64,000 bases of DNA from the NCBI RefSeq assembly GCF_003634555.1, contig NZ_RBKS01000001.1, forward strand, positions 2,604,001 through 2,668,000, read 5' to 3'. The stretch is from Frondihabitans australicus. Its GTDB lineage: Bacteria; Actinomycetota; Actinomycetes; Actinomycetales; Microbacteriaceae. The position numbers and the translations under genes are program-made. The notes beneath the pieces were generated by a model that was not told where the DNA came from, made no database searches, and saw only the letters and a list, made by a program, of their open reading frames with translations. This document shows, piece by piece, positions 1 through 64,000 of the stretch. How positions within the stretch are numbered: the first letter of the stretch is position 1; every line of letters begins with the position of its first letter.

Positions 1-1898
<1,898 letters not shown>

Positions 1899-2080
1899 GA
1901 AAAACACAGAACGCATCGGAATAGACACGAACTGCAAGTTTGATGCTGACCAAACGACAACAATCTGACGATTAAGTTGTCCATTCAATCTCAAAGAAAC
2001 CGTACATCCCAAAGGTCTGACCACCTGCGGTGGCCACCCCTCCGAAACGACGAGTTATTTGGCATTTGACAATGTGCACG

Positions 2081-2100
2081 CTGTTGAGTTCTCAAGGACC
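2081..2100 (-). promoter_or_regulatory. rRNA leader antitermination/processing element
   Basis: On the minus strand this reads GGTCCTTGAGAACTCAACAG. The TTGAGAACTCAA core is the boxA-like element found in actinobacterial rRNA leaders, and it recurs in degenerate form in the downstream spacer (50-74). It lies about 190 nt upstream of the mature 16S 5' end and downstream of the promoter at 2156-2184. Confidence 0.65.
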
Positions 2101-2155
2101 AAACACACCCCGGCTCGGCGCTATCTTGTAGCGTTTCGCCGGAGGCAACTTTGAT

Positions 2156-2184
2156 ACCGTAGCCACCTCGGCGGGCCGTGTCAA
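2156..2184 (-). promoter_or_regulatory. rRNA operon promoter, proximal
   Basis: On the minus strand a perfect -35 TTGACA (2179-2184) is followed after exactly 17 nt by TACGGT (2156-2161), a TAnnnT -10 hexamer. It faces the 16S gene, with a predicted leader of about 250 nt. Confidence 0.75.
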
Positions 2185-2272
2185 TTTCGGTCAGAGACCG
2201 GAACTCACTCGACTTCGGCGACCTTCGAGAGGTGCCGCGTGTGGACGATGTCCACGAGGTGACGGACTTGCA

Positions 2273-2301
2273 ATCCTAACCGCATTCCGCTCGACCTACA
2301 A
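2273..2301 (-). promoter_or_regulatory. rRNA operon promoter, distal (candidate)
   Basis: On the minus strand TTGTAG (2296-2301), a 17-nt spacer and TAGGAT (2273-2278) form a second promoter-like pair about 120 nt upstream of the proximal one. Tandem promoters are common for rrn operons. From here to 2473 the intergenic DNA is AT-richer than its surroundings, and I see no gene in it. Confidence 0.5.
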
Positions 2302-2473
2302 GAGGGAGTCGGAGGGAGGATGTCCCCGCTTGAGGCCGGCCGCTTCAGAAGCTTTCCGAACCTTTGGGGTGACAAGAGAAAACAATACGTGTCGATCGGG
2401 CTTCTGCCAAATCAAGGGCGAATCCCGGGCGTGTCGCTCTACACGTGTTGCTTTGCGCCTGCTCCTGCGACCG

Positions 2474-3244
2474 TCAGTCGCGGTTGCGAACGGGGTTGAT
2501 GAGCGACCCCAGCCCGTCGATCGAGATCTCGACGGTCTGACCCGCGGTGAACGGGCCGACGCCGGCCGGGGTGCCGGTGAGGATGATGTCGCCGGGCAGG
2601 AGGGTGAAGATCTGGCTGACGTACGCGACGAGGTCGGGGATCTTGTGGATCATGTGCTGCGTCGTCTCGCGCTGGAGCAGCTCGCCGTCGACGCGCGACT
2701 GGATGGTGACGTCGGTCCAGTCCAGCTCGGTCTCGATGTACGGGCCGATCGGGCAGAACGTGTCGTAGCTCTTGGCGCGGGTCCACTGCCCGTCGCTCTG
2801 CTGCACGGTGCGGGCGGTGACGTCGTTCGCGATCGTGTAGCCGAAGACGACGTCGGCGTAGTCCTCGGGCCTCACCTTCTTCGCGATGCTGCCGATGACG
2901 ATGGCGAGCTCGCCCTCCAGGTCGACCTGGCCCTCGACCGGCGGGAGCTGGATCGCGTCGCCCGGGCCGATGACGGTCGTGTTCGGCTTGAGGAAGACCA
3001 CCGGGAACTCCGGAGCCTCCTGCCCCATCTCGTCGGCGTGGTCGTAGTAGTTGAGGCCGATGCCGACCACCTTCGACCGCGGGATCACGGGCGCCAGGAT
3101 CTTCACGCCGCTCATCGGGACGCGCTCGCCCGTGGTCTCGTACCCGGCGTACATGGGATCGCCGGCGAGGACGACGAGGTCGTCTCCGTCGACGACGCCG
3201 AAGCGGGGGTCTTCGTCAGGGCTGGCAAAACGCGCGATCTTCAC
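2474..3244 (-). CDS. fumarylacetoacetate hydrolase family protein
   Basis: The 256-aa protein starts at GTG 3244. It is a compact FAH-fold enzyme: a short N-terminal part (MKIARF...), then the catalytic domain from about residue 60 with VVGIGLNYYDHADEMG, a metal-binding region with EGELAIVIG and YTIANDVTARTVQ, and the C-terminal ILTGTPAGVGPF signature. The family cleaves C-C bonds or isomerises small diketo/hydroxy acids such as acylpyruvates using Mg2+ or Mn2+. The exact substrate cannot be read from sequence. It lies 49 nt downstream of putA on the same strand, so the two may be co-transcribed, but a link to proline breakdown is only inferred. Confidence 0.88.
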   Translation of the reverse strand: MKIARFASPDEDPRFGVVDGDDLVVLAGDPMYAGYETTGERVPMSGVKILAPVIPRSKVVGIGLNYYDHADEMGQEAPEFPVVFLKPNTTVIGPGDAIQLPPVEGQVDLEGELAIVIGSIAKKVRPEDYADVVFGYTIANDVTARTVQQSDGQWTRAKSYDTFCPIGPYIETELDWTDVTIQSRVDGELLQRETTQHMIHKIPDLVAYVSQIFTLLPGDIILTGTPAGVGPFTAGQTVEISIDGLGSLINPVRNRD

Positions 3245-3293
3245 CCGTCGAGCCTATCCGCCGCGCTCGGCCGCCGTCGGTGCCGGGTGCGGG

Positions 3294-6200
3294 TCAGAGG
3301 ACGGACTCGCTCCAGGGGTCGGGATTGCCGAAGCGGTGGGCCGTGATCGCGACGGCCTGCTCGCGCAGGAACGGGAGGACCTCCAGCCGAGGCGAGGGGG
3401 TGACTCTCGCCGCAAAGACAGCGACGGACGGATCTCCCCTCAGCGCGATCGCCAGCCGCCCCTGGGCACTCGGCGGGCCGACGAGACGGATGCGGGAGGT
3501 CGCGAGGTCGCCGCGAGACAGGAGGGCGTCGAACCCCGCGTCATCGACGATCGAGACGGTCTCCGGGCGCAGGGCGGCGACGAGCGCGGGCGGCAGGGCG
3601 ATCGCCGAGCTGACCGTGAGCCGGGCTCCTGCCCGCGTTCCCGCCACGAGCACCCGGGCGAGATCGGCCGGGTCGCCGCCCTCGGCCAGGCGGACCGTCA
3701 CCGGCAGTGGCCGATAGCGGAACACGTTGCGCTCGAGCCCCACCTGCGACACGTCGACGGCGGCGCCGTAGGTCGTCGCCCACGCCACGTCGTCGGCGAT
3801 CGCCGCGGCCCGAAGACCCTCGGCGTGCGTCGGAGTCGATTTCTCGACGGCGCCGACGATCGCCTCGACCGAGGCCGTGAGCGGCCGGCCGGCCGGCGTG
3901 GTCAGAGGGGCCGGGGTCCAGGAGCCGAGGTGCACCAGGTAGTTGGGGCCACCCGCCTTGCCGCCCGCCCCGACGGCCGAGCGCTTCCATCCGCCGAACG
4001 GCTGACGCCGCACGATCGCGCCCGTGATGCCGCGGTTCACGTAGAGGTTTCCGGCCTCGACCCGGTCGAGCCAGGTGGCCAGCTCTCGGGCGTCGAGGGT
4101 GTGGAGCCCCGCGGTGAGGCCGTAGTCGGTGGCGTTCTGGAGCCGGATCGCCTCGTCGAGTGTCGTGGCGGCCATGATGCCGAGGACCGGCCCGAAGAAC
4201 TCGGTGCGGTGGAAGTCGCTGCCCGGTGCGACTCCGGTGCGGATGCCGGGCGACCAGAGCCGGCCGGTCTCATCAAGGCGGCGAGGTTGGACGAGCCAGG
4301 ACTCCCCTGCCCCGAGCTCGGTGAGGCCGCGCAGCAGCTTCCCGGCGGCCGGCTCGACGATCGGGCCCATCTGCGTGGTCGGGTCGGAGGGGAGCCCCAC
4401 CCGCATCGACGCCGCGGCGTCGACGAGCTGTCGACGGAAGCGCTCGGAGCGAGCGACGGAGCCGACGAGGATCACCAGGCTCGACGCCGAGCACTTCTGC
4501 CCCGCGTGCCCGAAGGCCGACTTGATGACGTCGGAGGCGGCGAGGTCGAGGTCGGCGCTCGGAGTGACGATGATCGCGTTCTTGCCGCTCGTCTCGGCGA
4601 GCAGCGGGAGGTCTGGCCGCCACGACCGGAACAGCTCGGCGGTCTCGTAGGCGCCGGTGAGGATGACGCGGTCGACGGCCGGGTGCGACACGAGCCTGCG
4701 GCCGAGGTCGCCCTCGTCGACGTCGACCAGCCGGAGCACGTCGCGCGGCACACCGGCGGCCCAGAGCGCCTCGACCAGGACGGCGCCGCAGCGCTTCGCC
4801 TGCCCGGCGGGCTTGAGGACGACGCCCGCTCCCGCGGCGAGCGCGGCCAGAGTGCCACCTGTCGGGATCGCCACGGGGAAGTTCCACGGCGGCGTGACGA
4901 CGATGAGCCGCGGCGCCTCGTAGACGGCACCGTCGACCCGGTCGAGTTCCTCCGCGAGAGTCGCGTAGTAGTTCGCGAAGTCGATCGCCTCGCTCACCTC
5001 GACGTCGCCCTCGGCGATCGTCTTGCCCGTCTCGGCCGCGGCCACCTCGATGAGGTCGGCGCGGCGCCGCCCGAGCTCGACCGCGGCCCGGCGGAGCACG
5101 GCCGCGCGGCCGGCGCCGCGGAGCGCCGCCCAGGACGGCGCGGCGGCGAGGGCGCCGTCGACGACCTGGTCGACGGCGATCGCGGTGTCGGCGCGGGCCG
5201 CGGCGATGGTGTCGCTGCCGAGGGTGGAGGTGGGGACGGACGAGAGGATCCTGCGCCCCCAGTCGCGATTCGCGGCGAGCGCGGGGTCGGTGTCGGGTGT
5301 GTTCGAGAAGCCTCCCGTGCTCGGCTCGAGCTGCTCGGTGAGGCGCGACTGCTGACGGTGCGGCGCGGGCACCGCGTCGTCGAGGTCGGCGATGGCGTCG
5401 AGGAACCGCTGCTTCTCGCGCTCGAAGAGCGTCGGGGTCGAGGCGAGCTCGAAGACGGCCGACATGAAGTTGTCGTGCGACGCGTTCTCCTCGAGCCGCC
5501 TGATGAGGTAGCTGATCGCGACGTCGAACTCGCGCGGGTGCACGACGGGCGTGTAGAGCAGGAGCCCGCCCACCGCCTGCCGCACGAGGTCCGCCTGGCC
5601 CTCCGCCATACCCAGCAGCATCTCGAACTCGACGTCGGCCGAGACGCCCCGCTGCTCGGCGAGGAGGTGCGCGAACGCGATGTCGAAGAGGTTGTGGCCC
5701 GCGACGCCGAGCCGGACGGCCCGCGTGCGCGAGGGCGTCATCGCCCAGGAGAGCACGCGCTTGTAGTTCGTGTCGCTCTGCCGCTTCGTGTCGTAGGTCG
5801 CCAGGGGCCAGTCGTGCACGGCCGCGTCGACGTGCTCCATCGCGAGGTTCGCTCCCTTGACCACGCGGACCTTCACCGGGGCGCCGCCGGCGTCGACACG
5901 GGCGGTCGACCAGGCGCTCAGGCGCTGCATCGCGGAGAGGGCGTCGGGCAGGTAGGTCTGCAGCACGATGCCGGCCTCGAGGTGCTTCAGCTGCGGCTGG
6001 TCGAGGAGGGTCGTGAAGACGGTGAGGGTGAGGTCGAGGTCGCGATACTCCTCCATGTCGAGGTTGATGAACTTCGCCTGCCGGGAGGTCGCGGCGATCT
6101 CGTAGAGGGGAGTCAGCTTCTCGACGACCCGGGCGACGGTCTCGTCGAAGGCCCACATCGACAGCTGGCTCACGATCGACGAGACCTTGATCGAGACGTA

Positions 6201-6755
6201 GTCGACGTCGTCGCGCTCGAGAAGCGCGCGCGTGCCGGCCAGGCGGTGGTCGGCCTCGGCGTCGCCGAGCACGGCCTCGCCGAGGAGGTTCAGGTTGAGG
6301 CGCGTGCCGTCTTTGCGCAGGGCGGCGATGGCGGCGCCGAGTCGGTCGTCGCGGGAGTCGACGATGAGGTGGCCGACCATGCGGCGGAGCACGCGGCGGG
6401 CGAGCGGCACGACGAGGCCCGGCATGACCGGCGCGAGCACGCCGCCGATGCGGACTGCCGCGCGCAGGTGCCACGGCAGGAAGGCCGGGGCCGACGCCGA
6501 GAGCGTCCGCAGGTTGCGCGCCGCCACACCGAGGTCTTCGGGCCGGACGACCCGGTCGACGAAGCCGATCGTGAACGCGAGACCCGACTCGTCTTTGAGC
6601 ACCTGGCTCAGGAGCTCGGCCGACCCCGTGCTCGGCGCCGACCCCGCGCGCCTCGCCCAGTCGCCCGCCAGGGCCACGGCGGCGTCGGCCAGTCCCTCGG
6701 GGATCGCTGTCGCCAGGGGTGCGTCGCCGACGACGTCATCGTGCATCTTTGCCAT
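3294..6755 (-). CDS. putA: bifunctional proline dehydrogenase / L-glutamate gamma-semialdehyde dehydrogenase
   Basis: The protein of about 1153 aa oxidises proline to P5C with an N-terminal FAD-dependent ProDH barrel (roughly residues 90-430). It then oxidises glutamate semialdehyde to glutamate with an NAD-dependent aldehyde dehydrogenase domain (roughly 480-980); the catalytic Cys is residue 755 in GQKCSASS. A C-terminal region of about 170 residues follows. The ribbon-helix-helix repressor domain of enterobacterial PutA is absent, and regulation seems to be passed to the TetR gene upstream. I chose ATG 6755 (MAKMHDD): it lies 7 nt after a TATCCT -10 box and inside a palindromic operator, suggesting a leaderless message. 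An ATG at 6746 is an alternative. Confidence 0.93.
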   Translation of the reverse strand: MAKMHDDVVGDAPLATAIPEGLADAAVALAGDWARRAGSAPSTGSAELLSQVLKDESGLAFTIGFVDRVVRPEDLGVAARNLRTLSASAPAFLPWHLRAAVRIGGVLAPVMPGLVVPLARRVLRRMVGHLIVDSRDDRLGAAIAALRKDGTRLNLNLLGEAVLGDAEADHRLAGTRALLERDDVDYVSIKVSSIVSQLSMWAFDETVARVVEKLTPLYEIAATSRQAKFINLDMEEYRDLDLTLTVFTTLLDQPQLKHLEAGIVLQTYLPDALSAMQRLSAWSTARVDAGGAPVKVRVVKGANLAMEHVDAAVHDWPLATYDTKRQSDTNYKRVLSWAMTPSRTRAVRLGVAGHNLFDIAFAHLLAEQRGVSADVEFEMLLGMAEGQADLVRQAVGGLLLYTPVVHPREFDVAISYLIRRLEENASHDNFMSAVFELASTPTLFEREKQRFLDAIADLDDAVPAPHRQQSRLTEQLEPSTGGFSNTPDTDPALAANRDWGRRILSSVPTSTLGSDTIAAARADTAIAVDQVVDGALAAAPSWAALRGAGRAAVLRRAAVELGRRRADLIEVAAAETGKTIAEGDVEVSEAIDFANYYATLAEELDRVDGAVYEAPRLIVVTPPWNFPVAIPTGGTLAALAAGAGVVLKPAGQAKRCGAVLVEALWAAGVPRDVLRLVDVDEGDLGRRLVSHPAVDRVILTGAYETAELFRSWRPDLPLLAETSGKNAIIVTPSADLDLAASDVIKSAFGHAGQKCSASSLVILVGSVARSERFRRQLVDAAASMRVGLPSDPTTQMGPIVEPAAGKLLRGLTELGAGESWLVQPRRLDETGRLWSPGIRTGVAPGSDFHRTEFFGPVLGIMAATTLDEAIRLQNATDYGLTAGLHTLDARELATWLDRVEAGNLYVNRGITGAIVRRQPFGGWKRSAVGAGGKAGGPNYLVHLGSWTPAPLTTPAGRPLTASVEAIVGAVEKSTPTHAEGLRAAAIADDVAWATTYGAAVDVSQVGLERNVFRYRPLPVTVRLAEGGDPADLARVLVAGTRAGARLTVSSAIALPPALVAALRPETVSIVDDAGFDALLSRGDLATSRIRLVGPPSAQGRLAIALRGDPSVAVFAARVTPSPRLEVLPFLREQAVAITAHRFGNPDPWSESVL

Positions 6756-6791
6756 GCGGCAAGGATACGACCGGAGTTTGCCGCGCGGCAA
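6749..6791 (-). promoter_or_regulatory. putA promoter with two palindromic operators
   Basis: Two copies of a 14-bp palindrome lie here. TTGCCGCGCGGCAA (6778-6791) is perfect, and the copy at 6749-6762 (TTGCCGCATGGCAA on the minus strand) has one broken pair and contains the putA start codon. Their centres are 29 bp apart. On the minus strand TTGCCG within the upstream copy and TATCCT (18-nt spacer) can act as -35/-10, which puts the start of transcription at or next to the ATG. The likely ligand is the TetR protein encoded at 6837-7505. Confidence 0.7.
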
Positions 6792-6836
6792 GGTTTGCAC
6801 GGCACGCGTGCGCGGTCGGGTCGAGAGGTGCCGGCG

Positions 6837-7505
6837 TCAGGCCTCGGCGGGCGGCTGCTCGGTGGCGACGAGCGCGTCGAGCTCCTCGAGCGGCACCGAC
6901 ACGACGGTCGCGATCACCAGCCGCATCAGCTCGGCGACCCGGACCGCCGCGCGATCGTAGAGCCACTGCAGCTGCAGGCCGTCCTGCACCGCCAGCACGA
7001 CGCGCGCGGCTGACGCGGCCGTGAAGCCGGGAGCGAGAAGGTGGTGGCGCTCGGCCGTCTCGAGGTAGTCGGTGGTCGACTCGATGATCCGGTCGTAGAA
7101 GTCGGCGTAGTAGTCGTGGGCCGGGTGCTCGGGCGACGTCGCCTCGGCGGACGCCGTGTTGAAGAGCTGGATGACTCCCGGCACGTCGACGTTGTACTCG
7201 GCCAGGTCGACCAGGCGGCCGAGGCTCATTCCGCCGGCGTCGCCGAAGTGCGTGCGGAGCCGCTCGTCGCGCTTGCGGACGACGGCGAGGAGCAGCTCCT
7301 CCTTCGTCGGGAAGTAGTGCATGAGCGACTGGTGCGACACCCCGCACTGGCGCGCGATCTCGCGCAGCGACGCTCCGTGGAAGCCGGACTGCCCGAACAC
7401 CGGCAGCGCGGCGTCGAGGATCGCCTCGCGCTTCGCGAGCCCCTTGGCGTAGTGCCCGGGGGTCGCCGGGCGCCGAGCGGCGCCGGATCCGGTCGAGGTG
7501 CTCAC
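6837..7505 (-). CDS. TetR/AcrR family regulator, probable putA repressor
   Basis: The protein has about 222 aa, with an N-terminal HTH (KREAILDAAL... ASLREIARQCGVSHQSLMHYF) and an all-helical ligand-binding C-terminus. It lies immediately upstream of putA on the same strand, 82 bp away. That gap holds two 14-bp palindromes typical of TetR operators, so I infer that it controls putA, perhaps in response to proline or P5C. The start is uncertain: GTG 7505 is given, and an in-frame TTG at 7514 would add three residues. No strong ribosome-binding site precedes either. Confidence 0.85.
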   Translation of the reverse strand: MSTSTGSGAARRPATPGHYAKGLAKREAILDAALPVFGQSGFHGASLREIARQCGVSHQSLMHYFPTKEELLLAVVRKRDERLRTHFGDAGGMSLGRLVDLAEYNVDVPGVIQLFNTASAEATSPEHPAHDYYADFYDRIIESTTDYLETAERHHLLAPGFTAASAARVVLAVQDGLQLQWLYDRAAVRVAELMRLVIATVVSVPLEELDALVATEQPPAEA

Positions 7506-7554
7506 GCCGCCCAACGATACCTGGGCGACGCTCGGGTTACGCGGGGGTGAACGC

Positions 7555-7995
7555 TCAGCCCCGCAGCGACTCGAGGGCTTTCTCGATGCGGCGCTGACGC
7601 GTCTCGGCGGTCTTGGCCTGATCGATCGGCTCGACCAGGGCGCGCTGGCGGCTGTACGAGAGGGCCTCGTAGGCGGCTGTGGCCGCAGGATCCGAGTCGA
7701 GCAGCCCCTGGAGATCGCTCGGCACGGCGACCACCCGCGGCGCCTCGTCGAGCGTGAGCGTCACCTCGACCTCGTCGCCCGCGGAGAGACCCGACGCCTT
7801 GCGGTGCTCGGACGACAGCGGGATGAGCGACTTGCCGCCCATGACGCCGACGGTGCTGCGATACGTGTAGCCACCGACCTCGACGACGACGGCGGGCTTC
7901 TTGCCGGCGCCCAGCTCGTCGATGATCTCGGGCGGCACTTCGATGCCGGCGACCGTGGGCCGGGGCGCGTAGATGGCGGTGCGGAAGGTGGCCAT
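7555..7995 (-). CDS. YdeI/OmpD-associated family protein (DUF1905)
   Basis: The 146-aa protein has an N-terminal DUF1905 beta-barrel-like domain (residues 1-90; AIYAPRPTVAGIEVPPEII, GGKSLIPLSSEHRKASG). The C-terminal helical segment is of the YdeI/OmpD-associated type (about 95-146; ALSYSRQRALVEPIDQAKTAETRQRRIEKALE). Relatives are small cytosolic proteins, some linked to bacteriocin or peptide resistance, but the biochemical role is not established. It is transcribed on the minus strand, 49 nt upstream of the TetR gene start; no shared function is evident. Confidence 0.8.
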   Translation of the reverse strand: MATFRTAIYAPRPTVAGIEVPPEIIDELGAGKKPAVVVEVGGYTYRSTVGVMGGKSLIPLSSEHRKASGLSAGDEVEVTLTLDEAPRVVAVPSDLQGLLDSDPAATAAYEALSYSRQRALVEPIDQAKTAETRQRRIEKALESLRG

Positions 7996-8028
7996 GAGCA
8001 GATCGTAGAGGCGCGACGGCCCGTCGGG

Positions 8029-8730
8029 CTAGCGCCGACCGCGCCTGCGGGAGGAGCCGGATCCGGCAGCCGGACGACGGCCTCTGGCTCCGGCGGCACC
8101 CCGGGTCTTCGGCGCGGCCGCCTGCGGCTTCTGCGACGGCCTCGCGGGGGCGGCGCCGCCGCCGGCATCGGCGTCGGCCGACCGCCCGCGGGAGCTGTTC
8201 GCCGTGCGTCCGCGGACGATGCCGATGAAGTCCTGGATGTCGTCCGAATCGCGCCCCTCGGGCCAGACGAGAGCGATGGTCGTCGGAGGCACGCCCGAGA
8301 GCGGCCTCGACACGACGTCCTTGCGGCTGTGGAGGCGGGCGAGGGATTGCGGGAGGACGGTCACGCCGGCTCCTGCGCCCACCACCTCGATCTGGACGGC
8401 GGGGCCGAGGGTCGCGTCGAGGTCGTGGCGGGTCTCGCCCTCGAGGTCTTCGACGTCGAGCGCGTCGAGGTCGGCCAGCACGTGCCCCTTCGGCAGGACC
8501 ACGAAGGGCTGCTCGTCGTAGAGGCGGATCGCGTGGAAACCCTCCGCGGGGATCGGGAGGCGGGCGAGGAGGACGTCGAGGTCGTCTCGCAGGGCGGCCG
8601 TGGGATCCTGAGCCTCCAGAACACTGACCGCGAGGGGGCGGGACGGGTGGCGCTCGGACCAGACGCGAGACCACTTCGTGAGCGTCACGCCGGGCACGAT
8701 CCCGACGCGGAACGGCGGCTCGTCGGGCAC
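8029..8730 (-). CDS. LysR-type substrate-binding-domain protein without HTH
   Basis: The protein of about 233 aa starts at GTG 8730, which has a good GGGGAGGAGG ribosome-binding site about 7 nt upstream. Residues 1-170 match the periplasmic-binding-like effector domain of LysR regulators (PPFRVGIVPGVTLTKWSRVW, EGFHAIRLYDEQPFVVLPKGH, GVTVLPQSLARLH). The usual N-terminal HTH is missing even if the frame is followed upstream. The C-terminal 60 residues are Ala/Arg/Lys-rich and probably disordered (RKRGRR-like tail). It is divergent from the DUF5997 gene across 64 bp, a pairing I recall from other actinobacteria. The function is unknown; it may be an effector sensor rather than a DNA-binding regulator. 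Confidence 0.75.
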   Translation of the reverse strand: MPDEPPFRVGIVPGVTLTKWSRVWSERHPSRPLAVSVLEAQDPTAALRDDLDVLLARLPIPAEGFHAIRLYDEQPFVVLPKGHVLADLDALDVEDLEGETRHDLDATLGPAVQIEVVGAGAGVTVLPQSLARLHSRKDVVSRPLSGVPPTTIALVWPEGRDSDDIQDFIGIVRGRTANSSRGRSADADAGGGAAPARPSQKPQAAAPKTRGAAGARGRRPAAGSGSSRRRGRR

Positions 8731-8794
8731 GGCGGCCTCCTCCCCGCGCCGACGCGGGGCTGCCGGGCGATGCCGCCAGGGTACCCTGAAGCCC

Positions 8795-9280
8795 ATGAGC
8801 AACGAGAACAGCGACCAGCCGGGCGCCGCCGCGGGCGAGCACCTGACCGAGACGTCGCGTCCCGACACCCGCCAGCAGCCCAAGCCGCCGAAGACCCAGA
8901 CGATGAAGGCGACGACGGCCGCCAAGAAGCTGGGCGTCTATCTGCCGGCGACGCCGGCCGAGTTCCAGGAGGGCCCCGTCACTCGCGACGAGCTCGACTC
9001 CCTCGTCGCGAACCCGCCGGAGTGGCTTGCGACGCTGCGCCGCGAGGGGCCGCATCCCCGCCCGGAGGTCGCGCGCAAGCTCGGCATCACCATCTCGGGC
9101 CTCGCCCGGGCCGGCGTCGACGACGTGCTGACCACCGCCGAGATCCAGGACCTCCTGACCGAGATGCCGACGTGGCTGTCGCAGGAGCGCCACAACCTCG
9201 CCGTCGTGCGGGAAGAGGAGCAGCGGGTGCGCGAGCGCGACGCCGAGCGCGCCGCCCGCCGGGAGGCCGAGGGCCGCTAA
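8795..9280 (+). CDS. DUF5997 family protein
   Basis: The 161-aa protein starts at ATG 8795. After a disordered, Pro/Gln-rich N-terminus (about 35 residues) it has the conserved TMKATTAAKKLGVYLPATP segment typical of DUF5997. It ends in a charged coiled-coil-like tail (EEEQRVRERDAERAARREAEGR). Family members are actinobacterial and of unknown function. It is divergent from the LysR-domain gene, and a hairpin terminator follows at 9308. Confidence 0.8.
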   Translation: MSNENSDQPGAAAGEHLTETSRPDTRQQPKPPKTQTMKATTAAKKLGVYLPATPAEFQEGPVTRDELDSLVANPPEWLATLRREGPHPRPEVARKLGITISGLARAGVDDVLTTAEIQDLLTEMPTWLSQERHNLAVVREEEQRVRERDAERAARREAEGR

Positions 9281-9307
9281 CCGGTCGCCGGCCCCTTCTC
9301 GGATTCA

Positions 9308-9329
9308 CCGGGCGCTTTGTCGCGCCCGG
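9308..9329 (+). terminator. hairpin terminator after the DUF5997 gene
   Basis: CCGGGCGC, a 6-nt loop and GCGCCCGG form a perfect 8-bp stem 27 nt after the stop codon. There is no clear T tract, which is common in high-GC actinobacteria. Confidence 0.5.
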
Positions 9330-9395
9330 GCGCAGACTGCGCGCAAGGGCTGGTCGTACGGACGTCGCGGCAGGCCCGGGACGAGGAGGTCCGCC

Positions 9396-10481
9396 ATGGA
9401 TCGCACGTGCAAGGCCCTGGAATACGACCGCTACGGTGACGTCGACGTGCTCACGCTCGTCGAGGGCCCCATGCCCGAGCCGACGGCGGACGAGGTGCTC
9501 GTCGAGGTCGTCGCGGCGGGCCTCAACCACATCGAGAACTCGATCCGGCGGGGCGACTTCACCGAGCGCCTGCCGCAGGACCTCCCGGCGCGGCAGGGCT
9601 CCTGCTTCGCCGGGATCGTCATCAAGCGCGGGGCCGACGTGCACGACCTCCACCTCGGCCAGGCCGTCATCGGCCACGCGGTCGGCGGCGGCGCCCACGC
9701 CACCCACCTCACCGTCCCGCGCAGCCAGGTCGTGAAGAAGCCCGACACCGTGGACTGGGAGGTCGCGGGCGGCCTCTACCTCGCCGGGTGCACCGCCGTG
9801 ACCATCGCCGAGTCGGTCGGCATCGAGGTGGGCCGCACCACCTCCGTCGACCCGCGACCCGTGCTCGTCGTGTCGGCGGCCGCCGGCGGCGTCGGCAGCA
9901 TCGAGTGCCAGCTCGCCCTGGGCGCCGGATGGAAGGTCATCGGCACCTGCAGCCCGCACAACCACGACTATCTGAGGTCGATCGGCGTGATCCCGGTCAC
10001 CTACGGCGAAGGGCTCGAAGGCAGGATCCGAGACGCCGCCGCACGAGACGTCACCGCGTTCATCGACAACTTCGGCGGAGACAACCCCGCCCTCGCCCGA
10101 GCTCTCGGCGTCGCCGACGACCGCTTCTCGTCGAGCGAGGACCGCCTCGACGTCGAGCTGCGCTTCATCACCGCCGACGCCGACGACCGCGCCCCCGCTC
10201 ACCTGCTCGGCATGCTCGCGCAGATGATCGCCGAGATGAGGCTGCGGGTGCTCGTCTCGGGTTTCTACCCGTTCGAGTACATCGACCAGGCGTTCGCCGA
10301 CATGGCCGAGATGCACTCGCGCGGCAAGGTCGTCGTCGGCATGAAGCCGGTCGAGTCGGGCTCGCGCTCCGACTGGTACCTGTCGGGCAAGGCCCGCACC
10401 CTGCACGAGGTGCTCCAGCCGGCCGGGCCGGGCGAGTGGAAGGGCCGCACGAAGCAGCACGTGCGCCGTCTCGGCGCGTAG
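9396..10481 (+). CDS. MDR-family NADPH-dependent oxidoreductase (quinone-reductase-like)
   Basis: The 361-aa protein is a medium-chain dehydrogenase/reductase. The N-terminal GroES-like domain (about 1-120) contains EVLVEVVAAGLNHIENSIRRG. The Rossmann domain (about 140-270) carries the NADPH-binding AAAGGVGS motif near residue 167. The Zn ligands of alcohol dehydrogenases are not evident, which favours the quinone oxidoreductase branch. The C-terminal 40 residues (SRSDWYLSGKARTLHEV...) are a basic extension not usual in the family. It has a GGAGG ribosome-binding site before ATG 9396. It stands alone between convergent neighbours, so the substrate cannot be inferred. Confidence 0.85.
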   Translation: MDRTCKALEYDRYGDVDVLTLVEGPMPEPTADEVLVEVVAAGLNHIENSIRRGDFTERLPQDLPARQGSCFAGIVIKRGADVHDLHLGQAVIGHAVGGGAHATHLTVPRSQVVKKPDTVDWEVAGGLYLAGCTAVTIAESVGIEVGRTTSVDPRPVLVVSAAAGGVGSIECQLALGAGWKVIGTCSPHNHDYLRSIGVIPVTYGEGLEGRIRDAAARDVTAFIDNFGGDNPALARALGVADDRFSSSEDRLDVELRFITADADDRAPAHLLGMLAQMIAEMRLRVLVSGFYPFEYIDQAFADMAEMHSRGKVVVGMKPVESGSRSDWYLSGKARTLHEVLQPAGPGEWKGRTKQHVRRLGA

Positions 10482-10530
10482 GGCCGCACGTCGATGCGCG
10501 CCTGGTCGCGCAGGTGACGCGCCAGCGGCG

Positions 10531-11472
10531 TCAGCCGAGCAGGTGCGCCTGGTGCACGAGTGCGGCCGCACCCACGAGCGGGCCCTCGTCGGACAGCCCC
10601 GAGGCCACCACGCGGATGCGCGTCGCGTAGCGGTTGTAGGCGGCCTCGTCGATCGTGGCTCGCACGAGGTCGAGGTAGTCGGCGCTGACGCGCGAGAAGC
10701 CGCCGCCGACCGCCACCACGTCGAGGTCGAGCAGCGTGGTCACGGACGTGATGGCCTCGCCGAGCGCCGTCGCGGAGCGGCGCACCGCTGCGACCGCCAC
10801 CGCGTCGCCGGCGGCGTAGTCGCGAGCGAGGTCTTCGCCGCGCTCGCCGTGCCAGCCCTGCATCTTCGCCCAGGTGACGGTGTGCGGCCCTGAGGCGAGC
10901 ACCTCGACCGTGACGTTCTGCGAGGTCTCTCCCGGCGTGCGCGTCGCGATCTGCACCTGGCCGATGTGCCCGGCGTTGCCGGTGCCGCCCGCGAGCAGCC
11001 GCCCGTTGACGATGAGCCCGCCGCCGATGCCGGTCGACACGGTGACCGCGAGGGCGTTGTCGACGCCCTGCGTCGCGCCGACCCAGTGCTCGGCCATGGC
11101 GAGGCTGACGCCGTCGAGGCGCAGGATCACCGGAACGCCCTCGGCGAGGGCCTCCCCCGCCGCCTCGATCACCAGCGCACGCAGCCCGAAGCCGCGCCAG
11201 GCCGGCAGGTTGATGGGCGACACCGTGCCCTCGGTGAGGTCGACCGGGCCCGCGCTGCCGATGCCGACGCCCACGAGCGCCGCGCCGTCGGGCAGTGCGC
11301 CGAGCGCTGACCGGACGACCTCGCGGACCGAGCCTGCCAGCTGCTCGCTCGACGACTCGGCACCGGTCGGGCGGCGGTCGCGGCTGCCCGGGAGGACCGC
11401 GCCGTCGTCGGCGACCAGGGCCGCCTCGACCTTGGTGCCGCCGAGGTCGACGGCGAGGGCGTAGGTAGTCAC
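10531..11472 (-). CDS. ROK family sugar kinase-like protein
   Basis: The 313-aa protein starts at GTG 11472. It has the N-terminal phosphate-binding loop DLGGTKVEAALV, the GIGSAGPVD sugar-side motif, LDGVSLAMAEHWVG in place of the usual NDxNxxxxGE segment, and STGIGGGLIVNGRLL. There is no N-terminal HTH, so it should be a kinase (glucokinase or related hexose kinase) rather than a repressor. The family's zinc cluster (CxCGxxGC after the GH) is missing: GHIGQVQIATRTPGET runs on without cysteines. The substrate is therefore uncertain. Confidence 0.82.
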   Translation of the reverse strand: MTTYALAVDLGGTKVEAALVADDGAVLPGSRDRRPTGAESSSEQLAGSVREVVRSALGALPDGAALVGVGIGSAGPVDLTEGTVSPINLPAWRGFGLRALVIEAAGEALAEGVPVILRLDGVSLAMAEHWVGATQGVDNALAVTVSTGIGGGLIVNGRLLAGGTGNAGHIGQVQIATRTPGETSQNVTVEVLASGPHTVTWAKMQGWHGERGEDLARDYAAGDAVAVAAVRRSATALGEAITSVTTLLDLDVVAVGGGFSRVSADYLDLVRATIDEAAYNRYATRIRVVASGLSDEGPLVGAAALVHQAHLLG

Positions 11473-11538
11473 GACGTCAGAGTACCCGACTCGATGACAA
11501 CGAGAGACAATCGGTGCTCCTGCGCTCTGGCACGCACC

Positions 11539-12705
11539 TCACGCCTTCGGCTCGGGACGCTTGCGGCGGGCGAACTCGGCCGGGTGCTCGGGGCCGTTCC
11601 AGACCGTGACGACGCCCCAGGCGACGGCCGCGACGGGTACCGAGAGGATCGCCCCGATGATGCCACCGAGCAGGGTCCCGGCGGTCAGCGCGAGCAGCAC
11701 CACCAGAGGGTGCAGCTTGAGCGACCGCGCCATGACGACGGGCTGCAGGAAGTTGCCCTCGAGCTGGTTCACGGCGACGACGATCGCCACCACGACGATC
11801 GCCGCGACCGGGCCGTTCGCGACAAGGGCGACGAGGGCGGCCAGGATCCCGGCGACGGTCGCACCGACGAGAGGCACGAAGGCCGAGATGAACACGATCA
11901 CGGCGAGCGGGATCGCCAGGGGCACGCCGATGACGAAGAGGCCGATGCCGATGCCGAGAGCGTCGACGAGGGCCACCGTCGCCGTTCCGCGGACGTAGCC
12001 GCCGAGGGTCGAGACGGTCTTGGCGCCGATCCGGGTCGCGCGCTGGTAGTGCTCGCCGGTAAACGGGCGCAGCAGGAAGCGCCAGATGACCGGGCCGTCC
12101 TTCATGAAGAAGAACAGCACCACGACGAAGAGGGCGAGGCCGGTGACGAAGCTCGTGGCGGCCGAGAGGCCGGCCAGGGCGCCGGAGGAGAACTGGCTCG
12201 ACTGGAGGAACTTCACCGCCGTATCGATGACGCTCTGGATCTGCTTGTCGCTGACCTGGAAGGGCCCGTCCTTGAGGAAGCTCTGCAGCTGGTCGAGGCC
12301 CTTCGTCGCCTGGTGCACGAGCGTGTCGAACTGGCTCTGGACGGCCTCGACGACGAGCCAGACGATCAGCCCCAGGACCACGATGACGGCGACCAGGGCG
12401 ATCCAGGTCGCCAGCATGGACGGCATGCCGCGGCGCCGCATGAGCTCGAGCAGCGGATACATCGCCGACGCGATGATGAGCGCGAGGACGACCGGGATCA
12501 CGACGAGGCTCAGCTGCGTCATCGCGAAGACGAGCGCGGCGGCGACCAGGACCACGAGGATCACCTGCAGGCACCTCGTCGCGAGGCGGCCGAAGGGGTC
12601 GCTCCACAGGGTCCGCTGCGCCGACCAGGCGGCTCCCTCGCGGCGCTGGACAGGCTCGGTCGTCGGGGTGGGCGGGGTCGGTCTGCTGCGGCTGAAGAGG
12701 CCCAT
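11539..12705 (-). CDS. AI-2E family membrane transporter
   Basis: The 388-aa polytopic membrane protein has about eight helices. Early ones lie near residues 50-90 (LQVILVVLVAAALVFAMTQLSLVVIPVVLALIIASAMYP, split here into two helices). A long amphipathic central region follows, then C-terminal paired helices including LVGATVAGILAALVALVANGP and LLALTAGTLLGGIIGAILSVPVAA. The AI-2E/PerM family exports or exchanges small molecules; the family name does not prove autoinducer-2 transport. It ends 66 nt upstream of the ROK kinase start on the same strand and lies 30 nt downstream of the DsbA-like gene. Confidence 0.85.
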   Translation of the reverse strand: MGLFSRSRPTPPTPTTEPVQRREGAAWSAQRTLWSDPFGRLATRCLQVILVVLVAAALVFAMTQLSLVVIPVVLALIIASAMYPLLELMRRRGMPSMLATWIALVAVIVVLGLIVWLVVEAVQSQFDTLVHQATKGLDQLQSFLKDGPFQVSDKQIQSVIDTAVKFLQSSQFSSGALAGLSAATSFVTGLALFVVVLFFFMKDGPVIWRFLLRPFTGEHYQRATRIGAKTVSTLGGYVRGTATVALVDALGIGIGLFVIGVPLAIPLAVIVFISAFVPLVGATVAGILAALVALVANGPVAAIVVVAIVVAVNQLEGNFLQPVVMARSLKLHPLVVLLALTAGTLLGGIIGAILSVPVAAVAWGVVTVWNGPEHPAEFARRKRPEPKA

Positions 12706-12735
12706 CGGCTGCTTTCGTCGGTCGGTCGGCTCGGC

Positions 12736-13683
12736 CTACTTCGGGGCCGGGGTGCCGATCTTGGTGTTGCCCGGCCGCGGCGTCGAGCTCGGAGTCGGGG
12801 TGGGCGTGGGCGTGGCGGTCGCGCTGTCGTTGTAGCTGTTGCCCGCGGCCGTCACGACGAAGTTGCGGAACTCGGAGGTCGTGAACGGCGTCGAGAACTT
12901 GTACGGCGCGCCATCGACCAGGATCGTGGGCGTCGACTTCACCTTCGCCAGCGTCGATCCGGGCAGCGGGCCCGTGACGGCCCTGGTCGTGGCGTCGGTC
13001 ACCCAGGACGAGAACGTGCCCGCGTCGACGCACTTCTCGATCCGCGACGTGTTCGTGACGCCGTTCACGCCCTCGATCAGCGAGACGAGCTGGGCGTTCG
13101 TGAGGCCCGGTGTGCCCTCGGCCGGCTGACGGCGGAACATCGCCGCGTTGAAGTCGAAGAACGCGTCGGGCGAGTAGGTGGCCACGCACGCCGCCGCGTT
13201 CGCGGCGCGCTGCGAGTACTTCGTCGACTGCGACTGGGCGTTGAGGATCGCGATCGGGTGGAACGTGATCGTCGCCGCGCCGGAGTCGACGAGCTGGCGG
13301 ATGTACGAGTCGTTCGTCTTCTCGAACGACGCGCAGAACGGGCAGAGGTAGTCGCTGTAGACGGTGATCTGGACGGTGTCGGCCTTGGCGGTCGACGTGG
13401 GGGCGGGCGACCGGGTGACCGCGCCGGCTCCTGCCCTCACGGCCTTGAAGCCCTGCCCGATGGTGATGCCGTCGCCCGCCATGTTCTGCGGGGTGCGGTC
13501 GCTCGGTTGCGACGAGCCGCGGACGACCACGATCACGACGACCACCACCGCGACGACCACGAGGGCGATGGCGCCCTGGATCGCCCAGCGCGCGCCCCGG
13601 GCCCGTCGCTTCTGCCGTCGCCGAGCGAGCTGCGCCTTCTCGCGGGCCGCCTCTCGGCGGCGATTGCGGCCGGTGTCGCTCAT
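12736..13683 (-). CDS. membrane-anchored DsbA-family thiol-disulfide protein
   Basis: The 315-aa protein starts at ATG 13683 (MSDTGRNRR). It has a very basic cytosolic N-terminus, one membrane anchor (about residues 34-54, an almost pure Ile/Val stretch) and an extracytoplasmic thioredoxin-fold domain. The active site is C114-P-F-C117 (VYSDYLCPFC), and the cis-Pro loop is near STPTILVDG. The last 25 residues are Thr/Pro-rich and probably span the cell wall. The likely role is disulfide formation or isomerisation in exported proteins. It heads a minus-strand run with the AI-2E-type permease. Confidence 0.88.
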   Translation of the reverse strand: MSDTGRNRRREAAREKAQLARRRQKRRARGARWAIQGAIALVVVAVVVVVIVVVRGSSQPSDRTPQNMAGDGITIGQGFKAVRAGAGAVTRSPAPTSTAKADTVQITVYSDYLCPFCASFEKTNDSYIRQLVDSGAATITFHPIAILNAQSQSTKYSQRAANAAACVATYSPDAFFDFNAAMFRRQPAEGTPGLTNAQLVSLIEGVNGVTNTSRIEKCVDAGTFSSWVTDATTRAVTGPLPGSTLAKVKSTPTILVDGAPYKFSTPFTTSEFRNFVVTAAGNSYNDSATATPTPTPTPSSTPRPGNTKIGTPAPK

Positions 13684-13726
13684 GGCTGTCAAGAGTATGA
13701 GGGGCCGCTGGGAAAAGTCCACGCGC

Positions 13727-13748
13727 GTTCGATGCGCTCACATCGAAC
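13727..13748. promoter_or_regulatory. palindromic operator candidate
   Basis: GTTCGATG, a 6-nt spacer and CATCGAAC form a perfect 8-bp inverted repeat. It lies between the divergent DsbA-like and msiK-like genes, 36 bp upstream of the msiK -10. It is a good size for a dimeric regulator, but the ligand is unknown. Confidence 0.45.
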
Positions 13749-13783
13749 TCGTCGCCGGAGGGGATGTGCCCCACTCCCGGGGG

Positions 13784-13819
13784 TGCTATACATGACTCGG
13801 CGGTCGCCGTTGACCGCCG
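13784..13819 (+). promoter_or_regulatory. extended -10 promoter and leader hairpin of the UgpC-type ATPase gene
   Basis: TGCTATACA (13784-13792) is an extended -10 element with no convincing -35. The predicted start near 13799 puts a perfect hairpin, CGGCGGTC-gccgtt-GACCGCCG (13798-13819), at the extreme 5' end of the transcript. This is a position that often stabilises mRNA. The leader is about 86 nt. Confidence 0.5.
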
Positions 13820-13884
13820 TGGCTTGAGAGCCATCCATCACTACGGATCGTCCGGCACGTACCTGCCGGTGAAGGAGAAACATC

Positions 13885-14985
<1,101 letters not shown>

Positions 14986-15000
14986 CCTGCACACTGCGAG

Positions 15001-15052
15001 GACGGCCCGTCTTGGTCACCCGGCGTCACGCCGGGGGCGAAGGCGGGCCGTC
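15001..15052 (+). terminator. terminator hairpin after the UgpC-type ATPase gene
   Basis: GACGGCCCG (15001-15009) pairs with CGGGCCGTC (15044-15052). Nested inside is a second stem, CCCGGCG-tca-CGCCGGG (15019-15035). There is no T tract. It begins 16 nt after the stop codon. Confidence 0.6.
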
Positions 15053-15107
15053 GTCGTGAGGCGGCCGCCTCGGCTCCTGCGCCCTGCTCTTTTTCGATCG
15101 GATCACC

Positions 15108-16397
15108 GTGACCTCGCTCAACATCACCTCCGCCACCGCCGACCCGGCCCTGCTCGACCTCCCCTGGAACCTGCCGCTCGACGTCTGGCCCGAGGACTCG
15201 ATCGCCACCCTGCCGAAGGGCATCTCGCGGCACCTGGTGCGCTTCGCCTACCTCTCGGGCTACGTCATCGCCATCAAGGAGACCTCGGGCGAGATGGCGC
15301 GGAGCGAGTACGAGATGCTGCGGACGCTGCAGCGCATGGACATCCCCTGCGTCGACCCGCTCGCCGTCATCACGAACCGCCGCGACTCGGAGGGTCACGA
15401 GCTGAACCCCGTGCTCGTGACGCGGCACCTCAAGTTCTCGCTGCCGTACCGCGCCCTCTACTCGCAGACCCTGCGGCCCGACACCGCGACGCGCCTGGTC
15501 GACGCCCTCGCGCTCCTGCTGGTGCGACTGCACGTCATCGGCTTCTACTGGGGCGACGTCTCGCTCTCGAACACGCTGTTCAGGCGTGACGCAGGAGCCT
15601 TCGCCGCCTACCTGGTCGACGCCGAGACGGGAAAGCTCTACCCCGGCGGGCTGTCGAACGGCCAGCGCGAGAACGACCTCGAGGTCGCCCGCGTGAACAT
15701 CGCCGGCGAGCTCCTCGACCTCGAGGCCGGGGGCCGCCTCGACGAGGAGATGGACCCGGTCGACATCTCGAACGGCATCGTGGCGAAGTACCGCAGCCTC
15801 TGGACGGAGCTCACCGGCACCGAGACGTTCAGCGACAAGGAGCGCTGGCGCATCAACGACCGCGTCGAACGCCTCAACGACCTCGGATTCGACATCGAGG
15901 AGCTCGCGATCAAGACGACCGACGGGGGGAGCCAGGTCAGGATCCAGCCGAAGGTCGTCGACGCCGGGCACCATTCACGGCGGCTCCTGCGCCTCACCGG
16001 CCTCGACGCCCAGGAGAACCAGGCCAGGCGGCTGCTCAACGACCTCGACGCCTACGCCATGCGGCCCGACAAACAGGGCCTCGACGAGGAGCGCATCGCG
16101 CACGAGTGGGCGGCGCGCGTCTTCGAGCCCGTGGTGCGGGCGATCCCCCGCGAGCTGCGGGGGCGGCTGGAGCCGGCCGAGGTGTTCCACCAGATGCTCG
16201 AGCACCGGTGGTACCAGTCGCAGCGCGAAGGGCGCGACGTGCCGATCGCCGAGGCGCTCACCTCGTACATCAACGACGTGTTGCGCCACCGCCGCGACGA
16301 GCAGATGGTGATCGCGCCGGTGACGGAGTCGATCACGCTGCCCGTGGCGATCCAGGAGGAGGCCGACGCCGACGAGGACTGGCGGTCGAAGGTCTAG
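15108..16397 (+). CDS. DUF4032 domain protein (kinase-like N-terminus)
   Basis: The 429-aa protein starts at GTG 15108. Residues 40-190 resemble a lipopolysaccharide-kinase/protein-kinase-like fold: an ATP-binding lysine region (GYVIAIKETSGEMARSEYEM), a catalytic-loop-like stretch VIGFYWGDVSLSNTLF with GD...N, and a DFG-like LVDAETG. The DUF4032 domain follows to the C-terminus. The family is common in actinobacteria but its substrate is unknown. It converges with rlmB, leaving 27 nt between stops. Confidence 0.82.
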   Translation: MTSLNITSATADPALLDLPWNLPLDVWPEDSIATLPKGISRHLVRFAYLSGYVIAIKETSGEMARSEYEMLRTLQRMDIPCVDPLAVITNRRDSEGHELNPVLVTRHLKFSLPYRALYSQTLRPDTATRLVDALALLLVRLHVIGFYWGDVSLSNTLFRRDAGAFAAYLVDAETGKLYPGGLSNGQRENDLEVARVNIAGELLDLEAGGRLDEEMDPVDISNGIVAKYRSLWTELTGTETFSDKERWRINDRVERLNDLGFDIEELAIKTTDGGSQVRIQPKVVDAGHHSRRLLRLTGLDAQENQARRLLNDLDAYAMRPDKQGLDEERIAHEWAARVFEPVVRAIPRELRGRLEPAEVFHQMLEHRWYQSQREGRDVPIAEALTSYINDVLRHRRDEQMVIAPVTESITLPVAIQEEADADEDWRSKV

Positions 16398-16424
16398 CGG
16401 CGCTCGCTCCGCAGCCGGCGCCTG

Positions 16425-17465
16425 TCAGGCGCTGCGTTCCGACCGCAGCTTCGAGATCTCATAGAGGGCGACGCTCGCCGCGATGCCCGCGTTGAGGCTC
16501 TCGGCGGCGGCCGTGATCGGCACCGACACGATGGCGTCGCTGGTCTCCGTCACGAGCCGTGACAGGCCCTTGCCCTCGCTGCCGATGACGAGCACGAGCG
16601 GCTGGTCGGCCAGCTCGAGGCCCGGCAGCTGCACGTCGCCGCCGCCGTCGAGGCCCAGCACGAACACGCCGCGCTCTTTGAACGCCTTGAGCGTCTGCGT
16701 CAGGTTGCTCGCCATGGCGACGGGCACCCGGGCGGCCGCCCCGGCCGAGGTCTTCCACGCCGACGCGGTCATGCCGACCGAGCGACGCTGCGGGATGATG
16801 ACGCCCTGGCCGCCGAACGCCGCGACCGACCGGATGATCGCCCCGAGGTTGCGCGGGTCGGTGATGCCGTCGAGCGCGACGAACAGGGGGGTCTGACCGC
16901 GGCGCTCGGCCTGGTCGAGGAGGTCGGTGGGGTGCGCGTAGTCGTACGGCGGCACCTTGAGCGCGAGGCCCTGGTGCACGGAGTCGGGGCCGGTGAGCCG
17001 GTCGAGCTCGGGGCGCATGACCTCGAGCACGGGGATTCCGCGACGGGTGGCGAGCGTGAGGACCTCTTTGACGCGGTCGTCCATCTCGAGACGGGCGGCC
17101 ATGTACAGGGTCGACGCGGGGATCCTGGCGCGAAGGGCCTCGAGCACCGAGTTGCGGCCGGTGACGAGCTCGGAGTCGTCGGCGGCCTTCTTGGTGCGCG
17201 GCGGCACGGTGCGGTCGACGGCCGTGCGCGGGTTGCGGATCGGGCGCTCGGCGTTCTTGCCGGCGCGACCGCGGGCGGCCTCGAGTCGCTCCTGCGCCGC
17301 CTTGCGCTTGCCGGCGGGGTGGTACGGCCGGTCTTCGGCCTTCGGCGTGGGCTTCTTGCCCTCGAGGGCCTGGCGACCCTGCCCGCCGGAGCCGACCTGC
17401 TTGCCCTTGCTGCCCTGGCGGACGGCGCCGGGCCTGCCCTTGCGGGCGCCTGAGGTGTTCTTCAT
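16425..17465 (-). CDS. rlmB: 23S rRNA 2'-O-ribose methyltransferase RlmB (SpoU family)
   Basis: The 346-aa protein starts at ATG 17465, overlapping the cysS stop as ATGA (translational coupling). The first 90 residues are a basic, Gly/Lys-rich extension (MKNTSGARKGRPGAVRQG...). The substrate-binding domain starts at about 95 (SELVTGRNSVLEALRARIPA), and the SPOUT methyltransferase domain at about 185. The three knot motifs are visible: LDGITDPRNLGAIIRSV, LVIGSEGKGLSRLV and SLNAGIAASVALYEI. It methylates the 2'-OH of a guanosine (G2251 in E. coli) in 23S rRNA using SAM. The order carD-ispDF-cysS-rlmB is typical of this group. Confidence 0.93.
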   Translation of the reverse strand: MKNTSGARKGRPGAVRQGSKGKQVGSGGQGRQALEGKKPTPKAEDRPYHPAGKRKAAQERLEAARGRAGKNAERPIRNPRTAVDRTVPPRTKKAADDSELVTGRNSVLEALRARIPASTLYMAARLEMDDRVKEVLTLATRRGIPVLEVMRPELDRLTGPDSVHQGLALKVPPYDYAHPTDLLDQAERRGQTPLFVALDGITDPRNLGAIIRSVAAFGGQGVIIPQRRSVGMTASAWKTSAGAAARVPVAMASNLTQTLKAFKERGVFVLGLDGGGDVQLPGLELADQPLVLVIGSEGKGLSRLVTETSDAIVSVPITAAAESLNAGIAASVALYEISKLRSERSA

Positions 17466-18880
17466 GAGTCGAGGCTCCAATGGGGTCCGGTCGAGGTGTC
17501 TTCGATGGTGATGCCGGCGGTGGCCAGATCGGCCCGGATGCGATCGGCGTTCGCGAAGTCCTTCGCCTCGCGCGCGGACTGCCGCGCGTCGAGAAGCGAA
17601 GTGACCAGAGTAGCCAGTGCGGCGTGAGCCGACGAATCGTCGCTGCCGCGCCACTGGGCGTCATGCGGGTCGATGCCGAGCACCTGCACCATCGCGAGCA
17701 CGTGCTGCCACTCGCGCGCGGCGGTCTCGAGGTCGTCGTCGTCGAGCCCGGCGTTGCCCCGGCGCACCGAGTCGTGCAGCGCGGCGAGCGCCTGCGGCAC
17801 GTTGAGGTCGTCGTCCATCGCCTCGGCGAACGCCTGCGGCACCTCGCGCAAGCCCACGCCGGCGAAGCGCGTGTCGGCCAGGCGGCGCTGGGCGCGCGCG
17901 AGGAAGGTCTCGATCCGGTCGAGAGCGGCCTCGGCCTCCTCCAGCGATCCGTCGTGGTAGTCGATCGTCGAGCGGTAGTGCGCGGCGCCGAGGAAGTAGC
18001 GAACCACGATCGGGCGGGCGAGCGCGAGGAACTCGGAGGCGAAGATCGAGTTGCCGAGCGACTTCGACATCTTCTGGCCCTCGACGTTCACGAGGCCGTT
18101 GTGCACCCAGTGGTGCGCGAAGGCATCGCCGGCCGCGGTCGACTGCGCGAGCTCGTTCTCGTGGTGGGGGAACCGCAGGTCGAGGCCGCCGCCGTGGATG
18201 TCGAAGGCGCCCCCGAGGTACCGCTTCGACATCGCCGAGCACTCGATGTGCCACCCTGGTCGGCCCTCGCCCCAGGGCGACGGCCACGACGCCGACGCCG
18301 GCTCGCCCTCCTTGGCGCCCTTCCACAGGGCGAAGTCTCGCGGGTCGCGCTTGCCGCGCGGGTCGGCGTCGGTGGCGCTGGCCATGTCGTCGAGCCGCTG
18401 GCGGGTGAGCGCGCCGTAGTCGGGCCAGGTCGCCGTGTCGAAGTAGACGTCGCCCGAGTCGTCGGGCGCAGGATACGCATGCCCTCGTTCGATCAGCTTC
18501 TCGATGATGGCCTGCATCTCGGTGATGCTCGCCGTCGCCCGAGGCTCGTACGTCGGCGGGAGGATGCCCAGCGCGTTGTAGCCGCTGGTGAACTCCAGCT
18601 CGTAGCGGTAGGCGCGCGCCCACCACTCCTCGCTCGTCTCGCTCGCGAGGTTCAGGATCTTGTCGTCGATGTCGGTCACGTTGCGCACGAGCGTGACGTG
18701 CAGCCCGCGGTAGGTGAACCAGCGCCGCCACAGGTCGTAGACGAGCGCCGACCGCAGGTGGCCGATGTGCGGCGACGACTGCACCGTCGGACCGCAGACG
18801 TACAGCCCCACCCTGCCGGCTTCCAGAGGGACGAAGTCGACGATCGACTGCTCGCGGGAGTCGTAGAGGCGAATGGTCAC
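17462..18880 (-). CDS. cysS: cysteinyl-tRNA synthetase
   Basis: The 472-aa class I synthetase has the Zn ligand and HIGH box YVCGPTVQSSPHIGHLRS near residue 29, the second Zn site around HIECSAMSKRYLG, and the KMSKSLGN loop. A C-terminal helical anticodon region (DALR-type) follows. It charges tRNA-Cys. The mycothiol ligase MshC is a paralogue, but the length, the C-terminal domain and the cotranscribed ispDF/rlmB neighbours fit CysS. Start GTG/ATG 18880 reads MTIRLYDSREQ, the normal N-terminus. Confidence 0.95.
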   Translation of the reverse strand: MTIRLYDSREQSIVDFVPLEAGRVGLYVCGPTVQSSPHIGHLRSALVYDLWRRWFTYRGLHVTLVRNVTDIDDKILNLASETSEEWWARAYRYELEFTSGYNALGILPPTYEPRATASITEMQAIIEKLIERGHAYPAPDDSGDVYFDTATWPDYGALTRQRLDDMASATDADPRGKRDPRDFALWKGAKEGEPASASWPSPWGEGRPGWHIECSAMSKRYLGGAFDIHGGGLDLRFPHHENELAQSTAAGDAFAHHWVHNGLVNVEGQKMSKSLGNSIFASEFLALARPIVVRYFLGAAHYRSTIDYHDGSLEEAEAALDRIETFLARAQRRLADTRFAGVGLREVPQAFAEAMDDDLNVPQALAALHDSVRRGNAGLDDDDLETAAREWQHVLAMVQVLGIDPHDAQWRGSDDSSAHAALATLVTSLLDARQSAREAKDFANADRIRADLATAGITIEDTSTGPHWSLDS

Positions 18881-18934
18881 CGCCCCAGGCTACTTGGCTG
18901 GCGCCGAGTGGTTACGCTGCCGCCTCGGTGGCGC

Positions 18935-20116
18935 TCACGCCGACGCGACCGGCATGGTCACCACCGCGGTGGCGATGGCTGCGAGGCCTTCCCCGCGACC
19001 CGTGAACCCCAGGCCGTCGGTGGTCGTCGCCGAGACCGACACCGGGGCCCGCAGGATCCGCGACAGCGCCGCCTCCATCTCGCCGCGGCGCTTCGCCAGC
19101 CTCGGCCGGTTGCCGACGACCTGCACGCCGACCGACCCGATGCTCGCGCCGCGGCCCTCGAGGATCTCGAGCGTGGCCTCCAGGAAGACTCGACCCGCGG
19201 CCCCGGCGTACCGGGGGTCGTCCGTGCCGAAGCGCGACCCGATGTCGCCCTCCCCGGCGGCCGAGAGCAGGGCGTCGACGATGGCGTGCGCGACCGCGTC
19301 GCCGTCGCTGTGCCCCTTCAGCCCGGGCTCGCCGGGGAAGTCGAGGGTTCCGAGCCGCAGCGGAGAAGCCGGGTCGAAGGCGTGCACGTCGACACCCAGC
19401 CCGACGCGGGGCAGTGCGGGCGAAGGCACCGAGGCCGCAGGATCGGCGACGGCCCGACGGGCAAGGGCCTCGGCTCGCTCGAGATCCCACGGCGTCGTGA
19501 CCTTGAACGCCTCGGCCGACCCATCGACGACGGTGACCCGGTGGCCGGCCGCGGCGAACAGCGCCGCGTCGTCGGTGTGGTCGACGTCAGCCTCGGCGTA
19601 GACGGCGTCGAGCTCGGCGCGCGGGAAGCCCTGCGGCGTCTGCATCGCGACGAGCTCGGACCGGTCGACCGTCTCGAGCACGGCGCCCGACGGGTCGACG
19701 CGCTTGATGGTGTCGCTGACGGCGAGGCCCGGGACGACGCCGTGGCCCAGCGTCTCGACCGCGGTCGCCACGAGGTCGAACTGCGCGCTCGGCGTGAAGC
19801 ACCGCGCGGTGTCGTGGACGAGCACCGTCCGCACGCCGGGTGCCACGGCCGCAAGGCCTCGGGCGACGGACCGCTGGCGCGTTTCGGCTCCTGCGACCAC
19901 CGTGATGTAGCCAGCGGCATGCCCTGCGGTGCCCTCGGACAGCTCGCGGGCGGCGGCGAGCTCGGCCTCGGGCGCGACGACGACGATCTGCCACGGCGTC
20001 GCGGAGCGCAGGATCCCGCGAAGCGACCACTCGAGGATCGTCGCCCCGCCGACCTCGACGAACGCCTTCGGCCGCCCCTGCGCGAGGCGCGTGCCGCTGC
20101 CCGCGGCGACGACCAC
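18935..20116 (-). CDS. ispDF: bifunctional IspD/IspF (MEP isoprenoid pathway)
   Basis: The 393-aa fusion has two parts. Residues 1-230 are IspD, MEP cytidylyltransferase, with the CTP-binding [18 protein letters not shown]. Residues 235-393 are IspF, cyclodiphosphate synthase, with metal ligands in LGVDVHAFD and [20 protein letters not shown] and the RFGTDDPRY loop. Together they catalyse two non-consecutive steps of the MEP pathway to IPP/DMAPP. GTG 20116 is the only usual start codon in frame, but it trims the first beta-strand. The open frame runs upstream through VLAEVTRAV, so a CTG or other rare start cannot be excluded. It lies 65 nt downstream of carD. Confidence 0.92.
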
Positions 20117-20181
20117 GACGGCGCGCGTGACCTCGGCCAGGACGCCGCCCGCGGCCGCTGAGCCGTCGGCGCCCGGCAGAC

Positions 20182-20664
20182 CTACGATGCGAGGACCTCG
20201 TCGAGGACGCTCTCGGCCTTCTCTTCGTCGGTGTGCTCGGCCAGGGCCAGCTCGGACACCAGGATCTGGCGCGCCTTCGCGAGCATGCGCTTCTCGCCCG
20301 CCGACAGCCCCTTGTCTTGATCGCGCCGCCAGAGGTCGCGCACGACCTCGGAGACCTTGATGACGTCGCCCGACGCGAGCTTCTCGAGGTTGGCCTTGTA
20401 GCGGCGCGACCAGTTGGTGGGCTCTTCGGTGAACGGCGCACGGAGCACCTCGAACACCCGCTCGACGCCGTCGTGGCCGATGACGTCGCGGACGCCGACC
20501 AGGTCGACGTTGTCGGCCGGGACCTCGATGACGAGGTCGCCCTGCGTGACCTTCAGAGTGAGGTAGAGCCTCTCGTTGCCCTTGATGACCCGCGTCTTCA
20601 TGGCGGTGATCTCAGCCGCACCGTGATGCGGGTAGACGACGGTCTGACCGACCTCGAAGCTCAT
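20182..20664 (-). CDS. carD: CarD family transcriptional regulator
   Basis: The 160-aa protein starts at ATG 20664 ([19 protein letters not shown]). The N-terminal RNA-polymerase-interacting Tudor-like domain (about 1-60) binds the beta subunit. The C-terminal helical DNA-binding domain contains the Trp-bearing region [22 protein letters not shown]. CarD stabilises open promoter complexes, especially at rRNA promoters, and is essential in mycobacteria. The gene heads the minus-strand group carD-ispDF-cysS-rlmB. Confidence 0.95.
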
Positions 20665-20789
20665 GCGCAGACTCCGTTCTGGGGCCACCAGATTACCACG
20701 GGGCGTCTCGTCGCCGCCCGGCCGTGGCACGTACCACTGCCTCTCTAGGCTACGCTTGGAGCAGCTACGAACCGCTACTGGAGGACCCT

Positions 20790-21341
20790 GTGAAGCTACG
20801 CACCACGGCATCGATCGCCCTTGCCGGGGCTGTGATCGCTCTCACAGCCGGGTGCAACTTCATCAGCCCCCAGACCACCACCGAGCAGTACGACGCGAGC
20901 GACGGCTTCTCCACCAACGTGGGCTCGCTCGACGTCCGCAACGCCATCGTCTTCACCGACGACGCCGGCAAGCTCGCAAGCCTCTCGGTCACCCTCATCA
21001 ACAACTCGTCCAGCGCCAAGAACGTCGTCTTCCAGTACGACGCCAAGGGCGGGGTCAAGAAGACCGTCGACGTCGTCGTCCCGGCCGACGGCACCATCAG
21101 CCGCGGCACCTCCGAGAGCGACCCGCAGCTCCTGCTCACCAACGCCAAGGCCAAGCCCGGCGCGCTCCTCAAGGTCTTCATCCAGTACGGCAACCAGTCC
21201 GGCAAGAACCTCGACGTGCCCGTGCTCAACGGCGCGTTCAAGGAGTACGCGACGCTGCAGCCGACCCCCACGACGACCACGGTGCCCACGGCCCCGTCGA
21301 CGATCTCGCCGACCGACTCGGCGAACGCTCCGCTCGGCTGA
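20790..21341 (+). CDS. small secreted lipoprotein of unknown function
   Basis: The 183-aa protein starts at GTG 20790 with a GGAGG ribosome-binding site 7-8 nt upstream. It has a lipoprotein signal peptide ([22 protein letters not shown]) with lipobox cysteine at residue 22. A single beta-rich domain follows ([30 protein letters not shown]), and the C-terminus is a Thr/Pro-rich tail. Similar proteins sit beside carD/regX3 in related genomes, to my recollection, but no activity is known. It converges with regX3 across a strong bidirectional terminator. Confidence 0.8.
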
Positions 21342-21374
21342 CCGCCGCTCGGCTGAAAGCCCCCAGACGCCCGT

Positions 21375-21404
21375 AGGGCCCCGACCACCGGTCGGGGCCC
21401 TTCG
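21375..21404. terminator. bidirectional terminator between the lipoprotein gene and regX3
   Basis: AGGGCCCCGACC-acc-GGTCGGGGCCCT is a perfect 12-bp stem (21375-21401) followed by TTCG. It lies between convergent genes and can serve both. Confidence 0.8.
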
Positions 21405-21431
21405 TCGTCGCGGGGCGACGACCCGCGAGGG

Positions 21432-22112
21432 TCAGGCCTCGATGCGGTAGCCGAGACCGCGCACCGTGACGAGCGCGACCGGCTCCGACGGCACGGCCTC
21501 GATCTTCGAGCGGATGCGCTTGATGTGCACGTCGAGCGTCTTCGTGTCGCCGAAGTAGTCGGAGCCCCAGACGCGGTCGATCAGCTGGCCGCGCGTGAGC
21601 ACGCGACCGGCATTGCGCATCAGGAGCTCGAGAAGCTCGAACTCCTTGAGCGGCATGGCGATGTCCTTGCCGCGCACGGTGACCACGTGCCGCTCGACGT
21701 CCATCGAGATCTCGCCGGCCGTGAGGATCGCGTCGCCCAGGTCGTCGAGGTCGACGCGGCGGCGGAGCACGGCGCGGATGCGGGCCAGGAGCTCGCGGGT
21801 CGAGTAGGGCTTCGTGACGTAGTCGTCGGCACCGAGCTCGAGCCCCACGACGATGTCGACCTCGGAGTCCTTCGCCGTGAGCATGACGATCGGCACCTGC
21901 GAACGGGTGCGGATCTCCCGGCACACCTCGGTGCCGGGCAGCCCCGGGAGCATGAGGTCGAGCAGGACCAGGTCGGCGCCGTCCCGGTCGAACGCGGCCA
22001 GGGCCTTGGGCCCGTCGTCGGCCACGGTGACCTGGTAGCCCTCGCGCTCGAGGATGAAGGCGAGCGGCTCCGAGAGCGACTCTTCGTCTTCGACGATCAG
22101 GATGCGGGTCAT
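21432..22112 (-). CDS. regX3: response regulator RegX3 (phosphate starvation)
   Basis: The 226-aa OmpR/PhoB-type regulator has a receiver at 1-115: acidic pocket VEDEES, phospho-acceptor Asp in LVLLDLMLPGLPG, Thr in VIMLTAKDS-like IVMLTAKDS, and Lys in YVTKPYS. A winged helix follows from about 130 (FELLELLMRNAGRVLTRGQLIDRVWG, TLDVHIKRIRSKIE). It is activated by SenX3 and expected to bind GTTCACC-type repeats such as the one before pstS (56755). Its ATG overlaps the senX3 stop in ATGA. Confidence 0.92.
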   Translation of the reverse strand: MTRILIVEDEESLSEPLAFILEREGYQVTVADDGPKALAAFDRDGADLVLLDLMLPGLPGTEVCREIRTRSQVPIVMLTAKDSEVDIVVGLELGADDYVTKPYSTRELLARIRAVLRRRVDLDDLGDAILTAGEISMDVERHVVTVRGKDIAMPLKEFELLELLMRNAGRVLTRGQLIDRVWGSDYFGDTKTLDVHIKRIRSKIEAVPSEPVALVTVRGLGYRIEA

Positions 22113-23269
22113 ACGATGTGTTCTCCTCGTGCGGGAACCGTGGCCTGGGAGGCCTCGGGGAGACGGATGGTGAAGGTCGAACCAGAGCCGAGCTGCGACC
22201 AGAGCCGGATGTCGCCGCCGTGATTCTGCACGATGTGCTTCACGATGGCGAGCCCCAGCCCGGTGCCGCCCGTGCGCCGTGAGCGTGCGGGGTCGACGCG
22301 GTAGAAGCGCTCGAAGATGCGCTCGCGGTCGACTTCGGCGATGCCGTCCCCCTGGTCGGTGACGGCGATCTCGACGACGCCGGCGTCGGTGACGGTCGCG
22401 CCGATGCCGATGCGGGAGCCGTCGGGCGAGTAGTGGACGGCGTTGGCGACGAGGTTGTGGACGGCGACGGAGAGCAGGTCGGCGTCGCCGACGACGGTCG
22501 CGTGCTTTCCGCCCCGCGTGACGATCTCGATGCCCCGGGCCTCGGCCTCGACGCGGTCGCGCTCCACCGCGCTGCGGATCACCTGCCGCACGTCGACGAT
22601 CTCGGGATCGTCGAGAGGGTCGGCCGACTGCAGACGCGAGAGCTCGATGATGTCCTGGGTGAGTCGCCCGAGCCGCAGCGACTCGCGCTGGAGACTGGCG
22701 GCGAAGTAGCGCACCTGCTCGGGGTCGTCCGCGGCCGACTCGAGCGCCTCGGCCAGCAGTCCGACCGCCCCGATCGGCGTCTTCAGCTCGTGACTGATGT
22801 TGGCCACGAAGTCGCGGCGCACCTCCTCGAGGCGGTGCTGCTCGGTGTGGTCCTCGGCGAGCACGAGCACGTACCTCGAGCCGAGTCGCGACGCCCGCAC
22901 GAGCATCCTGAGGCTGGTCTCCTCCCGCAGCGAGCGGGCCAGCAGGAGCTGACGCTCGACCGGGTGCTCCTCGTCGCGGGCCTTCTCGATCAGCTCGACG
23001 AGCTCGTGGTGGGCCACCTGCTGCCCCAGCACCAGGCCGGTCGCGATGGCCATCGCCGACGCCTTCTGCACGTTGTTCGACGGATCGACGACGAAGCCCG
23101 CCGAGTCGAGAGTGTCGAGCACGGCCCCCACGCCGTCGGGAAGCGCGACCTCGCTGAGCCGACGCGCGCGGCGCCCGCGGTCTGCGGCGAACACGACGAG
23201 AAGGACGAGTCCTGCGCCGATGACGAGGCCGACCGCCAGAGAGATCGGCACCAGCCAGGGGTTGTGCAT
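22109..23269 (-). CDS. senX3: sensor histidine kinase SenX3
   Basis: The 386-aa kinase has one clear N-terminal membrane segment (about residues 5-27, WLVPISLAVGLVIGAGLVLL). A PAS-like domain spans about 45-145 (LDTLDSAGFVVDPSNNVQ). HisKA follows with the phospho-His in FVANISHELKTPIGAVGLL near residue 160, and the ATPase domain has N-box VHNLVANAVHYS, G1 TDQGDGIAE and G2 GGTGLGLAIVKHI. In the SenX3/PhoR family, kinase activity is held down by PhoU and the Pst importer when phosphate is plentiful; phoU is divergent here. The start at 23269 reads MHNPWLVPISL. Confidence 0.92.
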   Translation of the reverse strand: MHNPWLVPISLAVGLVIGAGLVLLVVFAADRGRRARRLSEVALPDGVGAVLDTLDSAGFVVDPSNNVQKASAMAIATGLVLGQQVAHHELVELIEKARDEEHPVERQLLLARSLREETSLRMLVRASRLGSRYVLVLAEDHTEQHRLEEVRRDFVANISHELKTPIGAVGLLAEALESAADDPEQVRYFAASLQRESLRLGRLTQDIIELSRLQSADPLDDPEIVDVRQVIRSAVERDRVEAEARGIEIVTRGGKHATVVGDADLLSVAVHNLVANAVHYSPDGSRIGIGATVTDAGVVEIAVTDQGDGIAEVDRERIFERFYRVDPARSRRTGGTGLGLAIVKHIVQNHGGDIRLWSQLGSGSTFTIRLPEASQATVPARGEHIV

Positions 23270-23458
23270 GCAATCAGGTTAGTGAACGGTTGGTGGCGCG
23301 ACTGTGCCGATCCTGATTCCCGAGGCCCTGGCGGCAGAGAGTTCTCCTCTCCATCACCGGACGTTAACCTTTGCAGTGGAGGCTCGTCGGGTCTGCGTGA
23401 TCGCAGATTCAGTAGAGTGCAGACACGTTTTTCCAGGCCGGGAGGGTCGACCACACCA

Positions 23459-24112
23459 ATGCGCGAGGTATTCCAGCAGGAGCTCCAAGAGGTTCAGGAG
23501 CGTCTCGTCGAGATCTCGACTCTCGTGGCGACGTCGATCGCGAACGCCACCGAGGCGTTCGGCGACTCGAACATCAGCCTCGCCGAGCAGGTCATCGCCG
23601 ACGACGACAAGATCGACGCGCTCGCCGCGAGCCTCGACGAGCTCGCCATCGACATCCTGGCCCGCCAGCAGCCGGTCGCACGCGACCTCCGCATCGTCGT
23701 CTCCGCCCTGCGGATCTCGGCGTCGCTCGAGCGCATGGGCGACATGTCCGAGCACATCGCGCAGCTGGCCCGCTACCGGTTCCCCGAGAAGGTCGTGCCG
23801 AAGTCGCTTCGCCCGACGTTCGTCGAGCTCGGCCAGCTCGACGTCGCGATCGCCAAGAAGCTCACCGAGCTCCTGCAGACCGAGGACGTCAGCCTCGCCG
23901 AAGAGATCCGCAACGACGACGACCGCATCGACGAGCTGCACCTCAGCGTCTTCGACAAGGTGCTCGGCGAGACCTGGAAGGGCGCGCCGGCCGACACCGT
24001 CGACGCCACGCTCGCCAGCCGCTACCACGAGCGCTTCGCCGACCACGCGGTCTCCATCGCGAAGAAGGTCGCGTACCTGGCGACCGGCGACTGGGTCGGC
24101 GCCGACCTCTAG
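23459..24112 (+). CDS. phoU: phosphate signalling protein PhoU
   Basis: The 217-aa all-helical protein has two PhoU repeats (about 8-95 and 110-205). Each carries a metal-binding E/DxxxD-type motif: DDDKIDALAASLDELAIDIL and DDDRIDELHLSVFDKVL. It links PstB to SenX3 and represses the Pho response under phosphate sufficiency. It starts at ATG 23459 and is divergent from senX3 across 189 bp. The intergenic DNA holds GTTCACT (minus strand, near 23280), GTTAACC (23363), and a TCTGCG-tgat-CGCAGA inverted repeat (23392-23407), all candidates for regulatory sites. A strong terminator follows. Confidence 0.94.
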   Translation: MREVFQQELQEVQERLVEISTLVATSIANATEAFGDSNISLAEQVIADDDKIDALAASLDELAIDILARQQPVARDLRIVVSALRISASLERMGDMSEHIAQLARYRFPEKVVPKSLRPTFVELGQLDVAIAKKLTELLQTEDVSLAEEIRNDDDRIDELHLSVFDKVLGETWKGAPADTVDATLASRYHERFADHAVSIAKKVAYLATGDWVGADL

Positions 24113-24127
24113 AACCACTAGCGTGAG

Positions 24128-24158
24128 AAGGGCCCGGAGCACTGCTCCGGGCCCTTTT
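24128..24158 (+). terminator. intrinsic terminator of phoU
   Basis: AAGGGCCCGGAGC-act-GCTCCGGGCCCTT is a perfect 13-bp stem followed by TT, giving a TTTT tail. It begins 15 nt after the phoU stop. Confidence 0.9.
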
Positions 24159-24176
24159 CGGTTCCATCACGGTTTG

Positions 24177-24215
24177 CGTTAACCTCTTGACGACAATCAT
24201 CAAGGCGACAATGAT
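24177..24215 (+). promoter_or_regulatory. promoter and operator of the ROK repressor gene
   Basis: TTGACG (24187-24192), a 17-nt spacer and AATGAT (24210-24215) lie just upstream of GTG 24222, so the message should be leaderless. The -35 is the right arm of a 16-bp inverted repeat CGTTAA-CCTC-TTGACG (24177-24192). An almost identical repeat covers the -35 of the sugar importer promoter (25544-25559). This implies autoregulation by the ROK repressor. Confidence 0.7.
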
Positions 24216-24221
24216 TCCAGC

Positions 24222-25472
24222 GTGCCAAATCCCCCTGACCCAATGACGGGTCGCACCGATCCGGCGACGGGTCGACGCCCCACCCCCGAGGCTCGGCCCG
24301 CGCCGCTGATGAACAACAGCCCGGGTTCGCAGACGTCGCTCCGGAAGCGCAACCAGCAGCGCGTCATCGAGGCGCTCGTCAGCGTCGGCGCCTCCACGCA
24401 GGCCGAACTGGCGCGTCGCACGGGGCTCAGCACGGCCACGATCTCGAACATCGTCACCCTCATGGCGAAGAACGGCCTCGTCAGCCTGACGCCGACCACG
24501 AGCTCGGGCCGGCGGGCCGTGTCGGTCAAACTGCTCACGTCGAACGGCACCGTCGCCGCGGGGATCGGCTTCGGGCGGCGCCACCTGCGGGTCGTGCTGG
24601 TCTACCCCGACTTCACGATCGCCGCCGAGGAGAACGTGATCCTCGAGCAGAAATACGACCCTCGCGACGGCTTCGACCTGGCGAAGGAGGTGCTGACGCG
24701 ACTCCTGGAGCAGACCGGCATCTCGTGGGAGGCGCTGAGCGGCGTCGGCGTCGGGATCCCCGGCTCGATCGACCGTCGCGACCTCATGCCAGTCATCGGC
24801 ACCGTCTGGGCGGAGTGGGCCTTCGTCGACGTCGTCGTCGAGCTGGAGGACCGACTCGGCGTCCCGGTCGTCCTCGACAACGACGCGAACCTCGGCAGCG
24901 TCGCCGAGACCATCTGGGGGCTCCACGGCGGCGCGACCAACCTCGTCTACCTCAAGGTCGGGTCGGGCGTCGGAGCAGGCCTGATCCTCAACGGGAAGCC
25001 GTTCAACGGCGCGACCGGCGTCACGGGCGAGGTCGGGCACGTGCAGGTGGTGCCGGACGGCCAGGCCTGCCGGTGCGGCAACCGCGGCTGCCTCGAGGCG
25101 GAGGCGTCGGTGCAGGCGATGCTCGACCGTCTCAGCTCGGTCACGCCGATCCAGTCGACCGAAGACCTCGTCCGGGCCGTGCAGGCCGGCGACGTCGCGG
25201 CCCTTCGCGTGATCGAGGACGCCGCGCGGCTGATCGGCCGGGTCGTCGGCGATCTCGCGAGCATCCTGAGCCCCGAGGTGATCGTGCTGGGCGGGCCTCT
25301 GGCGGTCCTGGGCGACACGATCCTCGACCCGATCTCCCGCTCGTTCGCCCGCCACGTGCTCCCGCTCGTCCGCGACGCGACCGACATCGTGGCGTCGACG
25401 CTCGACGACCGAGGCGAGGCCCTGGGGGCTGCGGCGCTCGTCTTCCACCAGGCCGCCGTCCGTGTGATATGA
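24222..25472 (+). CDS. ROK family transcriptional repressor of the sugar importer
   Basis: The 416-aa protein starts at GTG 24222. Residues 40-95 form a winged HTH (LRKRNQQRVIEALVSVGAS, AELARRTGLSTATISNIV). The ROK domain follows, with the DNDANLGSVAE sugar-binding segment, GSGVGAGLILNGK and the zinc cluster CRCGNRGCLEAEASV after GEVGHVQVV. The phosphate-loop DxGGT motif is degraded (AAGIGFGRRHLR), so it should sense sugar rather than phosphorylate it. It lies directly upstream of the GguAB-ChvE-type importer and shares an operator with it. Confidence 0.88.
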   Translation: MPNPPDPMTGRTDPATGRRPTPEARPAPLMNNSPGSQTSLRKRNQQRVIEALVSVGASTQAELARRTGLSTATISNIVTLMAKNGLVSLTPTTSSGRRAVSVKLLTSNGTVAAGIGFGRRHLRVVLVYPDFTIAAEENVILEQKYDPRDGFDLAKEVLTRLLEQTGISWEALSGVGVGIPGSIDRRDLMPVIGTVWAEWAFVDVVVELEDRLGVPVVLDNDANLGSVAETIWGLHGGATNLVYLKVGSGVGAGLILNGKPFNGATGVTGEVGHVQVVPDGQACRCGNRGCLEAEASVQAMLDRLSSVTPIQSTEDLVRAVQAGDVAALRVIEDAARLIGRVVGDLASILSPEVIVLGGPLAVLGDTILDPISRSFARHVLPLVRDATDIVASTLDDRGEALGAAALVFHQAAVRVI

Positions 25473-25543
25473 CGGGCGTGGAGACAGAACGGGATGTGAG
25501 CGCTCTCGCGCGGTCACGTCCTGAAGCCGTTACAAATTCGTTG

Positions 25544-25582
25544 CGTTAACCTTTTGACGCCAGCGCCGCGCGGGCCTACTGT
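25544..25582 (+). promoter_or_regulatory. promoter and operator of the sugar ABC importer operon
   Basis: TTGACG (25554-25559), a 17-nt spacer and TACTGT (25577-25582) form a near-consensus promoter. The 16-bp inverted repeat CGTTAA-CCTT-TTGACG (25544-25559) overlaps the -35. It differs by one base from the repeat at 24177-24192, and TTGCGTTAACC is shared. A bound repressor would block polymerase directly. The leader before ATG 25666 is about 77 nt. Confidence 0.75.
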
Positions 25583-25665
25583 AATCGAGGGCCCCGCGGG
25601 GCCGACCGGGCGGCAACGAAGACCCAACCCGACAACGATGTCTGATTTACAAATGGCGGTGCACA

Positions 25666-27210
25666 ATGGCTGGTGACCCAACCATCCTCGAGATGCGCTC
25701 GATCACCAAGGAATTCCCCGGTGTGAAGGCCCTCTCCGACGTGAACCTGACCGTGAAGGCCGGCGAGATCCATGCGATCTGCGGCGAGAACGGTGCGGGC
25801 AAGTCGACTCTCATGAAGGTCCTCTCGGGCGTCTACCCCTTCGGCACCTACTCGGGCGACATCGTCTACGAGAACGAGGTCGTGGAGTTCTCGAACATCC
25901 GGCAGTCCGAGGCCGCCGGCATCGTGATCATCCACCAGGAGCTCGCGCTGATCCCCGAGCTCTCGATCACCGAGAACATCTTCCTCGGCAACGAGCCCGG
26001 CCGTGGCGGCATCATCAACTGGATCGAAGCCCAGCGTCGCGCCAACGACCTGCTCGCGCGCGTGGGCCTCACCGAGGACCCCGACACGAAGATCAAGTCC
26101 ATCGGCGTCGGCAAGCAGCAGCTCGTCGAGATCGCCAAGGCGCTCAACAAGAACGTGAAGCTGCTCATCCTCGACGAGCCCACGGCGGCGCTCAACGAGC
26201 AGGAGTCGCAGCACCTCCTCGACCTGATCGTGGGCCTCAAGGGTCGCGGCGTCACGAGCATCATGATCAGCCACAAGCTGAACGAGATCGAGCAGATCTC
26301 CGACACGATCACGATCCTGCGCGACGGCAAGACCATCGAGAGCCTCGATGTCAAAGCCGACGGCGTGAACGAGGACCGCATCATCCGCGGCATGGTCGGC
26401 CGCTCGCTCGAGAGCCGCTTCCCCGACCGCACGCCGAACATCGGCGAGACCTTCTTCGAGGTCCGCAACTGGACCGTGCGCCACCCGCTCGACCCCGAGC
26501 GACTCGTGTGCAAGAACGAGAACTTCTTCGTGCGTCGCGGTGAGATCGTCGGCTTCGCCGGCCTCATGGGCGCCGGCCGCACCGAGCTCGCGATGAGCAT
26601 CTTCGGCCACTCCTACGGCACCTACGTCTCGGGCGAGGTCTTCAAGGACGGCAAGGAGATCCGCACCGACACGGTCGACCGCGCCATCAAGAACGGCATC
26701 GGCTACGTGTCGGAGGACCGCAAGGCCCTCGGCCTGAACCTGCTCGACACGATCAAGCGCTCGACCGTGGCCGCCGGCCTGCCGAAGATCACGCACCACG
26801 GCGTCGTCTCGAACGTCGAGGAGTACGAGGTCTCCGAGCGCTACCGCCGGAGCCTCCGCACCAAGGCGAACTCGGTCGACGAGGGCGTCTCCAAGCTGTC
26901 GGGCGGCAACCAGCAGAAGGTCGTCCTCGCCAAGTGGATGTTCACCGATCCCGACCTGCTGATCCTCGACGAGCCCACCCGCGGCATCGACGTGGGCGCC
27001 AAGTTCGAGATCTACGGAATCATCCAGGACCTCGCCGCACAGGGCAAGGGCGTGATCCTCATCTCCTCCGAACTGCCCGAACTCCTGGGCCTCTCGGATC
27101 GCATCTACACGATCTTCGAGGGCTCGATCACCAACTCCCTGACCGCAGCCGAAGCGAACCCCGAGTCGCTGATGGTGAGCATGACCTCGAAAAGGACCTC
27201 GGTTCGATGA
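25666..27210 (+). CDS. mmsA: multiple-monosaccharide ABC transporter ATP-binding protein (GguA/MmsA type)
   Basis: The 514-aa double ABC protein's first domain has Walker [13 protein letters not shown], the signature-like [15 protein letters not shown] and Walker [14 protein letters not shown]. The second has a degenerate P-loop [11 protein letters not shown] and signature [15 protein letters not shown]. The opening [22 protein letters not shown] and the [15 protein letters not shown] segment match the GguA branch that works with ChvE-type binding proteins (glucose, galactose, xylose, arabinose). It is ATGA-coupled to the permease gene. Confidence 0.9.
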
Positions 27211-28520
27211 AGAACTTCAGAAAGAATCTGGATGCCATCCTGGGCGGCAAGGGGGGTGGACTCAGCCAGTACAGCATGATCATCGCGCTCATCGTGATCC
27301 TGATCGTCTTCCAGATCTGGACCGGCGGCGTCACCCTCGACCCGGGCAACGTGATCAACGTCTTCCAGCAGTACTCCTACATCCTGATCCTCGCGATCGG
27401 CATGGTCATGGTGATCGTCGCCGGGCACATCGACCTCTCGGTCGGCTCGGTCGCGGCGTTCGTCGGCATCATCGTGGCGCAGTCGATGGCGGTCTGGCAT
27501 CTGGCGTGGCCTCTCGCCGTGCTCCTGGGCCTCGTGATCGGCGCCCTCGTCGGCATCTGGCAGGGCTTCTGGGTCGCCTACGTGCGAGTGCCCGCGTTCA
27601 TCGTGACGCTGGCCGGCCAGCTGATCTTCCGCGGTGCGAACCAGCTCATCGGCTCGTCGACCTCCGTGCCGGTGAACGCCTCCTTCCAGAACATCGGCGG
27701 CGGCTTCATCCCCGACTTCGGCGGCGGCGACTTCAGCAACGGCACGCTGATCCTGGGCGCCATCTCGATCGCGGCGATCGTCTACTTCGAGTTCCGCGGC
27801 CGCAAGAACCGCGTCCGCATGGGCGCCGAGCCGGCACCGCTGTGGACCAGCTGGGTCAGGATCATCGTGCTCAGCGCGATCACCGCCTACGCCACGTACC
27901 TCTTCGCGAGCTACCGCGCCGGCACCAGCGTGCCGCTGGTCGCGATCATCCTCGGCGTGATCATGATCGCCTTCACGTTCGTCTTCAACAACACGACCTT
28001 CGGCCGCCACGTCTACGCGGTCGGCGGCAACGCCAACGCGGCCGTGCTGTCGGGTGTGAACTCGCGCCGGGTGAACTTCCTGGTGATCATGAACATGTCG
28101 ATCCTCGCCGCCGTCGCCGGCATCGTGTACACCTCGTACGCCGGCGCCTCGGGCCCCTCCGACGGAACCGGCTGGGAGCTCGACGCGATCGCCGCCGTCT
28201 TCGTCGGTGGCGCCGCGGTCGCCGGTGGTATCGGCACGATCCCCGCCTCCATCGTCGGTGGCCTCGTCCTCTCGTTCCTCGCCAACGGCCTCTCGCTCGT
28301 CGGCATCGACACGAACACGACGCAGATCATCCGCGGCCTCGTGCTGCTCCTCGCCGTTGCCTTCGACGTCTACAACAAGACGCAGGGACGCCCGTCGCTC
28401 ACCGGCCGGCTCTTCAAGAGCCGCAACCAGAAGAGCGAGGGCCCGACCGACGGCGGCATCAAGGGGGACGGCTCGCAGCCCGAGTCGATCTCCGACCAAC
28501 CGCAGGTTTTGCTGCCCTGA
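27207..28520 (+). CDS. mmsB: multiple-monosaccharide ABC transporter permease (GguB/MmsB type)
   Basis: The 437-aa integral membrane protein starts at ATG 27207, overlapping the ATPase stop. It has about ten helices, including [17 protein letters not shown]-like and [27 protein letters not shown]. The latter contains the GHIDLSVGS motif conserved in BPD_transp_2 sugar permeases. The large insert between helices (about residues 185-230, with [11 protein letters not shown]) is typical of the XylH/GguB group. The last 40 residues are a charged cytosolic tail. Confidence 0.9.
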
Positions 28521-28594
28521 CGCGCAGGCCCTCGGGCCGCATGCTCACCGCAGCGAAGTAATGGGCGCGAGCCTCGCTCGTCCCGAAGCACCAC

Positions 28595-28617
28595 GGGTGC
28601 GCCCCACGCACCCTTTC
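28595..28617 (+). terminator. intercistronic hairpin between permease and binding-protein genes
   Basis: GGGTGCG-cccca-CGCACCC (28595-28613) is followed by TTTCT. It separates the permease gene from the binding-protein gene. It may act as a partial terminator, or protect the mRNA so that the binding protein is made in excess. No separate promoter for the binding-protein gene is obvious. Confidence 0.55.
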
Positions 28618-28646
28618 TCCCCACCACAGAGGAAAGAAGCATTTCA

Positions 28647-29753
28647 ATGAAGAAAAAGCTGATCATCGGCGTTTCCGTCGCCGCGATCACGGCCATGGCG
28701 CTGACCGGCTGCTCGTCCAGCCGCTCCGGCGGGTCGTCGAGCTCCGACTCGATCCCCAAGGGCTCGACCATCGGCGTCTCGCTCCCGGCCAAGACCTCGC
28801 AGAACTGGGTTCTCGCGAAGGCCGCCTTCGAGTCGGCTCTCAAGGCCGACGGCTTCAAGGCCGACGTCCAGTACGCCGCCGCCACGAACACCGTGCCCGA
28901 CCAGCAGAGCCAGATCTCGGCCATGATCCAGAAGGGCGACAAGGCCCTGATCATCGCGGCTCAGGACGGCGCTCAGCTCGGCACGCAGGTCAAGCAGGCC
29001 AAGGCCGCCGGCATCCCCGTCATCGCCTGGGACCGCAACATCACCGGCACCAAGAACGTCGACTACTACGTCGCGTTCAACAACTACAAGGTCGGCCAGC
29101 TCCAGGGCCAGGCCCTCCTCGACGGCATGAAGGCCCGCAAGTCGAGCGGCCCGTACGACATCGAGCTGTTCGCCGGTGCGTCGACCGACGCCAACGCCCC
29201 CGTCTTCTTCGACGGCGCCATGAGCGTCCTCGAGCCGAAGATCAAGGACGGCACGCTGAAGGTCCTCTCGGGCCAGACCACGTTCGCGCAGGTCAACACG
29301 GCGGGCTGGCTCGCCCAGAACGCCCAGACCCGCATGAGCAACCTGCTCCAGAAGACCTACTCGGGCAACGAGGAGCTCGACGGCGTCCTGTCGCCGAACG
29401 ACACCCTCGGTCGCGCGATCATCCAGGCCATCCAGCAGGACCACAAGACGGTCCCGATCGTCACCGGTCAGGACTCCGAGACCGCGTCGATCCCGCTCAT
29501 CATGAACGGCACGCAGTACTCGACCATCTACAAGAACACCAACGAAGAGGCCAACGCGGCTGTGAAGCTCGTCAAGACCCTGTCGGACGGCAAGAAGCCG
29601 GCCACGGTCATCGACAAGAAGAACAACTACAACGGCGTCAAGACGGTCCCCGCGATCGAGCTCACCCCCGTCCTCATCACCAAGGAGAACGCGGTGAAGG
29701 AGTACGCGAACAACCCGACCCTCGAGGCTCTCGCCAAGGCGGGCGCCAAGTAG
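28647..29753 (+). CDS. chvE: ChvE-type sugar-binding lipoprotein
   Basis: The 368-aa protein has a lipoprotein signal peptide (MKKKLIIGVSVAAITAMALTGC; Cys22) and a Ser-rich linker. The type I periplasmic-binding fold begins at about 40 (TIGVSLPAKTSQNWVLAKAA). The second-lobe segments DGVLSPNDTLGRAIIQAI and VTGQDSETASIPLIMNG are of ChvE/XylF style. It delivers monosaccharides to MmsA/MmsB; the pattern of ligand-binding residues cannot fix the sugar. It has an AGAGGAAAG ribosome-binding site and lies 126 nt after the permease, with a hairpin between. Confidence 0.9.
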   Translation: MKKKLIIGVSVAAITAMALTGCSSSRSGGSSSSDSIPKGSTIGVSLPAKTSQNWVLAKAAFESALKADGFKADVQYAAATNTVPDQQSQISAMIQKGDKALIIAAQDGAQLGTQVKQAKAAGIPVIAWDRNITGTKNVDYYVAFNNYKVGQLQGQALLDGMKARKSSGPYDIELFAGASTDANAPVFFDGAMSVLEPKIKDGTLKVLSGQTTFAQVNTAGWLAQNAQTRMSNLLQKTYSGNEELDGVLSPNDTLGRAIIQAIQQDHKTVPIVTGQDSETASIPLIMNGTQYSTIYKNTNEEANAAVKLVKTLSDGKKPATVIDKKNNYNGVKTVPAIELTPVLITKENAVKEYANNPTLEALAKAGAK

Positions 29754-29771
29754 GCAGCACTCCGCATCATC

Positions 29772-29808
29772 GGAACCCCCGCTCGGCGTCTCGCCGGGCG
29801 GGGGTTCC
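29772..29808 (+). terminator. terminator of the sugar importer operon
   Basis: GGAACCCCCGC (29772-29782) pairs perfectly with GCGGGGGTTCC (29798-29808), with an inner CGGCG/CGCCG stem, 18 nt after the chvE stop. Confidence 0.8.
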
Positions 29809-29839
29809 TGCGTTCGGCGCAGGGTTCGTGCTGTGGACG

Positions 29840-30556
29840 TCAGGCCTGGGCGTGCTCGATGGCGCGGTCGAGCCACTCCCCCATGAGGTCGCGTTCGGCG
29901 GCGCTGAGCCCGTCGAGGCGACCGGCCATCGCCCGCAGAGCCACGGCGGTCGCGATGGCCTCGCCCGGCGACTCGAACCCCTCCGAGCGCAGGATCCGCG
30001 ACAGCACCGCGTCGAGGAGCGCCCCCGCGAGCCCCTCGTCGCGCGCGGCGGGGTCGACGGACAGCAGAGTCGTGATGGCGCCGACGCCGGCCGCGGAGAT
30101 CATCGCCACGGCGCGCTCCTCGCTCACGCGGAGCCGGCCGGTCTCGGCGACGCGACGCACACGCTCCTCCAGAACCGCGCGGCCGCTCCTCGCGGCCGCC
30201 GAGGTGCGCACGCGGTCGGGGTCGCTCAGCAGGCGGAACAGCGTCGGGTTCGCGAGGCCAAATGCGATCTGCGCGTCCCACCCCGCTCGGAGGTCGTCGA
30301 GCGGTTCGACGCCCTCGCTCGTGGCGTGCTCGACGACGGCGGCCTTGGCGGCGACGTAGCCCGCCATGACGTGCTCGGCGACGGCCTCGAGCAGGCCGTC
30401 CTTGTCGCCGAAGAGCCGGTAGATCGCAGGAGCCTGCACCCCCGCGTCGTGCGCGACCCGTCGCGTCGTGAGCGCGGCCGGCCCCTCGTCGCGGAGGAGC
30501 GTCGCCGCGGCGTCGACGATGCGGTCGCGGGTGTCGTGCATGGTCTCCGAAGTCAC
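29840..30556 (-). CDS. TetR family regulator
   Basis: The 238-aa protein has an N-terminal HTH at about 10-55 (RDRIVDAAATLLRDEG, TTRRVAHDAGVQAPAIYRLFGDKDGLLEAV) and a helical C-terminal sensor domain. It is divergent from the NmrA-like gene. The 86-bp gap contains two nested palindromes that should be its operators, so it probably represses the oxidoreductase and itself. The ligand is unknown. Confidence 0.87.
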   Translation of the reverse strand: MTSETMHDTRDRIVDAAATLLRDEGPAALTTRRVAHDAGVQAPAIYRLFGDKDGLLEAVAEHVMAGYVAAKAAVVEHATSEGVEPLDDLRAGWDAQIAFGLANPTLFRLLSDPDRVRTSAAARSGRAVLEERVRRVAETGRLRVSEERAVAMISAAGVGAITTLLSVDPAARDEGLAGALLDAVLSRILRSEGFESPGEAIATAVALRAMAGRLDGLSAAERDLMGEWLDRAIEHAQA

Positions 30557-30561
30557 GGAAC

Positions 30562-30607
30562 AACGATAACAACATCTTGCTATCGCCGTGATTCCGGTGT
30601 TATCGTT
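30562..30607. promoter_or_regulatory. divergent operator of the TetR / NmrA-like pair
   Basis: A 22-bp near-palindrome (30564-30585) begins CGATAAC and ends GCTATCG, with 18 of 22 positions symmetric. A wider inverted repeat, AACGATAACA (30562-30571) and TGTTATCGTT (30598-30607), spans the gap, and another GTTATCGCG lies at 30622. Repeated GTTATCG half-sites in the intergenic region of a TetR gene are a typical arrangement for its own binding. Confidence 0.65.
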
Positions 30608-30642
30608 CTTCTGTTTCCAAAGTTATCGCGAAAGGCGAAACC

Positions 30643-31512
30643 ATGTTCATCGTCACCGGCGCCACGGGCGTACTCAACGGCACCACCGTCGAGCACCTGC
30701 TCGAACGCGTGCACCCCTCCGAGATCGTCGTCGTGGCGCGAGACACGGCCGCGCCCGCCGCCGCCCGCTTCGCGGAGCGCGGCGTCGCCGTGCGGTACGG
30801 CGACTACGCCGAGCCCTCCTCTCTTCCCGCCGCCTTCGAGGGGGCGGACCAACTGCTGCTCGTGTCATCGAGCGACCCGAAGGCCGACGCCGTGGCCCTC
30901 CACGGGGCGGCGATCGACGCGGCGCGAGCCGTCGGTGTGGGCCGCGTCCTGTACACGAGTCATCAGGGGGCGGCCGCCGACACCCCGTTCGGCCCCGGCC
31001 GCGACCACTTCGCCACCGAGCGGCTTCTCGCCGACTCAGGGCTCGCCTGGACCTCGCTGCGCAACGGCTTCTACCTGCACAGTCTCGCCTGGCTCCTGGG
31101 GCCGTGGCGCGAGACCGGGACCATCGCGGTGCCGGCCGACGGCCCCGTGTCCTGGACCTCGCGGGGCGACGCGGCCGAGGCCGCGGCGGCGATCGTCGCC
31201 TCCGACGGCGCGTTCGACGGCCCGGTGACCATCACTGCCGGCGAGGCGCCGACCTTCGCCGAGATCGCGGCGACAGCCACCGAGGTCGCCGGTCGCGAGA
31301 TCCGCTTCGAGCTGCTCGACACCGACGACTGGATCGCCCGCCAGATCGCGGGCGGGCAGCCGGAGTTCATGGCGCGCTTCATGCTCGGCATGTACGAGGC
31401 CGCGGCCGGGGGCTTCTTCGCGGGCACCGATCCGCTCGCCGGGCGGCTGCTCGGGCGGCCGATGGAGTCGGTGGGCGACTTTCTCGCTGCTCCTGCGCCC
31501 GCCGGTCACTGA
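30643..31512 (+). CDS. NmrA-like NAD(P)-binding oxidoreductase
   Basis: The 289-aa atypical short-chain dehydrogenase has an N-terminal NAD(P)-binding motif VTGATGVLNGTTVEHLL and a Rossmann fold over the first 150 residues. A substrate region resembling NmrA/quinone reductase QorB-type proteins follows (LADSGLAWTSLRNGFYLHSL). The YxxxK catalytic pair of classical SDRs is not evident. Members reduce quinones or act as redox sensors. It is expected to be induced when the divergent TetR regulator releases its operator. Confidence 0.83.
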   Translation: MFIVTGATGVLNGTTVEHLLERVHPSEIVVVARDTAAPAAARFAERGVAVRYGDYAEPSSLPAAFEGADQLLLVSSSDPKADAVALHGAAIDAARAVGVGRVLYTSHQGAAADTPFGPGRDHFATERLLADSGLAWTSLRNGFYLHSLAWLLGPWRETGTIAVPADGPVSWTSRGDAAEAAAAIVASDGAFDGPVTITAGEAPTFAEIAATATEVAGREIRFELLDTDDWIARQIAGGQPEFMARFMLGMYEAAAGGFFAGTDPLAGRLLGRPMESVGDFLAAPAPAGH

Positions 31513-31538
31513 CCTCGGCCGGCGGGGCGGAGCAGGCC

Positions 31539-32858
31539 TCAGTACTTCTCGAGGCCGAGGTGGTCGCGGAGGTGGTCGCCCTCGTACTCGGTGCGGAACA
31601 GGCCGCGGCGCTGCAGCTCGGGGACGAGCTTGAGGGTGAAGTCCTCGACGCCGGTCGGGAAGTGCGTCGGCACGGCCAGGAATCCGTCGGTCGCGCCCAT
31701 CTCGAGCCACTCCTGCATGGTGCCGGCGATCGTCGACGGCGAGCCGACCATCTTCTTGTACGAGCCCTCGGCGAAGTACTTCGCCGTCTCGAGGGCCGAG
31801 AGCCCTCGCGACTGCGACACGTCGATGATGGCCTGACGGTGCGACTGGCCGGCGTTCGACGGCGGCAGGTCGGCGATCGGCGCATGGATGTCGGTCTTGG
31901 TGAAGTCGACGCCGCCGGCGAGCGCCCGAAGGTCGCTCAGCGCGAGATCGTCGGGGATCAACCCCATCATCTCGGCGGCCTTGCGCTGCGCCTCATCGTC
32001 GGTGTCGGCCACGATCGGCGTCATGCCGACGAGGATCTTGACGTGGTCGGGGTTGCGACCGAAGGCCTGGGCACGCGCACGGATGTCGTCGCGGAAGTCC
32101 TTCGCCTTCGCCGGGTCGGACTGCAGGGTGAACACGACGTCGGCGGTTCGCGCCGCGAGAGCCCGCCCGGGCTCCGACGCCCCGGCCTGGAAGATCACCG
32201 GCCGCACCTGCGGCGAGCGCCCGTGCGTGAGGGGTCCGCGCACCTCGAAGTGCTTGCCCTTGTGGGCGAGGAAGTGCATCTTGTCGACGTCGAAGTAGAC
32301 GCCGTTCTCCTTGTCGCGGACGACGGCTCCGTCGTCCCACGACTCCCAGAGGCCGGTGACGACTTCGACGAACTCGGCAGCGCGCTCGTAGCGATCGGCA
32401 TGGGCGAGGTGCGAGTCGTGGCCGAAGTTCTGGGCTTCGTCCTCGTTGAACGAGGTGACGAGGTTCCAGCCGGCTCGGCCCTTCGAGATGAAGTCGAGCG
32501 TCGCGAAGCGCCGAGCGATGTTGTAGGGCTCGTTGTAGCTGGTGGTCGCGGTCGCGGCGAGGCCGAGCTTGCTCGTCGCCATCGCCAGCGCGGGCAGGAG
32601 CATCGACGGGTCGAGGTGGATCGACCGGGGGCTGGCGACGCCGTAGTGGTCGCCGTTCATGATGTCCTGGCTGCGGCGGACAGCCGCCTGGTCTTCGAAG
32701 AACAGGGCGTCGAGCTTGGCGCCCTCGGCGAGCTGCGCGGCGCGGACGTACTGGTCGATGTCGACGTCGAACTCCGGCAGGGCGTCGGGCAGGCGCCAGG
32801 CGCCGAGGTGATAGCCGGGGAAGAGGAACATGGCGAGGGCGAGCTGCTTCTGAGGCAT
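31539..32858 (-). CDS. LLM-class flavin-dependent monooxygenase (NtaA/SnaA/DszA family)
   Basis: The 439-aa TIM-barrel flavoprotein uses FMNH2 supplied by a separate reductase. Family motifs visible are GAWRLPDA near the N-terminus, the FEDQAAVRRSQD segment, RRFATLDFISKGRAGWNLVTS, the LAHADRYERAAEFVEV helix, and PVIFQAGASEPGRALAARTADVVFT. NtaA/DszA-type enzymes oxidise chelators, sulfones or other organosulfur compounds, but the exact substrate is unknown. No reductase gene is adjacent. ATG 32858 has AAGGA 7 nt upstream. A short leader-like reading frame lies 54 nt upstream (32913-33002). Confidence 0.87.
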   Translation of the reverse strand: MPQKQLALAMFLFPGYHLGAWRLPDALPEFDVDIDQYVRAAQLAEGAKLDALFFEDQAAVRRSQDIMNGDHYGVASPRSIHLDPSMLLPALAMATSKLGLAATATTSYNEPYNIARRFATLDFISKGRAGWNLVTSFNEDEAQNFGHDSHLAHADRYERAAEFVEVVTGLWESWDDGAVVRDKENGVYFDVDKMHFLAHKGKHFEVRGPLTHGRSPQVRPVIFQAGASEPGRALAARTADVVFTLQSDPAKAKDFRDDIRARAQAFGRNPDHVKILVGMTPIVADTDDEAQRKAAEMMGLIPDDLALSDLRALAGGVDFTKTDIHAPIADLPPSNAGQSHRQAIIDVSQSRGLSALETAKYFAEGSYKKMVGSPSTIAGTMQEWLEMGATDGFLAVPTHFPTGVEDFTLKLVPELQRRGLFRTEYEGDHLRDHLGLEKY

Positions 32859-32912
32859 GGGGGATCCTTAAATGAGAGGTCGGAGCGAGGGGGACGAGCG
32901 GGCGGAGGCCTG

Positions 32913-33002
32913 CTAGTTCCCGTGCGCGATCTGACCCGGAGCCCAGGCGACGACGCGCGCGCGACGCAGTGCGCGTCGCGGTGCCGGTGTCGTCGCGGTC
33001 AT
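32913..33002 (-). CDS. possible 29-aa leader peptide upstream of the flavin monooxygenase
   Basis: The frame starts at ATG 33002 with GAGAGG about 7 nt upstream and ends at TAG 32913. It encodes a very Arg/Ala-rich peptide beginning MTATTPAPRRALRRARVV and ending WAPGQIAHGN. It lies 54 nt upstream of the monooxygenase start on the same strand, within what should be its 5' leader; a TACTCT -10-like box is at 33042-33047. Short upstream peptides are known before actinobacterial sulfur-starvation genes, but this one has no cysteine. It could be a regulatory leader, a small protein, or chance. I cannot check conservation. Confidence 0.4.
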   Translation of the reverse strand: MTATTPAPRRALRRARVVAWAPGQIAHGN

Positions 33003-33134
33003 GAGGGCGCCTCTCGGGCTCTGAGGATCGTTCGTGACGCCAGAGTACGAGGCGGGTGTTACGCGGGCGTTTCGAGCCCGTCTCGATTTCCACGCGCTGG
33101 TTTCGGCGGCTCCTGCGCCCGGAGCCGCCGCGGG

Positions 33135-34688
33135 TCAGCGGACGTAGTGGACGACGTTCGTCCGCGAGAAGTGCCACTGGCCGTCGATGTGGAAGCCGGC
33201 GGCAGCGAGCTCCTTCGTGACGAGGGGGCGCTGGTCGGCACTCGTGCCGGTGACGAGCCATACGTCGCGCGCGGCCACGGTCTTGCCGACGACGGCAGAG
33301 AGCGGGTACTGGGTGGACCACATGTGGTCGGTCCGGTCGCCCGGCGTCTTCAGCGTGATGTCGTCGAGACCGACGAACGCGGTCGGATACGTCTGCGCGA
33401 TGACGCGCGACGAGGTGAGCGGGTGGCGGTCGACGGGCCCGTAGACGACGTCCGAGACGACGCCGGCCGGCTCCAGCGACCGCTGCGTGGCGATGAGGGC
33501 GGCGACCTGATTCCACGCTGACGAGTCCTTCGCGGTCACCTGGCGCTGGGCGACGTAGGTGGGCGCCGAGAGCACCACGAGCACGGCCAGGGCGGCAGCC
33601 GCCAGGCGCCGACGGGGCAGCGCCGCGAGGGCGTACCCGACGAGGAGTGCTGCGCCGGGCGCGGCGAACGTGAGGTACCGCGGCGAGTACATCGGCGAGT
33701 GCACGACCGACTCCGCGACCAGCAGCACCGTCGGCACGAGCATCCAGGGCAGCGCGACCCCGAGAAGCTCGAGACCGGCGGGGCGACGAGAGCGCAGGAT
33801 CAGCGCGACGGCCACCACGACGGCGGTCCAGGCCGCCACGGCGAACCCCGGCGACCCGATGAACCACTGCGTCTGCAGCACCTCGGCGACCGTGTGGACG
33901 CTCGGCCGGGGAATCCAGTGGATCTGCCCGGACTGCCGTGACGCTTCCGCGGCGAGAGGGACGACGGCCACGAGAGCGATGCCGGCAGAGACCGCCGACC
34001 GCAGCAGCCGGATCCTGCCGCCCTTCGCCTCACCGGCGAGGCGATCGCGGCGAGCACAGGCGAGCGCGGTCACGGCGTGCGCCACCACGAGCAGCGCGAG
34101 GTAGAGGAAGACGGCGGTGCCCAGGATCGCGAGCGCCGCGTAGACGACCCACCCTCGTCGGCTCCGGGTCGGCGCGCGCCACGCGCGAAGGTAGGCGATG
34201 GTCATGGCGACGGCGAGCAGGGTCCCGACCGCGAACGACCGCCCCTCGGTTCCCATCCAGGTCACGCGCGGGAACAGGCAGAACGCCACGCCCGCCAGGA
34301 AGCCCACGCGGCGACCGGCGAGCATGCGCCCGAGCACGACGATCAGTGCGGCGGCCGCACCGGTGGCGAGAGCACTCGGCAGGCGGAGTGTGGTCGGGGT
34401 GTAGCCCACGAGGTCGAACCAGACGTGCATGCCGGCGTAGTAGGTGGCGTGCACGATGTCGACGGTGGTGAGCATGCGGGCGAGGGCGCTCCACGAGCGG
34501 GTCGCCGAGACGACGGTCGCGGACTCGTCGTACCAGAGCGACGGAACCCACGAGAAGGCGAACGCGAGGGCAGCGCCGACGACGCCGACGATCAGTGCGT
34601 CGAGCGTGCGGCGGGCCGGACGGGCCCCGGGCGCGCGGACGGCCGCGAGCGGGCTGCCGGTCGCGGTCGCGGCTGCGGTCGTCGTCAT
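33135..34688 (-). CDS. GT-C type membrane glycosyltransferase (ArnT/PMT-like)
   Basis: The 517-aa polytopic protein starts at ATG 34688 (MTTTAAATATG). The first extracytoplasmic loop after helix 1 contains the SLWYDESATVVSATRSW segment. Its acidic D-E pair is the catalytic signature of GT-C enzymes that use polyprenyl-phosphate sugars. About ten helices follow, then a soluble C-terminal domain (about 400-517) that faces outward. The likely role is transfer of a sugar from a lipid donor to cell-wall polymer or protein. It is divergent from the VIT-family gene. Confidence 0.78.
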   Translation of the reverse strand: MTTTAAATATGSPLAAVRAPGARPARRTLDALIVGVVGAALAFAFSWVPSLWYDESATVVSATRSWSALARMLTTVDIVHATYYAGMHVWFDLVGYTPTTLRLPSALATGAAAALIVVLGRMLAGRRVGFLAGVAFCLFPRVTWMGTEGRSFAVGTLLAVAMTIAYLRAWRAPTRSRRGWVVYAALAILGTAVFLYLALLVVAHAVTALACARRDRLAGEAKGGRIRLLRSAVSAGIALVAVVPLAAEASRQSGQIHWIPRPSVHTVAEVLQTQWFIGSPGFAVAAWTAVVVAVALILRSRRPAGLELLGVALPWMLVPTVLLVAESVVHSPMYSPRYLTFAAPGAALLVGYALAALPRRRLAAAALAVLVVLSAPTYVAQRQVTAKDSSAWNQVAALIATQRSLEPAGVVSDVVYGPVDRHPLTSSRVIAQTYPTAFVGLDDITLKTPGDRTDHMWSTQYPLSAVVGKTVAARDVWLVTGTSADQRPLVTKELAAAGFHIDGQWHFSRTNVVHYVR

Positions 34689-34868
34689 GACGCGGGTCTC
34701 GTGTGGTCGATCATCGTGGGCAACCCTCTCGGGAACACCGCAAGATTCGCGCAAGAATGCGCGGTCGATCGCCCGTGATCGTTCGAGTCCTCACATGTTC
34801 GAGGCGGACACCGGCCAGACCGGGGAGCCGTGGTGGCATGCCGGTCGCCGACGCGCGATGCTGACTCC

Positions 34869-35600
34869 ATGACGGATTCGACCGCGTCGTACGTCGCCCA
34901 CGACGGCGAAGAGCACGACGGCAACCTCGCCGGCCGACTGAACTGGCTGCGCGCCGGGGTCCTCGGAGCGAACGACGGGATCGTGTCGGTGGCCGCGATC
35001 GTCGTCGGCGTGGCCGGCGCGACGCCCGCCACGGCGCCGATCGCGACCGCCGGCGTCGCCGCCCTGGTCGGCGGCGCCATCTCGATGGCCCTCGGCGAGT
35101 ACGTCTCCGTGAGCAGCCAGCGCGACACGCAGCGCGCGCTCATCGAGAAGGAGCGCCGAGAGCTCGCCGACGATCCCGACGTGGAGCTCGAGGAGCTGAC
35201 CGGCCTCTACGAGGAGCGCGGGCTCAGCCGTTCCACGGCCGAGCTCGTCGCCCGCGAGCTCACGGAGCACGACGCCCTCCGTGCACATCTCTCGATCGAG
35301 CTCGGCATCGACGAGGACGACGTGGTGAGCCCCTGGCGTGCGGCCGGTGCCTCGGCGCTGGCGTTCACCATCGGCGCCCTGCTGCCCCTCCTGGCGATCC
35401 TGCTGCCACCCGCGGCCGCGCGCGTGCCCGTCACCTTCGCCGCCGTCCTCGTCGCGCTGGCCCTGACCGGCCGGATCTCCGCCCGCCTGGGCGGCGGCTC
35501 GGCCCTCCGAGCGGTCGTCCGCGTCGTCGCGGGAGGCGTGCTCGCCCTGGCGGCGACGTTCGCGATCGGCACGCTGCTGCACACGGGCGGTCTCGCGTGA
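34869..35600 (+). CDS. VIT1/CCC1-family iron/manganese transporter
   Basis: The 243-aa protein starts at ATG 34869. It opens with the family signature LNWLRAGVLGANDGIVSVAAIVVGVAGA (two segments, LRAGVLGANDGIVS and AAIVVGVAGA) and SMALGEYVSVSSQRD. The cytosolic metal-binding helical insert is at about 90-150 (EKERRELADDPDVELEELTGLYEERG). Three C-terminal helices follow, making five in total. Relatives export or sequester Fe2+ and Mn2+. The response-regulator gene starts only 13 nt downstream, so co-transcription with the two-component/ferric-reductase cluster is likely and suggests a metal-redox theme. Confidence 0.87.
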   Translation: MTDSTASYVAHDGEEHDGNLAGRLNWLRAGVLGANDGIVSVAAIVVGVAGATPATAPIATAGVAALVGGAISMALGEYVSVSSQRDTQRALIEKERRELADDPDVELEELTGLYEERGLSRSTAELVARELTEHDALRAHLSIELGIDEDDVVSPWRAAGASALAFTIGALLPLLAILLPPAAARVPVTFAAVLVALALTGRISARLGGGSALRAVVRVVAGGVLALAATFAIGTLLHTGGLA

Positions 35601-35613
35601 CGGGCGGTCCGGC

Positions 35614-36297
35614 ATGAGCAGGATCCTCGTCGTCGACGACGATCCCGAGATGCGCGAGCTCGTCGCCGCGAGCCTCGCCGACGAGGGCCACGACGTCACA
35701 GCCGTCGGCGACGGGGTCGCCGCCCTCATCGAGGCGGGCCGACGGACGTTCGACGCCGCGGCCGTCGACGTGATGCTGCCCGAGATGACCGGGTTCGAGA
35801 TCTGCCGGAGGCTGCGGGAGAGCGGGCGGACGTTCCCGGTGATCCTGGTGACGGCCCGCGACGCGGTCGACGACCGCATCTTCGGGCTCGACTCGGGGGC
35901 CGACGACTACCTCACGAAGCCGTTCTCGCTGGCCGAGCTGAACGCGCGGATCCGCGCCCAGCTGCGACGGCAGGCGACCGTCCCGACGGCGCCCGCCATG
36001 GTCGAGGCGGGCGACGTGCAGCTCGACACGACCGCAGTTCGGGCGCGCATCGGCGGGCGGACCGTCGCGTTCAGCGTGAAGGAGTTCTCGCTCCTCCGCT
36101 TCCTGCTCGTCGAAGCGCCCGAGCCGGTCACCCGAGCCGCGATCCTCACCGAGGTCTGGGGCTCGGCCGAGCACTTCGACCCGACCATCGTCGACCAGTA
36201 CGTCAGCTACGTCCGCCGGAAGCTCGCCGGCGCGGCATCGACCGTCACCATCGCGACGGTCCGGGGCGTGGGCTACCGGGCCGAGGCTCCGGAGTGA
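35614..36297 (+). CDS. OmpR-family response regulator (metal/redox cluster)
   Basis: The 227-aa protein has a receiver domain at 1-115: DDD at residues 7-9, phospho-Asp in AAVDVMLPEMTG, Thr in LVTARDA and Lys in YLTKPFS. A PhoB-type winged helix follows from about 130 (FSVKEFSLLRFLLVEAPEPVTRAAILTEVWG, split here before PEPV). Its partner is the histidine kinase starting at 36294, which overlaps by GTGA. The likely targets are the ferric-reductase-like operon immediately downstream and perhaps the VIT gene upstream. Confidence 0.9.
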   Translation: MSRILVVDDDPEMRELVAASLADEGHDVTAVGDGVAALIEAGRRTFDAAAVDVMLPEMTGFEICRRLRESGRTFPVILVTARDAVDDRIFGLDSGADDYLTKPFSLAELNARIRAQLRRQATVPTAPAMVEAGDVQLDTTAVRARIGGRTVAFSVKEFSLLRFLLVEAPEPVTRAAILTEVWGSAEHFDPTIVDQYVSYVRRKLAGAASTVTIATVRGVGYRAEAPE

Positions 36298-37748
36298 CGC
36301 CGTCGGCCTGGCCGATCCGCGTGAGGATCACCCTCGGCAGCCTTCTCGTAGCGGGGATCGTCCTCGCGGGCGTCGCCGGTCTCATGGCGTTCCAGATCCG
36401 CTCCACGACGAACCAGAGCGAGACGACTCTCGCGAACAGCGACATCGCCCCATACATCGCCGATCTCCGCAACAATCCGGGTGAGAAGCCCGACACGCCG
36501 TCGTCCGGAATCCTCGTCGCGATTCGCGCCGAGTCGGGCGCCTTCCTCCTGAACACCCTGCCGACCGGCCTCCAGCGGAATCTCGACGACCGCGACCTGC
36601 ACGACCGCGACTTCGTGCGGCTTCCCGGTGCGGCGAGCGACGCCCAGGCCCCGACCCGGCGCGTGTCGAGCGGCGGAACGACCTACGTCGTCGTCGAGCG
36701 GCACCTGGCGACCTCGCACGGCGACTACACGCTGTGGGGCGCTCGCAGCACCGCGTCGGGCGATCTCACGATCGCGGCCCTCGACCGGTCGCTCGCTCTC
36801 GGACTCGTTCTGGCGCTGGCGGGATTCGGCGCGGCCGCGTGGCTGCTGACCACGCTCTCGCTGCGGCCCGTGCGCCGGATGGCGCAGTCGGCCGAACGCC
36901 TCAGCCGCGACGACACCGGGCAGTCGCTGCCGGTCCCTCCCGGGCGCGACGAGCTGGCCACCCTGGGGCGGACCCTCAACGCCTTCATCGACCGGCTCCG
37001 CAGAAGCGCCGACCACGAACGGCAGATGGTGTCCGACGCCAGCCACGAGCTGCGCACGCCGCTCGCCGCCCTCACGGCGCGACTCGAGCGCGCCCACCGG
37101 TCGGCGGGCGACGCCGCCGCACTCGAACGCGAGATCGACGCGGCGCAGACGTCGGTCGCCCGCCTCACCGAGCTGACGACCGTGCTGCTCGAGCTGTCGC
37201 GCCTCGACGCACCCGGCGAGGCGTCGACGGTGGGGACGAGGGCGCAGGAGCAGGCGGAGACCGCCCCGCCCGAGAGTCTCGTGGCCGAGCTCCTGGAGTC
37301 CGTCGATCGCGCCCGCGTCAGCGACGGCCACGGGTCGGTGACGATCGACTTCGAGGTGCCCGACTCGACCGACGACGGGATGCGGTACGACATCGCCCCG
37401 GCGGCGTTCGGACGGATCGCCGACAACCTGCTGTCGAACGCGGTGACCTTCAGCCCGGAGCAGGGGACCGTGACCGTGGTGCTCGATCAGCGGGACGACG
37501 GCGCCCTGCACCTGGTCGTCCGCGACGAGGGCCCGGGCGTTCCGGGCGACTTCCTGCCGATCGCCTTCGACCGATTCACTCGGGCGGACGAGTCGCGTCG
37601 CCGGATCCGCGGCGGGAGCGGCCTCGGCCTGGCGCTCGTGCGCGGTCTGGCCGTGCGCGCCGGTGGCGAGGCTCGTCTCGCGAACGCCGCCGGCGGTGGC
37701 GCGGAGGCGATCGTGATTCTTCCCGCGACGACCTCGAACAACATGTGA
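36294..37748 (+). CDS. sensor histidine kinase (metal/redox cluster)
   Basis: The 484-aa kinase starts at GTG 36294. Helix 1 is at about 10-30 (ITLGSLLVAGIVLAGVAGLM) and an extracytoplasmic sensor loop spans about 31-165. Helix 2 is near 168-188, then HAMP. HisKA carries the phospho-His in VSDASHELRTPLAALTARL. HATPase has N-box IADNLLSNAVTFS, G1 RDEGPGVPGDF and G2 GGSGLGLALVRGL. The sensor loop contains several His/Asp residues (DRDLHDRDF), which could be a metal site, though that is speculation. Confidence 0.9.
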   Translation: MTPSAWPIRVRITLGSLLVAGIVLAGVAGLMAFQIRSTTNQSETTLANSDIAPYIADLRNNPGEKPDTPSSGILVAIRAESGAFLLNTLPTGLQRNLDDRDLHDRDFVRLPGAASDAQAPTRRVSSGGTTYVVVERHLATSHGDYTLWGARSTASGDLTIAALDRSLALGLVLALAGFGAAAWLLTTLSLRPVRRMAQSAERLSRDDTGQSLPVPPGRDELATLGRTLNAFIDRLRRSADHERQMVSDASHELRTPLAALTARLERAHRSAGDAAALEREIDAAQTSVARLTELTTVLLELSRLDAPGEASTVGTRAQEQAETAPPESLVAELLESVDRARVSDGHGSVTIDFEVPDSTDDGMRYDIAPAAFGRIADNLLSNAVTFSPEQGTVTVVLDQRDDGALHLVVRDEGPGVPGDFLPIAFDRFTRADESRRRIRGGSGLGLALVRGLAVRAGGEARLANAAGGGAEAIVILPATTSNNM

Positions 37749-37804
37749 GTTCTCGAACGCCGCCGACACCCGCTCCCGGGCATTCGCATAGATATCGAAC
37801 TCAC
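37745..37804 (+). promoter_or_regulatory. inverted repeat before the ferric-reductase-like gene
   Basis: GTGAGTTC (37745-37752, overlapping the kinase stop) and GAACTCAC (37797-37804) are perfect 8-bp complements flanking the 99-bp gap. GTTC-TC-GAAC lies at 37749-37758. This is the only sizeable gap in the cluster and the natural place for a response-regulator site or an internal promoter. No clear -10/-35 pair is visible. Confidence 0.35.
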
Positions 37805-37847
37805 GATGGTCTCCACCACGACGCACAGAGCGCCCCCAGGAGACCCC

Positions 37848-39299
37848 ATGACGACCACCGCCGCCGCCACGCCGGCCGAGCGAACGGCCACCGGCCGTCG
37901 CCGACCTCCCGCGCAGCAGATCGCCGTCGACGCGCTGCGGCACCGGCGTGAGCATCGGCGTCGGAGCACCGCGGTGGATCTGCTCGCGATCCTGGTCTGG
38001 GTCTCCGTCGCGGTCGCCGTCGCGCTGTACCTGGCCTCGACCGGGGCCCACGACCTGACGAGCGCCTCGGCCGTCGTCACGGCTCTCGGCATCGTCGCCG
38101 GGCTCGCCGCCACCGACCTCGTGCTCGTCATGCTGCTGCTGGCCGCGCGAGTCCCGCTCGTCGACCGGGTCTTCGGGCAGGATCGGGCGATCGCCGTCCA
38201 CCGGTCGCTCGGCAAGCCCGTGCTGTACCTCATCCTCGTGCACGCCCTGCTGATCACCGTCGGCTACGGACTGGCGGATCGGACCAGCCCGATCGGCGAG
38301 ACCGTGTCGCTCTTCACGACGATGCACGACATGCCGCTGGCCTATCTGGCGCTCGCGCTGTTCGTCGCCGTGGTCGTCACGTCGCTCGTGGCCGTGCGGC
38401 GGAAGCTGCCGTACGAGGCCTGGCACGTGATCCACCTGCTGAGCTACGCGGCGGTCGCGGTGGCGCTCCCCCACCAGCTCAGCGTCGGCAGCGTGTTCGC
38501 GAGCGACACCTGGCAGCGCGTCTACTGGATCACGCTCTACGTCGTCGTCCTCACGGCCGTCGCTGTCTATCGCTTCGCACTGCCCCTCTACCTCAGCTTC
38601 CATCACCGGCTGCGGGTCGTCTCGGTCGAGGCGATCGCTCCCGGCGTGTGGTCGATCCACCTCTCGGGAGTCGACCTCCACCGCCTCGGAGTCCAGGGAG
38701 GCCAGTACGGCATCTGGCGATTCTGGACCGCCCGCACCTGGTGGCACGCGCACCCCGTCTCGTTCTCGGCCGTTCCCGGCACCGACCGCGCACGCATCAC
38801 CGTCCGCGATCTGGGCGCAGGATCTCGGCGACTCGGCTCCATCCGCCCGGGCGCCCGCGTCTCCCTCGAGGGCCCCTACGGCCTCTTCACCCGACGAGCC
38901 CGGACCGCGCCGTACCTCACCCTCATCGCCGCCGGCATCGGCATCACGCCGGTGCGGGCCCTGCTCGAGGACTCGCCGCTGCGACCGGGCGAGGCGACCG
39001 TGCTGCTCCGGGGTTCGGATGCCGCCCAGCAGTACCTCTGGCGGGAGGTCGCCGACCTCGCGGCAAGGAACGGCGCCGAGGTGTTCGCCATGGTCGGGCC
39101 GCGGCCGAGCGGGTTCGACGTGTGGCAGTCCGCCGACGACCACCGGCGCGGTGTGACGCTCGCGTCGACGTTCCCGCACCTGCTGGAATCCGACGTCTAC
39201 ATCTGCGGCCCGCAGGCCTGGGCAGACCTCGTCGCGCGCGACGCGCGGCTCGCCGGGGTGCCCGAGCACCAGATCCACCAGGAGAGGTTCACGTCATGA
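37848..39299 (+). CDS. ferric-reductase-like transmembrane oxidoreductase
   Basis: The 483-aa protein starts at ATG 37848 with CCAGGAG 6 nt upstream. The membrane half (about 55-250) has six helices of the ferric reductase/NADPH oxidase type. Haem-ligand histidines occur in AVHRSLGKPVLYLILVHALL, TTMHDMPLAYL and EAWHVIHLLSYAAV. The cytosolic half is a ferredoxin-NADP reductase module: flavin-binding HPVSFSAVPG, GPYGLFTRR, NAD(P)-binding AAGIGITPVRALL and the C-terminal VYICGPQAWADLV. It should pass electrons from NAD(P)H via FAD and haem across the membrane. Its stop overlaps the next gene (ATGA). Confidence 0.9.
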   Translation: MTTTAAATPAERTATGRRRPPAQQIAVDALRHRREHRRRSTAVDLLAILVWVSVAVAVALYLASTGAHDLTSASAVVTALGIVAGLAATDLVLVMLLLAARVPLVDRVFGQDRAIAVHRSLGKPVLYLILVHALLITVGYGLADRTSPIGETVSLFTTMHDMPLAYLALALFVAVVVTSLVAVRRKLPYEAWHVIHLLSYAAVAVALPHQLSVGSVFASDTWQRVYWITLYVVVLTAVAVYRFALPLYLSFHHRLRVVSVEAIAPGVWSIHLSGVDLHRLGVQGGQYGIWRFWTARTWWHAHPVSFSAVPGTDRARITVRDLGAGSRRLGSIRPGARVSLEGPYGLFTRRARTAPYLTLIAAGIGITPVRALLEDSPLRPGEATVLLRGSDAAQQYLWREVADLAARNGAEVFAMVGPRPSGFDVWQSADDHRRGVTLASTFPHLLESDVYICGPQAWADLVARDARLAGVPEHQIHQERFTS

Positions 39300-39829
39300 G
39301 AGCACGAGCGGTTGCAGGTGGAGTCGTGGCGTCGGCCGCGGTCCTGGCCGTCGGCTGGCAGATCGGCGCGGGGCAGGTCGCGGCCACGAGCGGCACCGCC
39401 TCGGGGGCGGGGTCGTCCACGGCGACCGGGACGTCGGGCTCGAGCGGATCGACGGGAGCGACGGGCTCGAGCGGCTCGTCCTCGCCGTCGGCGACCGCGG
39501 CCCCCTCCCCGTCCTCGTCGGCGTCGTCCGGCACCTCCTCGAAGTCCTCGGTGTCGGGCACCTACGAGGGCACGACCGCCGAGACCCAGTTCGGCCCCGT
39601 GCAGGTCGAGATCGTCGTGCAGGCGGGCACCATCACGGACGTCAAGGCGCTGCAGCTCACGGATCAGGGCGGCCGCTCGGTCGAGATCAGCGCCTACGCC
39701 GCGCCGATCCTGCGCCAGGAGGCCCTGAAGGCGCAGTCCGCGAACATCCAGTCCGTCAGCGGCGCGACCTACACCAGCGAGGGCTACGTCACCTCGCTCC
39801 AGGCGGCGATCGACAAGGCGGGGCTGTGA
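39296..39829 (+). CDS. exported FMN-binding domain protein, flavinylation substrate
   Basis: The 177-aa protein has an N-terminal signal or anchor segment (VAGGVVASAAVLAVGW). A flexible Ser/Thr/Gly/Ala-rich linker spans about 30-87. A small FMN_bind domain follows (about 88-177), ending with SGATYTS at 155-161. In this family ApbE attaches FMN covalently to the second Thr (here T160) of the S-G-A-x-x-T motif. The linker would let the flavin domain reach across the wall. It is translationally coupled to the reductase upstream (ATGA) and ApbE downstream (GTGA), so the three form one electron-transfer unit. Confidence 0.88.
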   Translation: MRARAVAGGVVASAAVLAVGWQIGAGQVAATSGTASGAGSSTATGTSGSSGSTGATGSSGSSSPSATAAPSPSSSASSGTSSKSSVSGTYEGTTAETQFGPVQVEIVVQAGTITDVKALQLTDQGGRSVEISAYAAPILRQEALKAQSANIQSVSGATYTSEGYVTSLQAAIDKAGL

Positions 39830-40590
39830 CCGACGCGGCGACCCACGTCTTCGCGACCATGGGCACGACAGTGAGCATCCGCTTCGCCAACGGCGGCCCC
39901 GAACGTCAGGCGCTCGAACGGGTCGAGCAGGTCTTCGCCTCGTTCGACCGGGAGTTCAGTCTCTACGACCCGATGTCGCCCCTCAGCGCGGTGGCGCGCG
40001 GCGAGCTGACGCTGGCGGAGTCCGGCGACAGAGTCCTCGACGCCTACGCCACCGCGATCGACTGGCGCAACGCGACCGCGGGCGCCTTCACTCCGCACCG
40101 CCCCGACGGTGTCGTCGACCTCTCCGGCGTGGTCAAGGCCCTGGCGATCGCGGAGGCCGGCGTCGAGCTCGACCGGCTCTCGGGCTCCTGGCTGCTCAAC
40201 GTCGGCGGGGACGTGCTCGCTCGCGGCAGCACCGCGAAGGGCCAGCCGTGGCGCGTCGGCATCGTCGACCCCGAGCACCGCGACCGTCTGGCCGGCGTCG
40301 CCGAGCTGACCGGCGCCCGTCGCGCCCTCGCGACCTCCGGCGTCGCCGAGCGCGGCGAGCACGTCTGGCGGCACGGCGACGACTCGCTGGTGCAGGTGAC
40401 GATCGCGGCCGACGACATCGTCACGGCCGACGTGCTCGCCACCGCGATCCTCTCCGGAGGGCTGTCCGAGCTGGATCGTCTCACGGCGGCCCACGCCGTC
40501 GACGTGCTCGTGTTCGACCGCGAGGGCGAGGCGCGGGCGACGCCGGGTGCGCGCGAGTGGGTGTCGCCGGATCCTGCGACCCGACCCTAG
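39826..40590 (+). CDS. apbE: FAD:protein FMN transferase
   Basis: The 254-aa protein starts at GTG 39826. It has the ApbE hallmarks MGTTVSIRF, FDREFSLYDPMSPLSAV, the FTPHRPDGVVDLSGVVKALAI segment, LLNVGGDVLARG, and the Mg2+-binding region near TADVLATAILSGG. No lipoprotein signal is seen, so it may act in the cytosol or be exported another way. Its obvious substrate is the neighbouring FMN_bind protein. It is somewhat shorter than typical ApbE (about 300-350 aa). Its stop overlaps the convergent SRPBCC gene by 4 nt. Confidence 0.92.
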   Translation: MTDAATHVFATMGTTVSIRFANGGPERQALERVEQVFASFDREFSLYDPMSPLSAVARGELTLAESGDRVLDAYATAIDWRNATAGAFTPHRPDGVVDLSGVVKALAIAEAGVELDRLSGSWLLNVGGDVLARGSTAKGQPWRVGIVDPEHRDRLAGVAELTGARRALATSGVAERGEHVWRHGDDSLVQVTIAADDIVTADVLATAILSGGLSELDRLTAAHAVDVLVFDREGEARATPGAREWVSPDPATRP

Positions 40591-41060
40591 GTGGGGTCGC
40601 CCTCGACGACCGCCTTGAGCCGCCAGAGCTGGCCCACCTCGTCGCGCATCGTGCGCGAGACCAGGGGGCGCAGGAGCCGCGCCATCCCGCGCGGCTCCAC
40701 CTCGAGGGCGAACGAGAGCACGCACGTCCCTCCCGGCCGGGCCGTGATCGAGTAGCGCCCGCGAGGCCGGACGGGGCCTGCGAGCACACGGAACCGCAGC
40801 TCCTGCGGCCTGGTCGCCTCCGTGATCTCGTAGTCGCCGGCGATGTCGCGTCGACCCGGGCCGATCAGGATCTGACGGTAGATCGCCCCGACCTGCCCGT
40901 CGCCGCCGCGTTCCAGCGCGATCGAGCGCACGGCGGGACGCCAGAGGGCGTTGTTCATGCCGTCGGCGACGAAGTCGAACACCGCGTCGGCATCGCGGTC
41001 GATGATGACGTGGTTCTCGGCGCGCAGGAGCTGCCCGATGGTCTCGACGGTGGCGGTCAT
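40587..41060 (-). CDS. SRPBCC (START-like) family protein
   Basis: The 157-aa single-domain protein opens with LRAENHVIIDRDADAVFDFV, the typical first strand and helix of polyketide-cyclase/dehydrase-like SRPBCC folds. Alternating strands and a C-terminal helix follow (LLRPLVSRTMRDEVGQLWRLK). It binds hydrophobic small molecules in a cavity; the ligand is unknown. It is convergent with apbE. Confidence 0.8.
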   Translation of the reverse strand: MTATVETIGQLLRAENHVIIDRDADAVFDFVADGMNNALWRPAVRSIALERGGDGQVGAIYRQILIGPGRRDIAGDYEITEATRPQELRFRVLAGPVRPRGRYSITARPGGTCVLSFALEVEPRGMARLLRPLVSRTMRDEVGQLWRLKAVVEGDPT

Positions 41061-41150
41061 GGGGGCAGGCTCTCGCCCGCGCTCCCAGAATCGCCGGAGA
41101 TTGTGTGGGCGTGCTCCTGCGGCCCGGCTTCGCCTCGCCAGCGTCGGGCG

Positions 41151-43133
41151 CTAGATGACGACGTCGCTGCCCATCGTGACCGTGCGGTTCGGCGGCAGCA
41201 TGAAGCGGGCGGCGGGGTCGGCGGCGTTGTGCGCCAGGCCGACGAACAGCCGCTTGCGCCAGCCGACCATCGCCATCTTCTTGCCCTTCTTCTTCGCCCC
41301 GACGCGCAGGCCGCCCCGCGAGATGAAGTAGGAGGCGTTCTCCATGTCGTCGGGGTCGATGTCGAGCACGTCGGCGAGGCAGGCGGCGTGGAGGGCCTTC
41401 GGCAGGTCTTGGTCGTCCGAGAAGCCGAACTTCACCGTGATGTGGTCGATGCCGTCGTCGGTGTAGCCGAGGTCGTCGCGGAAGAACGCCTTCGAGTGCG
41501 GCACGTGAGGCACGTTCGCCGTGAGCACCGACACGAGAAGCACGTGCTCGTGGATGATGTGGTTGTGCTCGAGGTTCGCCCGGAGCGCCAGCGGAGTCGT
41601 GTCTTTGCTGGGGTGCGGGAAGATCGCGACGCCCTCGACGCGCGGGATCTTCTCGGTGTTGACCTGCTCGATGAAGTCGGCGAGGGACCCCTCGAGCCAT
41701 TGGCGCTTCTGCTGCACGAGCTGACGGCCTCGCCGCCACGTCGTCATGACGGTGATCACGGCGAGCGCGATGAGCAGCGGCACCCAGCCGCCGTGGATGA
41801 TCTTCGACAGGTTGCCGGCGAGGAAGGTCAGCTCGAGGCCGCCGAAGACCACGGCCGCCGCGATGAGCTTCCAGAGCTTCCACTGCCAGAGCTGTCTCGC
41901 GACGAGCAGCAGGAGCAGCGTGTCAACCACGAGCGCGCCGGTCACCGAGACGCCGTACGCCGTGGTCAGGGCGGCCGACGAGCGGAACGCCAGCATGATC
42001 GCCATCACGCCGATGAACAGCAGCATGTTCACGGCCGGCAGGTAGATCTGGCCGCCCTCGTTCTTCGAGGTCTGGCGGATCGTGATCGGAGGCAGCAGGC
42101 CGAGCTGCACCGCCTGCCGCGTGAGCGAGAACGCACCCGAGATGACCGCCTGGCTGGCGATCACGGTCGCCGCGGTCGCGAGGATCACGACGGGCAGCTG
42201 CAGCGCGTTCGGGAACAGCATGAAGAACGGGTCCTTGGTGGCCGACGGCGTGTTGAGCACCAGCGCGGCCTGGCCGAGGTAGTTGAGCACGAGGGCCGGG
42301 AACACCACGAAGAACCAGGATCGACGAATCGGCACACGACCGAAGTGGCCCATGTCGGCGTAGAGCGCCTCGGCTCCGGTGATGGTCAGCACCACGGCGC
42401 CGATGGCGACGAAGGTGACCACGGGGTGCGCGAAGACGAACGCGATGGCCCACGTGGGCGAGATGCCCTGCAGGACGCCGGGGTGGCGGATGATGTGCGG
42501 GATGCCCGCCGCGGCGATGACGACGAACCAGAGCAGCATGATCGGGCCGAAGAGGGCGCCCACGCGGCCGGTGCCGAACCGCTGCAGCAGGAACAGGAGC
42601 ACGAGGATCACCGCGGCGATCGGCACGACGAGGTGCGAGATCGACGGCGCGGCCGTCCCGAGGCCCTCCACCGCCGACAGGACCGAGACCGCGGGGGTGA
42701 TGACCGAGTCGCCGTAGAAGAGGGAGACGCCGACGATGCCGATCACGAGGAAGATGACCGCGCCGCCACGCCGTTTCGAGTACAGACGTCTCGCCAGGGC
42801 CGCGAGCGCCATGACGCCGCCCTCGCCGTTGTTGTCGGCGCGCATGAGCACGAGCACGTACTTGAACGACACGACGATGGTCATCGACCAGAACATCATC
42901 GAGATGACGCCGTAGACGTCCTCCGGCTTCGGCTGGACGACGCCGCCGTCGATCGTGAAGACGGTCCGCAGCGCGTAGAGGGGACTGGTGCCGATGTCGC
43001 CGAAGACGACGCCGAGTGCGGCGAGCGCCAGTGCGGTGATGCTGGCGCCGTGGCCGTGTCCTCCACCGCCGGTATCGGTCGCCTCAGCGCTGGGGGCGGG
43101 AGTGCGAGTCTGGGTCACGCGTGAACTCTCCAT
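41151..43133 (-). CDS. kup: low-affinity potassium uptake protein Kup
   Basis: The 660-aa protein starts at ATG 43133 (MESSRVTQTRTP). About twelve membrane helices start at residue 30 with the family opening ALAALGVVFGDIGTSPLYALRTVF. The long cytosolic C-terminus follows from about 465. It carries K+/H+ symport across the cytoplasmic membrane. No KdpDE-type regulator is near. On the minus strand, a TATTCT box at 43182-43187 could be the -10. Confidence 0.94.
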   Translation of the reverse strand: MESSRVTQTRTPAPSAEATDTGGGGHGHGASITALALAALGVVFGDIGTSPLYALRTVFTIDGGVVQPKPEDVYGVISMMFWSMTIVVSFKYVLVLMRADNNGEGGVMALAALARRLYSKRRGGAVIFLVIGIVGVSLFYGDSVITPAVSVLSAVEGLGTAAPSISHLVVPIAAVILVLLFLLQRFGTGRVGALFGPIMLLWFVVIAAAGIPHIIRHPGVLQGISPTWAIAFVFAHPVVTFVAIGAVVLTITGAEALYADMGHFGRVPIRRSWFFVVFPALVLNYLGQAALVLNTPSATKDPFFMLFPNALQLPVVILATAATVIASQAVISGAFSLTRQAVQLGLLPPITIRQTSKNEGGQIYLPAVNMLLFIGVMAIMLAFRSSAALTTAYGVSVTGALVVDTLLLLLVARQLWQWKLWKLIAAAVVFGGLELTFLAGNLSKIIHGGWVPLLIALAVITVMTTWRRGRQLVQQKRQWLEGSLADFIEQVNTEKIPRVEGVAIFPHPSKDTTPLALRANLEHNHIIHEHVLLVSVLTANVPHVPHSKAFFRDDLGYTDDGIDHITVKFGFSDDQDLPKALHAACLADVLDIDPDDMENASYFISRGGLRVGAKKKGKKMAMVGWRKRLFVGLAHNAADPAARFMLPPNRTVTMGSDVVI

Positions 43134-43329
43134 GGTTCGGCCGTCATGGCGGCGGCTGGCCTCATCCTGCCACCGCTGGGAGAGAATACCCGGATCATGC
43201 GGCGCGTTCGCAGACAGTGCCTCGCGCCGTCTGCCGTTTCGGCACGGTGCGGGTGTGCCCCGGGCGCGGAGCCCCGGGTGCTGGGCCCGGGCGCTGCGCC
43301 GCACCGGCTGCCGACGGTAGGGTCGCGGC

Positions 43330-43662
43330 ATGGAGTGGAGAGCGCTGGCGCGACGCGTGATGCGGTCGGGGCTGTGGTCGGTCGAGTCGCCGGGGTCGAT
43401 CGGCAGCGTCCGGTCGCTCGGCAGCGCGTGGTCTCTGCGGTCGCTCGGCAGCGCGGGCTCGATCGCGTCGATCGGGAGCGCCGGGAGCCTCGCCTCCATC
43501 GGCTCCGCCGGGAGCATCGCGTCAATCGGGAGCGCCGGCTCGATTCTGTCGATCGGATCCGTCGGCTGCATTCTGTCGATCGGCAGCCACGGGCGGAGCT
43601 TGGCGGTGTTCGATCGGCCGGTCGCCGGGCTCCTGCGCCGTCGCCGAGCCGACCCCGAGTAG
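43330..43662 (+). CDS. Ser/Gly/Ile nonapeptide-repeat protein of unknown function
   Basis: The 110-aa protein starts at ATG 43330 and is apparently leaderless: TAGGGT sits 6 nt upstream. Residues 20-92 are about eight copies of a 9-residue unit close to SIGSAGSIA, flanked by a short basic/aromatic N-terminus (MEWRALARRVMRSGLWSV) and an Arg-rich C-terminus (LLRRRRADPE). It has no signal peptide and no Asp, so it is not an RTX calcium roll despite the 9-residue period. Strictly spaced Ile/Leu among Ser/Gly suggests a small beta-solenoid or a tightly packed glycine-zipper membrane hairpin. I recall similar repeats in other Microbacteriaceae, but no function is known. The opposite strand is also open. 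Confidence 0.65.
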   Translation: MEWRALARRVMRSGLWSVESPGSIGSVRSLGSAWSLRSLGSAGSIASIGSAGSLASIGSAGSIASIGSAGSILSIGSVGCILSIGSHGRSLAVFDRPVAGLLRRRRADPE

Positions 43663-43679
43663 CCCGCTCCGCGCCCAAG

Positions 43680-43739
43680 CGCGACAAAACGCGACATCTG
43701 CGACACGGCTGAGCGTCGCAGGTGTCGCGTTTTGTCGCG
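43680..43739. repeat. 60-bp intergenic palindrome
   Basis: Two 25-bp arms (43680-43704 and 43715-43739) with one mismatch flank the 10-nt loop ACGGCTGAGC. The arm begins CGCGACAAAACGCGAC-like text and is itself built of repeated GCGAC. It lies between the repeat-protein gene and the dehydrogenase gene, both on the plus strand. It may be the terminator of the former, although the stem is far longer than needed and there is no T tract. Confidence 0.8.
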
Positions 43740-43781
43740 GGATGACGCGGGGAGGGGTAGGGCGAGCCCTACGATCTCTCT

Positions 43782-44684
43782 GTGCAGACGATCGGCGTGC
43801 TCGGGCTGGGGCGCATGGGCCTCCCCGTGGCGCGCCGTCTCGCCGACTCCGGGTGGCGCGTGCTCGGCCACGATCCCGACCCCGAGCGGTTGGCCGCAGC
43901 CACGCAGCACGGCATCGAGCCGGCGGAGTCCGCCCGTGCCGTCGCCGCCGCGAGCGACCTGCTCGTCACAGTGCTTCCCGGGCCGCAGGAGCTCCGCGAG
44001 GCTCTGCTCGGGCCGAAGGGTGTGGGGCGTGACCTGTCACCCGGCTCCTGCTGGCTCGACCTCACCAGCAACGACCCGCGCGTCGCCGACGAGGTGGCCG
44101 CCTCGCTCGCTTCGCGCGGCGTCGACAGCGTCGCCGCGCCGATGGGCGGCGGGCCGACGGCGGCGTGGGCGGGCACTCTGCGGTTCACGGTCGGGGGTGC
44201 GGAGGCTGCGGTCGAGCGGGTGCTGCCGATCCTGCGCCTGTTGGGCGACCCCGACGGCGTGACCCGCGCCGGCGAGACCGTCGGCAGCGCGCACGTGACC
44301 AAGCTCATGTCGAACGCGCTGTGGTTCGGGCAGGTCGTCGCGGTCACCGAGATGCTGCTGCTCGGCCAGTCGCTCGGGCTCACGGTCGCCGGCATGCGCG
44401 ACGCCCTCGCCGCCGGGCCGGGGTCGAGCCGGTTCATCGCCGAGCACCTCGACTCTCTGCTCGCGGGCGACGACCTAACCACGTTCAACCTGTCGCGGGT
44501 CGTCGAAGAGCTCGACACGCTCGACTCCCTGGCGCAGGAGCACGGCCTCACCCTCGACCTGCACACCCTCGTCGGCCGCCTGCACCGCGACGCTCTCGCC
44601 CACTTCGGCCCCGTCGACGGCGAGCTGATGGCCGCGCGGCTGCTCGAGGCGCGGGCCGGGCGGACGGTGCGGCTGCCCGGCTGA
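43782..44684 (+). CDS. NAD(P)-dependent beta-hydroxyacid dehydrogenase (HIBADH-like)
   Basis: The 300-aa protein starts at GTG 43782, with TACGAT 7 nt upstream suggesting a leaderless message. It has the Rossmann motif IGVLGLGRMGLPVARRLADSG. The substrate loop is APMGGGPTAAWAGTLRFTVGG, in place of the usual DAPVSGG. The catalytic Lys lies in GSAHVTKLMSNAL, and a C-terminal all-helical domain follows. Members oxidise 3-hydroxyisobutyrate, tartronate or related acids. The substrate is not determinable here. Confidence 0.85.
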   Translation: MQTIGVLGLGRMGLPVARRLADSGWRVLGHDPDPERLAAATQHGIEPAESARAVAAASDLLVTVLPGPQELREALLGPKGVGRDLSPGSCWLDLTSNDPRVADEVAASLASRGVDSVAAPMGGGPTAAWAGTLRFTVGGAEAAVERVLPILRLLGDPDGVTRAGETVGSAHVTKLMSNALWFGQVVAVTEMLLLGQSLGLTVAGMRDALAAGPGSSRFIAEHLDSLLAGDDLTTFNLSRVVEELDTLDSLAQEHGLTLDLHTLVGRLHRDALAHFGPVDGELMAARLLEARAGRTVRLPG

Positions 44685-44687
44685 GCG

Positions 44688-45200
44688 TCACTCGTGTGGC
44701 GCGCCGTCCCGAGCGATCGCGAATCCGCCTCGGCGCACGATCCTCGCGTCCGGTCGACCGGCGCGGCGACGCCCTCCGAGTCGACGATCGTCGTCGAGCT
44801 CGCCTTCGCGCAGCGTGCGCTGCAGCTGTTGCTCGACCCACGTCGCGGCGATCCGCGCCAGCGAGGCCGCGGGGAGTCGCACGCCGCTGACGCGCAGATC
44901 GTGGACGGGATCCTCTCCGGAAGCATCGTCGACGTATCCCGCCTCGCCCCACGAGCCCCGCAGCCACTGCGGCTGGGCCGGATCGAGTCGGGCCCCGATC
45001 CACAGGGTGTCGAGGGCACCCTCGAGTCCCGGTACCCGCACGCTGGCGTACACGGGCTCCGGTGCGGACAACGTCTCGACCGAGGTCGCCTTCGGCACCA
45101 CGTCGCTGTGCCACGACGCGGCGTATGAGCGGAGCGCCCCGAGGAACTCCGCCTCGTCGCCGTGCCGCTCCAGCAGGTCGTCGAAGAAGTCGTCGGTCAT
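44688..45200 (-). CDS. hypothetical protein
   Basis: This is a 170-aa soluble protein with no recognised domain. The N-terminal half is acidic and helical (MTDDFFDDLLERHGDEAEFLGALRS). The middle has short strands (EPVYASVRVPGLEGALDTLWIGARL), and the C-terminus is Arg-rich. It has no signal peptide or membrane segment. Codon use with high GC at third positions matches its neighbours, which supports a real gene. It converges with the dehydrogenase gene and starts 57 nt from a long palindrome. Confidence 0.6.
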   Translation of the reverse strand: MTDDFFDDLLERHGDEAEFLGALRSYAASWHSDVVPKATSVETLSAPEPVYASVRVPGLEGALDTLWIGARLDPAQPQWLRGSWGEAGYVDDASGEDPVHDLRVSGVRLPAASLARIAATWVEQQLQRTLREGELDDDRRLGGRRRAGRPDARIVRRGGFAIARDGAPHE

Positions 45201-45257
45201 CCCGCCATCATGCCGCGTCGGTGGTCACGCGCCGCAGCTCAGGGTCGACGCCGCGAC

Positions 45258-45325
45258 GTCGCACGAGGTTTCGGCCATGCTGCCAGCGAAAGTCCGCTGG
45301 CACCATGGCCGAAATCTCGTGCGAC
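45258..45325. repeat. 68-bp intergenic palindrome between divergent genes
   Basis: Arms of 31 bp (45258-45288 and 45295-45325) with two mismatches flank the loop AAAGTC. The arm begins GTCGCACGAG. It lies in the promoter region between divergently transcribed genes, where a terminator is not expected. As RNA it would form a very stable hairpin; as DNA it could form a cruciform or bind a regulator. Confidence 0.85.
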
Positions 45326-45365
45326 ATGAAGGTGAACTCGGCACGAGCCGCGCTAGGGTGCGGCG

Positions 45366-46058
45366 ATGGAGACGCGGAGCATGGGGGCGGACGGCTCTCA
45401 GGCCGCGCCTCGCGATGACGAGCCCGGCGTCTTCGCCGACGCGAGCCTGGTCGCGTTCGCCCCGACGCGGTGGATCCAGGTCGCAGGATCCGCAGCCCTC
45501 CTCGTGGCCATCGGTCTCGCCGCGATCGTCTTCACGCCCACCGTCGTGAAGGTCGATCGCGAGTACCTCCGCGCCGTCATCCCCGCCCTCGGCGCCTGCG
45601 CCGTCGTGCTCGGGATCGTCTGGCTCGTCTTCGGCCTGCGGGCATACCGCACGTTCGCCGAGCACGACGTCGCCCGATTCACCCAGATGCAGCTGGTCGG
45701 CCTGTGGATCATGACGACGCTCTTCGTGGCCACGGGCATCGCGGGCGGCGTGTGGGGGCTCGTCGTCTTCGGGAGCGGCCAGGTGTCGGTCTTCACCATC
45801 ACGTTCAGCCGCCCGCCGACGTCCGACCGGGGCTCGACGATCGCGCGGCTTCGTAGACGCCTACGGCCCTGCTTCATGGGTGAGGCCGCCGTCATGCTCG
45901 CAGCGGCTGTCGCGCTCGGCGTCGTGTCCCTGTTTGTGCCACTCCCCCGGCACCTCGCCGCCGACTACCAGACGAACGCGATCGTGCTGCTCTTCTTCTC
46001 GATCGTCGGTGCGGTGTGGTTGGTCGTGCGGCGGCGGCGCGGCGCGCAGTCCGCCTGA
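45366..46058 (+). CDS. hypothetical membrane protein
   Basis: The 230-aa protein starts at ATG 45366 and has TAGGGT 6 nt upstream, so it is probably leaderless. It has five predicted helices (WIQVAGSAALLVAIGLAAIVF, then around 80-100, 115-140, 175-195 and 205-222). A 25-residue acidic cytosolic N-terminus precedes them, and a basic loop between helices 3 and 4 contains TIARLRRRLRPCF. No family is recognised. Confidence 0.65.
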   Translation: METRSMGADGSQAAPRDDEPGVFADASLVAFAPTRWIQVAGSAALLVAIGLAAIVFTPTVVKVDREYLRAVIPALGACAVVLGIVWLVFGLRAYRTFAEHDVARFTQMQLVGLWIMTTLFVATGIAGGVWGLVVFGSGQVSVFTITFSRPPTSDRGSTIARLRRRLRPCFMGEAAVMLAAAVALGVVSLFVPLPRHLAADYQTNAIVLLFFSIVGAVWLVVRRRRGAQSA

Positions 46059-46072
46059 TCGTTCGCCGTCGA

Positions 46073-46142
46073 GCAAGGAGCGGCGTCTCACGCGAGGAGT
46101 GCCGTCACGGCGCCACTCCTCGCGTGACCCGCCACTCCTTGC
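46073..46142. repeat. 70-bp nested intergenic palindrome
   Basis: The outer arms GCAAGGAG (46073-46080) and CTCCTTGC (46135-46142) enclose a perfect 14-bp stem, TCACGCGAGGAGTG (46088-46101) and CACTCCTCGCGTGA (46114-46127). The inner stem extends as CCG/CGG-type pairs. It lies 14 nt after the membrane-protein stop and 50 nt before the next gene. Terminator function is plausible, but the size and nesting are unusual. Confidence 0.8.
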
Positions 46143-46192
46143 GGCGGCGACGACGGCGCGGACCATGAGCGCGGGTCTGGGAGGATGGGGGC

Positions 46193-46636
46193 ATGGCCCA
46201 GGTCGCGATCATCGTCAATGGCCCCGCGACGTCGTCCGGGGCGGCGAACGCCGGCAAAGCCGAGATCGCGCAGGCGCTGGGGATCCTTCTGGGGTGCCCC
46301 GTCCTGGATCCTGCGCTCGTCGCCCAGGCCTTAAAGCAGCAGACCGGGCCGGTCGCACCCGTCGACGGGCTGCGCGCGCTGTCGATCGAGACGGTCTTGC
46401 GCACGGCCGGGCTGGTCAAGGCAGGTGTGATCGTCGACGCGGCGTTCGAGGCGGCCGACCGCGAGACCGTCGAGAGTGGGCTCGCGCTGGCGGGCACACC
46501 TACCCCGCGCGTCGTCGAGGTGTGGTGCGGCGAGGCCGGCGGGGCGCTCGCGCTGACGCCCGTGGTCGAGGTCGCCGACGTGGCCACGGTCGACATGGAC
46601 GCCCTCGTCCAGGAGATCAGCGCGCTCTTCGTCTGA
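46193..46636 (+). CDS. hypothetical protein with P-loop-kinase-like fold but degenerate nucleotide loop
   Basis: The 147-aa protein starts at ATG 46193 with GGAGG upstream. The beginning VAIIVNGPATSSGAANAGKAEIAQALGILL looks like strand-loop-helix of a small nucleotide/shikimate-kinase P-loop. The loop lacks a proper GxxGxGK(S/T), having NAGKAE instead. Later strands (GVIVDAAF, PRVVEVWC) keep the kinase rhythm, including a Walker-B-like VIVDA. It is probably a non-catalytic or altered-function relative. There is no informative neighbour. Confidence 0.55.
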   Translation: MAQVAIIVNGPATSSGAANAGKAEIAQALGILLGCPVLDPALVAQALKQQTGPVAPVDGLRALSIETVLRTAGLVKAGVIVDAAFEAADRETVESGLALAGTPTPRVVEVWCGEAGGALALTPVVEVADVATVDMDALVQEISALFV

Positions 46637-46687
46637 GACCCCGAGCGCGGCCGGGAAGCGGCAGACCAGCTCTCACGAGCCCAGCGC

Positions 46688-47041
46688 TCAGGAGCCGAGA
46701 GCCCTCGCCACGTATCCCAGCGCGACGTCGGCCGAGACGCCGAGTTTCGCCGCGCGATCCGCGTACGCCCGCGCCGCCTCCTGCACCTGCTGCAGAGCGG
46801 CCGACCCCTGCGCCCGGACGAGCGTGCCGTTGCGTCCGCGCGTCTCGACGAACCCGTCCGACTCCAGCTCGCGGTAGGCGCGAGCCACGGTGTTCGGCGC
46901 GATGCCCAGGTCGTCGGCGAGGCGCCGCACGGTCGGCAGCTTCGACCCGGCGGCGAGCTCGCCCGACTCCACCTGCGCCGCGATCTGCACCCGCAGCTGC
47001 TCGTACGGCGGGGTCGCCGAGCGCGGGTCGAGCGTGATCAC
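46688..47041 (-). CDS. GntR family regulator (YtrA/YhcF-type, short)
   Basis: The 117-aa protein starts at GTG 47041, overlapping the stop of the upstream membrane-protein gene (GTGA). The N-terminal winged HTH (about 10-75) reads PPYEQLRVQIAAQVESGELAAGSKLPT, split at AAGSKLPTVRRLADDLGIA, then NTVARAYRELESDGFVETRGRNG. The C-terminus is a short two-helix dimerisation region, typical of the YtrA subfamily, which controls adjacent membrane/ABC genes. It is co-transcribed with the membrane protein it probably regulates. A perfect 8-bp-arm operator lies upstream at 48014. Confidence 0.87.
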   Translation of the reverse strand: MITLDPRSATPPYEQLRVQIAAQVESGELAAGSKLPTVRRLADDLGIAPNTVARAYRELESDGFVETRGRNGTLVRAQGSAALQQVQEAARAYADRAAKLGVSADVALGYVARALGS

Positions 47042-47991
47042 CGGTGCGACGCCGACGGGTCGGGCCAGGGCGCGGTCGCAGGATCGGCTGCCGCGAGCCG
47101 CGCGGCCTCCTCGTCGTCGGTGCGCCGGCGTGCTCCCGGCCACAGCCGCAAGAGGAACCAGTCGGTGTTGTTGCGCGTGGCGATGTTGAAGACGGCTACC
47201 AGGACGAGCGACGCGAACGCGGTGATCAACGCCAAGGCGCCCGGGCCGTTGAGCGTGCCGAGCACCCCGTAGAACGCGCCGAAACACAGCGCCTGCAAAG
47301 GGCCCGAAAGGATGTCGCGGAGAGCCAACCACCGCAGCGCGTCGTCCCAGACCATCTCGTCGGTGTCGCGGGTCGGGCGCCCCTGCGCGACGATCCGACG
47401 AGCCGCGACGGCGAAAGCGATCTGCCCGGCGATCGCGAGTGCGACGAGCACGATGCCGGGCACGATGAGGTGCACGCGCGACGTGCCGCCAAGGGCGATC
47501 GCCAGGCCCACCGTGACGACGGCGCAGACCGAGGCGGCGAGAGCGAGACGGCGCAGGATCGGCGCGATGTAGTCGCCCACGGAGGTCACGGTCAGCCGCG
47601 CCACCCGAGCCGCATCGTCGCCCGGACGGGGTGCGGAGGCCAGCGACACGACGATGACCCCGACGGCCGACCCGACCGCGCCGAAAGCGATCACGCCGTA
47701 GTACGCGAGGAGGATCGGGCGATGCGAGTAGGGGAGGCCCCAGCCCGGGACCGTCGAGGCGAGGAGCAGGCCGAGCGCGAGACCCGCGAGGGCACCCAGG
47801 GCGCTGGCGCGGATCCTGCGCCCCATGCGGCGGCGGAAAGCAGGGTCGAGGTCGGCGGGCACACCGATGCCGATGCGCCTGCCGGCCCGTTCGAGCGCCC
47901 ACACCTGCACGGCGGGCACGAAGGACAGCCCCGCGGTCACGGCGAGGCCGACCACCGCGATGGCCAGCAGTACGAGCAGATAGACGTCCAT
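47038..47991 (-). CDS. hypothetical multi-pass membrane protein partnered with GntR regulator
   Basis: The 317-aa protein starts at ATG 47991 with AAAGGGG 6-8 nt upstream. About seven or eight helices are predicted, including YLLVLLAIAVVGLAVTAGL, ALGALAGLALGLLLAS, VCAVVTVGLAIALGG and LIVPGIVLVALAIAGQIAF. A cytosolic loop with VARLTVTSVGDYIAPILRRL follows the middle pair. No family is recognised. The overlap with a YtrA-type GntR gene suggests envelope-stress or antibiotic-responsive expression, by analogy only. Confidence 0.7.
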   Translation of the reverse strand: MDVYLLVLLAIAVVGLAVTAGLSFVPAVQVWALERAGRRIGIGVPADLDPAFRRRMGRRIRASALGALAGLALGLLLASTVPGWGLPYSHRPILLAYYGVIAFGAVGSAVGVIVVSLASAPRPGDDAARVARLTVTSVGDYIAPILRRLALAASVCAVVTVGLAIALGGTSRVHLIVPGIVLVALAIAGQIAFAVAARRIVAQGRPTRDTDEMVWDDALRWLALRDILSGPLQALCFGAFYGVLGTLNGPGALALITAFASLVLVAVFNIATRNNTDWFLLRLWPGARRRTDDEEAARLAAADPATAPWPDPSASHR

Positions 47992-48013
47992 GAGCACCCC
48001 TTTGTGGCACCCA

Positions 48014-48035
48014 TTGTCGCAATGTACTGCGACAA
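48014..48035. promoter_or_regulatory. palindromic operator of the GntR / membrane-protein operon
   Basis: TTGTCGCA-atgtac-TGCGACAA is a perfect inverted repeat with 8-bp arms and a 6-bp spacer. It is located 23 bp upstream of the membrane-protein start. Its position and size fit autoregulation by the GntR protein encoded in the same operon. Confidence 0.65.
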
Positions 48036-48053
48036 ACGCAAGAGCGGGAAGAG

Positions 48054-48797
48054 CTACTTCTTGCCCTGCGCGGCGACGGCCGCGGCACCGGCGGCGGCGG
48101 CCTCGGGGTCGAGGTACTCGCCCGGCTTGACCGGCGCGAACGAGTCGTCGAGCTCGTAGACCAGCGGGATGCCGGTGGGGATGTTCAGCTCGGCGATGTC
48201 GGCGTCGCTGATGCCGTCGAGGTGCTTGACCAGGGCGCGCAGCGAGTTGCCGTGGGCGGTGACGAGCACGGTCTTGCCGGCCGCGAGGTCGACGGTGATG
48301 TCGCTCTCCCAGTAGGGCAGCATGCGGTCGATCACGAGCTTCAGCGACTCGGTGCGCGGGGCGTCGGCGCCGAGGTCGGCGTATCGCTCGTCGTGCGCCT
48401 GCGAGAACTCGGAGTCGTCGTCGAGGGGCGGCGGCGGCACGTCGAACGAGCGGCGCCAGGTCTGGAACTGCTCGGGGCCGTACTGCTCGAGCGTCTGCGC
48501 CTTGTCCTTGCCCTGGAGCGCACCGTAGTGGCGCTCGTTGAGACGCCACGAGCGCTTCACCGGGATCCAGAGGCGGTCGGCCTCCTCGAGGGCGAGGTTC
48601 GCGGTCTGGATCGCGCGAGTGAGCACCGACGTGTAGAGGATGTCGGGCTTGAGGCCCGAGGCGGCGAGGAGCTCGCCGGCGCGCTTCGCCTCGGCGGTGC
48701 CCTGCTCGCTCAGGCGGACGTCGACCCACCCGGTGAAGAGGTTCTTCTGGTTCCACTCGCTGTTGCCGTGACGGAGGAGGATGAGCGTCGAAGTCAT
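48054..48797 (-). CDS. gpmA: 2,3-bisphosphoglycerate-dependent phosphoglycerate mutase
   Basis: The 247-aa protein has the phospho-His motif [12 protein letters not shown] (His 11 region), the substrate loop [36 protein letters not shown], and the second catalytic His in [15 protein letters not shown]. It interconverts 3- and 2-phosphoglycerate in glycolysis. The start at ATG 48797 matches the family N-terminus. The small spacing (62 nt) to the GntR-controlled operon downstream may be incidental. Confidence 0.95.
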
Positions 48798-48837
48798 GCC
48801 CTGATCCTATCGCCGCCGGGTTTCCTAGACTGGTCTC

Positions 48838-49626
48838 ATGCCCATCGGCCAGGTGACGCGCGGCACCACCGGCACCAACCGCCTCCGCCGCGTCGACCGC
48901 TGGATCGCCGCCCTCCCGGCGTTCCGCAGGGCGCACGATCCCCTCGTCGTCGACCTCGGCTACGGCGCCAGCGCGACGACCCCACTGGAGCTCTTCGACC
49001 GCCTCGCGAAGGTGCGGCCCGACGTCGAGGTGATCGGCATCGAGATCGAGCCATCACGCGTCGCCGAGGCGTCGAAGAGCGCGAAGCCGGGGGTCTCGTT
49101 CCGGCTCGGCGGCTTCGAGGTGCCGCTCGACGTAGCCGACGAGGCACGGGGTCGACGCCCGGCCGTGATCCGCGCGTTCAACGTGCTGCGTCAGTACGAC
49201 GAGTCCGAGGTCGCGGCCGCGTGGGCGCTCATGACGGGGCGGCTCGCCGACGGCGGCGTCCTCGTCGAGGGCACCTGCAACGAGGTCGGCCGCGTCGCCA
49301 GCTGGATCGACGTCGCGAAAGGCGGCCCGCAGACCTTCACGGCGTCGCTGCGGCTCGCGTCGCTCGAGTCGCCGTCGGTGATCGCCGAGCGCCTCCCGAA
49401 GGCGCTGATCCACCGCAACGTCGACGGCGAGCGCATCCACGACTTCCTGCAGGAGCTCGAGAGACTCTGGCGCTACAACGCCGCCCTCGCCGTGTACTCC
49501 CCCGTGCAGCGGTGGGTCGCCGCCGTCGAGGGCATGCGCGACGCCGGGTGGCCGGTGCTGCACGGGCGCACACGGTGGCGGCTCGGCGAGATCACCGTGC
49601 CGTGGTCGGCGGTGGAACCTCTCTAG
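48838..49626 (+). CDS. class I SAM-dependent methyltransferase
   Basis: The 262-aa protein starts at ATG 48838 with TAGACT 6 nt upstream (leaderless). The SAM-binding motif I is DPLVVDLGYGASATTPLEL, and the acidic end of strand 2 is VIGIEIEPSRVAEA. The post-motif region (RPAVIRAFNVLRQYDESEV) differs from common small-molecule methyltransferases. The substrate is unknown. Confidence 0.78.
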   Translation: MPIGQVTRGTTGTNRLRRVDRWIAALPAFRRAHDPLVVDLGYGASATTPLELFDRLAKVRPDVEVIGIEIEPSRVAEASKSAKPGVSFRLGGFEVPLDVADEARGRRPAVIRAFNVLRQYDESEVAAAWALMTGRLADGGVLVEGTCNEVGRVASWIDVAKGGPQTFTASLRLASLESPSVIAERLPKALIHRNVDGERIHDFLQELERLWRYNAALAVYSPVQRWVAAVEGMRDAGWPVLHGRTRWRLGEITVPWSAVEPL

Positions 49627-49632
49627 GGCGAG

Positions 49633-50775
49633 CTACCGGCGGACGGCGCCGAGGCGCGGCATCCGCGGGACTCCGGCGGCGGCGCCGGCGGACGGCGGCA
49701 CGATCGTCTCCTGTGCGGCCGCGACGGCGGTGTCCTGCGCATCGACGACCAGCCCGGCGTCGACCGGAGTGGAGCGCTTGACCACGGCGAGCGCGATGGG
49801 TCCGAGCTCGTAGTGGACGGCGGCGGAGGTGACCTGGCCGACCTCGCGAGCCGGTGCTCCTGCGCCCTCGTCGCCCGCCTCGGCAACGGTGCCAGCGATC
49901 GACACCGTGTCACCGTGGGCGGGCAGAACGTTGTCGGAGCCGTCGAGGTGCAGCATCACGAGGCGGCGAGGCGGGTGGCCGAGGTTGTGGACCTTCGCCA
50001 CGGTCTCTTGCCCGCGGTAGCAGCCCTTGTCGAGGTGCACGGCGCTGCGGAGCCAGTCGAGCTCGTGCGGAATCGAGCGCTCGTCGACCTCGAGGGCCAG
50101 CCGGGGCCGCCAGGCCGCGATCCGCAGGGCCTCGAGCGCCAGGAGGCCGGCTGCGGGCACGGGCGACGACGCCAGCTCGGCGAGGGCATCGCGCGAGACG
50201 AGGGTCTCGCGGTAGGTCCAGTCGCGCGCAGGATGCGACGGCTCGTCGGCGTACGCGACGCCCCCCTCGGCGACCTCACCCCACCCGTCCTCCCACACGA
50301 GCGGAAGCCCGTTCGGGGCCAGCGCCTCGACGCCCTGCAGACCGGCGAACGCGCCCACGACCGCGACGTCGGGGCGCTCGGCGACCTCGACCCGCAGCAG
50401 GAAGCGCATGCGGTCGAGCCACTGCGCGAACGCCTCGGCCTCGGTCGCCTCGACGATCAGCCACGTGGTCACGCCGTCGTCGAGGACGGCGGCGGCGTGC
50501 TCGACGCGGCCGGACGGGTCGAGGAGGAGCGTCTCGCTCGACTGCCCGGGGGCCAGACCTTTGAGGCTCTGGCTGGTGAGCGAGTCGAGCCACGACAGGC
50601 GGTCGGGCCCGGTGACCGTGATGACCGCGCGGTGCCCGGCCTCGACGAGAGCACGGCCGGCGGCGAGGTCGCGCTGCTCGCTCAGCGGGTTGCCGTAGTG
50701 GGCGGCGACGCCGGTGGCCTCGTCGGCGACGAAGCCGGGGCGCGCGGCGAAGGGGGTCGGAGTCTCAGTCGACAT
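49633..50775 (-). CDS. ygfZ: folate-binding protein YgfZ (Fe-S cluster maintenance)
   Basis: The 380-aa GcvT-like protein starts at ATG 50775 (MSTETPTPF). It carries the diagnostic HLDKGCYRGQETVAKV (K-G-C-Y-x-G-Q-E) with the conserved Cys near residue 250. The N-terminal folate-binding region has ITVTGPDRLSWLDSLTSQSL. YgfZ/IBA57 assists tetrahydrofolate-dependent repair or assembly of Fe-S enzymes. It overlaps the start region of the nitrobindin-like gene by 11 nt, so the two are co-transcribed. Confidence 0.9.
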   Translation of the reverse strand: MSTETPTPFAARPGFVADEATGVAAHYGNPLSEQRDLAAGRALVEAGHRAVITVTGPDRLSWLDSLTSQSLKGLAPGQSSETLLLDPSGRVEHAAAVLDDGVTTWLIVEATEAEAFAQWLDRMRFLLRVEVAERPDVAVVGAFAGLQGVEALAPNGLPLVWEDGWGEVAEGGVAYADEPSHPARDWTYRETLVSRDALAELASSPVPAAGLLALEALRIAAWRPRLALEVDERSIPHELDWLRSAVHLDKGCYRGQETVAKVHNLGHPPRRLVMLHLDGSDNVLPAHGDTVSIAGTVAEAGDEGAGAPAREVGQVTSAAVHYELGPIALAVVKRSTPVDAGLVVDAQDTAVAAAQETIVPPSAGAAAGVPRMPRLGAVRR

Positions 50776-51370
50776 GGGCGAGCCGCCCCGACGCGTGCGT
50801 GCGCAGCTCGTTGCCGAGGGCGGCGATGTCCCACGCCCAGAGCAGGTGGTTGTCGACAAGGCCGTACATGCGGGTCGCCGCCGAGTACTCCTTGGCGTTC
50901 GACGATCGCAGCACGGCGTCGGTCGCGAGGTCGATCCGCGGCCCCTTGACCCGGCCCAGGTAGAGCTCGTTGACGCCCGACGGGTGCACGAGCGACACCT
51001 CGATGTCGAAGCCGTCGTCGGGGGTGCGCAGGATCTCGACGGCCCTCGCCGTCGTGAACGGCTGGATGCCGACGCCCGGCAGCATCGCCGGGCCGCGGTC
51101 GCCCTCCTCGGCGGGCCGGTCGAGACGCCAGAAGCCGACCTCGCTCACGAGGGGCGTGTGCTCGTCGTCGAGCAGCCACGTATAGGACGAGTAGTTGAGG
51201 AACGGGAGCCCGTCGTGGCTGAAGCTGACCCGCTGGCCGAACTCGTGGGTGCGGCGCGACTCGGGCTCGTCGCCGGTCTTGTAGTCGACGACGCCGGTGC
51301 CCTCCCAGACGCCGAGGAGCCACGACAGCGGGACGAGCTCGGCGGGAAGATCGGTGGGGAGTTCTCTCAT
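50765..51370 (-). CDS. nitrobindin-like haem-binding beta-barrel protein
   Basis: The 201-aa protein starts at ATG 51370 (MRELPTDLP). The family signature SWLLGVWEGTG lies at about 15-25, followed by ten-strand barrel segments (YSSYTWLLDDEHTPLVSEVGFW). The THAP4/nitrobindin C-terminal region includes LWAWDIAALGNELRTH, which offers the proximal His that would bind haem. The family detoxifies or senses NO and peroxynitrite. Coupling with ygfZ fits protection of Fe-S and haem proteins from NO, but that is inferred. Confidence 0.85.
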   Translation of the reverse strand: MRELPTDLPAELVPLSWLLGVWEGTGVVDYKTGDEPESRRTHEFGQRVSFSHDGLPFLNYSSYTWLLDDEHTPLVSEVGFWRLDRPAEEGDRGPAMLPGVGIQPFTTARAVEILRTPDDGFDIEVSLVHPSGVNELYLGRVKGPRIDLATDAVLRSSNAKEYSAATRMYGLVDNHLLWAWDIAALGNELRTHASGRLAHVD

Positions 51371-51389
51371 GGCGCGCAAGGCAGCAGGG

Positions 51390-51506
51390 TCAGCGCTGAC
51401 CCTTGAAGAGCTTGACGAAGACCGTCACCGCGGTGAAGACGATGCACGCCGACGCCAGCACGAGCAGGCCGATGTAGAACATCTCGAGGGGAAGCAGGGA
51501 GTCCAT
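51390..51506 (-). CDS. 38-aa single-pass membrane protein
   Basis: The frame from ATG 51506 to TGA 51390 encodes MDSLLPLEMF followed by one hydrophobic helix (YIGLLVLASACIVFTAVTVF) and a basic end, VKLFKGQR. TAGTCT lies 6 nt upstream of the ATG, so the message could be leaderless. It fills the gap before the nitrobindin-like gene, ending 19 nt upstream of it. It was found by reading the strand directly; conservation is untested. Confidence 0.55.
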   Translation of the reverse strand: MDSLLPLEMFYIGLLVLASACIVFTAVTVFVKLFKGQR

Positions 51507-51560
51507 ACCGAAAGACTACCCGCGCACACCGCCCGGATCGCTTCAGATCGCCCGGTCTCT

Positions 51561-51860
51561 TCAGATCGAGAGAAGGGCGAGGATCGCCGTCGCGATCGCG
51601 AGCACCACGAAGCTCCCGGCGAGGCTGAGCATGGCGCGGTCGACCAGGCCGTCCTTCTCGCGGGTCGCGAGCTGGAGGCAGAAGGTGAGGATCACCGTCG
51701 CTCCGAGCACCATCGGAAGCCACACCAGGAAGCGGTCGCCGTGGACCGTCGCGCCCACCACGACGGCGCCGATGATCGCCACGACCCAGACCGGGATGGT
51801 GGTGGCGAGACGGAGGCGTGCGCGTCGGGTGATGGTTTCCACGGGCTCATCATCCCCCAT
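51561..51860 (-). CDS. small hypothetical membrane protein
   Basis: The 99-aa protein starts at ATG 51860 ([18 protein letters not shown]). Three helices are predicted ([58 protein letters not shown]). It is divergent from the glnR-like gene with only 35 bp between start codons. No family is recognised. Confidence 0.65.
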
Positions 51861-51895
51861 TAGACTCGACGCAGTCCGTATCTACTGGAGGTCGT

Positions 51896-52585
51896 GTGGC
51901 GCAGCTCTTGGTCCTCACCTCTGCGTCGTCCGGCGATGTCCTTCCGTCGCTGGCTCTGCTCAGCCACCGCACTCGGCAGATCCCCGCCGAGCCGTCGCAC
52001 CTGGTGAACGCCCCCTCGAGCGACCTCATCTTCGTCGATGCGCGCGGCGACCTCGCCAGCGCGAAGGCCCTCTGCAAGATCCTGCGCACCACCGGCGTCA
52101 CCGTGCCGCTCGTGCTCGTCCTCACCGAGGGCGGCCTCACCGCCGTCAACTCCGAGTGGGGCGTCGACGACGTGATCCTCGAGTCCGCCGGCCCGGCCGA
52201 GGTCGACGCGCGCATCCGCCTGGTCACCGGCCGTCTCGCGCAGTCGCAGTCCGGCAGCAAGATCCAGGCCTCGGGCGTCGTCATCGACGAGGCCAGCTAC
52301 TCCGCCAAGGTCCACGGCCGCCCGCTCGACCTCACCTTCAAGGAGTTCGAGCTCCTCCGCTTCTTCGCCACGCACCCGTCGCGCGTCTTCACCCGCGAGC
52401 AGCTGCTGAGCGAGGTGTGGGGCTACGACTACTTCGGCGGCACCCGCACCGTCGACGTCCACGTGCGGCGCCTCCGCGCGAAGCTCGGCGACCTCGAGTC
52501 GCTCATCGGCACCGTGCGCAACGTCGGCTACCGCTTCAACGTCTACGACGAGGACTCCCGCGAGCTCCCGCAGGCCTCGAGCTGA
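51896..52585 (+). CDS. glnR: GlnR-like atypical OmpR-family regulator
   Basis: The 229-aa protein starts at GTG 51896 with CTGGAGG 6 nt upstream. The receiver-like domain (1-115) lacks the paired acidic residues normally near positions 8-9 (here T8, S9), though D48 occupies the phospho-acceptor position. The PhoB-type winged helix from about 140 is intact ([39 protein letters not shown]). No kinase gene is adjacent. An orphan OmpR-like regulator directly before mshD is the position of GlnR (Rv0818-type), the actinobacterial nitrogen regulator, so I assign it by context and domain form. Confidence 0.72.
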
Positions 52586-52586
52586 C

Positions 52587-53417
52587 GTGAGCGGCGGCTC
52601 GACCCCCGACATCGCGATCGTCCGCGCCCTCGCCGCAGAGGCGCAGGCCGCCGACGGCGCTCCCCCGTTCTCCGATCAGGCGCTGGTGGAAGCGGCGGCG
52701 AGGACGGCCGAGGTGCTCGGGGGCCGAGAGGCTCTCGCGATCCTGCGGCCGGGCGAGGCCGAGCTGGTCGTGTCGCCGACGCACCGCCGCCACGGGCTCG
52801 GGCGGGCGCTCCTGGCCGAGGTGCTCGACGCGTCGACGGGCGATTTGGCGGTGTGGTCTCACGGCGATCACCCGGGCGGGCGGGCACTGGCGGGCGAGTT
52901 CGGGTTCGATGCGGTGCGCCGGCTCCTGCAGCAGCGGGCCCCGGTGGCGTCGCACCCGAGCGCACCGCGACTGCCCGACGGGGTCGTCGTCTCGGCGTTC
53001 CGCCCGGGGGTCGACGACGCGGCCTGGCTCGACCTCAACGCGCGCGCCTTCGCCGACCACCCCGAGCAGGGCTCGCTCACCCAGGGCGACCTCGACGCCC
53101 GCAAGGCCGAGTCGTGGTTCGACCCTGACGACCTGCTGATGCTCTGGGCCGGCACAGAGCTCGTCGCCTTCTGCTGGCTGAAGATCGAGGGCGCGCAGGA
53201 GCCCGGCGAGTTCTACGCCGTGGCCGTCTCGCCGTCGCGCCAGGGGCAGCACCTCGGGGGCGCCGCAGTCGACGCCGGGCTCGAGCGCCTGGCGGCCCGC
53301 GGCGTCAGCACGGCCTCCCTGTACGTCGAGGGTGACAACCTGGCCGCGCTGCGCCTGTACGCCGCTCGCGGTTTCGTCGACCACGCCGTCGACGTGCAGT
53401 ACCTCCTGCACCGCTGA
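52587..53417 (+). CDS. mshD: mycothiol synthase (MshD acetyltransferase)
   Basis: The 276-aa tandem GNAT protein starts at GTG 52587. The N-terminal half still has a CoA-loop-like RRHGLGRALLAEVLD. The C-terminal half is the active one, with FYAVAVSPSRQGQHLGGAAVDAG and LYVEGDNLAALRLYAARGF. It acetylates Cys-GlcN-inositol in the last step of mycothiol synthesis. It follows the glnR-like gene after 1 nt and precedes ppk, as in other actinobacteria. Confidence 0.88.
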   Translation: MSGGSTPDIAIVRALAAEAQAADGAPPFSDQALVEAAARTAEVLGGREALAILRPGEAELVVSPTHRRHGLGRALLAEVLDASTGDLAVWSHGDHPGGRALAGEFGFDAVRRLLQQRAPVASHPSAPRLPDGVVVSAFRPGVDDAAWLDLNARAFADHPEQGSLTQGDLDARKAESWFDPDDLLMLWAGTELVAFCWLKIEGAQEPGEFYAVAVSPSRQGQHLGGAAVDAGLERLAARGVSTASLYVEGDNLAALRLYAARGFVDHAVDVQYLLHR

Positions 53418-53467
53418 GGCGCGGCGTCCGCACCGCCTCTCCTCCACAGCGCGGTCGCCTCGCGGGA

Positions 53468-53484
53468 GTTACCAACAGTTCACG
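53468..53484 (+). promoter_or_regulatory. possible PHO box upstream of ppk
   Basis: GTTACCA (53468-53474) and GTTCACG (53478-53484) form a loose direct repeat, and GTTCATT follows at 53501. The sites lie 44-60 nt upstream of the ppk ATG. They resemble the much better GTTCACC repeat before pstS, but the spacing is 10 rather than 11 bp, so this is a weaker RegX3-site candidate. Confidence 0.4.
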
Positions 53485-53527
53485 CAGGGCGACCCCCGGC
53501 GTTCATTCGCGGTGGCAGGATTGAGCA

Positions 53528-55698
<2,171 letters not shown>

Positions 55699-55702
<4 letters not shown>

Positions 55703-56673
55703 GCCGCGACTACGGCACGCTCACGCGCACCGGCTCCGCCACGGCCTCGACCGTCGTGGCCGCTGGCGCAGTGTGCTGGCGCCTGGTCGACGGCAAGGTG
55801 CGCGTGCTCCTCATCCACCGCGAACACCACCACGACGTCTCGCTGCCCAAGGGCAAGGTCGACTCCGGCGAGGCGACGCCCGAGACCGCAGTCCGCGAGA
55901 TCCGCGAGGAGACGGGTTACCGCGTGGCGCTCGGCGCGCCGCTCGGCACGGCCGAGTACCTCCTGCCCGGCGGCCGCGACAAGGTCGTGCACTACTGGGC
56001 AGCCGAGGTCGACGACGAGGCCTTCGCCGCCGCGGGCCCGTTCGTTCCGAACGACGAGGTGCAGCTGATCGAGTGGGTCCCGCTCGCCAAGGCCCGGGCC
56101 CAGCTGACCTACGAGCGCGACGCAGAGGTGCTCGACCGCTTCGCCGACCGCGTGGCCACCGACCAGGCGCGCACCTTCGCGATCGTGGCCCTGCGTCACG
56201 CGAAGGCGCTGTCTCCGGGCGAGTGGTCGGGTGCGGATGCGACCCGGCCGCTGGCTCCTGCGGGCCGCCGCCAGGCGAAGAGCATCGCGCCGGCCATCGC
56301 GGCCTGGGCCCCGCAGCGCATCGTGTCGTCGACGGCGGCACGCTGCCTCGCGACGGTCGAGCCACTGTCGACCCGCACGCACGTCGGCGTGAAGAACACC
56401 GACGACGTGAGCCAGGACGCCTACGAGACGGGCACCGACGACGTCGCCGGCGTGGTCCGCAAGCGCCTCAAGAAGCGCGTCAGCGCCGTGGTGTGCAGCC
56501 ACGGGCCGGTCCTGCCCGAGGTGATCCGGCAGGTCTCCGCGCAGACGAAGGGGGGCCACCGGCTCGACCTGCGGCGGTTCTCCTCGCTCGGCACCGGTGA
56601 CTACACGGTGCTGCACGTCTCCGTCGGCGACGGCACTCTCGTGGCCGTCGAGACGCACGGGCCGACCGTCTAG
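55699..56673 (+). CDS. mutT1: NUDIX hydrolase fused to histidine phosphatase (MutT1-like)
   Basis: The 324-aa protein starts at GTG 55699. The N-terminal NUDIX domain (about 20-145) has a complete NUDIX box, [22 protein letters not shown] in two parts ([22 protein letters not shown]). The C-terminal histidine-phosphatase domain (about 170-324) has the phospho-His motif [10 protein letters not shown] and a second His in VVCSHGPVL. MutT1 proteins degrade 8-oxo-GTP and diadenosine polyphosphates. Coupling with ppk suggests handling of phosphorylated nucleotides during phosphate stress. Confidence 0.87.
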
Positions 56674-56712
56674 AGGGGCCGGTTTTCCGGGCTCCTGCGC
56701 CCCCTACTCCCT

Positions 56713-56746
56713 CGCCGGGCACTCCTCAGAGTGCCCGGCGCTTGTT
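56713..56746 (+). terminator. terminator after the NUDIX/phosphatase gene
   Basis: CGCCGGGCACTC-ctca-GAGTGCCCGGCG is a perfect 12-bp stem (56713-56740) followed by CTTGTT. It isolates ppk-mutT1 from the pst operon promoter. Confidence 0.8.
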
Positions 56747-56754
56747 CTCCGGCC

Positions 56755-56772
56755 GTTCACCATCCGTTCACC
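56755..56772 (+). promoter_or_regulatory. PHO box (RegX3/PhoP-type) of the pst operon
   Basis: GTTCACC (56755-56761) is repeated exactly 11 bp later as GTTCACC (56766-56772), and a degenerate GTTAACG/GTCACC follows near 56789-56801. An 11-bp direct repeat of GTTCACC is the established actinobacterial PHO box. It lies 100-117 nt upstream of the pstS GTG, the right place for activation by RegX3 encoded at 21432-22112. Confidence 0.85.
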
Positions 56773-56871
56773 AGTACGGGCGACCCTCGTTAACGCGTCA
56801 CCGTAGCGTCGCTCGCGGGTCAGCACCGGCCCAGTCCTGCAACGTGACTTCACTCCCGAAAAGGAACCCCT

Positions 56872-57969
56872 GTGAACAAGAAGCGAATCGGCAGCATCGC
56901 CGCCATCGCCGCTGTGGCCGCGATCGCCCTCAGCTCCTGCGCCGCGAACGAGTCGTCGACTCCCGCCGCCTCGTCGACCTCGACCGCCAAGCCTGTCTCG
57001 GGCACCATCAACGGCATCGGCTCGTCCGCTCAGGGCACCGCTGAGACCACCTGGATCGCGGGCTTCCAGCAGGCCAACCCCGACGCCACCGTCAACTACG
57101 ACCCCCAGGGCTCGGGCGCCGGCCGCACCAGCTTCGCCTCGGGCGCCGCCAACTTCGCCGGATCCGACGCCGCTCTCGCCGACGCCGACCTCGCCGGCTC
57201 GTTCGCCGCGTGCGCCGCCGGCACCAAGGGCATCGACATCCCCGTCTACATCTCGCCCATCGCGATCGCGTACAACGTCTCCGGCGTGACCGACCTCACC
57301 CTCGACGCCTCCACCATCGCGAAGATCTTCTCGGGCAAGATCACCAAGTGGAACGACCCGGCGATCAAGGCCCTCAACTCGAGCGCCACGCTCCCCGACG
57401 CCTCGATCACCGTCGTGCACCGCTCGGACGACTCGGGCACCACGCAGAACTTCACCGAGTACCTCTCGAGCCAGGCGTCCAGCGTCTGGACCGCTCCGGC
57501 CTCGCAGACGTTCCCCTACAAGGTCGGTGACGCCGCCAAGGGCACCCCGGGTGTCGCCTCGGCCGTGAAGAACTCGACCAACTCGATCGCCTACATCGAC
57601 GACTCCGGCGCGACCGGCCTGTCGAAGGCGAAGCTCATGGTCGGCAGCACCGCCACCGACATCAGCGCCAAGGGTGCTGCCGCCGTCGTCGCAAAGTCGC
57701 CGCTCGTCTCGGGCCGCGCCAAGAACGACATCGCCGTCAACATCGACCGCTCGCTGACCGCCAAGGGCGACTGGCCGATCGTCCTGGTCTCGTACCTCAT
57801 CGCGTGCCAGAACTACAAGGACGCCGCTGTCGGCAAGGAGGTCAAGGCGTACGCCCAGTACGTGACCACCCCTGCCGCTCAGACCGCTGCCGCCGGCCAG
57901 GCCGGCTCGGCGCCGCTCTCCGGCTCGCTGTCGACGAAGGCTCAGGCCGCCGCCGCCACCATCAAGTAA
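56872..57969 (+). CDS. pstS: phosphate ABC transporter substrate-binding lipoprotein PstS
   Basis: The 365-aa protein starts at GTG 56872 with AAAAGGA upstream. It has a lipoprotein signal peptide (MNKKRIGSIAAIAAVAAIALSSC). The phosphate-binding segments are the NGIGSSAQGTAETTW loop, PQGSGAGRTSFASG with NFAGSDAAL, and HRSDDSGTTQNFTEYL, which together give the Ser/Thr/Asp/Arg phosphate cage. It captures inorganic phosphate outside the membrane. A hairpin follows before pstC. Confidence 0.95.
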   Translation: MNKKRIGSIAAIAAVAAIALSSCAANESSTPAASSTSTAKPVSGTINGIGSSAQGTAETTWIAGFQQANPDATVNYDPQGSGAGRTSFASGAANFAGSDAALADADLAGSFAACAAGTKGIDIPVYISPIAIAYNVSGVTDLTLDASTIAKIFSGKITKWNDPAIKALNSSATLPDASITVVHRSDDSGTTQNFTEYLSSQASSVWTAPASQTFPYKVGDAAKGTPGVASAVKNSTNSIAYIDDSGATGLSKAKLMVGSTATDISAKGAAAVVAKSPLVSGRAKNDIAVNIDRSLTAKGDWPIVLVSYLIACQNYKDAAVGKEVKAYAQYVTTPAAQTAAAGQAGSAPLSGSLSTKAQAAAATIK

Positions 57970-57981
57970 CACCCCGATGAA

Positions 57982-58014
57982 GGCCTGGGTCGCGGATCTA
58001 CCGCGACCCAGGCC
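57982..58014 (+). terminator. intercistronic hairpin between pstS and pstC
   Basis: GGCCTGGGTCGCGG-atcta-CCGCGACCCAGGCC is a perfect 14-bp stem starting 13 nt after the pstS stop. There is no T tract and no obvious new promoter before pstC. It probably lets most transcripts end or be stabilised after pstS, giving excess binding protein over the permeases. Confidence 0.7.
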
Positions 58015-58137
58015 CCGTCTGGTTCACTCGTCTGAACCGCGCACCACCCGGCTCCACCAGCACCTCCGCACCACCGGCAACACGCTCCATCACCCGACAG
58101 TCATGCGGCCACAGGGCCAGAGCAGGAATTCGACTTC

Positions 58138-59097
58138 ATGACCGCATCCGCGGAATCCCCCGCCCGCACCGACCGCCGGCCCAAGGCCACGGTCCGGCTC
58201 GGCGACAGGGTCTTCTCCCTCTCGACAGTCGTCGCGGGAACCCTGATCCTGGTCGTCCTCGCGGCCGTGGCCCTGTTCCTCATCGTCCAGTCGATCCCGG
58301 CCCTCACGGCCAAGGTCGGCACCCTGCCCGACCAGGCGACGAACTTCTGGTCGTACGTCGGGCCCCTCGTCTTCGGCACCGTCTGGGCCGCGTTCCTCGC
58401 CCTCCTGATGGCGACGCCGCTCTCGATCGGCATCGCGCTCTTCATCTCGCACTACGCGCCGCGCCGGATCAGCCAGGTGCTCGGCTACATCATCGACCTG
58501 CTGGCCGCGGTGCCCTCGGTCGTGTTCGGCCTCTGGGGCGTCCTGATCCTGGCGCCGTTCGTCCAGCCCTTCTACAACACGCTGGTCAACCACGTCGGCT
58601 GGTTCCCGCTCTTCGCCGGCCCCGTCTCGGGCACCGGCAAGACGATCCTCACCGCCGCCATCGTGCTGGCCGTGATGTGCATCCCGATCATGACGGCCGT
58701 CATGCGCGAGATCTTCCTCCAGGCACCGCGCCTCCACGAGGAGGCCGCACTGGCCCTCGGCGCGACGCGCTGGGAGATGATCCGCATGGCGGTCCTGCCG
58801 TTCGCCCGCTCGGGCATCGTGTCGGCAATCATGCTCGGCCTCGGCCGCGCCCTCGGTGAGACCCTCGCCATCGCGATCGTGCTCTCGCCCGCCACCGTGA
58901 TCAGCTTCGCGGTGCTCGGCAGCCAGAACCCCAACACGATCGCCGCGAACATCGCGCTCCAGTTCGCCGAGGCCCAGGGCGTCGGCCTGAACGCCCTCAT
59001 CGCCTCCGGCCTCGTCCTCTTCGTCATCACGCTGCTGATCAACATGGCAGCACGCTTCATCGTCAACCGCCGCAAGGCCTTCTCGGGAGCCAACTGA
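58138..59097 (+). CDS. pstC: phosphate ABC transporter permease PstC
   Basis: The 319-aa protein starts at ATG 58138. Six or seven helices begin at about residue 35 (LSTVVAGTLILVVLAAVALFL). The EAA loop that contacts PstB is LHEEAALALGATRWEMIRM with GLGRALGETLAIAIVL. It overlaps pstA by one base (TGATG). Confidence 0.94.
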   Translation: MTASAESPARTDRRPKATVRLGDRVFSLSTVVAGTLILVVLAAVALFLIVQSIPALTAKVGTLPDQATNFWSYVGPLVFGTVWAAFLALLMATPLSIGIALFISHYAPRRISQVLGYIIDLLAAVPSVVFGLWGVLILAPFVQPFYNTLVNHVGWFPLFAGPVSGTGKTILTAAIVLAVMCIPIMTAVMREIFLQAPRLHEEAALALGATRWEMIRMAVLPFARSGIVSAIMLGLGRALGETLAIAIVLSPATVISFAVLGSQNPNTIAANIALQFAEAQGVGLNALIASGLVLFVITLLINMAARFIVNRRKAFSGAN

Positions 59098-60173
59098 TGT
59101 CGGTCGCCGTCCGCAACACCCGCGCCAACACGCTGACCGCCGGCAAGCTGCCGAAGTTCGCGCCCTGGGGCCTGCTCGCGATCAGCTGGGCCATCTTCGT
59201 CGCCGTCTTCCTCCTGCTCAAGGCATCGGGGTCGACGAAGGACTTCAACATCGTCGGCGCCCTCTTCTTCGGCACGATCCTGTTCGACGTCCTCATCGTC
59301 GTCATCTCGATGGTCGTCGAGGGGGGCCGCAAGGCGAAGGACCGCCTCGTCACGTCGCTCGTGATGTCGGCCTTCATCGTCGTGCTCCTGCCGCTCGTGT
59401 CGCTCGTCTACACGGTGATCTCGCGCGGTGTCGCCCGCTTCGACGTCCAGTACTTCACCTACTCGATGCGCAACGTCATCAGCGTGGGCGGCGGCGCCCT
59501 CCACGCGATCGTGGGCACACTCGAGATCACCGCGTTCGCGACCCTGATCAGCGTGCCGGTCGGCATCCTGACGTCGATCTACCTGGTCGAGTACGGCCGC
59601 GGCCGCCTCGCTCGCGCGATCACCTTCTTCGTCGACGTCATGACCGGCATCCCCTCGATCGTCGCCGGCCTCTTCGCCTACGCGCTCTTCGCCCTCATCG
59701 CGGGCCCCGCGATCCGCAACGGCGCCATGGGCTCCATCGCCCTGAGCGTGCTGATGATCCCCATCGTGGTGCGGTCGAGCGAGGAGATCCTCAAGATCGT
59801 GCCGAACGAGCTCCGCGAGGCGAGCTACGCGCTCGGCGTGCCCCGCTGGCTCACGATCGTCAAGATCGTGCTGCCGACGTCGTTCGCCGGCCTCGCCACC
59901 GGCGTCGTTCTCGCCATCTCGCGAGTCATCGGCGAGACCGCGCCGCTGCTGCTCACGACCGGCTTCACGACCGACATGAACTACGACCTCTTCAGCGACA
60001 GGATGATGACGCTCCCGGTCTTCGTGTACACGCAGTACGCGCAGCAGGGGCCCGACGCGACCCCGTACCTGGAGCGGGCCTGGACCGGCGCACTCGTGCT
60101 GATCCTGATCGTCATGGCCCTGAACCTGATCGCACGCATCATCGGCCGCTTCTTCGCCCCGCGCGGACGCTAG
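59097..60173 (+). CDS. pstA: phosphate ABC transporter permease PstA
   Basis: The 358-aa protein starts at ATG 59097. It has extra N-terminal helices ([18 protein letters not shown] and a second pair) before the core. The permease domain has [20 protein letters not shown] and the EAA loop [20 protein letters not shown] with [16 protein letters not shown]. It forms the channel with PstC. pstB follows after 49 nt. Confidence 0.94.
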
Positions 60174-60222
60174 CCGCCACCCCAGACCCAGCCCGACGCA
60201 GCAACCCCGAAAAAGGAACCAC

Positions 60223-61002
60223 GTGTCCAAGCGCATCGAAGTCAAAGACCTCAACGTCTACTACAGCAAGTTCCGTGCCGTCGAAGACGTCAACATCACC
60301 ATCGAGCCCCGCACGGTGACGGCGTTCATCGGGCCGTCGGGCTGCGGCAAGTCGACGTTCCTCCGCACGCTCAACCGCATGCACGAGGTCATCCCCGGCG
60401 CCTACGTCGAGGGCGAGGTCCTCATCGACGGCAACGACCTCTACGCACCGGGCGTCGACCCGGTGCTCGTCCGCCGTCAGGTCGGCATGGTGTTCCAGCG
60501 CCCGAACCCGTTCCCGACGATGTCGATCCGCGAGAACGTCCTGGCGGGCGTGAAGCTCAACAACCGCCGCATGGGCAAGAGCGAGTCCGACGACCTCGTC
60601 GAGAAGTCGCTCACCGGCGCGAACCTCTGGAACGAGGTCAAGGACCGCCTCGACAAGCCGGGCTCGGGCCTCTCCGGCGGACAGCAGCAGCGCCTCTGCA
60701 TCGCGCGCGCCGTCGCGGTCTCCCCCGACGTGATCCTCATGGACGAGCCCTGCTCGGCTCTCGACCCGATCTCGACCCTCGCGATCGAGGACCTCATCGA
60801 GGAGCTCAAGCAGGAGTACACGATCGTCATCGTGACCCACAACATGCAGCAGGCGTCGCGCGTCTCCGACAAGACGGCGTTCTTCAACATCGCCGGCACC
60901 GGCAAGCCCGGCAAGCTCATCGAGTACAACGACACCGCGACGATGTTCTCGAACCCGACCGTGCAGGCCACCGAGGACTACGTCTCGGGCCGCTTCGGTT
61001 GA
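60223..61002 (+). CDS. pstB: phosphate ABC transporter ATPase PstB
   Basis: The 259-aa protein starts at GTG 60223 with AAAAAGGA upstream. Walker A is [18 protein letters not shown]-loop [13 protein letters not shown], signature [16 protein letters not shown], Walker [17 protein letters not shown] and the switch His is in IVTHNMQQA. These are textbook PstB motifs. It powers phosphate uptake and, with PhoU, signals phosphate status to SenX3. Confidence 0.96.
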
Positions 61003-61023
61003 TCGGCGCTCCCGTCTGACGGC

Positions 61024-61058
61024 GACGGCCCCGCTCCCCTCGTGGGGGCGGGGCCGTC
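61024..61058 (+). terminator. terminator of the pst operon
   Basis: GACGGCCCCGC (61024-61034) pairs with GCGGGGCCGTC (61048-61058), with an inner CCCC/GGGG extension, 21 nt after the pstB stop. Confidence 0.75.
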
Positions 61059-61080
61059 GGCGTTCGTGGGTGTGTCGTGC

Positions 61081-61260
61081 GTTCGGGAGGAGATGCCGGC
61101 CGACGGTCCTCCTGAGCGGCGGGAGGGCGCACAGTTTCCTCCCGGGGCGTCGCTCGCCGAGCCGATTTCCTTCCGGACGCCGCCGAGTTCCTCCCGAAGC
61201 GAGAGCCCACCGGGCGGCAATGGCACCGGTGCGCGTTCGGGAGGAAGAACATCCTCCCGG
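61081..61260. repeat. cluster of TTCGGGAGGA / TCCTCCCGAA repeats
   Basis: The 180 bp between pstB and the convergent anti-sigma gene contain at least five copies of one 10-bp word in alternating orientation: GTTCGGGAGGA (61081), TTTCCTCCCGG (61135), TTTCCTTCCGG (61166), GTTCCTCCCGAAG (61187) and GCGTTCGGGAGGAA (61233). ATCCTCCCGG (61251) closes a hairpin with the preceding copy. The stretch holds no gene. It could fold into several alternative stems or act as a protein-binding array. Confidence 0.65.
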
Positions 61261-61321
61261 GCGCAGGGTGCGAGTGGTGCCGCTGACAACGCGTGCGGCC
61301 CACCCGAGCCGCGAGGCAGAC

Positions 61322-62221
61322 CTAGACCGGGATCGCGGCGATCGGCGTCGTGGTCGGCTGCTTCGAGCCGCCCTTCGGCTCGACCGTGATGCCGACCGTG
61401 GCGCCTGAGGTCAGGTCGCCCTTCAGCACCTGAGTCAGGGTGCCCGACTTCGTCGAGACGAGCCCGGCCGACTTGATCACGGCGCCGTTGATGTACCAGA
61501 GCTGATAGGTCTTCGACGTCGGCAGCGTAGCGACGCCGTCGAGCACGACGGCGGACTGCCCGAGCGCGGCCGACCAGTAGACGGTGGCGGTGCCGCCGGC
61601 GGCGATCTTCGCCGAGGCGTGCTGGACGTCGCTCGCCGCGAGGATCCGCGACGCGTCGGTCGAGCTGTTCGCGGTGGGTCCGGCGATCTGCGACACGACG
61701 GGTGCCGGCTGATGCTGGTTGAGGATCGCACCGCCGCCGAAGAACAGCGCGGCAGCGGCGGCCGCACCGGCCAGCAGAGCGGCGGGCCGCAGGAACCAGC
61801 GCTGGTGGGCGAGGGGTGTGGGCCGCAGGAGCTCGCCGGAGGCGACCTCGCCGACGGTGACCACGGCGGGCCCCGTCGCCCGGGGGGAGGTCTCGGGCGG
61901 AAGGACTGCTGCATCCTGCGCCCTGTCGGCCACGGGAGGGACGAGCGTGAGTGCCGGAAGCTGCGGCGTCGAGTCGAGCAGGTCGAGGATGCTCGAGCGG
62001 AGGCCTGCGGAGGGTGTGACCGGCGGGACGGCGCGGCCGAGAAGGAGTGCTGTCTCGTTCAGCTCGGCCACCTCTCTCTGCAGGTCGGGGTTGTCGTGGA
62101 GTCGCTCTTCGAAGAGCGTTCGTTCGGGGTCGGTGAGGGCGTTCAGCGCGTAGGCGGCCGACATCGCGTCGATCTCGTCCATGCCGTCGCCTCCGAAGGT
62201 GTTGTCGTCGTCGTTGCTCAT
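61322..62221 (-). CDS. rskA: anti-sigma factor (RskA type)
   Basis: The 299-aa protein has an N-terminal cytosolic anti-sigma domain at about 1-70 (MDEIDAMSAAYALNALTDPERTLFEERL, split at ALTDPERT) without a zinc motif. A linker follows, then one membrane helix at about 147-166 (ALLAGAAAAAALFFGGGAIL) and an extracytoplasmic RskA domain (WSAALGQSAVVLDGVATLP, TYQLWYINGAVIKSAG). It should hold the upstream sigma factor inactive until regulated proteolysis releases it. Its ATG overlaps the sigma factor stop (ATGA). Confidence 0.9.
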   Translation of the reverse strand: MSNDDDNTFGGDGMDEIDAMSAAYALNALTDPERTLFEERLHDNPDLQREVAELNETALLLGRAVPPVTPSAGLRSSILDLLDSTPQLPALTLVPPVADRAQDAAVLPPETSPRATGPAVVTVGEVASGELLRPTPLAHQRWFLRPAALLAGAAAAAALFFGGGAILNQHQPAPVVSQIAGPTANSSTDASRILAASDVQHASAKIAAGGTATVYWSAALGQSAVVLDGVATLPTSKTYQLWYINGAVIKSAGLVSTKSGTLTQVLKGDLTSGATVGITVEPKGGSKQPTTTPIAAIPV

Positions 62222-62817
62222 GACGCCACCCCCAGTTCGTCGCGGAGACGGATCATTCCGTCTCGAAGTCGGGTCTTGACCGTGCCGATCGGCACGTTCA
62301 GCATCGACGACACCTCGCTGTGCGAGTAGCCGCCGTAGTAGGCCAGCGTCACTGCCTGACGTTGGAGTTCGGTGAGCCTGTCGAGCGCTCGCTCGACTCG
62401 TTCGTGCTCGATGCGGATCTCGACCTGCTCGGTCACCGAGTCGAACTCGGTGTCGAAGTCGCGGATTCCGATCTTGGTGTCCCGATCGCGGCTGGACTGG
62501 CTGGCCCTGACGCGATCGACCGCCCTGCGGTGGGCCATGGTGAGCATCCAGCTCGCGGCATTGCCTCTCGACGAGTCGAAGCGCGATGCCTGCTGCCAGA
62601 TCTCGAGGAATACCTCCTGGGTCACTTCTTCCGACTGTGAATGGTCTTTCAGCAGCCGCTTGATGAGCCCCAGGATTCTCGGAGCGGTCTGGTCGTACAG
62701 CGAGGCGAAGGCGACCCGATCGCCGGTGGCGACCCGCGCGAGGAGCTGCTCGGGCGTGGCGGAATCGCTCACACCCGCATCAGGCTCGTCGATGTCGCGG
62801 CTCACGAGTACCAGCAT
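62218..62817 (-). CDS. sigK: ECF sigma factor (SigK type)
   Basis: The protein of about 199 aa has region 2 at about 30-100 (FASLYDQTAPRILGLIKRLL, EEVTQEVFLEIWQQASRFD, AASWMLTMAHRRAVDRVRA) and region 4 at about 140-190 (LTELQRQAVTLAYYGGYSHS, LNVPIGTVKTRLRDGMIRLR). Pairing with an RskA-type anti-sigma factor identifies the SigK group. In relatives SigK responds to envelope redox conditions. Several starts are possible (62841, 62817, 62805). I chose ATG 62817 because the two earlier ATGs lack a ribosome-binding site, but this is uncertain. Confidence 0.88.
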   Translation of the reverse strand: MLVLVSRDIDEPDAGVSDSATPEQLLARVATGDRVAFASLYDQTAPRILGLIKRLLKDHSQSEEVTQEVFLEIWQQASRFDSSRGNAASWMLTMAHRRAVDRVRASQSSRDRDTKIGIRDFDTEFDSVTEQVEIRIEHERVERALDRLTELQRQAVTLAYYGGYSHSEVSSMLNVPIGTVKTRLRDGMIRLRDELGVAS

Positions 62818-62841
62818 GTCAGGTCGTACCTGCATCTGCAC

Positions 62842-63348
62842 ACGACATGCGGCGGGTGGCTACCGCGGAGGGCCTCTCGTGCGATGGCCGTCTGGGATGG
62901 CAAGAAGCCCGGGTCGCACGAGAGGTCCGCCGCAGTGAACCGATCGGATGAGCGGTTCGCATGTCGATGAAGACGCGGTCTTTCTCTCGCAAGGGTGTTC
63001 GGCGCACCCGCCCGGGTGGTTTGCTCCGATCGCAGAAAATCTTTGCGAACGAGCGAGTTCGTCTCTCGACACCCTGTATCGGCAGAATCGACGGGTCGCC
63101 AGAGCACGGGATGCAGGAGGCACAGGGCGCAGGAGCAGCCGGAAGGCCTGCACACACGAGGGCCAGCAGACACAGAGGCGCCGGGCCGCAGAACGCCTCT
63201 CGGCGCGAGGCCGCTCGAAGCGGCTAAATTTGGAGCCCGGGGTTACTGCGGCCCGGCGTCCTCTACTGTAGCGACCTCGTGCCGTGCGGTGGCCCGCTTC
63301 CGCACTCGGCGAACACGTGCAACGCGGGTGTGTCGGGCGGGGCGGCCC
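62842..63348. other. gene-poor intergenic region with hairpins
   Basis: About 500 bp separate sigK from the next minus-strand gene. Short open frames here show no coding character. Visible structure: CCTCTCGTGCGA (62873-62884) and TCGCACGAGAGG (62914-62925) make a 12-bp stem with a 29-nt loop, GAACCG/CGGTTC lies at 62937-62958, and GCCGCT-cga-AGCGGC lies at 63210-63224 next to AAATTT. On the minus strand TACAGT near 63263-63268 could be a -10. The region could hold the sigK promoter or a small RNA; neither can be shown from sequence alone. Confidence 0.5.
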
Positions 63349-63981
63349 CTAGGTCAGGCTGCCGTCGCGCCACAGGCCGGCGCAGGCCGACAGGTCGGCG
63401 GCGAGCTCGGAGAACCGCAGGCCCCGCCGGGTGAACTCGCTCGAGCGGTCCGGCTCGACCACGTCGACGTCGTCGGCCACGCTCGTGGCGCCCGCCGCCG
63501 CGATCCGGCAGAACGAGGCGCCGCGGTCGAGGGCGAGGCCGAAGTCGCCGTCGAACACGCCGCGCAGGATCGTGTCGGCCAGCTCGACGATCTCCTCCGG
63601 GCTCGCCGGCGCCGGAGCCCCCACGACCACGGGGTCGATCGTCGAGAGCTCGCGCACGCCGCGCTCGAACAGGTACGTGATGTCGTCCGGGTTCGCACGG
63701 ATCACCGCGCGGGTGAGGTAGATGCGCCACAGGGCGCCGGGAAGCGAGTGGGGCGTTGCTCCTGCCCAGAGCTCGGCCAGCGCGTCGATGCCGTGCGAAT
63801 CGGTGAACGCGACGAGGCGGTCGAGGATCTCGGGCGTGGGATCCTGCCGCACCCGGGCCAGCAGCGCCGCCGCCGACTCGTGCGCCACACGGTGCATGAC
63901 CGCAGGATCGTCGCCACCCTGGAACGCCTCGAACTCTCGGCCGCCGAACTGGGCGGGGCGGTGGAAGTCGCGAGAAGTCAT
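63349..63981 (-). CDS. conserved hypothetical protein (Microbacteriaceae)
   Basis: The 210-aa soluble, largely helical protein starts at ATG 63981 (MTSRDFHRPAQFGGREFEAFQGGDDPAVM). It includes VAHESAAALLARVRQDPTPEI, an Ala/Pro-rich middle and a C-terminus with LRFSELAADLSACAGLWRDG. To my recollection close relatives occur throughout Microbacteriaceae and are sometimes mislabelled as an RNA polymerase subunit; no polymerase motif is present. The function is unknown. Confidence 0.72.
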   Translation of the reverse strand: MTSRDFHRPAQFGGREFEAFQGGDDPAVMHRVAHESAAALLARVRQDPTPEILDRLVAFTDSHGIDALAELWAGATPHSLPGALWRIYLTRAVIRANPDDITYLFERGVRELSTIDPVVVGAPAPASPEEIVELADTILRGVFDGDFGLALDRGASFCRIAAAGATSVADDVDVVEPDRSSEFTRRGLRFSELAADLSACAGLWRDGSLT

Positions 63982-64000
63982 CGGAGCAAGGGTACTCGCC

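Follow-up and report, generated by a model that had tools for sequence, protein, structure and literature searches.

The window analyzed here, a 64,000-nucleotide stretch of the Frondihabitans australicus genome, contains adjacent genes for a VIT1-family transporter (VIT), a response regulator (RR), a sensor histidine kinase (HK), a ferric-reductase/NOX-like membrane protein (FRE), an FMN_bind protein and an ApbE flavin transferase. This arrangement raises the question of whether a metal transporter and an electron chain belong to one regulated response and, if so, in which direction the metal moves and where the electrons go.

Organization of the locus

All six genes are on the forward strand within the span first described (Table 1). 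The ORF coordinates and Pfam domains confirmed the gene count, the common strand and the five junctions given by the earlier sequence-only reading, which are exactly 13 nt, GTGA, 99 nt, ATGA and GTGA in gene order. No RNA element reached the gathering score in positions 34000-41500, and promoter and terminator scans of the locus returned no hits.

Table 1. Genes, motifs and candidate control sites of the locus (window coordinates)
Feature	Position	Strand	Evidence and remarks
Candidate operator GTTCGAGTCCTCACA, 5' of VIT-RR-HK	34781..34795	+	Exact match, 1 of 2 genome-wide
VIT1-family transporter (VIT), 243 aa	34869..35600	+	PF01988, 1.2e-66; EgVIT1 6iu3 at E 1.5e-19
OmpR-type response regulator (RR), 227 aa	35614..36297	+	PF00072 and PF00486; class A clade
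Sensor histidine kinase (HK), 484 aa	36294..37748	+	HAMP, HisKA, HATPase_c
Candidate operator GTTCGAGAACTCACA, overlaps HK stop codon, 5' of FRE-FMN-ApbE	37744..37758	-	Second of 2 exact genome matches
-10-like CATAG, 41 nt past first base of HK stop codon	37787..37791	+	Spacing of 40-41 nt in 9 of 23 loci
Ferric-reductase/NOX-like FRE, 483 aa	37848..39299	+	PF01794, 1.6e-15; SpNOX-like predicted model
FMN_bind protein, 177 aa	39296..39829	+	PF04205, 6.7e-9; N-terminal hydrophobic anchor or signal, Ser/Thr/Gly linker, FMN_bind domain
Flavinylation motif SGAT (S155-T158)	39758..39769	+	Translation; motif definition PMC12052999
Compact ApbE, no signal peptide, 254 aa	39826..40590	+	PF02424, 2.3e-24; FmnB/ApbE fold

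PF04205 and PF02424 both exceeded their cut-offs in adjacent genes clustered with the PF01794 protein. This FRE-FMN_bind-ApbE core is a published MsrQ-like flavinylation system, a type described for Actinobacteria with the same Ferric_reduct membrane protein, FMN_bind and ApbE components (Meheust et al. 2021, PMC8238504). To that core the present analysis adds the shared sites, a second regulator class, a leaderless ApbE, the residue T158 and an optional VIT. The portions of PMC8238504 that describe MsrQ-like systems mention no neighboring two-component system with operators in common, and no ApbE lacking a leader.

Recurrence of the neighborhood in relatives

Relatives were covered by two overlapping surveys. 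The first was sorted into 68 family loci with FRE and FMN_bind, 21 other ApbE/FRE loci and 7 with neither; the decayed cluster copy of G006 (L059), in which FMN_bind and ApbE are still open and FRE is not intact, was placed among the 21. The second comprised 80 named loci (15 of them shorter than 16 kb), and 11 of its 43 loci with a class A two-component system, the regulator-tree clade into which RR falls, also occur in the first. Its six-gene group was defined by VIT, a class A two-component system and FRE in order, with ApbE not required.

The sequence-only reading had proposed surveying whether VIT genes recur with the two-component/reductase trio, and they do: the order VIT-RR-HK-FRE-FMN-ApbE was found in 18 of the 68 family loci, window included, and VIT lay within 5 kb in 32 of 68, a count to be read with the 7 loci whose flank is shorter than 5 kb. 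Chance proximity of this kind is roughly estimated at <1% for a gene present in 1-3 copies per genome. VIT also recurred in several different gene orders in both surveys. That reading had further tied its case to the presence of VIT at the locus in related genomes, which held only in part, because VIT was not within 5 kb in 36/68 loci and has moved to ~17 kb from the reductase genes in G002, one of four congeners with both genes. VIT is thus a frequent but optional, movable partner of FRE-FMN-ApbE. A search for further partner genes by neighbor clustering gave no family present in more than 11 of the 68 loci, and many clusters were spurious high-GC frames.

Candidate operators and transcription units

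The 15-bp site GTTCGAGNNCTCACA has exactly two exact occurrences in the 4.04-Mb genome, one before VIT-RR-HK and the other before FRE-FMN-ApbE. The VIT-side site stands at the same place in the congeners G001, G003, G004 and G006; in G002, with its relocated VIT, the site precedes RR and also FRE. Because sites overlap the HK stop codon, our scans of class A relatives included the HK end; the FRE-side site was found there with at most three mismatches in 33 of 43 named class A loci, versus 2.8% of shuffles. The VIT-side site was much less conserved than the FRE-side site (at most two mismatches in 9/26), and when two mismatches were allowed the window contained 4 matches against 1.93 expected, no fewer than by chance. 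The HK-FRE gap spans 51-218 nt in 17 of the 18 six-gene loci; the exception is L085, with 471 nt, where a stop interrupts FRE. CATAG, which is not a consensus promoter hit, occurs 40-41 nt past the HK stop in 9 of 23 loci.

Since the site occurs only before the two gene groups and recurs in relatives, VIT-RR-HK and FRE-FMN-ApbE are probably transcribed as separate units, both controlled by the two-component system encoded beside them. The conserved HK-FRE gap, which harbors the site and often also CATAG, makes a single operon from VIT to ApbE less likely. Separate transcription of the transporter and reductase genes had been named as a finding that would speak against the earlier proposal; here, shared control would take the place of a single operon. 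The claim that the chain is regulated draws support from this candidate operator, with its two genome matches and its retention in congeners and class A loci.

In other genera, a different two-component class occurs, with its own candidate operator before FRE in 19/19 named loci. These are separate from the 16 regulators of the first survey that were labeled 'B' by score, a label that mixes in unrelated regulators: the 16 as a whole form no clade, 10 group together by eye, and the class B motif was seen by eye in the five of those 10 that were inspected for it (L082, L084, L090, L094 and L096). The second class, with its own putative operator, is independent support for placing the reductase and, often, the transporter in one response. 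The locus can be regarded as a small candidate regulon of two sites, one regulator and two output units. As for the signal, HK has an extracytoplasmic sensor of ~130 aa, judged by eye, and no iron-specific domain was seen in it by domain search or alignment.

The transporter and iron-type boxes

VIT matches the VIT1 domain at 225.1 bits against a cut-off of 28.1 (PF01988) and shares this domain with EgVIT1 (6iu3) and MbfA, from which it differs in being bacterial and set in a two-component operon. It lacks the N-terminal ferritin-like domain of MbfA, scoring 32.4 bits where the cut-off is 450. Four Glu residues align with the stretch of EgVIT1 in which such residues bind metal on the cytoplasmic side; the export direction assigned to VIT rests on this alignment.

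No box resembling the DtxR/IdeR-type TTAGGTTAGCCTAACCTAA was found at up to three mismatches in the whole window, and such a box was therefore rejected as a regulator of this locus and kept for its relatives. It occurs 5' of VIT in 17/32 family loci (null 3.4%), 36-37 nt before the start in 14 of these 17, and in 23/46 named loci (null 4.8%), whereas 5' of FRE it was not clearly enriched (at most six mismatches in 7/66; null 5.2%). A stricter genus variant precedes VIT in G001, G002, G003 and G006, but not in G000 and G004; elsewhere it gave 0-2 other hits per genome, compared with 0-3 for the reversed control. The iron link of the chain rests on these boxes in relatives together with the published association of VIT1 with MsrQ-like clusters (153 of 1797; PMC8238504).

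The predicted electron chain and its flavin acceptor

FRE matched PF01794 at 57.7 bits (cut-off 28). The C-terminal NAD-binding domain PF00175, which many but not all MsrQ-like systems possess, fell under its cut-off (19.8 versus 22 bits), and the whole-chain predicted fold matched the bacterial NADPH oxidase SpNOX (8qta, 8qt6, 8qq7), the best structural match of the model (E 3.9e-17; TM 0.78 by target length). The two share 16% identity and, unlike SpNOX, FRE adjoins an FMN_bind partner and ApbE. His118, His132, His196 and His209, which are two pairs of candidate haem ligands, are invariant in 18/18 aligned FRE relatives.

In the published flavinylation motif, D-x-x-[S/T]-G-A-[S/T], the final residue carries the FMN (PMC12052999). 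The window's motif reads QSVSGAT-YT, in which Gln replaces the conserved Asp; the FMN acceptor should accordingly be T158 (39767-39769), and not T160 as previously assigned. A Ser or Thr occupies this position in 68/68 family loci. Together with the SpNOX-like model and the invariant His residues, this supports the earlier proposal of a trans-membrane electron chain. In MsrQ-like systems, a target gene of the cluster is expected to encode a predicted signal peptide or lipidation. The FMN_bind protein, the only FMN_bind match in the genome, has a hydrophobic N-terminus, a trait shown by hydropathy in 65/68 family loci; Tat export was rejected, as RRx-hydrophobic appears in only 5/68. Another actinobacterial FMN_bind protein, SifE, belongs to the iron-limitation gene cluster SifABCDE of Bifidobacterium, which has ABC-type transporter parts in place of FRE and in which SifA has been likened to a cation antiporter (PMC5449479).

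A leaderless ApbE

The start codon of apbE overlaps the FMN_bind stop, and there is no upstream start for an N-terminal signal peptide or lipoprotein signal. Likewise, 59/64 loci leave no space in which a signal peptide could be encoded. The other two ApbEs of the genome also showed none by eye, so no exported ApbE is evident in the genome; signal peptides were judged throughout by hydropathy and eye. The DPxTG motif is typical of ApbE/FmnB transferases. The window's protein, of ~250 aa, lacks it, as well as a middle segment (Pfam positions 75-124), and differs from FmnB/ApbE enzymes (7esb, 6nxi, 3pnd) in having no signal peptide. It nevertheless shares their predicted fold and keeps the Ser-His-Asp positions (PMC12052999) as a candidate triad, S171, H179 and D202, invariant in 18/18 aligned relatives.

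The leaderless ApbE contrasts with an FMN_bind substrate built for export. Flavinylation of exported proteins by ApbE is normally extracytosolic (PMC12052999), and without a signal peptide the window's ApbE is unlikely to act outside in this usual way. We tentatively suggest that the leaderless ApbE of the family may flavinylate its partner in the cytosol, the FMN-bearing chain then being threaded out to the wall side. The alternative that ApbE works outside, either exported without a classical signal or replaced by another ApbE with an unrecognized signal, is doubtful: the usual place of flavinylation and the visual assessment of signals leave space for it, but it has to contend with the missing room in 59/64 loci and the two other signal-less ApbEs. 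Moreover, a seven-residue motif suffices as an ApbE target (PMC12052999), so that an unfolded substrate is conceivable.

Discussion

We lean, with modest confidence, toward an MsrQ-like flavinylation module of the NOX type that is controlled by a two-component system. FRE would take electrons from NAD(P)H and pass them through the membrane, via FAD and two haems, to FMN on T158 of the FMN_bind protein at the outer face. The compact ApbE would attach this FMN, and the simplest assumption is that it does so in the cytosol, before export or while it proceeds. HK would read an envelope condition, and RR would bind the 15-bp site before both units; with RR at both candidate sites, the transporter, the sensor pair and the reductase would respond jointly. 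The likeliest cargo of VIT is Fe2+ (or Mn2+), most likely carried outward from the cytosol, and the likeliest acceptor of the chain is Fe(III) at the cell surface. Counted against this reading were the absence of a DtxR-like box before the window's VIT, the much less conserved VIT-side site and the chance-level matches at two mismatches, as well as the 36/68 loci with VIT unlinked, the G006 copy without intact FRE and the direction proposed by Meheust et al.

Those authors propose iron uptake through VIT1, opposite to the direction favored here (PMC8238504). Such an assimilatory route, with Fe(III) reduced outside by the chain and the resulting Fe2+ taken in through VIT, would also fit the DtxR-like box, which could act in repression at 36-37 nt 5' of the VIT start in 14 of 17 box-bearing family loci, and the placement of sifE in a gene cluster that iron limitation induces (PMC5449479). 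We nonetheless consider it unlikely, given the retained cytoplasmic Glu residues and the lack of the box before the window's own VIT. VIT1 proteins are described as moving metal out of the cytosol. MbfA, too, is described as an exporter from the cytosol (PMC7762939). Another acceptor, such as oxygen, quinones or oxidized wall proteins, with HK sensing oxidative or envelope stress and VIT a mere regulon mate, would suit the NADPH oxidase-like predicted fold of FRE, the trio without VIT in 36/68 loci and the HK without a visible iron-specific domain; it seems rather unlikely in view of the recurrence of VIT in several gene orders and of the iron-type boxes that precede it in roughly half of the loci. 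That the VIT and two-component genes are unrelated to the reductase trio might be argued from the ~17-kb distance in G002 and the many unlinked loci, but recurrence in several orders and the shared, class-specific candidate operators make a chance neighborhood extremely improbable.

Extracytosolic flavin electron transfer is widespread, but few tests have addressed its regulation and the site of flavinylation in Gram-positive bacteria. With a leaderless ApbE, the place of FMN attachment becomes directly testable. If our suggestion is true, flavinylation in this family would precede export, the reverse of the sequence established for exported targets of ApbE.

Gene organization and electron chain

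The six genes lie on a single strand, and their junctions (13 nt, GTGA, 99 nt, ATGA and GTGA) are exactly those that the sequence-only reading had described; the genome forms a single contig of 4,036,723 bases. Their Pfam domains are, in gene order, VIT1; Response_reg and Trans_reg_C; HAMP/HisKA/HATPase_c; Ferric_reduct; FMN_bind; and ApbE. No NCBIfam match to the six proteins was above its cut-off (among the best 25 of 97 for the regulator and the best 25 of 74 for the kinase); the top-scoring models in these sets, all below cut-off, were PhoB, RpaB, CztR/SilR/CopR and MtrA for the regulator, and MtrB and CztS/SilS/CopS for the kinase.

Four histidines of the ferric-reductase-like protein FRE (H118, H132, H196 and H209) were invariant in 18/18 aligned sequences, and the best structural match of the AlphaFold2 model built from this alignment (mean pLDDT 82.3) was SpNOX, with E 3.9e-17 and a TM of 0.78 normalised by target length. 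The FMN_bind protein begins with MRARA, followed by a hydrophobic segment ending in GWQIG and a Ser/Thr/Gly linker. Among the 68 family loci containing FRE and FMN_bind, its N-terminus was hydrophobic in 65 and carried the GW motif in 41, and a Cys within the first 35 residues was found in none. An SGAT-like motif with a Ser or Thr acceptor was present in all 68 (exact SGAT in 48). In the available text of PMC12052999, the flavinylated residue is the last of the published motif; the predicted acceptor is accordingly T158, the final residue of SGAT, and not T160 as had been assumed. The proposed trans-membrane electron chain is sound, but it is already known: FRE, FMN_bind and ApbE correspond to the MsrQ-like system that Meheust et al. 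(PMC8238504) describe as widely conserved among Actinobacteria; of its 1797 clusters, 153 contained VIT1. Overall, what had been observed in the sequence was confirmed, and its interpretation was partly supported. A title and abstract search of open-licence papers, excluding supplements, gave no match for the six-gene combination or its operators, or for an exported FMN_bind protein being flavinylated in the cytosol.

Linkage and direction of VIT

Of 150 genomes sampled from the family, 76 contained FMN_bind. The recurrence of VIT with the reductase trio, which had been raised as a question, was partial: VIT lay within 5 kb in 32 of the 68 loci (window included; 7 of the 68 have a flank shorter than 5 kb) and not in the other 36; all six genes were in order in 18. 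A kinase lay within 3 kb in 40 loci, and both it and VIT in 26. In the survey of named loci (80 kept from 273), 27 had VIT, the window-type two-component pair (class A) and FRE in order, and 17 had class A without VIT in place; loci with another pair (class B) numbered 13 with and 6 without VIT, and other loci 6 and 11, respectively. The congener genome G003 has another close copy of VIT (L057; 74% identity), with no match to FRE, FMN_bind or ApbE in its 14-kb stretch.

A DtxR/IdeR-like box, with the consensus as given in the available portion of PMC7762939, preceded VIT with at most six mismatches in 17/32 family loci (null 3.4%); in 14 of these 17 it lay 36–37 nt before the start. Among the named loci, 23/46 regions upstream of VIT contained it (null 4.8%); its distance, being counted there from the profile match, varied more. 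The window's own VIT lacks the box; its genome encodes two DtxR-family proteins. The box leaves uptake and efflux undecided, because its position fits repression or activation. Four glutamates of VIT (E95, E98, E106 and E109) coincide in the alignment with the stretch of EgVIT1 that binds metal, where such residues contribute to binding; this favours export, with VIT probably loading from the cytosol.

Candidate operators of the two-component systems

GTTCGAGNNCTCACA was derived by comparing its two regions in the window, so that conservation is the real test of this motif. It has exactly two exact matches in the whole genome, both within the locus (see the table). At one mismatch, one further match appeared, compared with two for a reversed control pattern; at two mismatches, the 4 matches in the window did not significantly exceed the 1.93 expected.

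Table. Coordinates of candidate sites and other features
Feature	Position	Strand	Remark
16S rRNA gene, complete	377-1897	-	
GTTCGAGNNCTCACA	34781-34795		before VIT; exact match
GTTCGAGNNCTCACA	37744-37758	other	overlaps HK stop codon; exact match
Tandem array	43411-43587		27-bp period; copies 75-82% alike
GTTCGAGNNCTCACA, one mismatch	47889-47903		
L057	G003:C2:179441-180142		second VIT copy
L181	G001:C1:1653076-1653090		copy of ATTCGAATCCTCACA
L145	G000:C1 3500000-3514000		third ApbE, window's genome
L146	G000:C1 3866500-3881000		second flavinylation-type pair, window's genome

The low G+C content of the window's first 2 kb is explained by the 16S rRNA gene lying there.

We scanned the congener genomes with R at the seventh base and one mismatch allowed. 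Both sites were at the same places in G001, G003 and G004. In G002, they lay before the response regulator and before FRE, VIT being about 17 kb away without a site; G005, which lacks FRE and a close VIT, had two unrelated matches. Other matches numbered 0–6 per genome (6 in G001), compared with 1–5 for the reversed control. One in G001 (L181), over 1 Mb away from the cluster, is a copy of that genome's own VIT-side site ATTCGAATCCTCACA and may be a further target of the regulator.

G006 retained the VIT-side site only, the FRE side being lost. The reading frame of its kinase is interrupted, and everything between the end of the kinase gene and the last FRE codons is missing, although an assembly error is possible because the genome is 92% complete; the frames of VIT, the regulator, FMN_bind and ApbE stay open. 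This pattern is consistent with sensor and reductase having been lost together, but in this genome the outer protein and ApbE have survived FRE.

Among 43 named loci with a window-type kinase before FRE, the palindromic form GTKYGAGNNCTCRMAC occurred at the kinase end with at most three mismatches in 33 (2.8% of shuffles), 16 of these at the identical place on the stop codon, and the reversed motif in 2. Upstream of the sensor operon's first gene, matches with at most two mismatches were found in 9/26 loci with VIT first and 4/15 with the regulator first (null 0.7%); this site is less conserved than the FRE-side site. [CT]ATAG lay 40–41 nt past the start of the kinase stop codon in 9/23 loci.

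Class B pairs, in other genera, lie mostly downstream of ApbE, with VIT mostly divergent from FRE. TTTCTTCCAGCTTTCTTAG was found before FRE with at most three mismatches in 19/19 class B, 0/43 class A and 2/17 unassigned loci; no shuffle had fewer than five mismatches, and 0.16% had five. When 44 regulators of the family survey were placed in a tree, all 22 class A regulators formed one clade (support 0.967), while 10 of the 16 labelled B grouped together elsewhere and the other 6 did not. Because the operator at this promoter changes along with the regulator class, these comparisons argue that the reductase trio is really controlled by the neighbouring two-component system. Regulators of a third group near FRE-FMN_bind-ApbE (L066, L074, L079 and L091) also clustered together.

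A leaderless ApbE

The window's ApbE has 254 aa and a model (mean pLDDT 92.0) with the FmnB/ApbE fold. Missing from it are the segment corresponding to Pfam positions 75–124 and the DPxTG motif, which is typical of ApbE. S171, H179 and D202 were invariant in 18/18 sequences and match, by motif, the Ser-His-Asp positions reported for V. cholerae ApbE and FmnB in the accessible text of PMC12052999.

We assessed signal peptides by upstream starts and stops, hydropathy (1.6, first 45 residues) and eye. The window's ApbE has no signal peptide and no earlier ATG, GTG or TTG in frame. For 59 of 64 ApbEs in FRE and FMN_bind loci, either the 20 codons upstream contained a stop (13) or the FMN_bind stop lay at most 45 nt before the start; the remaining 5 (L069, L080, L106, L113 and L134) showed no signal peptide by eye, and 2 of the 64 (L079 and L087) exceeded the hydropathy value. 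The other two ApbEs of the window's genome likewise showed none by eye. One (L146) is leaderless, lies beside a protein that has both an NQR2/RnfD/RnfE domain and an NAD-binding domain, with no FMN_bind detected there, and resembles the NQR/RNF-like class as outlined by Meheust et al. (PMC8238504). The other (L145) has an HILDP motif and adjoins a small protein weakly matching the FRE profile (37.6 bits).

A leaderless ApbE with an exported target would have to flavinylate it before export, be exported itself by a non-classical route, or lack a function. Cytosolic ApbEs with cytosolic targets are known, and flavinylation before export is possible because a seven-residue target suffices (both from the available part of PMC12052999). 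We consider the locus a regulated version of a system that is already known, in which the leaderless, compact ApbE is the one surprising element.
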